Assembly: GCF_025698545.1 (NCBI RefSeq)
Contig: NC_068569.1
Location: forward strand, 1,302,001 to 1,366,000
DNA length: 64,000 nt
Direction: 5' to 3'
Source of the DNA: Gossypium raimondii
Taxonomy: Eukaryota; Streptophyta; Magnoliopsida; Malvales; Malvaceae
The position numbers and the translations under genes were made by a program. Within the stretch, counting starts at the first letter, position 1, and each line of letters opens with the position of its first letter. The notes beneath the pieces are model-generated. The model was given only the letters and a program-made list of their open reading frames with translations, was not told where the DNA came from and made no database searches. Of this stretch, positions 1 to 64,000 are shown piece after piece.

Positions 1-1275
1 TTCCTCTCTCTCTTCCATATTCCCATACTAAAATAATAGCCATTAAGAAAAAGTTATTTTCTTGACAGCAAAAGTTGTAGTCTGCCCCAACATTAACTCT
101 TTTTTAAAGAGTTTCTTTGATCTTAAGTGCAGATAATCATAAAAAAAAAAACACTTATTTTATAATATAAATCTATGAAAAAATATTTTATAATATAAAT
201 ATTCTTCAAAACTATAATCCGAACTATTTATAAAAGTTAAGTTTAAATTTTGTTATTTGTTTTGTACTATGATACTTAATTTTTATATTTTTGAATTTTG
301 AATTTTTACGCATGATCAAACAATAGTTTTAAATTATGTTTTCTTAAAAATTAATGCAATAAATACATTATTACATGTTAGCTTGTTATCTTTACATTAT
401 TAATAAAAAATCAGTTAAAGGATTTAGCAATTATTATTTGTTATCAAAATTAAAATTTTAAAATTTAAGGACTAAAAAAGACATAAGTGAAAAATTTGAT
501 GCATAATACAAAATTAATAACAGAGTAAGAATTATAAATTTAAAGAATAAAATAAAATATAGAAGAAGTAATAGTAAAATTGGGCAAAGGTTGAAATGTT
601 TAAATTGATGGAACAGTAAGAGAGAGAAAAAAAGAGAGATTAATTTGTTTGTAGGACAAAAGAGATTAGAAAAACGAAAGATGCAAAGAGATGGAGCGGG
701 TCGGAGTTGGGGACTTGGGCACCAGAGGGTTTCAGTTTGACTATCAAATCAAATCATATCTACAACCCTAAACAGGAAGGAACGTCTGCTTTGCTTTCAT
801 TCTCAATGGGACCCTATTCCTTTCCTAAATCCTACATTGCATTTATATCCTAATGCACAGAAATTAATATTAGGAAAGATACTTAAAACAATGGTAAATT
901 AACAAAAGGAGCAGAAGGGGGGCAATTAGGTCGGCTAAAAGTGAAGCAAAGCTTGGACCCACTTCACCAAATGTTACCTACTTCACCAAAGCATATTTAT
1001 CATGAACTTTAAAATCTAGAATATGTATGTTTAACATCTTTAAATTCAAAATAGCACCCTTTTATAATATAAAGCTGGCCACATCATTTATTTTTTATTT
1101 AATGCGAATTTATAAATTTAAGCATCACAATCACGTCATATCAACAAAATTATTAACATCTATAAATCCTATATGTGGAGTGATTCACCATATATTAAAT
1201 TATGCAAACTTTGGTTTTGGTTTTGGTACCAAAGAAACCAAATTTGGGTTTTCAGTTGTTATTGACGTGCAGTGC
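1..1275. other. AT-rich upstream region of the IAA29-type gene
   Basis: No gene recognised. Mostly AT-rich sequence, with a more mixed stretch at about 680-980 that could be promoter. The reading frame of the downstream gene stays open from 1027, but that stretch is AT-rich and unlike any Aux/IAA N-terminus, so it is read as leader or promoter. Confidence 0.5.
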
Positions 1276-2304
1276 ATGGAGCTGCAACTGGGACTCGCTC
1301 TTCCACCTCCTCCTTTAATTCCCATCGAAACCTTCGACCTAAACAGCTATGGTAATTACGAGACTAGAGAGGCTTTGGGTTCCAATGCTTTGAGTTGGCC
1401 TCTGCTAAAACTAGGACCAGCTGACAATGACATTAACAACATCCACCACCACAACAGCAGCAGCAGTAGCTCTCGCGGCGGCGGAGCTGGCTGCAAAAAT
1501 CGCAGCTTTGATGAAGCACCATTCTTCGATGAGAAGAGAAATGTTCCCAAAACGCTGCATCTTTTGCTTTGGACTAACCAACCAAATGATGAAGACGACG
1601 ACCCTAGCAATGTCCTCCACGAAAATTCTTCTTCTGCCATTTTCAAGTCCTTCACTTTCTCCCTTTCTTTGTTTCTGTGTTCGGATTTTTGTCATTCATG
1701 GGGTATTTGTGTATATATATGAAATCATTTGGTTTAATATATAGGAATGGTGGAGAGGGTTTAGTGGGGTGGCCGCCGGTGAAAACCTGGAGGAAGAAGG
1801 TACATCACCAAATTCCCAACGGCGGAGCTGAAAACAATCGCTTGCTGGCGGTAGAGAATGGCATTGGTGGTAGGGCTTCAAAATCCACGTACGTGAAAGT
1901 AAAAATGGAAGGAGTTCCAATTGCTAGGAAAATTGACCTTAGCGTCCACCATTCCTTTGAAGGGCTTACGAACACCTTGATGAGAATGTTCGGCATATGT
2001 AAGTAAATTCAAAACATTAATTAAGTTCAATAGCAAAGGAAAACATGAACCAACTGTTATATTTTTTTTCCCATCTTATTTTGAGAACAGCCGATGGCAA
2101 TCGAAAGATCTTTAAACTCACATATCAAGACAGAGAAGGAGACTGGTTACTTGCAGAAGATGTTCCATGGAGGTACCTGTTTTTCTTCTTTCTTTTCCTA
2201 ACCTTATGTTTGTTTAGATAGAAAGTGATGGAACCAAACTTGGTTATTACAGGACCTTCATTCGTTCCTTGAAATGCCTGAAATTAATAAGAAGCAGAGG
2301 CTAG
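1276..2304 (+). CDS. IAA29: Aux/IAA transcriptional repressor, IAA29 type
   Basis: A nuclear auxin-response repressor that binds ARF factors and is degraded through TIR1/AFB with auxin. Four exons are proposed: 1276-about 1646, 1745-1998, 2091-2172 and 2253-2304, giving about 252 residues. Domain I is at the N-terminus (MELQLGLAL, an LxLxL/EAR-type motif). The degron core VGWPPV lies just after the first intron. Domain III starts at YVKVKMEGVPIARKIDL, and domain IV contains GDWLLAEDVPW. The segment QPNDEDDDP before domain II matches the acidic stretch typical of IAA29 rather than short canonical Aux/IAAs. The last three exons join cleanly (GTAAGT donor at 1999, CAG acceptors). The first donor is the weak point: frame-compatible GT sites exist at 1647, 1671 and 1677, and none is a strong consensus. 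The start is the ATG giving the conserved MEL. Poly-Ser and Gly-rich runs interrupt the linker after domain I. Confidence 0.88.
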
Positions 2305-4127
2305 GGAGTGTCTTTATCATCATGTTTTCATCATGAACAATCCTGGACGTGGCCATTTTTTTTTTAGTTTGCTTGAATTTAGAATCAGTCTATGAAATAT
2401 ATAGTAATTTAACTCTTTTTTAATCTTAAACAACAATCAAGTAAAGTCTATGAATCAGCTTGAGCCGCCTTTTTTTGTTTAAAAGTTCAAGCACTTGATT
2501 GACCACCATGGTTAGTCAGGCTACTATTTAAGAGCAATAAGCTTTGAACGCTCTGCTTCAGTTATTATTCTCTCTCATTTCCTTTCTAACTAATGCTACA
2601 ATGGAGTGGTAACTTTGGGATATTAGTATTTGATTAAAATCTTCTAGTGGATTTAGTATATGTCTTTTGATTTGATTTTTTTTAAATTTTAAAATTTTGT
2701 CTTGACAATACTAAGTTTTGTTATTCTCTAAATTTGATATGGTAAACATACCATCACATGTGTCATATTAGCCTATCATTTTCAAATATCATTCACAAAA
2801 CAATCTAGTTAGGAATGATCTAATTGGAGAACATGGATTAAATCTACAACTTTACTTATAATATAAGACTAAAACAAAATTTAACTACTATTGTTTAGGT
2901 CAAGATTGAAATTTCAAATTTTAAAAGCAAAAAAAATTAAAATTGACTAATTCGAAAAGTATAGAAGATAAAATTAATCAAATTAAAGTATAAAACTAAA
3001 TTCATAACTTACTTAGATTACAGGGACTAATAACAGAACATGAACCTTTCTGGGCTTTTCAAAAGGGCAAAAATGAGGGATATCCAAGTTACAGAGTCTG
3101 GGCTACTAAATGTGCCCTGCTAAGTTTTGTTTAGCATTATTTTTTAAAAGTATTTTTGAAGTCAAAAGCATTTTTGAATAAATAATTTTGGGAGTTATAT
3201 TAACTTTTACATTTAGGAAAAGTATTTTGAGGTTAAATAATATTTTTAACTTTTATTTATAATTTAAAGTATTTTATGTAATACTTATATTAGATATAAA
3301 ACATTTTATTGAAATTTATTTCAAATATATAAATTACATATTTGAATTTGTAATGTTTATATTTTAATATTTAAAATATAATTTATATATTTCAATTAAA
3401 TTTTACAAATAAGTAATATTAATTGCTTAAAATATTTAAATTTTTATTTTATATGTCAAAATATTAATAATGAGTAATAATAAATTGTTTTGATAGTTTT
3501 ATTGAAATAATAATGAACTTAAACATTATTTAAACGGATTTTTATATTTTATTACAGAATGTCTAAAATGAACATTTATTTTTAAAAGCACTTTTTAACA
3601 GTAATACATAAGGCTAGTTTACTATTAAGGTTGAAAAGTGTTTTAGAAAATTGTTGTGAAATTTTTTTAAAAGAGTATTTTTGAAAAGTTTGATAGTATT
3701 TACTATTGCTCTTAAAAAGTACTTTTGAGAAAATAAAATAACAATTTTAAACATGATGTAAGTAAAAACTTATTGAGGAATTAAAAGGTAATTTAATTGA
3801 AAAGCACTTTTCCAAAAGCAAGTTAAAATTTTGACTTTTTTATTAAGTTAAAATAACAGTTTAAAAATAAAATTTAGTTTGAAAAGCTATCTATTTACTA
3901 AATTTTTTTTATTTAAAATCATAATTTAGACCTCAATAACAAACCTATCTTAAACACTTATATCTTAAATCCACCTCACTTACTTCACTTACTTTTCAAA
4001 AGGTAACTAAACCAGAGTCATGAGTCATCACTGTTTATCTCATAAATGATGGCACTGGCAGCCTATCTTTGTGATTTGCAAAAAGATTTTCTTTTATTTG
4101 AAATCTCGGTTAATATTTGACTATTCG
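2305..4127. other. AT-rich intergenic region between IAA29 and the MULE
   Basis: No coding region is visible. The first few hundred bases probably include the 3' UTR of the IAA29-type gene. From about 3130 to 3845 a repeat rich in a near-palindromic motif is present (separate entry). The rest is AT-rich and featureless. Confidence 0.5.
3130..3845. repeat. Repeat with recurrent AAAAGYRCTTTT-like near-palindromes
   Basis: Variants of AAAAGCACTTTT recur near 3140, 3160, 3585, 3630, 3670, 3712 and 3800, in both outer parts of the segment. The ends look like inverted versions of one another (AAAAGCATTTTTGAA near the left, GAAAAGCACTTTTCCAAAAGC near the right). This resembles a decayed non-autonomous DNA element, but no target duplication was found, so the class is open. 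Confidence 0.35.
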
Positions 4128-4290
4128 GATTATTTTATCAATAAAGGCCCATTTCTAATTTTATTTACGAAAATAGGCTAATTTTTTTCATTATTTACCG
4201 GAAAGGGTCGAAAAATACAAAACGCGTCCAAATAAGAGCGTTTTTAGGTGAAATTTTAGCAAATCGTATCCCTGGGAGAGCGATTTGCTC
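4128..4290 (+). repeat. Left terminal inverted repeat of the MULE
   Basis: The outer 60 bases pair with the right end at about 10800-10873 in reverse complement, with scattered mismatches. The inner part (about 4220-4290, containing GCGTTTTTAGGTGAAATTTT) pairs with about 10690-10770. Long inverted repeats of this kind are the hallmark of Mutator superfamily ends. Confidence 0.75.
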
Positions 4291-4380
4291 CGTGTTTTTC
4301 TAAAGTTAGGGTTTTTTGCATGTTTAGTCCCCAAGGTTTTTTAATTTAGGGTCTTTAGGGTTTAAGGTCTTGTTAAAATA

Positions 4381-4420
4381 GTTTAGGGTTAGGGTTACGG
4401 TTAGGGTTAGGGTTAGGGTT
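4381..4420 (+). repeat. Short telomere-like TTAGGG tract
   Basis: About six consecutive TTAGGG-type units with one variant (TTACGG). Degenerate TTTAGGGTTT-like units flank it from about 4320 to 4625. Most plant telomeres are TTTAGGG; here the perfect core is the six-base form. It lies inside the MULE, so it is better explained as element sequence or local slippage than as a former chromosome end. Confidence 0.7.
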
Positions 4421-4685
4421 TTGTTAAAATAATTTGAGTTTAGGGTATAGGGTTTAAGAATTTTAAAAAATAAATTAGGGTTTGGAGTTTTTTTAAAAAT
4501 TAATTAAGTTAGGTTTTATGGGTTTTAAATAAATTAATTAAATTAGGGTTTAGAGTTTTTTTAAAAATTAATTAAATTAGGGTTTATTTTTAAAAAAGTA
4601 ATTTTGTGTTTAGGTTTAGGGTTTAGGGAAAATTATTTTGACAATAAGGATTTTGTTTTTTTTCTAAAGTAGTTTCAAAAAAATT

Positions 4686-5052
4686 AATTTTGAGAAGACA
4701 GTTCTGAAAAAATGGTGTCAAAAACGCTTTAAGCAAGATGCACTGTCAGCAAAAATATTGAAAAAAGCTCTCATATGGACGCTCTTTTTTTACATTAGTT
4801 CTTGGAAATAATTTTGAGAAGACGGTTTTGAACAAATGGTGTCAAAAATGCTTCAAGCAAGATGTACTGTCAGCAAAAATACTGAAAAAAAGCTCTCACG
4901 TGGCACTCTTTTTATACAGTAGTTCTTGAAAAATAATTTTCAGAAGATGGTTCTGAACAAATGGCGTCAAAAACGCTTCAAGCAGGATGCACTGTTAGCA
5001 AAATTGATGAAAAAAGCTCCCACGTGGACGCTCTTTTTCTACAGTAGTTCTG
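4686..5052 (+). repeat. Three tandem copies of a unit of about 124 bp in the MULE 5' region
   Basis: Units start near 4686, 4810 and 4936, each beginning with AATTTTGAGAAGA-like sequence. Each contains AAATGGTGTCAAAAA, a CACTGTCAGCAAAA-like segment, AAAAAAGCTC and a GGACGCTCTTTTT-like segment ending in CAGTAGTTCT. Copies differ by scattered substitutions and small indels. They sit directly upstream of the transposase start, where MULEs carry promoter or transposase-binding repeats. Confidence 0.8.
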
Positions 5053-5149
5053 GTTTGGCCTTAGGCTATAAATGAGCAAAATTTCATTATCAGGTTGTAT
5101 AAGTTACAACAAGAAAAATTAGAAAGGCTAAACAGAATAGAAATTGAAG

Positions 5150-7920
5150 ATGAGTGAACGTATTAGTGTTGTTATTTACTATGATGGTAAGGTCTGTGAC
5201 ACCGAGAACGGCGTTGTTTTTTTATCGGAGAACACAGCGCGACTGGTTTTTAACTAGAACATAGATTTGATAGAACTTCGTAAAAGAATTAGGCGTAAAA
5301 TCTTCGAAACGATGCCAATGAGAGTTTCATCTATTAAGTATCGTTTTGTGCTTCGATTGATCCCGTGACATATGACTCATTTGATATAAAAGGTAGTCAT
5401 AACTTAGAGGCAATGGTGCATACTCATCTCACTAGTGGACATTTGCGACTTCAGCATCTACTGCTGTTTGAGAGGCATACACGACCTCTACCCGACACTC
5501 CGTTAGTGGGAGGTAGAACACAGAAGCACCAGTGTTTGGTGGAAATATGAAATACACAACTCCTGCACGACACTCGGTTAGTGGATGAGACATGCACATC
5601 ATTGGGTCGATGTTCGATGTTGGAAATACATATTGGGAAATGACGTCAACTTCTAGTGGTTGGCGATCTACATCTGATTGGGGACGTTACGAAATGTCCA
5701 CAAGAAGGGATGATGTACTCTCTACGACATCCACCGGCGATAGGACCTCGTACGTTGCAGATAATGATGGGTCGGATGATGAGTCCAATGTGGATCCACC
5801 TCAAGAGCTCAGACCCAATGGTCTAGAAGTTGCATTATTTTCTAAACTGAAACCTGTTCCAATCGAACCTGAAGATGTTGAAGGGGGTTCAGATGAAGAA
5901 GAAAAAGATTCGCGATTCAAGGCGTACCGTCTCCAACCCACATGCATAATGTCGATCTATCGACAGATAATGCATTGGAGTTTCCAAATTTATCACACAA
6001 AATGTGTGACCGTACAAGTTCGTAATTGAATTCGGGTGAATTGAAAGTTGGTAAAGAGTTTTCCAGTAATGATAGTTTTCTTGATGCATTGAAACAACAT
6101 AGCATCATGAACGGGGTTAACAACAACATGGTTAAATCCAAATCCGAGAAGTTTGAGACTAAGTGTGCAGTGCAAGATGGTACATGTTCATGGAAAATCA
6201 TGGTTTCGGTTAAGAAAAAGATAGGCTTGTGGGAGATGAAAAAGTACAAAGGTCTACATATCTATATTGTCGGTACAGTATCACTACGTGTTTAGGGTTT
6301 TTGAATAATACTATTATTATTTAATGTTGCATTACTTAACGTACTTTGTTGACAGGTGTTTCACAAGATCATCCTAAGATAGATTCAAATATGATAGCTA
6401 CCTTAATACTACCGACGGTGAAGGCGAATCCCAAGACTTCTGTATTGGTCTTAATTGCCAATATTCGTAGCCAATTGAGGTAAACGCCCTCTTACCACAA
6501 GGTTTGGATAGCTAAGCAAAATGCATTAGAAAATATGCATTGTGGGTGGGATGCCATATAATGAGGTATGACAGTGGTGTCAGGTGCTGAAGAGGTAAGT
6601 CCTAGGTTGTATAACAATGATCGATTGCTTTGTGGATGCCAAGTGTTCAAGCGTCTGTTCTGGAGCTTTAAGTCATGTCGATATGCATTTGTGTACTGTA
6701 AGCCATTGGTACAAATTGATGGTACATTTATATATGGTAGATATACCCATCGGCTATTGCTAGTTGTGGCACATGATAGCGGTGGGAGAATCCTTTTAAT
6801 TGCGTTTGCAATAACACCAGGGGAGTCAGGTGATGGCGTGATTTCTTCTTTCTAGGTTAAGGAGGCATGTCTGCCCCCAACCTGATATCTGCATTATATT
6901 GGATCGGGGCACTGGAATACTAGTCGTAATTGAGCGACAGGGAAGCCTATAGGATCGCACACACCATTGGTATTGTCTAAGGTACGTTGCGTCCAACTAC
7001 TACAAGCAATATCGGTCTACCACTGAACGACGACAAGTGACCAACATGGGTATTTAATCTCTATTAATATAATTTCATTTATAATATTCAATTTATTCTG
7101 AATGGAAGAGTGATATGTAATTTTCACGTGTTGGTGATTTTGTGTCCAGTTAACGAACAATGCGTAGACTACCTCTATAACATATCCTCGAACAGTGGGT
7201 ACAAGCATACGACGGCGGCCTACGATATGGTCATATGACCTCAAACCTGGCTGAATGCATAAATTCTGTTCTAAAAGGAACGCGTTATTTGTCGATAACC
7301 TCGGTTGTGTGAGAGACATATTTTCGTTAGTGACACTATTTCCAAAGCGAGCAGTGAGTTATAAAAGCCAAATACAGTGAGGCCATGTATGGTACCAAAA
7401 TGTATTGCAAGAAATTAATAAGATGAAAGCGCGGGCCAACACCAAGCACACAGTGTGTCACGATCGCGACAACCAATGGTTTCGTGTGACGGAGTTTGAC
7501 AAACCGAACCAAGGTATTACTGGCGGGCAATATCGTGTATACTTGAGAAATAGTACTTGCGACTATGGGATGTTTGACGCATTTCATTATCCATGCGCTC
7601 ATGCAATTGCAGCTTGTCAAAATCTTCGTTTGGATCCTATGAGATATGTCGACGAAGTGTAGAAAATAGAATACATGTACAATGTGTGGAGACACGTATT
7701 CCCATCGGTCCCAGATGAACGTAAGTGGTTGTTTGTATCGCTTGCTCCGTTTAAGTTGTTACCAGATAGAAAATTACGTCGCAAACTAATAGGTCGACCT
7801 TCCACGAGTAGAATACGTAATAATATGGATATTCGGGAAAGAACGAACCAACAGAAATTGTGCGGATGGTGTAAAAACTTAGGTCATACAATTCGATCAT
7901 GTCTACATCGAAATAGTTGA
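5150..7920 (+). pseudogene. MURA-type Mutator transposase relic
   Basis: Encodes a broken MuDR/MURA transposase of a plain DNA transposon. The start is the ATG at 5150 (MSERISVVIYYDG). An in-frame TAG appears within about 40 codons, and further stops and frame changes divide the gene. In order, the pieces show an acidic linker (about 5760-5930), a MuDR N-terminal domain (LKVGKEFSSNDSFLDALKQH, about 6040-6290), the catalytic-region signature (VQIDGTFIYGRYTHRLLL, about 6705-6770), a SWIM zinc-finger segment (CDYGMFDAFHYPCAHAIAAC, about 7558-7620), and a C-terminal zinc knuckle (CGWCKNLGHTIRSC, about 7860-7905). Domain order is that of complete plant MURA proteins, so this is a formerly full-length gene. 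Only relics of the DDE region between 6850 and 7400 are readable. Confidence 0.85.
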
Positions 7921-8163
7921 TAATTGTTGTAATGAAACTATGTTGCATTATTTCTATTGTATTATTCAAAAGAACTTATATTTTATTAAAAATATAAAAA
8001 TAATTTACTATTAAATGAAACAATATAAAAATAGTTTGTACAAATATATTAAAACAATTTATATTAAAATAATATTAAAATAATTTACTATAAAATATTA
8101 AAAATAACTTTTATTTTTCAAATAAAACAATATAAAAACAGTTTGTACAAATATATTAAAAAA

Positions 8164-10321
8164 TCAATGTATATGCCAGTCGGAATCAATACCACATAGG
8201 GGTGGTCGAAGGTTACGCGCTGAATTCCTCCTTGGTTCAGGTTTCGGCCGGGGTTGTGGTTGTTCCAGTAGGGGTTGTGGTTGTGAGTGTTGGGAGGATG
8301 ACCCAACTTGATAGAATAAATAATGCGGAGGTGTTTGCATCACCCACAGCGGAGGTGTTTGAATCTCATAAGGTAATGGGGATTGGTAATGAGATGAGCT
8401 CCCCGACGGTACCTTGTGCGATCCCTCCTGCGACGATGGCCTACATATCGTCAGTTGAGTGGGAGTCATCAAGAAAAAAGATGCACCGGGCCATACATTC
8501 CAACCTGGTATAGGACTGAGAAAAGGAAACATATAAGGGTTAGGATACATATAAGGGCTAGGATACGCACCTAGCATAATCTAAAGAGGTTGTGGTGTGG
8601 GTGTCGTCGGTTGAGGCGTTAGGCCCGGTATATGTGTGGGCGCTATTGATGGGCCCGTGCCATCATCCATTCTCTTTAGATTTAAAGGGCCCCGTCATTC
8701 TCTTTCGACATGAATTTACCATGCCTTTGCTCTTTCGACAGCAAATATGGCTTGTCATATATCCTAAACTATGACATGTATTCTAGCGCATACGCTAACT
8801 CTGGAACGTTGATCGGTTCGCGAGTAGGTATATAATCATATTGATTTTCTGAAATTTCAATATATTCCGAGAAGAATACCGACCAATTCGTATTCGATTG
8901 CTGTAAGTCGATTTTGTACTTATCATCGAGTACCTTAAGTGCCACAGAAATCGATTGTCGGAATCCAAATTGCCGCAACACTCTCCGTCTGGTGCATCTC
9001 GACAGTAGCATAGTTGACCAATGGGACCTTAACATGCCAAATGTTCGGATTTTGAAAGAATTCATCTAGAATTACTGCTCGAATTATCAGATCCTCGTAT
9101 GGTGTCTATTGAAACTATATGAACGTGATAAAAATATTAGTTATATACATAATACTAAATACTAAATACTAAATACTAAATATGAAACGACTATTTTATG
9201 TATATATATTATTTAATACTTACTTGCGCTTCCGACCGTTGGTCTAATAGAAGTCGTATATCTTCAAGAACGGTAGGTATTCCAACATAACTCGCCGAAT
9301 GGTTCCACCTAATTAAATAAATTTTTAGCATACAATTATATTTTAAATTTATGTAATAATTGTAAATCTAATATAATTTTACCTCGTTATGAGTGGGAAT
9401 ATATATGGGTGGTTCACTTGAGGATGTAAAATGGAAAGCAAAACTGAACATATGATTGTAGTAGAGGTGCTCATAGGCAGGGCGGTCCGTCGGGAAATAT
9501 GGGAGGATTCGGGTAAAAATATAGGCCCGAAATATGGGTTTGGCTCGGGCAGCAGTTTTTTGGCTCAGGACCGGTCCGGCCCGGCTCGAATATATAATAA
9601 ATATATATTTTTTATTTTTTTAATTTTAAAATACATTTTAATTTTTTTATTTTTAAAATAAAATTTTGGTGTTTGTTAAAAAAATGGGCTGGGCTCGGGC
9701 TTAGGAATTTTTTCCCTGGCCAGGCCTGGACAAAATTTCAAGCCCATATTTCAGGCCGAGCCCGGGCCTAGGACGCGAGCCGAAATTTTTTTCTAGGCCC
9801 GACCCGAACCCGGCCCATGAGCACCTCTAGATTGTAGTAGTGATAGAAACCTCCGATTTTGGCTTTATTTGGTGGTGTCGCCCCGCACATCTCCCGGTAC
9901 AATGTTGCCAACACGGCAGATCCCCAACTAAATTCGTCAGCTGCTTTAAAATCAACGAGTTTCAGCAGCCACCTCAGATGTACGAGGTTTTGTAACCAAC
10001 CCATCTCGATCCGACTTCCCTAAATATTATCCGGAATCGCATCGAAAAGATCGTAGCATACGGCTCCCCAATCAACAAATTGAACGGACCCGATGAATGC
10101 GAACCCATCCACCGGCAATCCCAATTGTAACTACACGTCATCCAAAGTGATGGTACACTCTTCGCATGGAAGATGGAACGTGTGCATCTTGGGTCTCCAC
10201 CTCTCCATTAACGCGCTGATGAGTTTCAGGTCCAACTTGCACCCCCACCTATAGTGGTCACGTGCCAAAAACCCGCTTCCCTCAAGTAATTTTCTATCAA
10301 CAGTGATGGATATAACATTGT
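8164..10321 (-). pseudogene. Plant mobile domain (PMD) gene relic inside the MULE
   Basis: On the minus strand, pieces of a PMD protein of the kind often annotated 'serine/threonine-protein phosphatase 7 long form homolog' can be read. The N-terminal part lies near 10321-10000 ([10 protein letters not shown], then [19 protein letters not shown] and LQLGLPVDG). Next comes a segment at 10004-9840 (MGWLQNLVHLRWLLKLVDFK...ATLYREMCG). The C-terminal Pro/Gln-rich tail is at 8577-8164. Several stops and frame changes break it, and a MITE at 9462-9829 interrupts it after YHYYN. PMD genes occur both as host genes (MAIN/MAIL type) and as MULE or retroelement cargo; position inside the inverted repeats supports cargo here. 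Confidence 0.8.
9462..9829. mobile_element. Non-autonomous hAT-type MITE (368 bp)
   Basis: Terminal inverted repeats are TAGAGGTGCTCAT at the left and ATGAGCACCTCTA at the right. A perfect 8-bp target duplication, GATTGTAG, flanks it at 9454-9461 and 9830-9837, which is diagnostic of hAT elements. The interior is GC-richer near the ends (GGCCCGG-type segments) with an AT-rich centre and no transposase. It is inserted in the PMD pseudogene of the MULE, so it is younger than the MULE insertion or arrived while the MULE was elsewhere. Confidence 0.9.
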
Positions 10322-11012
10322 AACACCCAATCTACAGACTGTTATAAAAAAATATAAAATAAAAATTAATTAAAATTACATAATAAAAAATATTAATTAA
10401 TATTCAAAAATTAAAATTAACCCGACCATTGCTAACACATTTTTTAAATTATAAAAAAATACTAATTTAGAAAAAAAATTAAAGGAAATAATTAATTAAA
10501 AAGAGCTTTGAGAAATTTAGGGAGAAATTTGAGAGCTTTTTTTGCTAAATTTGGAAGAAATATTGAGTGAAAAAATAGGAGGGGGTTTTATAGTGTATTT
10601 TTTTACCGTTAGATCCCCAACGGTCAATAATTGAAATAGTCGTTGAGGAAAAAATACATGGAGCAAATCGCATCCCGGGGGAGCAATTTTACCACGTCAG
10701 CAAAAGCGCTTCTATGTCATCGCTCCCCCAGAGACGTGATTTGTTAAAATTTCACCCAAAAACACTTCTACGTGGACACATTTTATATTGTTCGACACTT
10801 TCTAGTAAATAATAGAAAAAATTGATTCATTTCCATAAATAAAGTTAGAAATGACTATTGATAAAATAGTCCGCTATTCGCCTATGCGAGATACAATTCA
10901 TTTTTTATTAAAGATTTACATGTAATAAATATGACGGCCATTACCTGTAGCTATTGATGTGAATTTTTTTTTACATCACTATTTGGGCTTTTAGCGATGG
11001 CAGACGGTGTGG

Positions 11013-11620
11013 TTATGCGAAATGGCGACCGCCACCTGCTATTTGAATCCCCATGGACATGAAGACAAGAGAGATGGTGGCAACAAGGGATGAAGCTGAG
11101 CTGGGAGGAGGTGGTGGGGTTCCGGTCGTATTGTGGCTTGTTCCAGGCACAGGAGCAGTCCTGGGGCCATTTCGGACTTCAACACTCAGCTTTTGGCCCT
11201 CAGCACAGTGATCGGCGAAAGTGCAAATGAAGTGATGGTCACCGATACTGTTAAGCGTAATTCTCGCAGGTCCGGTGCTCCGAGTAAGGATGGTATTGGC
11301 ACTGCTGCAGGCGTTGTAAGCAGCCTCGGTCACCTTGGCAACATCATGTTCTCCGGTCGTAAATTTAAACACTGCAAAAAAAAAATCGTCACAAGAAAAT
11401 TAATATCTGTGAGAAACTGAACAGAGAAATTCTCACCAAGAATATCCCCAACTAAGAAGTTCTTATTGTCTGTCCAGTTATGATATTATTCAGTATAACC
11501 GGTTGGGATTATCCAACCAACGGTGTCACCCACAGTGTAAGTTCCAGCATATGTGATCTGCAGCACGTTTGAAGCCAAAACAACAAGTGTTGCAGTCATG
11601 CTGACGATTTTCATTGCCAT
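11013..11620 (-). pseudogene. Stellacyanin-type phytocyanin pseudogene (copy 1)
   Basis: Paralogue of the intact copy at 18543-19144. Exon 1 (11620-11437) encodes MAMKIVSMTATLVV and a signal-peptide-like start. It then has an in-frame TAA after GYTE, where the intact copy reads TEFYDDW. Exon 2 (11371-11013) still encodes the copper site: His in GEHD, then Cys and His in FICTFADHC, and Gln in GQK. The hydrophobic tail follows the paralogue through SLVFMSM and then switches to unrelated sequence (GIQIAGGGRHFA), so the end of the gene is replaced. The intron has normal borders (GGTGAG donor, TGCAG acceptor). The MULE's right end lies only 140 bp downstream. Unless the stop is bypassed, no full protein is made. 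Confidence 0.82.
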
Positions 11621-11649
11621 TTTCTTTTATCTGTGTCTGGATATTGATC

Positions 11650-11681
11650 GTGTTCTCTGCTGCTTACAGTCGTTCCCCCTG
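11650..11681 (-). promoter_or_regulatory. Looped miR398-like site in the leader of phytocyanin copy 1
   Basis: The + strand reads GTGTTCTC (11650-11657), a 9-base interruption, CAGTCG, an extra TT, then CCCCCTGG. The two blocks match miR398 (TGTGTTCTC... and ...GGTCGCCCCTG) apart from the loop and insert. The homologous leader position in copy 3 has a cleaner form. It lies 30 bp upstream of the start. Pairing this interrupted may be non-functional. Confidence 0.4.
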
Positions 11682-11689
11682 GCCTTGGG

Positions 11690-12632
11690 TCTTTTGTCTC
11701 TCTTTTTGCAGTACTGAAGTGTTGTTGTTTATCCTTCTTCCATTATACAGTGGTGGAGGCCGAGTTACAGCTTTCATGGAAGTTGCCGAAGAAACTTGGG
11801 GCCTGTCAATTAATTAATAGCGACGTCTTGTGGGGGCAGTTGTTTGAATGCCATCCCCCCATCATTACATTTGCAACTACCTCCATTAAGTCTTCCACTT
11901 CCTAAAATTATCATTTCCTTCCCCCTTCGTTTTTAGGTTGTATTATTGTTAACGAGAAAACCCAAAATCCCGCCAAGGAAAAACGAGAGATATCCAAGTT
12001 GCAGTCTGGGCTTCTAAATGGGCCGAGCTTGCCAGCGGCAACAACCTGTTAGGTTTGAATGTAAGGCATCTACCCATTAATGGTGACACGAGCACCCTAT
12101 CTATCTTTGCAATTTTTCTTCTTTTTTAACAAATAAACAGTACCATATAATTTATCAAATGGGATTGGTTCAAGCCTAATAAAAAAGATTACGGGATTAC
12201 CATATGTATGCCTCCGCCTCTCCAACAATGCATGCCTTTTCGAAAGGGTTAAACTTTGTTTTCTTTTGCTGAAGCTTTAAAGGTTCATCAATGACACCAT
12301 CAAAAATCTAAACAAAACTGCTTTAAAGGTTCAAATTTCACATGCATGATTTATTTTAATATAAAATTTAACACAATTGTTATATTAAACAAATATTAAT
12401 AGAAAATATTTAAAATATAAAATTAATTATTGGAACTTATTTTTTACTCCAAACATTATTTCATTTACAAATGACAATTATTTATTAGCTAATTAACAAA
12501 GCAGTGGCTAGCAAATATTAGAATTCAAACCCTAAATCCTATCATTTCTTCCCTCAATTTGTAATATTATTAAACTCATATAAGGGCCTCCTACACTTAG
12601 AAATGGCATAACTAAAATAGTTTTATTATAAT
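11690..12632. other. Upstream flank of phytocyanin copy 1, then AT-rich spacer
   Basis: About 11740-11870 is homologous to the upstream flank of copy 3 (19240-19350): CCACCACT before the TATA region in gene sense, GTGGGGG...CAGTTGT and GAATGCCATCC. The duplication therefore included promoter DNA. In copy 1 the TATA segment is reduced (TATAAT-like near 11745). The remainder to 12632 is AT-rich with no gene seen. Confidence 0.5.
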
Positions 12633-13221
12633 TAGATTTGTGGCTAGGTCCAAAGTTTTATCCGAAAAGTGATAGAGTTAAGATAAAAATAAACTCGAAA
12701 AATAGGTTTGAGCAAAAAAAAAAGGCTCATTTAAAAAATGAGTCGAGCTTCAGTAAGATATTTTTTGCCCAAATTTAGCCCGAATTTGTAAAAAAAAAAA
12801 AACTGTTATTTTGTTGTTATTTTTATACTATTTTCTTGTCATTTCACTATTATATTGCTAGTATTTTGTAGTTATTATTAGGATATTGTGTAATTCTTAT
12901 TTTATTGTTAATTTTGTTACTATTTTAGAGGCATTTACTTATTAAATTGCACCTATTTTAGTGCTATTTAAGTATAAAACTTTTTTAATTTATTTTCAAT
13001 TTATTGGAAAATATTTATTCTAATGTTTTTAGTGTTTTTGATGTATTATATTTATAAAAATATATATATAAAAATAAAAAATAATATGGACGTGTCGGAC
13101 CCGAGTTTTAACTTTTATCAAGGTTCAGTTTGGACAAAAAATTAAATCCATTTTCGGGCCAAGCCCAAGCCTATCAATCGGGACAAAAATTTTATTAGGG
13201 CCCGACTCATGGACAACTCTA
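12633..13221. mobile_element. Non-autonomous hAT-type element (589 bp)
   Basis: Ends are TAGATTTGT at the left and ACAACTCTA at the right, an imperfect inverted repeat. A perfect 8-bp duplication, ATTATAAT, flanks it (12625-12632 and 13222-13229). The right part contains GGGCC- and CCCGACTCATGG-type segments similar to the termini of the MITE at 9462-9829, so both probably belong to related families. No transposase is encoded. Confidence 0.75.
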
Positions 13222-13420
13222 ATTATAATCCAATTTGTTGTTGGGAATACCGAAAGCAAATTGAAACTATTCAAGCACAATAGATTAACCCGACAAATTA
13301 CTATTGAATATTAAGATGGGACGGAAAAATCATTAAATGCAAATAAAATAATAAAAATAATAAAACACCAAATTTATGAGATTCAACAATTTAATTACAT
13401 CATCAAGTACCAACATTAGA

Positions 13421-13550
13421 TGATAACTTCATTAATAGATTTCCCAAAAGTATATTCAACACAGTGGCGGAGAGATTGGGATGAAAACAAACGAAGGCAG
13501 AAGGCCTTCTTTTATACGACGGGTGAGGCGGCATAATTTGGTCCCTTTTC
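13421..13550. repeat. Decayed duplicate of the downstream flank of phytocyanin copy 2
   Basis: Matches 15465-15640 in the same orientation: GATGATAACTTCA, GAGAGATTGGGA, CTTTTATAC-type, a GCCTGAGGCG-like segment and CATAATTTGGTCCCTTTTCCA, separated by indels. That second copy lies just downstream of the phytocyanin at 15706-16325. It is likely a remnant of another duplicated phytocyanin unit whose coding part was lost. Confidence 0.6.
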
Positions 13551-13559
13551 CAATAATAC

Positions 13560-15464
13560 GATCAACTTGTGAAGATTTCTCTGATAAAATTTTACTAATG
13601 AACCAAGATTTAATACGGTTATAACATATTATTCACTAAAATTGTATAAATTAAATAATGCATGGTAAAACATAATGCTAAAATCATAATATATTATAAT
13701 ACTAAAATCTTAGTATATTACTTTAATTTATTTTTATTATATATCCATGCACGTTTAATTTGTATTTATTAAAATATATATTATTATTTAAATGTTTAAT
13801 AATATGTTATGCTATAAATATTAAAATATATGTATGGATACTTAAAATTTCAATTTAGTAGTCAAAGTAGGAGGGCGTGAACTTAAGTATCTTTGAAGCA
13901 CATTTATCAATATTATATATTCATATGCATAAATTATTTATATTTATTTTAATATATCTATTAAATGATTAAAATAATATGTAAAAGTTTTAATTCAGTA
14001 ACACTGCAAAAATATTTTGTAAATATAATTGTATAAAAGACCAACCCCAGCATTTGAATATATAATATATTCATATTAGTATAAAATAATTTAAAATGTT
14101 TTTTAATTTAATAATTTTGAATATACGTTATATTACTTGACAAATTAGTATTCACATCCTTAATTGAATAAACGCATCTTTTTTAGGATTATACAAAGAA
14201 AATTATTAAAATAATATAAATAAATCTGATTATACAAATAATATATATGGATTATATTTATAAATAATTTTTGTGATAAATTAGCTAAATATATATAATA
14301 TATTTAATTAGATAAGCAAGTGACAATCTCTCCTTTTTTATATTTAAATTTTATAATTTTTATTTACATTTCAGAAATCAAATTTAAGTTTAAAAAATTT
14401 AAAACAATGCTGAAAATTTTAATAGATAATAATAATAAATATTATGTTATAATTTCAATTAGATAATCAAAATTTTAAAATTTAGAGAAAAAATTGATTA
14501 AATATTTATCCATTTTATTTAACTTAGATGTTTATTTATATATTATCTACAAAATTAATTTTGAAATTTAGTTAAATATTTAAGTAAATAAAAATATTTT
14601 AATACAGTTTTTACCTTTAAAATGGTCTCCTTTGCATTTTTTGAGATAAAATTATTTTAACATTAATTATCTTTAATTTACTTTCAATAATCATAAATCT
14701 ATTAAAATTATAATTATCTTTTTACCTACCAATAACTTTATAAATACTGCCGTAAAAACTTACACACGCAATAAAAACTACACTTTCAAGGTCAAAGTTG
14801 TATGAATGGCTTCCACCATATCCGTGGTGAAGCTAATTAAACGGCACATTCACTCTCTCAATATGGGTGGATAAATTAAGTTAGACTGCTCCATATGGTT
14901 TGAGATTTTTAAGCCTCTTAACAGTAGATTTGATGGTCATTTCTTCTTCACTTTTTGCTTCTTCCTGGGAAGATTTTAGATCGGTTTGTGACTACCAATT
15001 CAACAACACTTTGTACTCTCATTTTTTAAAGAAATATAATGTTTTATCTTGAAAAAAAATACTAATTTTAAATGAAAATAAATTAATCTGAAGCTTTTAA
15101 ATATAACAGTATCAAATATATATTAATTACAAACTTTTAAAATAAAATATTATTTTCAGAAAAAAAGACATTTCTATTATTTAAAAATACATGATAAGGT
15201 ATTTATTACAAAGTTAAAAACACATAATATCATCTAACATTCAATTGATGTAATTTATTGAAAAATATTAAAATATATTTGAAAAACAAGATAATAAATA
15301 AATAAATAAATAAGCATCAATTTTTTATTGGATAGGGATGAGAGGAAATGATATTAAATAATATACAACATACAATATTTTGTATAAATACTTAATTTAC
15401 ATTATTATTAATGAACATATATGAATCTTTAAATAAATTTTACAGAGAGATTATTTAATATTTT
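13560..15464. other. AT-rich spacer
   Basis: Very AT-rich sequence with no credible coding frame. A short AATA microsatellite lies at about 15297-15314. Around 14780-14950 composition is more mixed, but nothing is recognised there. Confidence 0.5.
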
Positions 15465-15705
15465 GATGATAACTTCACTATTACAAAAGTTACAAACTAA
15501 TGAAACCTTAATTAAAAGGATTTCCAAAAATATACCTGTAAGTATATTAAAGAAAGTGGGAGAGATTGGGAAGCAAACAAATGGAGGCACAAGACCTTTT
15601 ATACAACGCCTGAGGCGCCATAATTTGGTCCCTTTTCCATGTGGGGCAAACACGCCAACATCCAACACAATCCCTGTAAAATGAATCTACAGTATAAGAT
15701 GTCTT

Positions 15706-16325
15706 CTATCTCTCTGCATAAACAATGGTTTCAGCAATGGACATTGCTTGAATAATGATGGCCAGGGCCGAGAGAAACATGGATAAGGAAAACAAGGTGG
15801 CACGTGGTGCAGATGATTCATCGGCAGCTATAACATCGAATGCCACCTTTTGGCCTTGCTCACAGTGAGTACCAACAGTGCAGATGAAGTAATGGAATCC
15901 CTCTGTGGTAAAAGGCACCCTTACTCCAGCCACTGCGTACAGAGTCATTTCCGTAGCGTTCGTATTGCAGTTATCGTAATCGGCCTGGTTTCTTACTTGA
16001 GCTGCCGTGTGATTCCCAGTCCAGTTGAATACTGAAATATATAACAACAAAAGTACAGCACAAAAGCAGGGGTTAGATTTATAAAAATTATATATATACA
16101 AGTAATTAGGGTCTGGTACTGGATATTGTTATTACCTGCTGAATCTCCGACCTTAAATTCATATCTATTTGCCCAGCTAGGATAGTACTCACTAGAGTTA
16201 CTAGGGGGGACATCCCACCCATAACCGTCTCCCACTTCATAATCAGCTGCAATTGCACCCTTCAAAAATGCCATTGCCACCATTAACAATCCAACCAAGC
16301 TCAAACTGAAACGATGGTCAGCCAT
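15706..16325 (-). CDS. Stellacyanin-type phytocyanin (copy 2), blue copper protein
   Basis: A secreted or cell-surface type I copper protein; such proteins transfer electrons to small partners, but their exact partners are mostly unknown. Exon 1 is 16325-16136 and exon 2 is 16031-15706 (GGTAAT donor, TTTCAG acceptor), giving 171 residues. A signal peptide covers about 1-26 (ends KGAIA). Copper ligands are His71 (GNH), Cys114, His119 (CTVGTH) and Gln124 (GQK). Gln as axial ligand and the Cys-x4-His-x4-Gln spacing mark the stellacyanin class rather than uclacyanin/plantacyanin (Met). The C-terminal hydrophobic stretch (LFSLSMFLSALAIII) could serve as a GPI signal, although a further segment ending in VYAER follows, which is unusual. 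It diverges more from copies 1 and 3 than they do from each other. A miR398-like site abuts the start. Confidence 0.88.
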
Positions 16326-16327
16326 TT

Positions 16328-16350
16328 TGTGTTACTCAGGTCGTCCCTAG
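16328..16350 (-). promoter_or_regulatory. Probable miR398 target site in the 5' leader of phytocyanin copy 2
   Basis: The + strand reads TGTGTT, one extra A, then CTCAGGTCGTCCCT, i.e. the miR398 sequence itself; the gene is on -, so the mRNA carries the complement. Against miR398b as remembered, bases 1-15 match apart from the single-base bulge after base 6, base 16 differs and 17-20 match. The site ends two bases before the ATG. miR398 regulation of a blue copper-binding protein through a bulged leader site is reported in Arabidopsis. Confidence 0.75.
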
Positions 16351-16452
16351 GGATAATACCCCCTTCTTCTTTGGTCCCTTGGTGAAAAGTTTCGATTTAG
16401 CAAGAAAATTTAAGTGGATAATTTGCCAACTACCTGCTGCATAAACATGAAC

Positions 16453-16466
16453 TGTATATATATACA
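16453..16466 (-). promoter_or_regulatory. TATA box candidate for phytocyanin copy 2
   Basis: The palindromic segment TGTATATATATACA lies about 130 bp upstream of the start codon, a plausible TATA position for a leader of about 100 bases. Confidence 0.45.
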
Positions 16467-16469
16467 GAA

Positions 16470-18542
16470 GGGCAAGTCGGTTAGAAGATGACAAGTGTAT
16501 AACAAACATGGAGGAAAAGTAGAAGTCGAATACGTTCCAGCGTTAGCGTTTGAATGTTCAAATGATTGTGTTTCATTCTTGCATGTTTTATAGGATGAGA
16601 GACTGCTTCAATTCAATGATCATGACCTGGTGTATTCCCCTGTTTTGCAGATACAGTTAATCATTCATTCAATGGTGTTACCTATTTGCTGATGAGTAAA
16701 AAGTTTACTTAATCACGCAAACCGCAATTGATCAGTTTACTAAATCTTCTTTGACATATATACACATAAATAAGGGGAAATGAAAATAAAAAAAAAAAGG
16801 TAGAAGGACGTCACGTTCTATAGATATTAATGTATTGTATATTTTGGTTTTTGTAACCCTAACTTCATCTCAAACATCAGCATTACTAAAACTTGGCGTC
16901 ATGCTAGAAATCAACTCTTGGGTCAATTTTATCTGTCATCAAACAATTATATATATATTGTTCGTAATTATTGACATTATTAAACACTTGCTTTATGATG
17001 TTAACTTACTGATTCTAGATAATTCAAAGCATTTTAATTTCTTAAGTCAGCATACTTTATGCATGTAAATAGCTCGAAGTTTGTTTAACTGTTTTAATAC
17101 ATAATTGTTATTGTCACCAAGGGACTTAACATTTTGCAAATAATATTAATTTTAATGTGTTTTGCTTCAATGGTAAGGTAGAGATTTTCATCTAAATATA
17201 ATGTTTTATAGTGAAAGTCATTAAAATTGTAAAGATTATATTAAATCTAATTACCTCTTTATAAAAATATGGAGAGAATGGGAAAAGGAAACAAAATTAT
17301 TCAGTAACTGTAATCTTTTAAATTGTTGGTATGAATTTAGTGATTTAAAAGTTATTATATATTAATTACGTGCGTTAACAAAACACTTGTTTTAGTAGTG
17401 TTCATAACATGATAATGAAAGTGGTGCTAAGGGCCGTATTTGAACTACATTCAACCACTCACTTGCATTGTTGTCAAGTGATTAATTCACACTACTAACT
17501 GTGCCTTAATTTAGTTTAACCAATGTGGTTACTTGAGCTGGTATAACGTACGTAAATGTTGGAAACACGGCTAATGATAATGTTTTTTTTCCTTTTCCAC
17601 ATTTAATTTTCCTCATGATTAGATAATTGTGACAAATTGAAAATGAAAGGACAGTCGAAAGTATCTACCCTGGACTTTTAAGTCCAATGTCATCAACGGT
17701 GAACTCATAGGTAAATGTAAAATCGTAAAATGGGCTTATGATTTCTCATATATGTAAATCTAAGTCGATTTGCCTTAGCCATAGTAAAGTCAAATTAGAG
17801 AATAATTGGGTCATGTAAAGGCTTAACGCTTTTTTTTTTAAACAATTTTCACAAAAGAAATAAAAAAGTACAAAATAAAAAAGATTAAGTCAACAGAATT
17901 AGGTATCATACACCACCGCCTTGGACGGTGATGTTATAAGATTTTAAGATGACATCTGTTAGATTAATAGTTCAAATTTCAACTTGAAGAACATTCTTGG
18001 GCAGTTAGCATAGGCTGAAGGGTGTTGAAAAAAGCAACATCCAGTACGTAATTAATTGCAGGGAGGGCGGCTAGCTATAAGGTTAAATAAATGTGTAGCT
18101 AAGCTGAGTTGAATGGTTGAAAGATTATGCAATCAAGATATGGTTAGGTTGTTTTTGCTGGTACCATCCATGTCCTTTTTGTTCAATTAAAGCCATGTGT
18201 ACCAAATTGTAGTATTGAGATTTTACAAAAGCTGGGCGGTGGGCAGCAGCCACTTGACACCCATCATTCCAAAACCTCCCAAAAAGGAGATACTGAGAGG
18301 AGGAAAAACAAGAACCATTCTTTCATTGTGTTTTCAATTGAAAAAAAAAAGGGGGGGGGTCTGATTAATTTGTAAAGCAAATGAATCAAGCTTTTTTATT
18401 CAAACATACAAAAATCTCACTCCATATGATAAACTATAATGATAATAACAAAACGAATGAAGACTGTGTCTGGGTATACGCTACAAAGTGTGAAGTATAC
18501 TGAACTGACATATGAATCTCACATAAAAATGAACAGGCAAAA
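16470..18542. other. Intergenic region between phytocyanin copies 2 and 3
   Basis: No gene seen. The sequence is AT-rich with an oligo-G run at about 18351-18359. The last 100-150 bases are probably the 3' UTR of copy 3. Confidence 0.45.
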
Positions 18543-19144
18543 TTAGCAGAACAAAGCTAAGGCAATGGACATGAAAACAAGAGATATGGTGGCAACAAGG
18601 GCAGAAGCTGAGCTGGAAGGATTGGGGGTTGAACCAGGTGTGGGAGCAGTGCTGGGGCCAGTTCTGACTTCGATGCTGAGCTTTTGGCCTAAGCTACAGT
18701 GACCGTCGAAAGTGCAAATGAAGTAGTGTTCACCGGTCCTGTTAAGGGCAACACTCGCCGGTCCTGTAGTATATCGAACGATGGGATTTGTAGTGTTGCA
18801 GTTGTCGTAAGCAGTTTCAGTCACCTCGGCAACATCATGTCGTCCGGTTGTAAAACTAAACTCTGCGAAAACGTTGGAACATTTTTCGTCAAAAAAACAC
18901 CAACTTCTTTAATTCAAGTAACAAACTTAACTAAGTTGGATCTAAGAAACTCACCAAGAACATCCCCAACCACGAAGGTCTTATTGTCTGTCCAGTCATC
19001 ATAGAATTCAGTATTATTAGGGTTAGGGACTGTCCAACCGGTGGCGTCACCCACAGTGTAAGTTGCAGCATATGTGCTCTGCAACACGGATGAAGCCAAA
19101 ACAACAACAACAAGTGCTGCCATGCTGATGATTTTCATTGCCAT
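18543..19144 (-). CDS. Stellacyanin-type phytocyanin (copy 3), blue copper protein
   Basis: Exon 1 is 19144-18955 and exon 2 is 18862-18543, giving 169 residues. The frame is open upstream to 19222, but the ATG at 19144 gives a proper signal peptide (MAMKIISMAALVVVV... ending STYA), so it is preferred. The plastocyanin-like domain follows, with copper ligands His72 (GRHD), Cys113, His118 (CTFDGH) and Gln123 (GQK), the stellacyanin arrangement; Cys85 and Cys119 would form the conserved disulphide. A Pro/Ser-rich linker (STAPTPGSTPNPSSS) leads to a hydrophobic tail (LVATISLVFMSIALALF), typical of a GPI-anchored phytocyanin. It is the intact sister of the pseudogene at 11013-11620, with which it shares flanks and intron position. 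It probably resides at the plasma membrane or wall. Confidence 0.9.
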
Positions 19145-19149
19145 CTTTC

Positions 19150-19175
19150 GTGTTCTCTGCTTATACAGTCGCCCC
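19150..19175 (-). promoter_or_regulatory. Looped miR398-like site in the leader of phytocyanin copy 3
   Basis: The + strand reads GTGTTCTC (19150-19157), eight extra bases, then CAGTCGCCCC (19166-19175). The blocks match miR398 bases 2-9 and, with one G missing, about 10-19. The site ends five bases before the ATG. Its position equals that of the near-perfect site of copy 2, and a looped leader site is the form reported for an Arabidopsis blue copper protein gene. Confidence 0.55.
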
Positions 19176-19228
19176 AAGATCTTTGGCTCTCTTAATGTGT
19201 TGCTGTTTATCCTTCTTCCCACGGATTA

Positions 19229-19240
19229 GAATATATATAG
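19229..19240 (-). promoter_or_regulatory. TATA box candidate for phytocyanin copy 3
   Basis: CTATATATATTC in gene sense, about 85-95 bp upstream of the start. The homologous place in the pseudogene copy is shortened. Confidence 0.5.
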
Positions 19241-19439
19241 AGTGGTGGAGGCTGAGTTATACATTTCGTGGAAGTTGTTGAAATAAGCTTTGGGTCAATT
19301 TACAAACAGCCATGTGATGTGGGGGAGCAGTTGTCGAATGCCATCCACACACGGCAAAACCGAGTCATTCCATCGACGTCTTTATCATATTCACATGCTT
19401 GACCCTTTCATTTTAAAAACGAAAAAAAAATTGAGGAAG

Positions 19440-19870
19440 TTTGCCAAGTTTACTAAACTATTAGGAAATTTATGTTTTGGTGGTTCAATTTTAAAAAATT
19501 AGAAAATGGTCATTAAAATTGTTGTTGTATGATATTTTTTTTCATATTATCTGTACTAATCGAAAGCTTTCATTCTCTTTATTTTCTACAATTTAATATT
19601 TTTCATGAAAAAATTTTAAAACTTACAAATTTGTGAATCAAAATCTAAACAGTTTTATTCTTCAATCTCTAATACTGACTAGAACAACCTGGATTTAATG
19701 TATGTTCTTTTACTGGTAGATCAATTATCAAATCATCACTTGGACCTTCCTAGTCAAATTAAAAAAAAAAAACTTAACAACTCAGTAATTTAAATAAAAA
19801 CTTTCAAATAGTTCAATAACATAAATGAACTTTTGAATCGTTCAGTAACAAATTTATAATTTTTTGAAGT
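19440..19870. repeat. Possible MITE-like dispersed repeat
   Basis: The left part (GGTGGTTCAATTTTAAAAAA, AGAAAATGGTCATT) and the right part read in reverse (TAAATTTGTTACTGAACGAT-like) resemble the 'value of not-matching open repeat' cotton MITEs with GGTCACT/AAAATTAC segments. No clear target duplication was found, so class and borders are uncertain. Confidence 0.3.
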
Positions 19871-21317
19871 CTAATTTACCCACAAACCAAAATCAGCATT
19901 CGCCAATCGCCACCGTCCATTTTAATCTATGAACTTTCAACACGGCAAAGGAAGGGATGAAGTAGAACAAGGTTGACTAGTGGCTGTTTTTTTTTTACAT
20001 TAGCTTTTAATTGTTTAGTTTACTATTTCTACTGTAATATCATTTATAATTCCGGTTCCATTGGTTTTGATGTCTTTTGTGGACCAGAAGCACTCAACAT
20101 CTAACAACTTAATTAAAATTAGGTGTTAAAGAATTTTATTAAGATGTTGATTTTCACATTTCACATTTTAACTTTGAACTTAGGACAAAGTACACTAATA
20201 TTATTATAAACACCGTACGATGCACTTAAGCATATATTAAAGTCGCCATATACAAATTTTGTAAGTCTAATGGGCGTCCCAACGTGAATTATATATTGCT
20301 TTGACGATTTCGGTATTTGTTTTCTAAAACAAAATCGCTAGATACGCCATTGCCATTTGTCAATATCTTAGGCTAGATATTTATAAAAATAAATTTCTTT
20401 TTGGGTAAACTATAAAGATAGTCAACCAATTATAATAAAAATTCATATTAAGCACTCAAAATAAAAGTTTACAATTTAAGCACTCATATTATATAGTTTA
20501 GTCATTTCGGTCATTCCGTTAAAATAACAAACGTCAAGCTAACATGAATAATAAATTTAACCTCAAATTTTACATATTATATCAATTTAGTCATGATTTA
20601 AAAATATTAACCCTCAAAATTTATAAATAATCTCAATTTGATCCTAATTCTAAAAATTCAAAGAAATCTATAAAAATACATAAATATTTTAAATATATAA
20701 TAATAATTTTAAATTTTATATCAGTATTTATATTAATATTAAATAAATATAATTATAGTATTATATTTGAAAAGTATGACTAAATTCCAAATTCTCAAAA
20801 AGTACATGGATTTATCGCATATTTTACCCAAAAAGTTCTAACCACGACCTAGTCCGGTTTAAATCATGGCAAATATAAGTTCGGTTCTTTATGTTTTTCA
20901 TTTACTTAAATGCTGAAATTTGTACCGATCAATATGGAACGAGAATGAAAGCTTGGAAATATTCAAAAAAAACCTTTGGAGCTTCAACTTTTTCTGAATT
21001 TACTTGCAGACTAACACCAAATTGTATCAAATTTTCAACCTGTTTGAAAATTCTTTCCTTTACAAGAATTACGTTTGGCTTTAATCGTATGCATCATGTA
21101 TTTTGTTTTTGTTCATGAAATAAATGGAAAAAATAAAATAACATCAATATATAACTGGCACATATACATTTTTCTTTTTCTGAATAACACTGTAACATAT
21201 TACTTTAAAAACACAGCATATTACACTCATTTGTAGTATAACTTTACATGTTTGCATATATCAGGTCTCACTAATATATCACTAACAGACACACATGCAT
21301 TATACAGTTATTTATCA
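19871..21317. other. AT-rich intergenic region with repeat traces
   Basis: No gene seen. About 20400-20830 holds a repeat-like stretch (GGTAAACTATAAAGATAGTC, then AGCACTC repeated) of the dispersed kind seen elsewhere in the window. The part near 21318 may contain the end of the MBD transcript. Confidence 0.4.
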
Positions 21318-21457
21318 TTACATGGGAAGATGACTCAATGAACAATCAGTATAACTATCCCTAAGGAAGCTACAGTCATTTGAAAGGAGTCCAAAAAAAT
21401 CTAAAAGGGTCACAAGGTGGGGTGAAAGATAAGCCTGCATTATGTTAAAACTATAGC

Positions 21458-23769
21458 CTATAGGAACTCAAGGCTTGATCTCACCTGAATTGCTTCTTCG
21501 GGTTTCATGTTAATTTCGTTGACGCCTGAAGCATTTTGTTCCTCATTGCAGTTTGCCAGTTCTTTCTCCTTGACTGATGTTTCGGATTCAGTAGCGTTGC
21601 TACCATGTTCCCCCTTTTCTTCTCCTTCCGCCTCATTTTTCATTTCTTTGGTATTGAGTATGTCGGGTTTGTCCAGCTGCCTGGTTCCAACCCCTTTCTC
21701 TGTTTCAGCCACTGGCAGTTCAACATTTCCCTGAGATGTTGTGCTTGCACTCTCGAAACCTTCTTTTTTCCTTTGCGCAACTCCAGACGCATCATCTTGT
21801 GTGCCCTTCAATTCTTCAGCATTTTCCTTACCTTCTTTGACATCAGCAGATATATTAGCATCTTCTCCAAGTTTCACTTCTTGTGAAGTGGGTACGGTTT
21901 TGCTATCAGCATCTTGTGATTTATAGTGTTCATCTGGCTTTGCAGTGACCTTTCCAGCCTCTCCTTCCACATTATCTCTCTCAGATTGTTTATCCTCTTC
22001 CATATAAACGTCTTTAGTCACCTCAGTTCCTTCAGGGGCAGTTTCTGATTCTTTGATGTCCTTTTCTGAAGCAGATGATTTTCTGCCTCGTTTTTTCGGA
22101 GGCTCACCTTCTGGCATTGGCATTGCTTTTACCTTCTCACTGATCCTTGCTGATCTCCTAGGGTTCTCGCTAGTCCCCCAACTGAATTCTGATACCAGAG
22201 GACCACCAGGGTGTGCTTTAAGGTGCTGTTCCAATTGTCTCTTGTTACTAATTTCCTCCCCCGTCGGAGCCGTGAATATGATCTCATTTTTCCTAGGTGT
22301 CCCCCTTTTCTTCGGCATGAACTGCAAATAGAAAGAAACCCCAGATTGTACTAGCTTGTAGATAGGAAATGTATATAGTGACATATATCCAATATATATA
22401 GATATTCAAGACCATACATGAAAATCTCCTGATGAACTGAAAGTGAGCATATATGCATGCAAAATCTATGGCAGGTTGATAATCAGTCATCTTAAGTCAA
22501 GAAAAGTATGCAGAAAAGCACAGAATAATTCACAAGTTCTTCACTAACCATAAAATGCTTGAATGAGCACAAAAAGGAATGTCAGGTCAAAGATGTAAAC
22601 TGTGCCTCGCTAAAACAGCCAATTTATACAAGCAATAGCGCTATCACGATTTCCAAAATATTAAGATAAACAAAGAAAAGCAGATACACGTCATCTCCAA
22701 TATGCATCTTACATACTGCTAAGGTTCATTCTCTTCATAAAAGTTCTAGAGAAATCAAAGCATAAAATAGATAAAACTAAAGATAGTAATCAGAAAATGT
22801 CAATATGCTCATCACCCCGAATTAACTTTATGTACACTCCAAGGCAACTTATCACATAAAGTTACTTAGTCCATAGTCCGTAAATGACCAAGAAACGTTC
22901 AAATTGAACATAACTCCAACAACATTAGAAAGCACCTGATACATTGGAACATGCTTGAACAAGAAAATCACAATCATAAGAGAAATTAAGAATATAAGTC
23001 CCGAGAAACAACAGCATTCTGACATCTAGCAAAACATTGTACACAACAAATCAACACTGAATTAATTGTAAACATCGAAATAAATTCTTCAGCATCGATG
23101 TTGATTTCAGATATATAAAAAATCATATAAATTTTACAAATTGCTGAAAGGTTTTGAAATAATGTTTAATCGACTCGCACTCTTTTAACTTCATTCAAAG
23201 CCAATAGTTAACATAGCATCTGTCAAATGAACATTACGTCTTCCAAAATCCAACTAAATGGAACTAGAAATTTTATATGGGGTGCCCTAATTTGCTTATT
23301 TGTCTCATGAAATTATTTAAAAACAGAAACCCAGAAAGTAAAGAAAAAGCAGCTTCTACACAACTCTAGCTATTGCTTTGCTTCCAGTAAACTGGGAAAA
23401 CCCAGAAATGTTCAAGAACAAGCAGAGCAAATGAACCCCCAAAACAGAAAAAAAAACTAATCAGAAATTACAATTAATTGAAGAAGCACACACACGAAAA
23501 GAAAATCCGAATTGAAAATTATCATTAGTTCCAAAATTCTATCACAAAATTCCCAAATATAAATATTAAAAACATAAATGAACAGAAGTCAAACATCCTA
23601 ATTAGAAATAATCAAAGCTAGTATAAAGTATAACCCATGTTAAACTGAAGCAACTAAGATTTAAAAGAAAAAGAACCTTTTTCTTCCAACCAGGAGGAGC
23701 AGGGAGTTCAAAGCAAACAACGTCCTCTTTGCCACTCTCCATTTCCTTCTTCTCCGACATGCTCGCCAT
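21458..23769 (-). CDS. Methyl-CpG-binding domain protein, MBD10/11 type
   Basis: A nuclear chromatin protein of the plant MBD family. Exon 1 is 23769-23677 ([18 protein letters not shown]... to PGWKKK) and exon 2 starts at 22321 ([16 protein letters not shown]), with an intron of about 1.35 kb. The MBD fold covers about residues 22-95 ([50 protein letters not shown]). A basic stretch ([10 protein letters not shown]) follows, then a long acidic Glu/Lys-rich low-complexity tail. This layout fits MBD10/MBD11, a class not known for strong methyl-CpG binding. The continuous frame ends at 21458 (VRSSLEFL), but a good donor (CAG|GTGAGA) occurs at 21485. The true C-terminus is therefore probably encoded further downstream; a frame-compatible exon 21434-21318 is possible but not recognised. 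Confidence 0.85.
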
Positions 23770-25735
23770 TTACACCTACTAATTACCCATACAAGTAATT
23801 TATTTTATTTATAATAAGGAAGAGTATGCTAGAGTGGAAGAAAATGTCGACAACTAGAGATCTCCGGTTTTCTTTCTCTCTCAATTTTTTATTATTATAA
23901 ATTTTAGAGTTTCTTTTTCAGAATATTATATTTCGACAACAAAATTTATCTTTTTTCCGACACCTGTCCACGATTTATTTACTAATGAGTTTTTTCCATA
24001 AATATTTTCATGTATATTTATTATTTAAAATTCTTATCGTATCTTATTCTGATGAATAATTGAATTTTTAGATGGATCTAATTTATATCATTTTCATCTT
24101 CAATAAAATATTTAGAAAATAATTACTATAATAAATGTAGGAATGTATATTCTTAGTTGGAAGAAGTATTTGGATTGAGTTTAATAAAATTAATTTTAAT
24201 CAATAAGTGATTGGGTGTAATGGTAACATACATTATTAATAAAAAGATTCAGATTTGAACTTTGAAAACAATATTGTTGGGAGGAGTAACCATGAACCTT
24301 TAATAAGAGTCTATATCATTTACGACTCCAACAGGAAATTAGACACTGATAGTATTAAAAAGAATACAAGAAACGGAAGAATTTAAAATTTTCCCCCTAA
24401 AATAATAGCACATGATTTGTGTGGATCAATTATTTTGTAGGTCACCTTTTTCATGTTCCATGTATTGTTTTACGAGAGAGAGAGAGCACATCAAAATGTG
24501 AAGAATGTCAAATGCAATCATGTTGTTCGTTTTGATAGGAAATTAAAATTATAAACTTTTAAGTTTTATTGTACAGTTGTGTCGATTGATTTCATCTATA
24601 TCAATCGATATGGAAATTAGTTTTTAAATCTAAAATTAAAATTTTATTATTTATTTTGAATTTGTTTAATTATTAATTGTTATATGATTATTTAATTTAT
24701 AAAATGTTTATTTTAAGTTGTTTAGTGATGAATTATATTTGTGAAATTAATTGATTAAATAATATTTTATTTGAGATTTATTTAATCTCATTATTTATTA
24801 TTTGTAATTTATTATATGTATATATTAAATATTTGTCAAAAATAATGATAAAATTTAAGATGAGACACTGAAATAAATTGATTAAAAAAAACGATACATT
24901 CTATATTGATTACCTTGCATGCAAAATAGAAACACCCAATACTCATTGAGCACATGTTTGGATGCTGCGAAATGCCCCATTGGGGAACATTTACAAAGCC
25001 TCATACCATTTATAGGTGCAATGAAATCAATAATATATATTTTTTTCTAATGAATATGTTAATATATTATTTATGGTAAGATTATATAAATTTCGATAAT
25101 TAACAATTAATAACTAAATTATAAATAACTTTAAGTGATATATACTCAAAATGCTCACTCATCAAATCGGTCCAATATAATGGAAAAGGAATAGCCTCCA
25201 ATTTTGAGAACCGCGAACTGCCCATAAGGCCATAACTATATGGCATTAACGAAAGAAGTAGTCCAACCTGTGCACAAATATTTATATATGTGGGTCATTG
25301 AAAATCAAAGTATAATTTTAATTGAATGGATATCCTTTCAAAACATTTAATGCAAGATTTTTAACAGAACAAGGAAAGGAACCCCAAATTGTCAATTCTT
25401 TTATGGTCCCCTCATCAGCAATAATGATTGATTTTTATCCCCAAAGTGTAAAATCAGCAACCATAAACCCAAGATGGGAACAGTGGGAAAACCAGTGTGA
25501 CAAGTTGAAATATGTTGAATTATATCGACAAGTGAAAGATTTGGATACTTGGCGCTTTTTGATTTATGTGAAGCTCATATCGAGAAGCCATCATTTTAAG
25601 GTCCAACACCTTGGACTCATAACAAACTTCACTCTTCTATGGCCCATGGTTAGTTCACTTGCGAATAAAAATGAAATCTTACGGCCCATGGTTAGGTTTT
25701 TTTTTTTTTTTAAATCTTAAATGTATGAATAAATA
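23770..25735. other. Promoter of the MBD gene and AT-rich intergenic DNA
   Basis: The first 150 bases contain the presumed leader and promoter of the MBD gene (CTCTC-rich near 23875). The rest is AT-rich with a short GAGA tract at 24473-24487. An open frame at 25322-25720 is not recognised and is listed as rejected. Confidence 0.45.
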
Positions 25736-25945
25736 TCAAAAGAGGTAACTCAATTGTGAAAAGTTATAAAATAATCACCTAATTATTTAATTTTATCTTT
25801 TTTAGTCACCAACTGGCTAACGTAATAATGGAAACATCCAAATATCTAAGATAGTTGAGCCCTAAAAGAAAAACTAAAATTGAATACCTAAGTGATTATC
25901 TGTAACTTTTATAATTGAATAACCAAATAAAAACCTAGTTGAGTG
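25736..25945. repeat. MITE-like repeat with long inverted ends
   Basis: The left end (CTCAATTGTGAAAAGTTATAAAATAATCACCTAATT in pieces) pairs in reverse with the right end (AGTGATTATCTGTAACTTTTATAATTGA...). The same family recurs at 26972-27262 and, truncated, at about 61010-61115. No coding capacity. Confidence 0.5.
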
Positions 25946-26290
25946 ACTACAAAATGGTATTGAATTTAAAGATAATATATACTTGAAAAGTATAAAATAT
26001 ATGGATTTATATGTGTTATATAATTTAACTTACATTAACCACTATAAGAAATGTAGAGAGATTGTGAATTGTGACATGCAAATTGAACAATAATATTCCA
26101 AAAGTCTTAACTATTGATGAACGGGAAATGAACCTTTTATTCATTATTCATCTACTAAATTGAATCATTCGAGTTACAAAGGCTAATGCACCAGCATCGT
26201 AACCAAGGTATGAAACACAAATTACATTATTCACATACACAGTTCTATGTTGGTGATTTTGACCTTCAAAAGAGATCATCAGCAACTAAA

Positions 26291-26323
<33 letters not shown>
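26291..26323. repeat. (TG)n(TA)n microsatellite
   Basis: A TG dinucleotide run of about seven units passes into a TA run of about nine units. Simple sequence, likely polymorphic. Confidence 0.9.
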
Positions 26324-26971
26324 GTCATGTTACTGTCACCATGTTTGAGAGATGAGGAGGTTTTATACACATATAGAGTGACCCTAGCAAAGTTTAAGGC
26401 CGGTGACTCTCGACAGGTAAGTTCCTGAATGGATCAGATTCTGCCTACAAGGCTAGCTACCATTCAAAGAAATCCATGAGAAAGTTACAGGTCCCCAACA
26501 GCCACTATCTAAGCGGTCCAGCCTCCACAAAACCGAAAATCTTCCTGGTCTAGTATTTTATTAGCTTAGCGTAGCCTTTTACTTTTACCAGTGTCCAAAG
26601 AGCTTTTAAAAGGGTAGAATGAACCTTTTAAAGCACTGATTTAAAAAACCCTTTAACCAGAAGGGACCAAAACCATATACACCAATCCACTTAATTGGTA
26701 TATGAATGAGTACTGTTCAAGGACCAGGACCAGCTACATATGTTGATAATTTCTGAAACATATGTATAAAAATATTCTCATCTTTTTCCAACCAGCTAGC
26801 TAATTATTATTCCAAAACAAAGTTTGCCTTTGATTTGAATTGGGGCCGGTTTCTATATGTACTTTGGATAAAAGATCAAATCCATTAATTGGCAGTAGGT
26901 GTTGGAGCCATTTGCATATGCCACTTTGCCTTCAAAACGCGACTCATGAGTTAAAATGTACCTATTCTTAC

Positions 26972-27262
26972 CTCCGAGTAAATTTCTTTTTTGTCACCCA
27001 ATTATAAAAAATTACAAAATAATCACTTAATTATTTGATTGTCTTTTTTAGTTGCTAATCATTAAATGACTGACGAAAAGATGACATTACAACTTTTTAA
27101 ATTAGTATAACAGCAACTTTAATTCTCAGTATTTATACATTGTGAGTAATTTAACGACTAATGACCAAATAATAAAAATCAAATATATAATTGGACGACT
27201 ATTTTCTAACTTATTATAGTTGGATAACAAAAAAATACTAATAATTTAGTCACGACTAATGT
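26972..27262. repeat. MITE-like repeat with long inverted ends
   Basis: The left end (TTCTTTTTTGTCACCCAATT, AAAAATTACAAAATAATCAC) pairs with the right end in reverse complement (TTTTTTTGTTATCCAACTAT, AAGTTAGAAAATAGTC). About 290 bp, same family as 25736-25945. It is probably a foldback DNA element. Confidence 0.55.
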
Positions 27263-30200
27263 AATTTACCCTTATATTCAAAGAAAATTTATATTAGATA
27301 GCTTTATTCAATCTAGGCCCTCATATGCTAAAATTTAGATAAACCTTAAAAGTTTATAATTTTATATCTGCTCCTAACACAAAATTTCTGACTTTGTTAT
27401 TGAATCATTTGATAATACATCATCAAAAGTTTATAAAAATAAATCCAACGACTATTATCATCTGATTTTACTCGCAAATTATGAGACTACACAAAGCCTT
27501 GGATCATTGTTTTTCAGTTAACCACCAATTATTAATGTTTCAATGTCTTAGGTAACCTTGTTGGTAGTTTGTCATGCTCCTATGTTGAGCTTATCTTGTC
27601 GGATGCTGATGTTTCTTTTCACTATTCTTTTTAGGTGATTAATATTTAAATTTAAAATCGATTCAGCTAAAATTTAAATAATGTTTTCTTTCAACATCTT
27701 TGGATTACAACCTTATTTCAAAACTGTTCTCATCTTAATTTAACCATATTAATCAAGATGTTTATGAGAACTTGATCTGATTATAAAGTAAAATGTCTAT
27801 GAGACTTTGAAGTAGTAAGTTGGTGAAAAAGGACTTTTTTTTTTTTCTTTTTCTTTTTTGCATGTAATGGAGAGAGTGCCACCCACGGCTATCAAAGGAG
27901 GCAGAGAGTTGCAGATCCCTTTGTCATTAAATGACTGCCAATTTTCTTAATTATAATGCCCTTTTTTTTTTTTTCAAAGTTCATAGGTAATTAGGTAGTA
28001 CGAATTATATGCTGGTACAGTGGAGACAGCTTGGTTAAAGACTTTCAAAAGTTAAAAAAAGAAAAAACAGCACAGTTTTCAAGATACTACGTACTGTTTC
28101 TTTTATGTTTTGTTGCATTGAAGGAGGCCAAAGATTTCTTTCCCTATGATCAAATGTTTACATATATTTGCCTTCAACAGCTTTGGATGATGGTTAGAGG
28201 AAATAAAAATAGAACGGTAACAGCAAATGGGTTACTGTCTATGGGGGGATAAAAAAATTGTAACTTTCCCTTGGGGGGTGTCGGGTAGGAATTATGTGGT
28301 GTAATAAAAGGTGTATCGACGGGTCTATTCTAACTCATATCTGGGGCTGTTTCATTGTCCTTGGGATTGTTTTATATCTGGATGTATCTTGTCATGTACG
28401 TGGTATGAAAAAATTTTGTAACCTCTTTGGAGTCTTCTTCTCCATGAAATCTGAACTTATGTGGTTGCAAAAAAGAAAAAGTGCAGCACATGGATACGTC
28501 CTTTTACAGCGATAAAGATGTGGAGAATATGCGAAATATTAAATGTATAACAACATTAAATTATATTATGGGTGAACCCTCTCACAGCAATTTTTTTTCA
28601 GCCAACACTTCATTTAATTATCAAATCGTGTTGAGTGTTACAAATTGTTTGTCTAATTTCTCTCTAGACATTCCATTTTATTGAATGATGTTTTCTCCGA
28701 ATCACCCTCCAAAACATCTCCAAAGGACAAATGGAAAGATTTTCTCGTGTTCCCTTGCATGATGTTTCGAGACGAGAGACGATCATTTTTATTGGAAGAT
28801 CCAAGTATTTACAAGAATGAATTTCAGGCCCTTCCTTCAATCTAAATGCCATATCAACAATCATTTGCGTATTTAGGGTTGAGTCCAAAATTTGCCGCAA
28901 AAACTTTTCTTGGACCCCATCCTAACACCGCCTAATTTTACACGAAACCCTATTTATATATTTATATATAGTATATTTCCATGTAAAAATGAAATCCTTC
29001 ATCGATTTATATAATAAAACGGTGATTTGATAGAATGGTGGCCGTTAGTACACCATGTGAGTTCTAACCTTTTTCTCCCAATGATTAAAGCATTTCTTTT
29101 TTTCAATAAAGCAATTATAATTTTACTGCCTAAATTATTATTATTTGACAAAATAAATTATATTTATTGCTTAATTCTGTTTTTCATCCACAGCACTAAG
29201 TCTAGAATATTAAACATTTTCATCATTAGTCAATTAAAACAAAAATTATAATTAGAAATTTATGATATGCTTTATTTAAAAAAAATGCATTATTATAAAT
29301 ATAGCACAAGCAAAAATATATATCCGAGCAATTATAGATACGAACCAATATGAAGCACACAAGAAAATAAAAAGAAATAAGCAAAGCTCATCCACGATAT
29401 AAGGTTAAAGATCCACACATTACAACTGCAAACAGTGAGACTTGAGCTTGAGTACTTAAGAATCCAAAGCCTTCACATTATTCAAGATGCCAAAACCTCA
29501 TTGGCATGTTATGCTTCATATAATACAATTTCTAGTGATACTCATACTCCACCCATAAATTCGAGGATAATATACTTAAACCTATGTTTCCTTGAGTGTT
29601 ACGATAATAATAACATAATACACTTTATATTTTATGCACTATCTATAAATAAATACCATACAAACAAATAAATTTTAATAAGTTTATTGTTAACGTACAT
29701 ATTAATTATATGATATGATAACAATGCATTAAATATAAATCCTCATTTTATTATATTTTCATCCTGACAATGTATAAAAAATTAATAACAAAGTTAATTG
29801 GTAAAGGATTGAATTATTAATTTCATGTATTAAATATAAAAAAGTTATATTTATATTTATGCACTACAACAAATTCGTTAATTTTGAGCGTCAATGCTTC
29901 GTACCTTATTTAAACCTATTGTAATTCCTTGTTGGTTCTAATAAATTATGGCTTAGCCAAGAGAAAGGAAAAAAAACTTGAAGCCCAATATCCTTTTTGG
30001 GTTCAAAAGAAGGTGCAAATTAAAGTGAAAATATATATATTCATTGCAAATTATGTGAATATACACACACATACAAAGTAGTGCAATTGATAAAACGTTT
30101 GATTGTCTTGTCGACCAAGATTGTATATTTGTAATCAGATTAGCATGTGCCCCTTTTTATGTGTGATGGACACATTTGGGAGATGATGTAAGGATATATT

Positions 30201-30726
30201 GTCTAGAAATTATGCCAACCGTTGTGTGTTTTGGGCATAATTAATGATGGATAAGCGCTTGAAGGATCTAATTGCCAAAACCTGTATCAGAGGATGTAGA
30301 GCAATTAAGTTACATAAATAGACGCCATTACTTTTTGGCCTGCAGCTTAAGTGCATGCGTGGTTCAAACTACAAAGCAAGCCATTAAATATATATGTCAA
30401 ATGTTGAAGTTGGAGCATGAAATTAATTAATACCATGTCTTTAATTTACTGCGCCTGTAGTCCAAGTACTAGCTAGTAACCAAAAGAAAGGGTTAGGCAC
30501 CTAATAAACCGCTATTCTTAAAACCTCTTTCTATTTATTAAAAACTTCTTGCAATCAACTTTTTCCATTCAATTCGAATCTTGAAATCCAACTCTTTTTT
30601 TTTAAGAGTTTTACTTGAATTCGTATTTTTAAGAAGTTCGATTCAATTAGTTTCGGACTATAAAACATAACTAAAAGATAAAATCACTTGTGATTAGATA
30701 TATAAAAAAGTATTTTCAAGTTGGAT
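27263..30726. other. AT-rich intergenic region
   Basis: Short open frames exist at 28031-28515 but show no recognisable protein signature. Poly-T runs lie near 27837 and 27963. No RNA gene, promoter pair or element could be supported. Confidence 0.4.
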
Positions 30727-30832
30727 TCGTATTTGAAGCACTGTTATGGTAAGACACATTACACTCTCAAGGATAATTAGATATAGTTTTGTACTTGAAG
30801 CACTGTTATGGTAAGGCACATTACACTCTTAT
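30727..30832. repeat. Tandem duplication of about 63 bp with tRNA-like motifs
   Basis: TTGAAGCACTGTTATGGTAA followed by G(A/G)CACATTACACTCT occurs twice, at about 30733-30766 and 30794-30829. The second copy is followed by GCGGGTTCGAGAAT (about 30842), which resembles a polymerase III B box, while TATGGTAAGGCAC recalls an A box. It may be a decayed tRNA-derived SINE head. Confidence 0.5.
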
Positions 30833-30949
30833 GGAGAGAATGCGGGTTCGAGAATTAGAAATGACATTATTGGAAAAAACAGTTACAAGCCCTAAATATG
30901 AACGATAAAAATAAACATGAATAATATTATTGTACCCTTACCCTAACTA

Positions 30950-31210
30950 AGACACGTGGCAGCACGAGAGGCAACTTAAGAGGCATCCACAAATGACTCT
31001 TCATCTAGTACCATCCGATTGGTTACCCAATGACCAACCACTGGCATGCCTCACACTGCCCATAGAGAGGCCACTCATCTTCGACTACTCGTTGGACATT
31101 CCATCAAGCCACCCGCCTTTAGCGGATCCTCTGTTAGGCCACCTGCTATTAGCAACACGCTCTCATCCCTAGGAGGAGACCACTAAGGGACAATTGAAGC
31201 TTAACAATTT
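30950..31210. other. GC-richer island of unknown origin
   Basis: Clearly higher in GC than the surrounding AT-rich DNA, running from ACACGTGGCAGCACGAG to about GGAGACCACTAAGGGAC. It has no long open frame and no recognised domain. Possibly a fragment of a repeat element. Confidence 0.4.
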
Positions 31211-31940
31211 TGTACTACTTCAACAAAAGAAATGTCAAAGCATGCCCATACAGTACTATGCATGACAACAACTAACATATAACTAACCTACCATCTGGCC
31301 AACAACACAAAAAAGTCACCATCCGTATTGTCAGTAACATGACACTATCAAGCAAGGGAACCTTCTCGCTCCCTTTTTTACTCCTTGAAAGTTGGCTCTC
31401 TACAATCTCTTATATTTATCTCCCTTCTCCTTCCGCCCTAATTCATCCAACTCTAATTGATGAGTCAGTCTCCTTATCACCACCACCACATCTCCTTCCT
31501 ACATATTCCTTATTGAACACTAATGTCAATAAATATTAAAAAAAATTAGAATCAATATATATTACAATTAATCATTACGCGTATTTAATTAACTTCCTAC
31601 ATCATTAAAATAAATATAGTTAGAAAAAAAAGGCAATGGAATAAAATCTTCGTCCCCTTGGTACGCTGAGGTTGTAGCAAATCGAGGTGAGGATCACTCA
31701 TTTCTTCATAATAGCACATCGAGCCAAGGTCGGTAATACTTCCAAACTTTCCTTTTTCTTTTCCCTTCAAACCCTAACCCTCTTTACCTGACCAATAGCA
31801 AGAAATCGAACCGCCATTTTATCTCTAACTAAACCCGGTTTCCCATACCAAACCACCCTATATTTTTGTCCTCTAGGTCCCAGCATTTGTTGATTACCCC
31901 TTTTTTCTTAATTGGCTTTGGTTCCTCTTTATTGGTTCCT

Positions 31941-31941
31941 A

Positions 31942-31964
<23 letters not shown>
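31941..31964. repeat. (CT)n tract upstream of the YABBY5-type gene
   Basis: About 12 CT units followed by CTTT/CTCTTT degenerate pyrimidine sequence, about 330-355 bp upstream of the ATG. Pyrimidine-rich tracts often lie near plant transcription starts. Confidence 0.85.
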
Positions 31965-31972
<8 letters not shown>

Positions 31973-32296
31973 TTCCTTTTAGCTTTCTGATTCCCTCTCT
32001 CCGAATAAAATTTTCTATATATAAAGGACATTTCGTTAACTGTTGTGATACATAGCCCCGTCTTAAAGCAAGGAGTAGAGTTACGGGAATAAAAGCTTAG
32101 GTTTTTTTTTTGGGAGGGTTCCAAGTGTTGCTTTCTTCTTGTTGTTTTAGCTACTTGTTGCAGGGAAACAATTGGTTCTCTTTACTTTACCTTTTCTTTT
32201 CTTTGGTTTTATCTGTTGCTTTCTTCTTGGGGGCCGCTTGTGGTATGGTTGCTATAACCTTTGATTTAAATCCTTTTTATTTGTAACTCGAAAGAC

Positions 32297-34694
32297 ATGT
32301 CGAACTGCATCGATGTTGCGCCTGAGCAACTCTGCTATATCCCTTGCAACTTTTGCAACATCGTTCTTGCGGTATATATATCTCTCTCTCTTCTTTAAGT
32401 ATTTATGTATACTTTGGTTTTGGTATTTTCCTTCTCCATATATATTAAATCCTGAAAATAAAAGTGGGTCTTTGCATCTGTGATCAGTGCTCTCTCGTGT
32501 TCTTTCTTTCTTTTTTTACTGAAATCTATTGATTTTGTTTTTCTGGGGTTTTCTTGTTTTTTTCTTACCACTTACCAGTCATGTCTCTATCGTCAGCTTC
32601 TTTTACAGTCATGGAAAAGTCATAATGCAATGACCAGAGAAAGAAAGAGAGATGGAGAGGAAAAGGCTTAGTACCTTAGCCTTAGCTTAGATATTAGTTA
32701 CTGATCTTTCTTTTTTTAGTTTATTATTATTACGATGACGATGTTGTTTTTGGTAAATAAATTTAATAAGAGTAAAAATTTCAACGTCCAAAGTCCAAAC
32801 ACAGGCATTTTGTTGATATTCTGATGAGTACAATACCTCAACTCCCTTTGTTTCACTGCTGTTGTTACATACCTTTCCCTTTGCTTAAAATACAGCCACA
32901 ACTTGGTTCTTTTGCTAACTCAGTTGCTTTACCTAATGGGGGAAAATGAAAACATGAAGATCCTTAGTACCTTGTATCATTTCCCAGAAAACACCCTGCT
33001 TAAACACATTAAGAAACCCACCCATGCACCCATTATAGAATTACCATCTTGTATATCCATCCATTGTCTTACCTGATCATCTTCTTCTATGTTTACTGCC
33101 TCTTTTCTTCTTTATAGTTTGCTAATTATGGGATTATAATGCGCAGGTGAGTGTCCCATGCAGCAGCCTGCTTGATATTGTGACCGTCCGATGCGGGCAC
33201 TGCACCAATCTATGGTCCGTGAACATGGCAGCTGCATTTCAGTCAGTTTCATGGCAAGATATTCAGGTCCGAACTCTTTGAGAACTTAAAATTATTGAAT
33301 AAAAAATATATATAATGTCCATTTCAGGATCTTCAAACCCTCCGAAACCTAGGGCTTCAAAAGAGAAATGCTAAAAGTTTTTTTTTCCAAACACTTTCCT
33401 ATGAAAAATAGTTGCCGACAGTCACTGAAACCCTAGCAGCCGCCATGATCAAAACCTATTTTATTTGCTTTTATATAGGACTGAATTTTGCGGCTTTGAG
33501 AAAGAGGTGCCTGTAAACATAAACTATGTATATTTTTTATGCTAACCCATCACAAAAGCTTTTATCACTTTCTTGTGCCGTTAGTTTATTTTTTTCCTTT
33601 GTTTTCTGCTTTTGGGTAGTTTGATTTGATTGACATGTAAGTTAGGGTTCTTAGGTTTTAATGATATCTTTTAATGAACTTCGTCTTCAACAAAAGCTTG
33701 GTACATAGATTCTTTTCTAGGAACATAAATCAAAATATTTAAATTCTTATAAATTTACCAAAAATCTAAACGTTTATATATACTATTACAGGCACCGAAT
33801 CATGCAATGCAGGATTATAGGATGAAAGAATCGGGATCCTCATCCAAATGCAACAAGTTCCCAATGCGACCACCTGCCAACAATGTCGTCACTGAGGAAA
33901 GGGTCGTCAATCGACGTAAGTTAATCACATCTCTTTACATATAATACCACCTTTTCTTTTCTTTTCTTCTTCTTCTTCTTTTTTTTTTTACATCATTTTA
34001 AAAATAGATATATGCTTGGTTTTCCTTTTTCAGCTCCAGGGAAGAGGCAGCGAGTACCTTCTGCATACAATCAGTTCATAAAGTGCGAAAAATCCTATTG
34101 GTTTTGTTTAACATTGCACATAACATTAATTTTGTATTATATATAATTGCTGCATGCTTTTACTATATGTACTCTAATTATGAAATGATGTAGAGAGGAG
34201 ATCCAGAGGATCAAGGCCAACAATCCTGATATAAGTCACAGGGAAGCATTCAGCACTGCTGCTAAGAATGTATGTTCACTTTAAAGCTGCAAAAATCCAT
34301 ATATAAGAACATTAACATATACATTATAATTGTTAAGGTTTCATATAAAATATTTATGGTTATTCACCATTTCTTTTTTATTTTGTATTCCTGTATATAT
34401 TACAGTGGGCGCACTTCCCTCATATCCATTTTGGGCTGATGCTGGAAGCCAACAATCAAACTAAGCTGCATGATGTAAGTAATTATATATATATAGTTGA
34501 AACAGCTGCTGTGGCATGAATATTGAAATAACACAAAGTTTAGCATATAATAATAACCATAAATTTTGAGTTGTTTTTACCAAGTAATATTTGAGATTAG
34601 CAATGGTGAGAAGTATGATTAACTGAAGTTTATGATATTTGAACAGGCCTCTGAGAAGCATATCATGTCAAGGACTGCATTGTTCAACAAGTGA
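32297..34694 (+). CDS. YAB5: YABBY transcription factor, YABBY5 type
   Basis: A nuclear factor that specifies abaxial identity and lamina growth in leaves. Seven exons: 32297-32371, 33147-33266, 33792-33915, 34034-34082, 34194-34269, 34406-34474 and 34647-34694. All have GT-AG borders and add up to 561 bases, 186 residues. The C2C2 zinc finger uses Cys17/Cys20 and Cys41/Cys44 (PCNFC, RCGHC). The YABBY domain (HMG-like) spans about 107-163: [19 protein letters not shown], then [20 protein letters not shown] and PHIHFGL. The segment [16 protein letters not shown] plus [10 protein letters not shown] places it nearest YAB5 and YAB2 of Arabidopsis, with YAB5 preferred. It ends in [12 protein letters not shown], longer than Arabidopsis YAB5. 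A CT-rich tract and a leader of possibly 200-300 bases precede it. Confidence 0.93.
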
Positions 34695-37600
34695 TTAGTG
34701 TGTTTAAGATTGAAGAAGTAATTAACCTTTCCCCAGTGAAGGCTAGCTATGGTTTGAAATTTGAAGTGAAGAATATATATATATATAGTGTTGTTGATGC
34801 AATGTGTATTTTGATTTTGATTTTCAAGAACTTGGATTTATATCCTAATTAGTTTTATGTTATCATGTGATCCACTTTGCTTGGTTTGTGTTATCATAAT
34901 ATTATCCAGTACTTTTCAAAGTGAACGTAATTATGTATGTATAAAATAAATTCCAGTGTTCAGCTTGTGGGAATTAATATATCTCATCTTTGTGAAAATC
35001 AGAATATTTAGTAATTAGGGTACTTGTTTAATAAATATTTGACGCAAGATGTCACCTCCAAAAACAAAGTTATATGTATCATCCATTAATTCATTGAGAA
35101 CAAAAAAGCATGCATACCAATATATGATTATTTTACCGTAAGGATAAATCTCAAATTTAATGTGGTTTGAAGATATCCTAAGTTTACACACACACAAAAT
35201 TGTCCTATAATCTTATTTACATACTGTAGGCTATAGATTAGGAGAAATCAATTAAAATTTAAACAGAAATATTGTAATCGAAATTTGATTTAAAATGAAT
35301 CGAATATATATGATGTTAAAATGATTATTTTACCGAAAATGGTTCAAACAATCTGATAAAACCAAACTAAAATCAACTCTAGGCAGATGTTTAAGATTTC
35401 ATGTGGTGGTGGTCTTTATCTCTCTAATTATTAACTTTTAAGGGTTTATTTAAGTAGATATGCAAAGTTGAGAAAGAATCACATCTATTAAATTGATCAT
35501 TTTAGAAGATAGATGAGATTTTTTTAATTCTATTAATTTAACTTTGAGAATTTCATCACGATTCACTTTTCTTTTTGGTAAAATAGGTATGATTGGTCCA
35601 TTAATATGACCATTTTTTTTGTGGCAGTTCCAAAGTTGTAAAATGAGTATTAATCTAAATACATCGATATATGCCATTGTAAAGTATCGTTTTAAAGAAA
35701 TCTTAAGCTCCACGAAAGGTTGTTAAAATATGTTGCATGCAGTATCATTGGTAAAGCAGTTGCCGCTTAATCCCTTGAAGTCAAGCTGTGTCACATAGAA
35801 ACATTTATAGCTTATATATATCCCATTAAAACTCTATCTTATAACCTAAATTTACATTTTGAAGCTTAGCTTCTTCTTCTTCTTTTTTTTGGCTATCTTA
35901 TGAAAACCAGACCCCATATTTTGCTTTTGAATTATTGAAAGAGTGAAGGGGGAAAAGGTTTGTTATAATATTAGTGTTGAAAAGCAAATATCTAAGAAAA
36001 GTCATTGTCTGTCTAAGCATGGAGATACAACTCACAAAGTCATAAACCTCTGTGAAAAGTAGTATTTGGACCACCATTTTGCTCCTTCACCAATTCCATT
36101 TTAACATGCAGAGAATCTCCCATTAAAAAGCACTAAAGTTGTAATATATATATGTATCATGTATGTATGTATTTTCAGCCTGTGATTTTTGCATTCAACT
36201 GTTTGACTGAAACGTGTTTATACTCGTGTAATTATTCTCAAACTGCTTTTTTTTTTTATGAATCATTAAAAATTTCCTTTTTCTCGTGAACGATGTCATT
36301 GGATTTCATGTAATGGGGAGACGCATTTTATATATATATATATGCAGAGAGACAACAATTAGGGCATCTTTGAAAACAACTGGGTGTGATGTGAAGTGGA
36401 AATGTGGTCACCCCCCACCCCCCATTTCCCACTCTGCTCTTTTCTCAAGAAGATAGCAAATTACAACTTTGAATCAATAACCTACATATTAAAACACCCA
36501 CACTTTTTCTCTTTGGGTTGCATTAGAAACCTTAATGAATCCAAATTTGTTTGATTAGTGGGATGAAAAGAGAAATGACATAATAAACCACAAAAATCAA
36601 TCAACTTTTAGGCTTATGAATCTTTTCATTTATATCCTTTCTAACTTTATATGTGATATTTGCAAAGCTAACTTGAAAAACCTATTCACCTAATGTATGT
36701 ATTTTAACATGTTGAGTGAAGTGAGAAGAGAAGTGGATGTACATGCTAATCAAAGAAACCAAACTATATATTTAGTTGGGTTCCAGTACATGTATACAAA
36801 TATAAAGTTTAGTTCCTTTTAGATTTTTTACTATTTATGTCAAAGTTAAAAGGAAAGAACAGAACAAAAATGGAGAAAATTAGTTTGAAAGAGAAGAAAG
36901 AGTGAGAATAAAATACAGTAGTAAAAATTATGAAATTCAAAGAGGTGCATGTAATGTAATATTATTATAATCATTGGATGCCCTCGGGATCTGAAATTGG
37001 ATTGTAGTAAGATTTCAAGCTGGGAAATGGATTTTACTTTTTTCTCCATAGGGAGCAGAAGAAGATAACATAAGTAACAAATATATATAATTATGACACA
37101 TTTTCGACGTTAGTGAAAAATATTATATAATAAAATTTATTATATCATAAATCCTAATTTTTTATGAACATCATCGTAAGAAAAATATTTTAATAATTTT
37201 ATAATTAAATTGATATCCAACTCCAATATAAGTGTGGGAGAAAAAAAACGAGAAGAAAAGGGCAAGAGTAGCAGGAGGTCTGACATAATAAGAATCTGAA
37301 ATGTCAAATTCAATGACTTGGTTTCATTGTCATTTCACCTCCCATTTCTCAAAGCCTGACTTCACTGACTAGCTTCTGTCTTTCCCCCCGCACCCATTGG
37401 ACTCTTTGTTTTTGGTGCTTCAAATCCAGCTGATGGCTGCTCTCTTCCAGTTTACACATCTCCTTTCAAGACCCCACCCCCAACAACAGGCACATATTCT
37501 TTCTTGTTTGAATTGGGACCAATACGAGATTCCTCCTGTTCAATGGCATCCATCCCCTACTCTTTTCGACGTATATAAATTCTATAATTTGTGAACACAA

Positions 37601-37976
37601 ATCCAGCCGCGTCCACCCTCATCTTCCCCTCCCTTTGTTTCTTACTCATATAAAAACATCAACCAGGATGATCCAAAAAGGCCCCTAAAAAAAGGAACAA
37701 AGCATCATCTATCCTATAAAGATATATTCTCACAAAGAACCAATTTCTGGGCCTTTTAACATGATTCTGTTTCTTTCATATTCCCCTCAAATGGAGAATC
37801 ACACACCTCATAGTTTGAACACTGCCTTAACCTCAACGAAGAAATCAACCATGAAACAAGGGAGGGTTAAGTGCTATAAATCAAGTAAAGTCTTAAGGTT
37901 TCAGCTTTAGATAATTTGCACTCCCAACTCGCACTAAAATTCTTTTAAGGGGAAAAAGAATTATATCATTCCTCTG
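34695..37976. other. Intergenic region downstream of the YABBY gene
   Basis: It includes the YABBY 3' UTR (to about 34950). No further gene is supported. TA microsatellites occur near 34485, 34773 and 36331. The strip at 37250-37620 is less AT-rich but shows no domain. Confidence 0.45.
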
Positions 37977-40900
37977 TCAGTAGCATATGGCTTTTTTCCT
38001 TATTGAACTGAAAGATATTCTTGATGGCCTATCAGATCCAAAGTTGAAAATATTATCTGAAGCATCGACATGGGTACGGACATTGCTTGTCGAAGGGAAA
38101 GAAAAAAAAAGGCCGCGGAAGATCTGTTTGAGCCGCCAAAGCTAAATGAAGGCCCTGTATGTTCCTCTTTGGGTCGATGCAGAGTGCTACCTGATAGTGA
38201 TGGCATGATGGAAGGTGTTCAAGGCTCAGAAGACACACCAGAAGATGCAGAAACAGGGAAAGTGAAACCAGTGCTATTATCCAAAGTAGATATCCACCGT
38301 TGCTCAGGCTTGCTGACAGAAATAGAAGCCAAAACCGGTTTATTTTTAATGGAGTTACAAGGCCTTTCTGAAGCACCAGCCTTTGAGTGATCCTGTTCAA
38401 AAAATTGATGTACACTTATGAGTTCTTAATGGGCAGATAAATAAATGGCATATATAACAAATGAGTTCTTTGATAGACATAGGCAAGTTAACAAATGAGA
38501 CATAAAATGATTAACTCTGCTCCTGCGTAGTATCATGCTCACAAGATTCGTGATCCCCACAAATTTCAAAATTGCATTATAAAAGGGAAGTAAACTAATG
38601 GTACATCTTGTCACCAATGTACTTGGCGTGAAAGAAGAAAAATAGAGACAAAAATAAAATGTCTCTTTCACTTTCCAAGTTGGGATATTGGGACAACAAA
38701 ACGATTAAAATGATGTTCATATATTCACCATAGTGCATTTGATATAATTCCCATAAAGTATGTCAGAAAAATTAGGGTAAAATAGACTAAATTTTCTAAA
38801 AGATATTGACAGCTAATTGAAATGCTTCTAGTTTTAACTTTAAATTACTAGGAAAGTACTAAGCAAAATGTCATAGAACAATAATAGAAGGATGAATGAA
38901 GTACCTCCTGTGCAGTCTTGATTTGAGAATTTTGAAATTTTCCAAATCTAGTGACGACCCGGCATTAGTGCCAAACATTTTAATAGTGCTATGAGCTTCA
39001 AACTCTGAAGCAGAAGTTCTGTTCACATTCTTAGCTTCAATGGTATTCAATGGGGAAGGCACAGAAAATGATTTCCCTCTATCTTCATTCCACTGAGCAG
39101 GACTTCTGTTGTTGATTTGATTCTTGCTTTTAGAAGAACCAAGTCCTAAACATGGCAAACAGTTAGCATTAGCATCTAAAGATTCAGATATTTTACTTGA
39201 AGTGGCTATCTTTAACACCTCAGACTTCTCCTTACGAGTGACTAGATTTCGCTCTAGGTGCTCTAATATTGACCTTTCCATATGACTGGAATGTGGATGT
39301 TCGGGTGGGATATTGATCTCGGAGCTTCTGTTACCATCTAATGACTGAAAAATTGGAAGAGATACTGATCACTCCTTGTTCCAAGTTGTTCTTGATAGAA
39401 GGAAATACGCCCTTGGAAACATTGGAATTTGCCATTGGAAAAGGACTGTTTAACAACGAATGAGAATAAATAGGTCCTCTAGGTTGGGTTTCTGCAGTGC
39501 CATTATGTCAAATCCTGCGAATGGATCGCACAGTTCCATGGCCATCATCTGCAAGGTTGCTCCTCAACTTCAAATATGTGTTCAAACAAGTATAGGACTC
39601 AAATAGATGTAACAATAATAGTTCAAGTCATGAAAAGGCAAGTTTCAAATAGGCAATAGCTACCTACAACATGATGAATATTCCCTTATTCAGCTTTTGA
39701 CCATGTCCAGCTTTAGGGGCAAAAATACATAAATTAGACTCTGTTCAACCTAGAAGCACATTGTTTCCCCAAGGCTTTGCTTGGTAGGAAGGATAAAAAG
39801 GGGTGGGAATAAAAATTTCTTAGTCTAATGGTTAGTTTCCATAACCGCTTTCCTACTTTAGAGCTTAACAATCGGATTAAACACGTTTCGTTCTTCCCCT
39901 TTGTATCTTTCCTATTTCCTACCAAGCAATGCCTAAATGGTCTTCGAAAACAATTTTAGATAATAGTTATGGCACAACAATTACAAAAATGACATAACAC
40001 AGACTCCATCAGAAAACATAGAACATGCTTGTCCACGCATTGGAAGTAACCAAGAATCCATATTGAGGACCTAGTTATTAACATTCTATGTGAGGGTCAA
40101 GGTTCAATTTCCCTTTTCATTAATCCCAATGTAACCATTTCTTTTTCCTTTTCAAGAAAGAGGAAGCTGATTCCCTATATTTATAGCACTACAATGGAAG
40201 TATAATGAGTAGTAGTACTATGGCTGCTAATCATGAAAACTTACCTGTCCATATCTAGGAGTTTGCAATTGCTGCAAGGGAGAGAATGAACCATTCAGGA
40301 AACCATTACCCTTGTCTTGTACATGATCCAACTGATTACATACAAGGAAGAGAAAAGAAAAAATATTTCTCACGCAGTCGATCAGATGTAATCATAGAAG
40401 AATAGGTGCAAAACCCACACCTTTGATTTAGATTTTGAATAAATAGTTCTGAAGTAAGGGGTTCTTGGAATATTATGAAGCCCAAATCTGCCTCTTTGAC
40501 TGTGGAGTTAGATAACCACGCTGATCCTGTACCATGGAACCCGGCCAACATGTGGATGACTTGGGTGAAGGCAATGGAACAAATGATTCTGATTCAAAAT
40601 TGTCACTGAGCACTATTGGTCTTTCATCTTTTGATATAGCACTCTTAGAACCTACGTTTACTTCTGGTGTCCTCATTGTCATGTATGCTTTTGCAAGTTC
40701 AATAGGTCAGCATCCAGTTTCATTTGGGAGCTGCAGTGTTTCATAGAATAAAATTTTAAATAAATAGGGAAAAAATACGAAGGACACAAGCACATCAAGT
40801 TTCAATGTACCTAACAATTGACATATGTTAGGCGTGCCCAACGATGCAACTCTCTGCGTGGACTAACATATTACAGAGATCGACAGACAGATAAAGACTG

Positions 40901-43441
40901 AGAGATGAGATACTTAACTGATACAATAGAAAAGAAACGAAATTGGGGGAAATGCCCTGAGAGTGGATAAACTAGTATGCATCAGAAAATTTCCCTTTTA
41001 TGTTGGCAGCTCCACAAGCGCTCAATCTCATCCTAACCAGCCTTCCTTTTCCCAATCAGCCAATAGCTTAAGTAACTTTATTAGATTATTTATCTATGAC
41101 AAGTCTATTCAAAATTATTAAACTGACAAGTATATCATAACTACTAGAAAAAGAGTTCACTCCTTTTGAGCCTTTCACTTCTTAAGTTACAATTATTAGA
41201 TATCCATCATATAAGCACCTATGCACATCCAACCTCCCAATGGAAAAAATTATGAGATATTTGCAGCTCCTTAATATCTATGATTGAATAATTAAATCGA
41301 CATGCATATCATAACCACTTGTGATTAAAGTGCACGTTATTTGCACCTATCACTTCTTGAGTTATAATTATTTCCATCAAATAAGTACCTAAGAATCTAA
41401 ATGAACAAACTTATAAGAATCTCACAGCTCCTATTCTCTCTTTTCAGTTTATGTTTTAAGGAATTCTACCTTAAAGGGTGAAGCATTCCAGCTTTGGTGA
41501 GAATGCAAGATCTTTTGTCTCCTTTCTTTTATGGCATCGGTTCACATCACAACCAACCTAACTAGCTCTATTAAAACCATAAAATTGACACCTATCAATT
41601 CAAACCCTTGCTGAACCCACACCAAAGCAACCTTCAAGTTTCAAGTGAAACCACCAATGAGATTACTGCTCATAACCCAAATTGGTAAGGATGTTTATTT
41701 CAAATTTTTTTCATTTAGCCCAAATTGAATCTTGTTCTTTCTAAACCAACCAGAACACTAAAATATACTCTCTCGTCCAATTACACCCTAAAATTACAAG
41801 GTCTTAACCACCAAACAAATAGATTGCTGTATGTTGATGCAAACCAAATACAAGGTCTTAACCATCAATTTTCTTTTGAAGTTTTTTCTGTACATTTAGA
41901 CTTTAGACAACAGGACCCCATACCATGTCCATAGGAGGTGTTGCAAACAGAAATTTCAAGGAAAATAAAGAGTTTGGGCAACATACTCTTAAGTTGCATT
42001 TTTACACAAGGATTATACATGTACAGTTACTAACATAAGACACAGCATCAACCTCAGTATTTCACGCAGATACCAGTGTTCCAAAATACAAGTTCATTAT
42101 AATGATTTTCACTCACAGTTGGTTTAGGAAGGGGAGTTGCCACATCCCATACAGCTTTATTTGAATCATCCTATTTTCCTTCCGTGGGCCTCCTCAGGCT
42201 CTGAGGACCTATAGTATCTTTGGCACCTCTAGCGGACAGGATTATATCCTTACATTCTTGATGAACTTTAGGAACATCAGCAGACCTTGAATTCATAATC
42301 TCAATCATATGATTAATTTCATCCCTGGATACAGTTTATAGATGTTAAAAGCCATATTAGATAATAATCAGCTCTTCACACCAAGTAAATGGTCTCCTTG
42401 AAATATAGAAACAAACAGGGATATATGAATAAGTGTGCAGAGAGGGATGAAAGAACAAGTCATTAATTAATAAAATAAAAAATCAAGCTCATTTATAATA
42501 GCTGGGATATGAAGAACAGGGAGAGAACGTATAATCTCACCGGATAACAACAAGAACTCACCTTGAAAATGTTTTCTCCTCCATTAGCTTCTCAATTTCC
42601 AAAAGTTTGTCATCCTTAATCTCACTGTCAGCACCTTTTCGTTTTTCAGCAAAGTCCAAAACCAGCCTTTGATCCATCACTTGTTCCGCTAGTATTAGCT
42701 GTTTTAGAAACTCCAAACTAGAAAAAAAAGTGCAAATATAATCATTCATGCTAACTCATTAAGAAAAGCTAAATTAACCCCCTCTCTTTTTTTTCACTTG
42801 AATAGGGGAAGTACAATGTGATTTAACAGAGTTTAATGCCATTAACACAAATATATGGATTTGGTGAACAAAATCCTTACAGTTGAAGAAGAAATTTGAT
42901 CTTTGCCACTAGGATGTTCCTCCATATCTTCACCCAAGTTCACTGTTTCCAACAGAAAAAGTAACAAAATTCATCATGTAATCACATTAAAACATTTAAT
43001 GAGCTACTAATCAGAAAAACATAACCCCCAAATATTCTCCCACGCTTGTCACTGACAAAGTTACGTTTCATCACTAAAAAATCCTACTAATCACGAAGAA
43101 GAGAAAAATTTTAACGAAGAGACGCGTTCTTTTATATGAAGAGAAAAAAATAAAAACTAACCATGAGTTTGAGGTTCTGGCGGCTGGAGGGTATCGTTCG
43201 TGAGGTGTTTAGAGAAGAGAGAGGGGAAGATTCTAGAGGCGCCGCCGGCTACAAGACGGCAAGCCGGATCGACAAGTTTGGAGAGAAAGCGGCCGCGTAG
43301 GGATTGGTTCTGCTGAGGGGCATAAGGTGTAGCCGGAGGTCGATGCGGCGGTTGTGTCCTTGGCTTGCAACCGACGCCGCGCTCTATTGTCTGGGGAACT
43401 TGCATTGAGTAGGACGGTGTCGTTTCTGTAGTTCTCTCCAT
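37977..43441 (-). pseudogene. Unprocessed pseudogene of a NUP1/NUP136-like nuclear pore basket protein
   Basis: Plant NUP1/NUP136 is an FG-type nucleoporin of the nuclear basket. Exons with preserved splice sites can be followed: about 43441-43162, 42942-42881, about 42718-42566, 42324-42117, 40730-40421, 40331-40245, 39567-38905 and 38392-37977. Family marks are SLRGRFLSKLVDPACRLVAG near the N-terminus, KLMEEKTFSR|DEINHMIEIM, SLRRPTEGK, AKAYMTMRTPEV, MERSILEHLERNLVT and a C-terminal FSFGG/FNFG region. The reading frame is broken many times. Examples: a frame change before AEKRKGADSEI in exon 3; TAG after RRPTEGK in exon 4; TGA before PIELAKAYM and a frame change before RFGLHNIPRTPYF in exon 5; TGA after VRSIRRI in exon 7; TGA before TPSIMPSLSGS and a frame change at an oligo-T run in the last exon. 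Retained introns mean a decayed duplicate gene, not a retrocopy. An intact paralogue is expected elsewhere. Confidence 0.85.
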
Positions 43442-43468
43442 TTGGGTGTCTTGTCTCAGCACACGCAA

Positions 43469-45068
43469 TCACGCATCACACTCACTGTGCGAAGTGCTAA
43501 AGCACCCTTTTTTACACTTTTTCTTTTTTTTCTTTTCTTCGTTTTCCTTTTTAGATACATTTGGTTTTAAGTTTTAACCCTCTTTCTTTTGTTTTTTCCA
43601 AAATTTGGGACCGTTTGATTTAAACCCATAGGCACTTCCCAGTTCCCACAAGGTCACATGAAGAAATTTTATGTATGAGCAGAAGTTATATATAAGGATT
43701 AAAACCTATACTATATTAAAGCAAGCTACCGAGAACCATTAGCTCAAATGCTCAATACGATGATGTTTCTGAACTTTGTTGTCCTAGAGTTTTGGATCCA
43801 ACTATATAAAATACATACTCCCATTTTCATCTCCATCAATGTGTAAATGTGTTTTTATATCATATAATTAATATATTACAGCAATAAAAATATCAAATAT
43901 TAATAATTTAAAATGTTTTTTTGAGATATAATAATGTAAAATATTGAAATAGGAGTGATTCGCATTTGATAGGGTGCAGCCGAAAAGGAAAAAAATTCCG
44001 TAAAAACAACTAATCATCAATCCGTCCTCTTAATCTATAACTAATTGCGGCTTCATCCAAAATTAGCAATCAATTAATTCTAATTCAAAGAAACATTTGA
44101 TTGTTAAAACCTCGGTTAAAAGTGATATATATTTTTTACATAGTTAATATAAATAAAGATATTTTATTTCCATTTTTAAACTCAAAAGTTGAATGAAAAA
44201 TACTTTAATTCCAAATACCAAGTGCTTTTCATTAGAAGAGCGCACGTAACGCTAGTGACGTCATTTTATGTTTCAATTTTTTATAGATATAAGTGATCCT
44301 ATCTATCTTTGATCTAGAAGAGATTTGACCGTAAATTTCATCGGGACCGGTATAACGTGTTTGCTGATCACAGTGTTAACGTGGCGGATTGCACGTGAAA
44401 TGCTCTGACTGCAAATTTAGACTTTTTGTCATTGCTTGCTTCCATCTCCATGGTTCAAGGGTGAAGCGCCACGTCTGATTCTTACCTCTTCATACATGCA
44501 TGCTGGATTCTACAAATTGTTAGCTAAAAAACACTATTGATGTCCCTGTTAGTACCCAACACACCTTTCCAGTTTCAGAAACAGAATTATGTTGGTCGTC
44601 TTCCTGGGAATTCCTGTACATTCCTTCTCTTTGCAAAACCTGGAATAATGATGAAATCTGATAATAACACTTCTAAGTGACAAGGATTTTAAAATGTTCA
44701 AAAAGAAAGAAAGAAAAAACTGTGGCTTTTGTAGCATTCGTGATAAGATCAACAATAAGGAACCAATCTCTTCAGAAACCATCGTGGTTAGCAGCGTCAT
44801 CCAGTAGAATTGACAAAATGGCTAACCAATTTACACATAATTAAAATACAAGGGAAACACCAACGCAAAACATAAATCTAAACAATTTTATTCATAACAT
44901 ATGCAAAACATCATTAGAGAGATTGCGTCATTGGTCATATCTTATTTGACCTTTTTACATGATACGGCTCCAACGATGAGAAATGTAGAAAAGCTCTCTC
45001 CATAACTACAAATCTCATCCTTTATACAAGTACATACATATATATATAAACAAAACAAGAAGGGCATA
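43469..45068. other. Intergenic region between the NUP1 pseudogene and the TPR gene
   Basis: Upstream of the pseudogene and downstream of the TPR gene. No gene is seen. A CACGTG box-like GCACGTGAA lies near 44393. The last 200-250 bases are probably TPR 3' UTR. Confidence 0.45.
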
Positions 45069-46077
45069 TTAACAAAAGTCAGAAACCGCTAAATACAAAG
45101 GAGCAGCCGCCAAAGGAGAAGGCGATGGAGGAGCTCCATGGAAAAAGCTCTGTTCTAATCTCTCACTCGTATTTTCCCTTACTTCTTCTTCTTCTTCTTC
45201 TTCTTCAGCATCCCAAAGAAATCGTGCATATGATGCTAGCACAAAACTGCAGTTACATCAAAAGGAATATATGGTTAAATGTTATTAATGATTAAAAAAA
45301 TCCGTTGTAGTTTTGGAGGTATTTACCAGTCGTCAGGGGCGGATTTAATAGCTTGATCGAAGTAAGCTTCAGCTCTCCGATCATCTTTGTGAGTCTGCCA
45401 TATTAACTCGGCGTACATAGACAAAATATTCCCATCATTCGGATTTATCAATATTGCCCTCCCACAATATTCCTCGGCTTTCACGAAGTCCCCTCGTACC
45501 TGTACGGATTTCCAACGTCAGACTCAAACTCTAAATTCAAATCCTCTTTTTTTCTTTTTGTGATGAAAGACTTGAATCGATGTATAAGCAAATTTACCTC
45601 CTTTAAAAATTTAGCGTAATTGCTGAGGAGAAGTGTATTTCCAGGATTAGCCTCGATCATTTTCTGATAATACAAATCGGTACTATCATTTCCTTTTTTC
45701 GAATCGCAAAATCCCCATTCGTTATCCTCACTGTCCGAACCACCACCTCCTCTTCCTCCGCCGACGATTTGTCCCCCACCACCGCCTATCCCACACTCTT
45801 CCACCTCTTCTTCCTCGACACAGATCCCATCCAAGAGCACGTTATTATTCTTAGCGGTTTTCATCTGGGGGACGACCAGATCCCTCAAATCCGTACCCGA
45901 CACCGTCCTCATCATCCTCCAACTCGAATCGTCGATCGACCCTGCAGAAATGGAGCACGAACATGAAACGGTTCGGGTCAGGGAACTCTGGTGCAATAAC
46001 TCCGGCGCAGGAGAGAAATTCTTCGAGTGTGAGACCCATGAGTCACGTATCGGTATTGACGAACTCCTTAAAAGCAT
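45069..46077 (-). CDS. TPR-like superfamily protein, At1g80130 type
   Basis: Function unknown; members of this plant family have a few C-terminal TPR units and often respond to stress. Exons are 46077-45598, 45499-45327 and 45246-45069, giving 276 residues. The frame is open to 46104 only through a TTG, so the ATG at 46077 ([10 protein letters not shown]) is the start and matches the family's N-terminus. An Asp/Glu- and Gly-rich low-complexity region ([15 protein letters not shown]) lies at about 95-120. TPR-like helices follow at about 138-240: [40 protein letters not shown] and [15 protein letters not shown], then [16 protein letters not shown]. The consensus spacing of about 36 residues and the NP[GD] turns are typical. 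A TATATAAA-type box lies about 155 bp upstream. EPFL8 lies 8.9 kb away, diverging. Confidence 0.88.
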
Positions 46078-46230
46078 TTTTGTACTAAAATGAAATGTTG
46101 ACAAAAACAGAGAGGATATTTTTTATTATTAAGCCAACGACAAGTACTTTTTTTCGTCCCTCGCTTCTCTGCTGCAACTGCAGTGTTAACAACAGAAGTT
46201 GAGAGGGTAGAAACGAGGCGGTGGAGGGAT

Positions 46231-46240
46231 TTTTATATAG
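46231..46240 (-). promoter_or_regulatory. TATA box candidate of the TPR gene
   Basis: CTATATAAAA in gene sense, about 155-165 bp before the start codon, in a GC-richer leader region. Confidence 0.55.
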
Positions 46241-46299
46241 AGACCGAGGTGAAGTAGGGAAACGATCTGGTCCGTTGATTTAGTGATTGGATCTGACAC

Positions 46300-48134
46300 A
46301 TTGATGTGAACGTGCGTTTTTGTTGGGTTGTGTTACTAATATTTTGTATTTTATGTAAATTATATTTTATATTCTAATAATATATATTACGCATATTAAA
46401 TTATTTATTTTATGTAAAAATTTAATCATCCAATAAATATTAATAGATATTATATTTTAGATAGATAGGTTAGAGATATCAAATCAATTTGAAATTTTAT
46501 ATGTGTGACAAGTATAATTATGTCGATAAATTTAATAGTTGAATCATTAAAATATTAATGGTATAAAAGATACGAAAATGTGTAAAATTGTTGTAGTTTT
46601 GCAACGGTATAAATAAATATCTTCCTATAAAATTTGTATAAATCACATATATAATATAAAAGGTGCAGGAGCATATATGGAAATCGTCTTTATAATTAAG
46701 TTTTAAATATGATTTTTTAGTTAGAATTTATTTACAAATCAACAACGGTATATAATTACATTAATTAGACATTTAAATATATAAATTTTAAACCCGTAAT
46801 TATATTTGTTTTATTGGTGATATTTAAACACATCAAACATTATAATAACTTTTTAAAAATGTGCTTATTAATTAACACCAATATTAAACATCATACGGTA
46901 ATCACAATGTATAAAGGACTCAAAATTGTGACTAATACAATATATCATTATCGATTAATTATCATCAGTTTTATATTTCTTAATCAGTCAATTAAAAATA
47001 ATTACATAATACTTTCAAAAATTATAATTATATATTATCAAATAAGATACTGAAGTAAAAGGAAAACTTTGAATTTTAAATTATATTTAAAGTGAATCTC
47101 ATTTTAAATTAAATTTAAATACGATTTTATTTCCATTAATAATAATAACAATAATAAACAACTTTAAACAAGTAATTTTAGCTTCTAATTTGTAATTTGT
47201 AATTTCATGCTTTTATGAAATTACATTATTATTTAGAAGAAGAAAAAATCATACCAAACAGTCCCTAGAATTGGCACAATCAAGTAAGTGAACTTTTTCT
47301 CCTTAGTCATGCTCGAAGGGGACAAGTACACTTTTAACATATTCAAAAGCAGTAGACCCCACCGGAAATGTCACGTGACCTTAAACCCTTCATCACCGTC
47401 GCGGTGTATACCTGAAGTGATTCAACGGTTCTGATTCATTCTCTACACGTGATACAATAAATACCAGAGGCGTTTCCTTCCCCTAGGAAAAGGGTTTTCC
47501 CACGGTATACACCCACGAAAAATTAAAAAGCCCTGGGTTTGGGTTGAATTACGAAAGTGCCAGTGGTGCACATAAGTGGCTGGTCTTGACCCATGTGGGA
47601 CCGATGGTGTAAATTGAAAGCAAGCCTTATTGAAGTGGTGGAGCCCAGGGGGGTTGGGCTCAACGGTGTGGAGTGTGGGAAGGCGTCAAGTCAAGACCGT
47701 CACCTCTGGGGTGTGCTATTCATTGGTTATAAGTGGACGGATGCAGCGCCCTTTTATTATATTTATGGGTCCCGCCTAAAGTAATTTCGTCTTTACACTT
47801 TAGCCTACCCACTTGCAATAAGGCTAATTTTGTCTTTTGTAGTCTCTAATTATTTCTTCTTCTAGTTGGTGTAATATTTGAAGTGACATTCAAAGCAATA
47901 ACAATACATTCTTAAATTATTATATTCATTTCAAATTAGTGTCTAGATTTTAAAATATTTCAAATTATGGTCTCAAATTATTAGATATCAATTAATATTT
48001 TTATTATTAAAAATGTTAATTAAATAAATAATATGTCAAAATTTATATGATATAATTTATATTATTTTTTAAAATAAAACATTAATGTGTATAAAAAATT
48101 AAAATAAAAAACTAACTATTATTATATAATTTTA
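46300..48134. other. AT-rich intergenic region with a GC-richer patch
   Basis: No gene supported. About 47330-47770 is GC-richer and contains the palindrome GTCACGTGAC (about 47370), a G-box that could belong to the distal promoter of the TPR gene. The small open frame at 47593-47784 has no family signature. Confidence 0.4.
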
Positions 48135-48286
48135 AGGTGGGTTTGGATGGACGATTGGATGCGGTATGGTGCGTTTAGTTTACTTTTTCTCTCACGCTAC
48201 AATATCGCTACAGTATTTAATCTTACCGCCACCGCTATCTTTACACTAACCGCAGGTAAATATACCGTCCATCCAAACTCACCCTT
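48135..48286. mobile_element. Small MITE (about 150 bp), copy A
   Basis: The inverted ends are AGGTGGGTTTGGATGGACG at the left and CGTCCATCCAAACTCACCCT at the right. TTAA/TAA flanks both sides, fitting a three-base TAA target duplication (PIF/Harbinger-like), though the superfamily is not certain. A second, more diverged copy lies at 52493-52643. Confidence 0.65.
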
Positions 48287-51200
48287 AAAATGACAAAAAG
48301 AAAATGATCAAAATATTATGGAGATTTGTTTTTATATATATTAACATAGCTTGCTCCTTTTAAAACTTTTTTGTCACTAATATAATAGCTTATTAGAATG
48401 AAATCAAAACAAAGTAAAATCAAATTTTAATTTGAAATATTTTCGAACAAGATTCGCATATAATAGACTTGAATTTAAAATAAAATTTAGAAAGAAAAAA
48501 AATCACTGTTGAGAGGATTCTTCCGAAAAAAGTCTTTGGAGTGTCGATTTCGAGAATGCCAATCCAATCCCCTAACAATGGAGAACATTGTCCCCCCAAA
48601 AAAGTTTTGTCCCTCCTTTAAGGCGAGTCGTGTATGTTTCATGGAGAAGAATGCCTTCAACTATAGTACCATATATCCTAACAATTGACTTATATAGTAT
48701 ATGTTAAGGGTTTGAATCCCACCAATGACGAAATGCTCATGTTGTCTCTTGACAGGTGGTCGATCAAGGGTGCTCTCCTCCATGAACCATACACAACTCT
48801 CTATGGAAGGTGGGACAAAACCCTCCTCTAAGAAATAATATTTTTTATTATTGACAATTCGGGTCAATGCCCTAAAAAAAACACTTGAAATTTTTATTCC
48901 CAAAAAATCATTATGTCCATCAATATACACATAATAATTATAAGACTCGAATATAAATACTTAAATGTAACCAATTCATCATTCACACAACTCAAACTTT
49001 TCTATCACGTTTTTTCAGGTCAAGCATTTTGAAATCTCAAACAATCTTTTTCTTTTTTTTTTTCAACATTACTGTTGGTCAATCGAACCTTTAAAAAGGA
49101 CCCAAAATGAAATAAATTTATAAATACTGCGATGGAAGTGATTGAAAATGAAATAAAAGCCCAGATAAGGAAAACCCTAACAAGGACCCAAAATGACAAA
49201 ATCATGGAAACTATTCTCAGCCATTAAATGTAGATCAGCATTTTCATAAGAATACCATTGAGAGGCGCCAATGGGTTTATGTTCTTCGACCATGATGGAA
49301 GAGCCGCAAAAAAAAAAACCACTTTCACGACAAAAACAAAGTTAAACAATCAAAATTTTCTTTAAAACTTGTCAATTTTACATTTCAATCCAAATTCATA
49401 TAAATATTTAAGTAATTTTAACTTTTGAGTAACCTAATTTTGATTATATTGGATATATAATTATATGCCACATACAGTTGACATTTAACTGTTAATATTA
49501 AATATATATGTTTTTTATAATAATTATATGAGATACACTTTTCCTTTGTAAATGTTATGTTTGTATGTAATTTTAATATTTAAAATATAAGTACAACTCT
49601 CAACATTTTCAATATTGTCTTCATTATAATTTTATCTCCTTAAACGATCTATATGTTGTCAAACACGAAATCAAAAATAAAATCCCAACTCAATATAATA
49701 TTGAACACATGGACAGTTTGACCCTTTGAAATATTCAAATTAAAAATTTCAAATACTTTATATAAATTGTTTAAAAGATATTTAAAATTTATATTTTGTA
49801 TATATATTCTTTGAACAATCTCATATAAGTTCTCATTATATCTGTTTATTTTTTTTTACATATTGCCTAAAATTACTTATAGTTCTTCCCCAACCCATAA
49901 ATAGGAGGATAATGCGCTTCAGCGCACTGGAACCCATGCCTTCCTGCATTAACAATAATATTTATGTCAATCAAACTAAGACTCAATCTGAATTAACTTA
50001 TTTTACAATTTCTAATAATCAGGTTGTTTCCACAACTCTTTCACTATTTATTTATTATAAAGTATTTAAAATATATTTTATAATTAAAATTAAATAAAAA
50101 TAAAAAATATTTATTATTAAAATTGAAATTGAATTAGACTAAAGTGATTTGAATCAAAAAATATGTTATCCAAACCTGAGTGGAAGCTAGCTGACCTCTT
50201 CCATGTGCGGAAAAATGGGTTAACAAAGTAAATCATATCGATTTAACAAAAATAAATGGGTTTAGTCAAAATTTCAATTTATTAGACCAAGATAATTGAT
50301 TTCTGCAGTTGGTTTTGAATTTCAAAACTAGGTGCACTCAATAATAACCATTCTCAAGCCCAATACCCCACCCAACCCTAACATTCACATTTAATTCTCC
50401 TGTAATAATTCCTCATGATTTTATGTCTTGTCCACGCAAAAAGAAAAAAGAAGTCCATCCGAGAAAATGGCAAACCCCAATAACATAAAAACCAAATGTA
50501 TAAATCCCATTATCATATGAACCAAAGATGGTTTAGAACACCGCAATCATGAATTTTGACAAATATAAACCTAATTCATGAAAATTTTCAAGTAAAGTGA
50601 TTTTTCACCAATGTTTTTTTTATAAAAATATAAAATTAAAAATAAAGTTTAAACTTTCAAAACTAACCAATTTAAACGGATGAAACTAGATTTTATTATT
50701 TCGATCGGTTTTAACATGTAAGTTGATTCATGAGTTTGTCCATTGATACCATTATTAATACTTATAAATTAAAATTTCAAAATGCGCACCTCTATTATAA
50801 TGCATTGTTTCTCTTTATCGCATGTGTTTTTTAAATAGATAAACAGTTAATCATGAAATATGTTTCATTATCGTGAAAAGTACTCTACTTCATGTTCAGT
50901 ATCAATTTGTTTTCTTCATCATAATGAAAGATTTCCTGTTATCCTTAAGACATGCGTACTGTTTTTTTTTCCCTTCATTCTCGAGTGTAGTCAAATCTCA
51001 CAACTTGGTCGCACAATCACTACATTTTTGGCTTTGTCAGAGGAATGTTTTCTCATGATAATTGTCTCTCCTTGTGCCATTTTCATCTTCATTGGTTCCA
51101 ATTTGTACCTTGCAGCACCATTTATGCCATTGCTATCCATCTTCTTTTACATGATATTTACACACCAAAGGTGAACTTGTTATAGCAGATTGATAAAATC

Positions 51201-52492
51201 CCCTGTAATTTTCCATTTCATGATTACAACATCTATGCTGCTAGTCTTTTCTTCTAAGCTGCCAACCCTATATGGGCTACACCAATCCCCGCTTTATAGT
51301 TTTGCAGAACTTTTCGTGACTTCGATAAGGATATGTACCATACATGAAAGCTATAGTGTACCTGTATGGGCTTGGACTCACCTTTGTCTCTAAAGCTTTC
51401 ACCAACCCACCGTCGTGCTATAAAACTATGTCTGCCGTGTACGTATCATTTTTCCAGGTTAATGGACCATGAAATCCTTACAAGATGCTGGAATAGGATC
51501 AAAAGAATTTATTACACCATGTTGATGTGTATATGGTAGCTAGCTAGGTTCATATGAAAGTCCCTTTTTTTCTTCTTCCTTGCTTTTTTCCCTTTCCATA
51601 GAGAAAAAACCTATGGGGCCGATGCATTACAATGCTGGTCCCGTTACTCTTCATATTTTTAGATTATTCTTCTTTTCTTTTTTGTGGCAAAAGCATCACG
51701 TGTTAATGTCTACACCATATTCAATTCAATGATATGCTACGTAACTGCAATAATAATGATTCAAATCAAAGCTCAATTCTCCATGTTTGCAAATGGAGCC
51801 TCTCTGTTTGTCTTGGATTTTACTTGTTTTATTTACTGTCATTGGCAGTTGAGTAGATTAGCAGCAATCTTCACCACTGTTTGCTACTGCTGAACCTGGT
51901 GGATACCCTACACTAAAACCAAGTTACCAACCCATTTCTTAAAAACATATGTAGCTATAATTAATGTTAAATAATCCTGCAATCATTGTTAACATTTTCA
52001 AAACCATATTCCTATAGGCAGCCTACTATTTCCCATTATACTGCCCTGCTAGCATATTAACACACCTATTTCGTTTAACATTTTCACCTACAAATTCAAT
52101 CTTTTTTATCTGGGGTTTAAAACCATATCCCAAAGGATTAATTTATGTAAGGACTTTGTGTGTGTGTGTGTGTTTTTTTTTCTTTAAATTGGCCCTCTCA
52201 TTCAATAAAGGGGAACAGCAACAGTTGTGAAAGACAGCAGTAGAAGTAGTAGTTGTAGTTAGTACAAGGGGCTACTATTAGACAACAGGGCTACTTATAG
52301 AGTGCCCTTTCATCAGACATCAACCCATGTGATCTTTATTTTTTCTTACCTATTACCTATCATTAAATACCCTTCTTTAATTGTGAATTCTTTCTTTTAA
52401 CATCGAGGAGTTAAAACCAGTGCACTCTTCATTTTTTTTTTCTGCTGCCATTTTGGCTTTTCTTTTTAACCTGCAACCTTAACACTAAATTA
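48287..52492. other. AT-rich intergenic region
   Basis: No gene recognised. 48480-48930 contains a mixed, repeat-like stretch with GGTTTGAATCCCACC, which resembles a polymerase III B box and may be SINE-derived. 50860-51420 has two open frames rich in hydrophobic residues, without family signature. A GT microsatellite lies at 52158-52172. Confidence 0.4.
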
Positions 52493-52643
52493 AGGATGAG
52501 TTTGGATGAACGATTGAGTACGATGTAATATATTTAGTTTATTTTTTATCTCACGTTATAGTATTATTATAATATCTAATATCACCACCATCATTATTTT
52601 TACACTAACTACAAATAAACGCACCACTTACTCAAACTCACCC
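52493..52643. mobile_element. Small MITE (about 150 bp), copy B
   Basis: Ends are AGGATGAGTTTGGATGAACG and ACTCAAACTCACCC. Interior blocks (TTTAGTTTA, TATCTCACG, ATCACCACC, TTTACACTAAC) align with copy A at 48135-48286, but many C-to-T and G-to-A type differences make copy B look older. Confidence 0.6.
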
Positions 52644-54928
52644 AAAAAAAATTCATAATAACAAGTAGAAAAGTCTCCATTTCTAGTTTCTTCCTTAAAA
52701 GGAATTTATATTACAGTGTCGTATATAGATGAATATATGTTCAGCAGTAAACAGTAAATATTTTCATATATTTTTTTGATAAATCACACATGTTTCTAAA
52801 TAAAAAAAAGTTAGAATAACACAAATTATGACAGTCATGAATTTGGTTTTACTTTAGTCATTTCAAGCCGTCCACAAAAGAGATGAGGTCTGGTCTCTGC
52901 TTTATTAATGTTTTATTCCCTAAAAAGATATGTAAGTCACACTAGGAGTGGTAACACTCTGGTTTTTGTTGTAATTTTTTCACTGTTTCTCGAAAACCAT
53001 AATAAAAGTTCTTTTTTTTTCTTACTTTGATCCAAAGTTGTTTTACAGAATAAATCAATAATTAACAACCTTCCTTTCATTACATCCGCTTTGTTAACCT
53101 ACTAACAAAAGCTGAGCTCTCCCTCGGCTTTGCAATAGGAGCCTGTTATAACTTAATTAATCTCGAGACCACATTTACTAGTTTTTTTTTTTTAATTTAT
53201 GAAGGATGTTGTATATATTAAATAAAAACTTAGTTCAATTGGTGAGACAGGTACAGAAAACCATATAATCTTAATATATAAATCATTTGAATACAAATTC
53301 GAATATTTGGTCTGTTAGTCAAAAGTGTTTCCTATATTTATGTTGTGGAATTGAATTGTAAAACTTACTTGCTAATACTTGCTAATGGTGTACGGATTGT
53401 AACAAGAAAAAACATTTGAACACGAGTAACATAATCAACAAGTGTTGGATGAGTGATAAAATACATTGTACTTTTAAAGAAAGAACTCAAATTTAATATT
53501 TAGAAATAACAAATCCTGAAAAAGTTACTTCAATTGTTCAAAAAAACAATAAAAAGGCTTTGTTCATTGTTTGTTATTTTTAATTATTTTTATGTAAAAT
53601 TTTAAAGGATTTCGTGTATTTTTTTTATCTCTCCTCCTCCTTCTTTGGCTGAGATGAGGCATTTGCTAATTAAGGATATCATTGATTCGAACTTATGTTC
53701 TTGGAAATGAGATGTGTTTTAAGATAATCTCTATTGATGCTCCTAAGAGTTGTGAGAAACGATTTTGACACTTTTCGAATAGAGTCTACAATCCTCATTT
53801 AGGTTATCAATAGCTCTTGACTCGTCATTTTTTTTTATTTCGATAAGTTATTATTATGATTACATTTTGTGAAAAAATTCATAACTTCTCAAGATTGCAC
53901 TACACACTATCAACAATTTCTTATAACATGCTTGATGTTACCACTAACGAAAATCTCACCAAGAGATTTCAAAATATGGATCCTTGATGTCCACAATGTG
54001 AGGGGGAAGTGAAATTCATGTTGTTGGTTTTTTTTTTTTAACTTGTATTGTTTGGCTGGTGTAGCCACTCTAATATCATATTACCACTGGATCATCTGGT
54101 CGTCGATTGTATAGCTTAGGTCATTACTTCACCTTTTTTCTTTTTACTTTGCTTAATTGAAGGACAATGACTTTTCTGAAGGAGCTTTGGGTCCATGGGA
54201 GAGAAGCAGACCAAGTTTTTGGAAGCTGAGAAACTCTAGTTTTAGGCTTTTTATAGATTTTGGTTTTCACTTTCCATGCAAATTAATTACTTGTATGTAC
54301 TATATCCCTTGGTCTTACACGTTATTTAGCCAAATAATTGTCTTTCACCGGCTGTTTGTATTCATATACAATACTACCCATTCTTTACGTAAACATGATT
54401 TTCAAACATGCTGCGTACGGTACGGCTATCTAAATTACTACGGTATATAAAGCTTTCACCATGAATTATAGTATATTATAAGCAAATAAAAAGGGAATTT
54501 GGTGGGCTTTGATTCAATAATTCGGAAAAAAAATACGGAAAAAGGAAAAAAAAGTGAAGAAAGAGAGTCAAGCCAGCTTACAAAAAGATGAAAGAAGATG
54601 TAACTTCAGTCAATTCATCCTGAAACATGAAGACAGAGAGTAACTATTTCTTGATTGTGAGACTTCAAAAAATAAATTTTAAAGTTATATTCTATGGGAC
54701 CCCCCACTAAATTCACATCAGAGATGCATTGTATTTTTCTTTCTTTAGTTGCTTTGAGTTGAAACTGACGAGAGATGCTTCTGTTTTTACAGGCAAATTA
54801 ACCCCCCCAACCATCATCTTCTTCTCATTGCTATCAAAATATTCACATCTTTCTAATTCCTTGAGAAACAAACAATCCCATTCCTTAAAACTCTATGCTG
54901 CTGTTGCTGCTGCTTGTAGACAAGACTG
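52644..54928. other. Upstream region of the EPFL8-type gene
   Basis: Mostly AT-rich. No gene is supported; the open frame at 54157-54450 has no family signature. The last 200 bases are probably promoter and leader of the EPFL gene. Confidence 0.45.
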
Positions 54929-55356
54929 ATGATGGCTTCATTCAAACACAACCCACTTGAACTAAAAGTCACAGTTCTCAGTGTCATGTTCATCTTTTAC
55001 CTCACGTTTTTCCCTTCCAAATCAGGTAAATAAAACAAACACGACACATATGAAGCTTATTGTCATCATCATATATGTTAATGTTATGTGTACTAACATT
55101 CTATTCATGGATTGTTTTTTGGGGCACAGTATCAGTAACAGCAGGTAATGATAACAATTTAAAGCAAGAGAAAACAGTTCTGGGTTCGAGGCCACCCAAG
55201 TGTGTGAACAAGTGTTTCAGTTGCAGACCATGCATGGCTACTTTAGTTGCTTCTCCTAATCATAGAAATACTCGAAGCTCTTCATATCAAGGTGATGAAA
55301 GCTATTATCTGCTTGCCTGGAAATGCAAATGTGGGAATAAATTCTTCCAACCTTGA
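54929..55356 (+). CDS. EPFL8: EPIDERMAL PATTERNING FACTOR-like secreted peptide precursor, EPFL8 type
   Basis: Precursor of a secreted cysteine-rich signalling peptide; family members act through ERECTA-family receptors, sometimes with TMM. Exon 1 (54929-55025) encodes the signal peptide (LKVTVLSVMFIFYLTFF). Exon 2 (55130-55356) encodes the mature part, giving 107 residues in all. Six cysteines are visible at 57, 61, 64, 67, 98 and 100 (CVNKCFSCRPC and CKCGNKFFQP), the EPF pattern with a conserved Pro-terminated tail. The loop between Cys67 and Cys98 is about 30 residues. The motif VLGSRPPKC before the first cysteine is the usual start of mature EPFLs. The closest family member by memory is EPFL8, supported by the neighbouring At1g80130-type gene. 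The ATG at 54929 is followed at once by a second in-frame ATG. Confidence 0.88.
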
Positions 55357-56943
55357 CTCCCCTCTCCCCCCCCCCCAAAAAAAAAAAATTTAATGTATAC
55401 ATATAATGCTAAACCCTATTGTAGTTGTCAATGAATCTCCCATTGTCAAACTGCTGGTCTCTTCTCTACTTTTTTTTTCTTGTGCCATAAACATTAATTT
55501 AGCTCTATATTGTCTCTCGTTAGTGGTTTTTAATATTATTATGCTAAAGCAGCTAAAGGCCTAAATGTTTTATTACTGTATATCTTTGGTTTAAACAGTG
55601 CATGCAATGATTATTTTTCTTTCTGTTTTTTGATTGAAATTTTGTAAGCTTTGGGTGTAAAAGAAGGAAACCAGTTTTCAAGATTTAAGAGAGATCTGCT
55701 TGATATCGTCATACTGTTTTCAAGTCTCGGCAACACTGAATTTCAGTTTTTTTTAACACTGATTTTCGGTTTATTAATTAATAGGGATTTGGTACTTGAA
55801 AGTTTGACTTTTTTAAACATGGTATTTATGATTTTATCCAATAGCATATGTATTTGGCAGTAACACATTGGAAATAATTAATTTGAAAGATTGCTCTTAA
55901 AAATCCAAGAACATTGGAAAACAATATATATTGTAAAAAAATTTCCCATTTTTTCTGTCATTTTTCTTCCATCGGGATTTGATCTTTGTGACGGAAGCTA
56001 CTAAACAGTAGCAGCATTCAACAAACGTTTCATTGAGGTTCTTAGGGTTCTATTATTTTCTTTGAACCGGCTGCAGGAAAGTGGATATATATATATACCT
56101 TTCTTTGTTCTTTGTTTTAATCATCTTATGAGATTGCGCAACGAGGATATTTCTTTTTTTATGGTGTTATTAGGGAATTCAAAGGGGGACTCTACTTTCT
56201 TGGTTAAAGAAAATTCGGATCTTTCTCAACACGTTGAAGCTCTAAATTTGATCCAAATAAATATTAAAATTAGAGTAAAATATCAAGCTTTATTGATAAT
56301 AACAAAGTAGTTGCAGTTTCATATATACAGGGAAAAACCTACAAGACAAGGACTTGCAAAACAAAACAAAACAACACGACCATAACGAAGGTTGTTATAG
56401 CAGATGAGAGATCCACTAACCATAGCCAAAGTTGAAAAGGAAACACTCAAGGACCGCCTTAGAGGAGTTTCACACACTAGAACACACTTGAAAGAAAGAT
56501 ATTTATCGACTGATATAAACAACATACTTCATGGGATTGAAAACAACGAAAGCTAAAACACCGACTAGGGAACGGCACATCCAACAGAAATACAACCAAA
56601 AGCTATGATGATGATGATTGGAAACTTAAAACCATAACTTGATGATGAAATCCTCCAGGAACCATGGCTATGAAATCGCCTCAGGTGAAGGGAGGCTTTG
56701 ATTTACAACAGACTTTTACATAGAAAGCCTGCAAAAAACTGAGATGGATAGAGGCCATCTGCAAAAGAGCCTAAGTCCCCAGGAAAAAGAACCAAGTCAT
56801 AGAGCCAACCCGCATGGCTACTTAGTTGAACCGAAAAACTGTGCCAAATATTTTTGCTACCCGTGGGAGATGACTATACGAGATTGATATTTCTACTGTC
56901 TTTTAACGCCAGAAGTGTAGTTGTTCAGTGGCTCGACCCCCGA
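55357..56943. other. Convergent intergenic region between EPFL8 and EBF
   Basis: The genes converge, so both 3' UTRs lie here. An oligo-C then oligo-A run follows the EPFL stop (about 55367-55388). On the EBF side, 56320-56943 is probably its long 3' UTR; in gene sense it includes a U-rich run of TTTTG units (about 56357-56376). No other gene is seen. Confidence 0.5.
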
Positions 56944-59344
56944 TTAGACAAGGATGTCGCATCTCCACAAGCTTTCCACGAGCAGCTCAATGGTTTGGGT
57001 GCTGATTGAATTGCAGTGCTGGAGATTCAACCCCACCAGGGTCTTGCCCAATTTTTTTAGGAAGGTCATGCTTTTGTTTGATACTCCTGAACAACCTGAA
57101 AACGAAAGGACTTGCAAGTTGAGTTGCTCTGCGTGAGACAAGGCTGCAATACCGACATCGGTGATTGCACACCTTGACACATCCAAGTCGCTGAGGAAAA
57201 CACAATTTTCTGCAACTGCAGCCAAACTTGCATCAGTAATCCTCCTGCAACCGTTGAGATTGAGCAACTCGAGGGTTGCGCCATGTAGCTTGGTCAAGTG
57301 CAAAACGACCTCATCAGTCAAGTTTAAGCAGCCGCTCAGATTCACTTTCACAAGTCCTGCCTCGCAATTCTCTAGAAGAGGCAGAAGACCTGCATCTGTA
57401 ATGCCGCAAAGTCCGCTCAGGTCTACGTGCTGAAGCTGAGGGCACAATCTGCCCACCATAGCCAGGCTGGCTGTTCCGAATCCTGGGCAGTTCCTTATAG
57501 ACAAGGATTTAAGGGAATTGCAAGAGGAAGACAAAGGAGCTTCCAAGGATATATCCTTAATTCCCATACACTTTACTAGGGTAAGAGATTTCAACCCACA
57601 GTTTGAGAGAACACCGATAACCCCGGATTGAGTGACCCTGTTGCACTCCTCCAACTGCAAGCACTCAAGAGAACCAGCAGACTTGGCAAAAGCCACCAAT
57701 CCATCACCAGAAACGAAGCAACACCTGCGAAGGCACATCTGCTTCAGGTTAGCGCAGCCCTTTCCAATGGCTTCAAGACTCACATCAGTTACCCCCCAGC
57801 AAGAAGCAATTGTAAAAGAGACCAACTTTTGCAGACCCTGAGCATTACCCATCACCCAAAATCCCTTCTCGCTCACATTTTGTAGACCACTCAGCATTAG
57901 ATTAGTCACAGACTTGCCATAGTGCCCGATCACAGCAAGAGAAAAATCTGTGATGCTCAAACCCTGAAGCTTAACCTTTGAAAGGACAGAAGATGCTGAT
58001 GACAACAGGCTTGAAACTCCATGATCCCCAACAAGTGGGCAGTCCTTGATAGAGATGGACTGCAGCTTGGGGCAAAGCTTTCCGATAGCTTGGAGGCCCT
58101 CATTACCAATCTTTGGGCAAGATTGGATGCTCAACGCAGTCAAATTAGGGCAGTTGGCGGCGATGGCAATTAGCCCCTTGTTTGAAAGGTGGGGGCACTG
58201 ACAAAGATCAAGCTTCTCCAACAAATGGCATTCTTTAGCTATCTCGCACAGACCTTCATCTCCAACACGCGGAACATTCCACAAAGAAAGTACCTTTAGA
58301 GAAGGACAACCACGAGCTACGGCAGACAGCCCGAAATTAGTTACTCCACGTGAAGAGCTGCTTCCCCTAATAGAAAGCTTTCCTAAACCACCATGACCAC
58401 TTGTTCCAACCGCCACCGCAGCAAGCCTCATGTCAGTTGCTTTCTTTCCTTCTAAGCACCTTGTAAGATACCCATCATCTTCCTCGGATAAGATCATCTC
58501 AACATCACCCGAATTCGAACCAACGTTCTCCTTGACCACCTTTGATGACTCATATTCACCCTTGCGAATGCTGGTCAGAAGCATAAGCCAGTGCTTAGAG
58601 ACACAAGCACAGGAGCTCCTTTCTTTACCCCCAGAAATGCGTTTAAAGATCTCAACAAGGCATTCATCAGGGAGGACATCGATCGATGGTTGCTTATTCT
58701 GCTCAACCTCAGCTTCTCCGAAGTGAAATGGGGCACTAATACGCGTTCTTTTACGAGGCGGGCAGTACACATCAACTTGGAAACTGATTGAACACAATCT
58801 ACCCAAGTCAGTAGAATTTGTATAAAAGGACCCTCCATTATAGAAATCATCATCACCTGAAAATTCCAATAAACATATCATCACCACCTACTCAGAATAT
58901 TTCAAAAAAAAGAAAAAGAAAAGGAAAGCTAAGTGAAAATCATACATATTCCTACAATATCCTTTTTTTCCCCTTTCCAAGATCAATCAAACAAAAGACA
59001 ACCAAGGAAGAACCTTAAAACTATGCAAAGCTTTCAACTTTTAATGCAAATCTTCAAGGATCCAAGCCCGCAACACATATTCATATAACTAATCGTTCCA
59101 AAATCCTTTGACTTAGTTTTTCTAGCTAAAAACCAACATAGCCATGCTTTAAAACCAATTCCAGACTTGTAAAGTAAATCAAGCATAAAAACACCCACAA
59201 GGATATCTATATCAACATATAATGCTTAAAATTCTATCATCAATCTGAGAATTATAAACATATCTATAAGCTCAAGCCAATCTTTACCCACAAAAAAAGA
59301 AGAAAAGAAAAAAGCTTACCACTGTAATTAACAAGAGCAGGCAT
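56944..59344 (-). CDS. EBF1: EIN3-binding F-box protein (EBF1/2)
   Basis: F-box subunit of an SCF ubiquitin ligase that targets EIN3/EIL factors, so it represses ethylene responses in the nucleus. Exon 1 is 59344-59320 (MPALVNYS) and exon 2 is 58856-56944, separated by an intron of about 460 bp with a GGTAAG donor and TTTCAG acceptor. The protein is 645 residues, near the usual 620-650. Visible parts are a basic nuclear signal (PPRKRTR, about 41-47), the F-box (IDVLPDECLVEIFKRISGG to about 108), and then about 18 leucine-rich repeats of the Cys-containing type (LKVLSLWNVPRVGDEGL, LEKLDLCQCPHLSNKGL, LELLNLNGCRRITDASL) to the end. EBF1 and EBF2 cannot be told apart by eye; the symbol is provisional. 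Two EIN3-type motifs lie upstream, and the leader has an overlapping upstream frame. Confidence 0.93.
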
Positions 59345-59463
59345 GGTTGAACTTGAAAGAAAAAACGTTTCTCAAAAGCCTTTAACCCCAAAACGCAAAA
59401 CCCAACAATAGAAAACGCTAGAAAAACGCAGACCAAGTATAGTCCTTGAAAGCTTGAATGCAT
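58575..59463 (-). promoter_or_regulatory. Upstream reading frame overlapping the EBF start codon
   Basis: In EBF sense an ATG at 59463 opens MHSSFQGLYLVCVFLAFS..., passes over the EBF ATG in another frame, and uses the same splice junction. It stays open in exon 2 until 58575, about 141 codons if spliced as EBF. Its start context is weak (C at -3, C at +4); the EBF ATG has A at -3. It matters only if transcription starts upstream of 59463. Confidence 0.45.
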
Positions 59464-59673
59464 CAGAACCTGTTGAGAAGAAAGAATACAGAAACCCCAC
59501 ACAGTAGGGCAAAAAAAAATTAAAAACTCTTAATGAAAGAAGAAAGGAAAAAGCAAAGCTTCTTGTGTTTTAGGTGAAACAGAACACAAGAGTTGTATTT
59601 ATTTGGTTGAGGAATAAGAAAAAAGAATTTTCCAGTTAATTATTAGTTGAAAATTTGACGTGTTTTTTATTGC

Positions 59674-59706
59674 AGATACATTATACACTGCACATGCAAT
59701 GTATCT
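59674..59706. promoter_or_regulatory. Inverted pair of EIN3/TEIL-type binding motifs
   Basis: AGATACAT (59674-59681) and ATGTATCT (59699-59706) form a perfect inverted repeat around a 17-bp spacer. Each half matches the TEIL/EIN3 consensus AYGWAYCT. They lie about 330-362 bp upstream of the EBF start codon. EIN3 is known to activate EBF2, its own destabiliser, in Arabidopsis. Confidence 0.6.
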
Positions 59707-61289
59707 TTCCTCGGAACCTGTTTCTTTTCTTTTTTATTTTCCTCACCTTTTTTTAGTGCAACTAACACCCCTGCTTATCGCCTACTTGCCTTTGAAATTT
59801 AAACATTGAATTCAATTGTGGGCGGTGATTATGTAATTATTTTCCCACCATTTTTCCTCTTTCGTTAATCTTGCCTTCGAAATTTTTATATTTCCAGGTT
59901 GATGTTACGTCTTCAAAGTATAGGAACATAACCCTTTTTCTTTCTGTCTTTCTTAATATTATATATTTCATAAATCCTGGTTTGATGTTCAAAAACCAAG
60001 TTGACAATCATAATTTTCTTTTGTATTATAAAGAAATTATCTGTGTCAAGTAATCGATGATGTTAGAATTCTACAAATTAATGGAAAAAGTTTTTAAAAA
60101 AGCTAAATTTTATTATATGTATTTTAATTTTATATTTTTAAATTTTAAAATTTCAATCATGATTTAAAGGTTATTTCTCCGAAATTTTATGTGATTATTA
60201 TATGAACAATGTTATATTAACTTGTTGTGTTCAGGAAATACTTACAAAGAAATTATATTATTGTAGTTAATGAATTCAAGGAAAGTAATAATTAAATTTT
60301 CAACATTAAAAACTATAGCATTAAAATATGAAAAATAAATGTATACTTCACACGGACTTATAAAAATTACCCAAAAATCTAAAATTACTGATGTTTACAT
60401 TTCGTGAACCAATAATCAGGATTAGGGCAAGTTCCTTTCATTAATATTTTGAAAAAGATTTTGGTAATTAAAGTATTTATAAGAATATAATTAATGTCTC
60501 ATTAGCTGACTTTGTTTTATTTAATTTTAAAAAATATAACATTTACATAAATACAGTCAAACCCGTAGAGCTCACCAAGAAAGAAAAATACTTAATGGGG
60601 CCTAAATAGGCAGATGCATGAGCTTTTAGGCTCTAAGGGAGAATGATGTACATTGAATTTGATTATTAGTAGTTTGTGAATTTATTTTATGTAGGTCCAA
60701 TGTATGGCCGGAAATGAGGATTAGATTTGACTAATGGCCTCTTTTTCCTTCTTGTTGGTTTTCAATAAATGGGTTAGAATCGTTGAACTGAAGGTTTAGA
60801 AATATCAGCTTTTTGGCTTAATTGATTTTAAAAATTAAAATATTTTATATTTTAAAAGTTCAATCTAATACAAAGTATGAAGGCAACGGGGGTCCCTAAT
60901 TTTGCTCGTCTTTTCGTTCTGGAAATGGATTAACACGGCGCTTATTAGTGTGTATACACGCCTTTTACTCTCTCTATCTTTCATTTCATCACTAATTATT
61001 TAACTATTAATAAATTTCTTTTTTATCACCGAATTATAAAAAGTTACAAAATAGTCCCCAACTATTCAATTTTGAATTTTTTGGTCACTAACTGGCTAAC
61101 AATAGTAACTTTTAATATAAAACCACGATACTCGACCAGATCGCTGGGTTCGAGCTACAATGTATCACATTCGTTGCCAGAGTAACTACAATTTATAGTA
61201 GTCAATTGGATAATCAATATACATTTAACTACAAGTAATTCATGTGTATTAATCGTTATACAATCAATTCGATGTCTTGTACAAGCTTA
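59707..61289. other. AT-rich region upstream of the EBF gene
   Basis: No gene recognised. It includes distal EBF promoter DNA. A truncated MITE-like repeat lies at about 61010-61115 (separate entry). Confidence 0.45.
61010..61115. repeat. Truncated copy of the GTCACC/AATTACAAAAT repeat
   Basis: ATTTCTTTTTTATCACCGAA and AAAGTTACAAAATAGTC align with the left half of 26972-27262. The right half is not found, so the copy is truncated. Confidence 0.45.
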
Positions 61290-61617
61290 GGAAAGCTTGT
61301 TTGCTCAATCGAGGTCGATATGGACCAAAATGTAAAAAATACAAATTTTTGAGTCTACGTCGCTGTCGAAACCATTTTTAAATTTTTAAAAAAACGGGGA
61401 TCGACTTTGAAAATGAAAATGGGAGTCGCCACCGATCTTTTATTGGGGTGTGATCGGCTCACCTTAAAACGATTTTGTCTACGAGATTTGAGAAAATAGG
61501 TTCGGGAGTCAGTTACGCACGAGGAAGGGTTAGCACCCTCGTAACGCCCAAAATTGGTACCGAATCGATTGTTTAATGTCTTAGTGTCGAGAATTTGAAA
61601 AGATTTTAGAATACAAT
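61290..61617. mobile_element. LTR-retrotransposon-derived fragment
   Basis: GC-richer stretch containing GGAGTCGCCACCGATCTTTT and GGTTAGCACCCTCGTAACGC, of a kind common in cotton LTR-retroelements. It ends where the next element begins, so it was probably the insertion site. Family assignment (Ty3/Gypsy kin) is from memory of similar repeats. No coding region. Confidence 0.5.
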
Positions 61618-62973
61618 TGTAACACCCCTATACCATATCGACTTAAGGAACCTGATATAAGAATATTACATTTGGTGCCAAATTAATTCTTGGCTAATTA
61701 CTAATATAATTGAACACAAAACTAATACTTAAAACATACCTAATATATTTCATGCATTTCATCAATAATCATTTCATAAAATAATTATTTCATATATTTC
61801 ATTTATATATCTCAATTCAATAATTTATCTTATTTCATATCTAAAACCTTATAACATTAGTCTTTCAATTTCCCATTACATTTTAATAATTCATCCATCA
61901 TCGGTTTCCATTGTCAATTCGTTCTTTTATATTCAATTTACAATTGTAATCTTTAAATACTCAATTCATACATTAAATCAACAAATATATCTCAATAACT
62001 TGTATTCAATTAAATTCAAGTATTATTTCACTATTTCAAATTATTTCATTTTCACTTCTCATTTTTACATTATTTCATATTATCAAAATCTATTTCATAA
62101 AATTTATCCTTATCTGTTTCTTGAACCATAATTCTTACCCTTTCACATATGTCATATCATTCAGATTTAGTTTTATCAGTAACTTTATTTCATTTGCCCC
62201 TATTAACTTGACTCGGACTTGGCGGATACACGGATTCCAACCAAACACACCAAGAATAGTAATCAAGAATGGCGAGTAATAAGATATGATATTCAACACA
62301 CAAAATGCTGAATCATGTGATAAGATAAGAATAAGATTCGACACACAAAGTGCGAATCGATAATAACGATAAGATAAAGATTCGACACACAAAGTGCCGA
62401 ATCGAATCGATAATATATGAGTCGGCACATAAGTGCCTAATCAGTAAGCCAGCAAATACCCCGTACTCTTCCATATCCTATGGCATGCCAACTATATCCG
62501 ACTAGCCCGACTAGTTAATAGGGCATTTAATTCACTTTTCAGTATAATTTCCATCTTAGTTCAATATCAATTATAATTCCTTATTTCAATAAGTTTCACA
62601 GTATTGCAGTAATTCATTACTTCAGGATTTTCACAGTTCAATGCAGTACACATAACAGTATTCAGTATTCCATGATTCAGTTCAGTATTAGTCTCACATG
62701 TCAATTTCTACTTTCTCGATTTCAATTCCAATAAAATCCATATCACTCACCAATTTCAATATTCCAGTTCAATTCAATAATTCAATTCAAACCATTTCAA
62801 TTTATATTCAATAATCGCATTTCAATTCAAATTCACTTTCCACTTTTTAATCTACCAATACATATTCCAGATATTCACATGTAATCATACTTCGATTCAA
62901 TTTAAACCACTTTTCAGTCGATACTCAATTCACGTATTCACACTTATTCATACTTTAATTCACTTTCATTCAA

Positions 62974-63008
<35 letters not shown>

Positions 63009-64000
63009 TTATTCATTTTCCAATCAAATTCAAATCACTAATTACTTTTCAGTTCATATACATTTCAAAGATTCACATATTTTATTTTTATTTTTTATTT
63101 CAAGAATAAATATATCTCATCATGCATCATATAATTCATGAAATTAACATTTAACCATTAAATTTCAGCCATATGAACTTACTATTTCATTATCTTTCCA
63201 CACTTGTTTCCTATGCGCATCACACAAGATATAAACATATCATTTAACCATAGTTGCAAGCTAGTGTATTTAAACATAACTCTTTTTTGAACTAACCACA
63301 TGATAAACCATTCATGACATTATTTCATGCCAAATCATATACCATACACACATACTATAAAACTTTATTTTCACACATGAGCTTAAGCCATGACCAATAA
63401 TGCACAAATATAAGCATCATTTCTATTTCATCGTTTATTAATTATAATCAAACACATGACCAATTATACACAAATCATTCATATATTTCCCAATTTTCCT
63501 CCTCCTCCTCTCCATTTCACATCCTTAATGTGTATAACACGCTTAAACAATATTAACTATAATTTTACTATTCACTCACATGTATGTTCAAAACTGTTTA
63601 TCTGAGTTAGGGTCACTAAATTATTTTTATCCGAAGCTACAGAGCTCCAAATTAAGATCCGTTAATTTTACCTGAAACTAGACTTACATATCTTCTTACT
63701 ATAAAAATTTCAAAATTTTTGGTTTATCAAAATAGTACAGTTTATTCTTTAAAGTTTCTCATGTTTCGCTGTCTGACAGTTCCGACCACTCTTCACTAAG
63801 AATGAATTATCTAATTGTACAGAATTTGGATGATGTTTCCGTTTGTTTCCTTTGAAAATAGACTCATTAAGGATTCTAAGCATATAAATTATAACTCATA
63901 ATTATTTTTATTAAAATTTTTATGATTTTCCAAAGTCAGAACAGGGGAACCCGAAATCATTCTTACATTGTCTCACAAAATTTATTATATCTCATAATTT
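61618..64000. mobile_element. LTR-retrotransposon long terminal repeat (Ty3/Gypsy-like), running off the window
   Basis: Begins TGTAACACCCCTATACC, a typical LTR start, and continues as AT-rich noncoding sequence to the end of the window. Later segments such as TTCGCTGTCTGACAGTTCCG recall LTRs of cotton Gypsy elements. No internal coding region, primer-binding site or second end is in view, so it may be a solo LTR or one end of a larger element. It is treated as a fossil; age cannot be judged without the partner LTR. Confidence 0.6.
62978..63005. repeat. (AT)n microsatellite inside the LTR
   Basis: An uninterrupted AT run of about 14 units within the LTR-like sequence. Confidence 0.9.

Follow-up and report, generated by a model that had tools for sequence, protein, structure and literature searches.

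Does miR398 act on a blue copper protein gene of cotton through a site in the 5' leader of that gene? The question is raised by a stretch of 64,000 nucleotides from Gossypium raimondii (contig NC_068569.1, positions 1,302,001 to 1,366,000), which was analysed at its full length and is referred to below as the window. A first-pass annotation, made from the letters alone, had placed a near-perfect miR398 target site with a one-base bulge at 16328-16350, two bases before the ATG of a stellacyanin gene. In Arabidopsis, copper shortage acts through SPL7 to raise the level of miR398. The answer we reach is that the cotton gene, here named G2, probably carries an inherited leader site of the type known from the blue copper protein BCBP, at which its mRNA would be sliced when copper is short.

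The G2 gene is encoded on the minus strand with its start codon at 16325-16323, and its main features are as follows.

16136..16325, minus strand: G2 exon 1, coding for the first half of a stellacyanin-type phytocyanin, including a signal-like N-terminus
16135-16032, minus strand: G2 intron, GT-AG
15706..16031, minus strand: G2 exon 2, carrying the Cys-His-Gln copper ligands
16328..16349, minus strand: predicted miR398 site of G2 in its putative 5' leader, pairing assigned by base, ranked first for both miR398 isoforms among 6394 tiles scanned by energy
16455..16464, minus strand: TATA-box-like TATATATATA, -139 to -130 relative to the G2 ATG

Splicing gives a product of 171 amino acids with a hydrophobic, signal-like N-terminal stretch. 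A Pfam profile search matched the protein to PF02298 at 1.3e-17, which identifies a phytocyanin of the blue-copper class, and the top relative in the PDB was cucumber stellacyanin (1jer, 1.6e-20), followed by umecyanin and mavicyanin. When G2 is aligned to cucumber stellacyanin, the pattern Cys-x4-His-x4-Gln is found within CTVGTHCEQGQ, and Gln falls at the place of the fourth ligand, given what we take to be the copper-ligand positions. These features support the assignment of G2 to the stellacyanin subclass of phytocyanins, with Gln as the predicted fourth copper ligand, in agreement with the first-pass annotation.

The 100 bases preceding the start codon are free of ATG. If transcription starts about 30 nt downstream of the TATA-like stretch, the leader would be about 100 nt long and would include the entire site, which is plausible. 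An in-frame TAA at 16334-16332, made of the bulged U and the following two bases, lies upstream of the ATG, so that the site is outside the coding sequence in the G2 frame. The region 16430-16290, spanning the leader and the start of the coding sequence, has a weak fold (z = +1.84), which 198 of 200 shuffles equal or exceed in stability.

The plus strand reads TGTGTTACTCAGGTCGTCCCT at 16328-16348, and the G2 mRNA carries its complement. Positions 1-6 of the miRNA correspond to 16328-16333, the bulged U is at 16334, and positions 7-21 correspond to 16335-16349. The site therefore ends one base earlier than the first-pass annotation had it, while the spacing of two bases to the ATG (16327-16326) was correct. 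Against the b/c-type miR398 UGUGUUCUCAGGUCGCCCCUG the leader forms 19 Watson-Crick pairs and one G:U pair (position 21), with one mismatch (position 16) and a single target-side bulged U between positions 6 and 7; the description as near-perfect with a one-base bulge is thus accurate. Positions 7 to 15 are paired without a break across the cleavage step, bases 9-12 included, and the predicted cut lies between 16339 and 16338 (opposite 11/10), 13 nt ahead of the ATG.

Alignment of cotton miR398 isoforms had been proposed as a check. The cotton a-type miR398 UGUGUUCUCAGGUCACCCCUU keeps 18 Watson-Crick pairs and the same bulge, but has mismatches at 15, 16 and 21; relative to the b/c-type, pairing is lost at position 15 and the G:U pair at position 21 disappears. 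The local duplex energies were -32.1 kcal/mol for the b-type and -29.1 kcal/mol for the a-type, corresponding to 73% and 72% of perfect pairing. The b/c-type sequence is printed for Malva, for which both isoform types are reported in the source text available to us. The a-type is the only full-length miR398 that we found printed for cotton, and a second printed cotton miR398 is a more divergent 19-nt prediction.

A bulged leader site in an Arabidopsis blue copper protein is indeed known. Brousse et al. 2014 describe slicing of Arabidopsis BCBP (At5g20230) by miR398 at a site in its leader, where 6 nt bulge out between positions 6 and 7 (PMC4005643). Shorter bulges at this step were still sliced and removal of the bulge strengthened repression. 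Of the 5' and central steps, only 6/7 tolerated a 6-nt bulge, which abolished repression at the others; the bulge differs in size among BCBP-like genes of other species (Figure S10B; PMC4005643). G2 resembles Arabidopsis BCBP in belonging to the phytocyanin family, in having the site upstream of the start codon, in the presumed leader, and in having the bulge at step 6/7. The bulge is 1 nt in G2 and 6 nt in BCBP, and slicing is known for BCBP and predicted for G2. At 1 nt, the G2 bulge could not be smaller, and it sits at the only step where bulges are known to be tolerated.

The BCBP leader site of Nicotiana benthamiana is reported to be bulge-free, with cleavage in 11 of 14 5'-RACE clones, and other Solanaceae BCBP sites are likewise described as bulge-free (PMC6296076). 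The Nicotiana gene, like G2, encodes a blue copper protein and has its site ahead of the coding sequence, but the G2 site has a 1-nt bulge. The first-pass annotation had considered the cotton site to be far nearer to the canonical form than the one already described; this is true in comparison with Arabidopsis, but since the Nicotiana site lacks a bulge, G2 is not the nearest to canonical. Umecyanin is also reported as a miR398 target in Nicotiana benthamiana (PMC7150760), and a review counts BCBP among the miR398 targets (PMC9502370). Cleavage evidence is cited for two members of the plastocyanin-like family to which G2 is also comparable, namely alfalfa Medtr4g114870, a miR398c target in the degradomes of all three genotypes (PMC6311939), and Arabidopsis At3g27200, which has a conventional site, unlike the bulged leader site of G2 (PMC4005643). 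The one paper found gave no BCBP site letters from other species.

For cotton itself, the text available to us names chloroplast Cu/Zn SOD (in a target plot) and RGA2 as targets of miR398b, with an unspecified 'copper binding protein' among the general miRNA targets (PMC5067717), and CSD and CCS are predicted as miR398 targets elsewhere (PMC5429560). A term search of the main text of a cotton phytocyanin family paper found no mention of miRNA (PMC10048054). Judged by title and abstract opening, none of the matches listed in our literature search was a prior report of a G2-type miR398 target in cotton.

A tblastn search of the window with the G2 protein revealed two more phytocyanin genes on the same strand, giving three in tandem, an arrangement overlooked in the first-pass annotation; a weak match at 40259 (E 0.48) was discarded as chance. 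Both siblings have an interrupted miR398b complement in the leader.

18543..19144, minus strand: G3, intact stellacyanin-type gene, exons 19144-18955 and 18862-18543, 169 amino acids, ATG at 19144
19149..19175, minus strand: split miR398b complement in the G3 leader, rank 2 for miR398b and rank 3 for the a-type
11016..11620, minus strand: G1, phytocyanin pseudogene, exon 1 interrupted by an in-frame TAA, intron still present, ATG at 11620
11649..11681, minus strand: further decayed split miR398b complement in the G1 leader, rank 3 for miR398b and rank 5 for the a-type

The top solved relative of G3 is umecyanin (1.5e-29). Its split site consists of GGGGCGACT (positions 19-11), a 9-nt insert and GAGAACACG (positions 9-1), and lies 4 nt ahead of the ATG. 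In G1 the order is CAGGGG, GAA, CGACT, a 10-nt insert and again GAGAACACG, 28 bases ahead of the ATG. A MAFFT alignment of the three leaders aligned the half-sites poorly, and energy scans with coordinate-checked pieces were used instead. With the b-type miRNA the G3 leader energy was equaled by none of 1000 shuffled leaders and none of 1000 shuffled miRNAs; with the a-type the counts were 4 and 2 per 1000. The corresponding counts for G1 were 3 and 24 per 1000 with the b-type, and 6 and 51 per 1000 with the a-type. G1 and G3 share 61% protein identity and have alignable leaders, which marks them as recent relatives, so their split sites are not mutually independent.

The chance of finding such sites was estimated by score and by energy. 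The match to TGTGTTACTCAGGTCGTCCCT is unique in the 64-kb window at up to three mismatches, and none of 100 shuffles contained any. Under a plant-type penalty score that allowed either ungapped pairing or one 1-nt target bulge, with the bulge doubled in the core, the G2 site scored 5.5 with b-type miR398, and no other place reached 6.5 when the whole window was scanned with both isoforms on both strands. Of 100 dinucleotide-shuffled windows, searched with two isoforms on both strands, 4 contained a score of 5.5 or lower; shuffled miR398b sequences run against the real window attained it in 5 of 500 cases when dinucleotide-shuffled and in 3 of 500 when fully shuffled. Since shuffles reach this value, the penalty score by itself is moderate evidence, and the site is good rather than extreme.

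The G2 leader duplex energy was matched by none of 1000 shuffled 120-nt leaders and by none of 1000 shuffled miRNAs with either isoform. In a gene-blind scan of 60-base tiles on both strands, with overlapping tiles merged, the leaders of G2, G3 and G1 were the three best places for miR398b (-32.1, -29.3 and -25.9, the next being -25.3); for the a-type they came first, third and fifth. When miR398b was shuffled, the top three places included none of the three leaders in 95 of 100 cases, one in 5 cases and two or more in no case, and for 13 other plant miRNAs these leaders never featured among the top three places. The best place in the window was at -32.1 or lower for 1 of 100 shuffled miR398b sequences, and the third-best place had a median of -24.4 with a lowest value of -27.1. 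The duplex energies as such are not extreme; the location of the top places is the unusual part.

The control miRNA miR408 calls for caution here. Its best place, at about 34035-34067 on the plus strand, has a duplex of -34.7 kcal/mol that includes an 11-nt bulge, within a reading frame that we take to resemble a YABBY-domain gene. A role for miR408 as a second copper miRNA at this place was rejected and the match taken as chance; no hairpin was found there (z 0.38). Stable duplexes with long bulges thus arise by chance and energy alone is a weak guide, so that the case for the G3 and G1 sites stands on place and family, not on energy.

The G3 and G1 sites look like interrupted relatives of the G2 site. 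Like IPS1-type decoys, they are interrupted at the cleavage step and paired to either side of it, but the inserts are 9-10 nt, whereas in such decoys inserts of 1-4 nt are reported to work best, 5 nt to be weaker and 6-7 nt to have low activity (PMC3121747). A decoy role for G3 and G1 was rejected on these sizes, which fall outside the rule of 1-5 nt opposite 10-11. By published tests the siblings are predicted to be neither sliced nor efficient decoys, which makes relics the likeliest reading of their sites and unsliced binding a bolder one. Under the bolder reading the tandem would hold three grades of site: G2 would be sliceable, and G3 and G1 would bind AGO1-miR398 uncut, with repression at the level of translation only or with G1 pseudogene RNA buffering miR398 against the sliceable G2. 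We give this arrangement little weight.

How old the G2 site may be was considered from the proteins. G2 shares 39% and 36% identity with its siblings G1 and G3. A six-sequence tree groups G3 with G1 (0.97) and G2 with cucumber stellacyanin (0.68), the latter pair being joined by umecyanin (0.89), and suggests that the split of G2 from G3 and G1 may be old. By identity, G3 is nearer to umecyanin (50%) than G2 is (35%), so that identity and tree point opposite ways on which of the two is nearer; umecyanin is used here as our assumed stand-in for BCBP. The simplest account is that the common ancestor of G1, G2 and G3 already had a miR398 site, which would then have been interrupted in G1 and G3, since BCBP leaders in Arabidopsis and Nicotiana also carry one. 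Alternatively, the sites may have been gained separately in the three genes.

The reading of G2 as a BCBP-type miR398 leader target is supported by its pairing and position, and slicing and a copper response in this plant are what the analogy with the known targets would predict. In the proposed mechanism, copper shortage would raise miR398 through SPL7, AGO1-miR398 would pair with the G2 leader on either side of the single bulged U, which would be tolerated at 6/7, and AGO1 would slice the mRNA between the bases opposite 10 and 11 (16338/16339). Loss of the mRNA would then leave less copper spent on the G2 protein. The case is strengthened by 19 Watson-Crick pairs and one G:U pair among 21 positions, by a bulge at the tolerated step, by the same family and predicted leader placement as in known BCBP sites, by the three top ranks of the leaders for miR398b, by the weak leader fold and by the occurrence of both isoform types in Malvaceae. 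It is weakened by the shuffled controls that did as well (4 of 100 windows by score, 1 of 100 miR398b sequences by energy), by the added mismatch at 15 with cotton a-type miR398, by the naming of SOD and RGA2 for miR398b in the cotton papers as far as available to us, and by the disagreement of identity and tree about kinship with BCBP in six sequences. A GTAC core, which we assume to be the copper-response element bound by SPL7, was absent from the 1 kb upstream of G2; one such core upstream of G3 and two upstream of G1 are uninformative.

Other explanations have to be weighed against slicing. AGO1-miR398 sitting on -3 to -24 would occupy the stretch used by the initiating ribosome, and because the site abuts the start codon, a block of translation as the chief mode of action is a serious second possibility. 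We nevertheless assign it a low probability, as pairing across 10/11 is perfect and slicing is known for the counterparts in Arabidopsis and Nicotiana. Complementarity that arose by chance and has no regulatory effect would agree with the shuffled windows and miRNAs of equal score and with the shuffled miR398b that had an equally stable best place. The site is, however, in the leader of a known target family and has its bulge where Arabidopsis BCBP has it, and each of the three best miR398b places in the window falls in the leader of one of the tandem genes, which makes a chance origin decidedly unlikely.

It is also conceivable that the G2 site is a relic with no present effect, as those of its siblings perhaps are, G1 and G3 having inserts at the cleavage step and G1 being a pseudogene. 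G2, unlike the siblings, has retained nearly all of the paired bases, and we regard this explanation as very improbable. The miRNA-like sequence on the plus strand might in principle mark a MIR398 gene there, an idea to which we attach next to no credence: the extra A would fall inside the miRNA, and two 223-base stretches at the site failed to fold as a MIR398 hairpin (z +0.31 and +1.18). The published peanut MIR398 precursor, from a paper that also describes miR408 blue-copper targets in the portion available, served as fold control and gave z -12.45. An Rfam search of the whole window at the gathering cut-off, run without a positive control, returned zero matches, and 16000-16700 gave one sub-threshold match unrelated to MIR398.

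We thus consider G2 most likely to be a further case of the known BCBP-type copper-saving control, as judged apart from the genes in Figure S10B of Brousse et al. If RNA data confirm it, G2 would add to the bulged BCBP-type targets one whose bulge measures 1 nt and lies at exactly the step where Arabidopsis BCBP tolerates it. Its score of 5.5 under the doubled bulge penalty suggests that strict predictors may overlook the site. The tandem genes form a natural series, G2 having a 1-nt bulge at 6/7 while the cleavage step is interrupted by 9 nt in G3 and 10 nt in G1, and such a series could allow direct measurement of how a single miRNA site is gained, is lost and varies in strength among related genes.

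Several other features were observed in the window. About six TTAGGG units at 4383-4420, amid longer TTAGGG-containing repeats at 4355-4587, form an interstitial telomere-like stretch; a repeat of the TTAGGG type is unusual for most plants. A 124-base tandem repeat in 3 copies follows at 4680-5051. The region 5589-9065 contains reading-frame pieces, with a SWIM zinc finger at 7381-7659 and no match in a Pfam search of three other frames, and is possibly a MULE-type transposon. On the minus strand, 56947-58887 is a long leucine-rich-repeat frame, perhaps of what we would take to be the EBF1/2 kind, with LRR_6 above the cut-off and an F-box match slightly under the Pfam cut-off. A methyl-CpG-binding-domain protein (PF01429) is encoded at 21461-22405, also on the minus strand.
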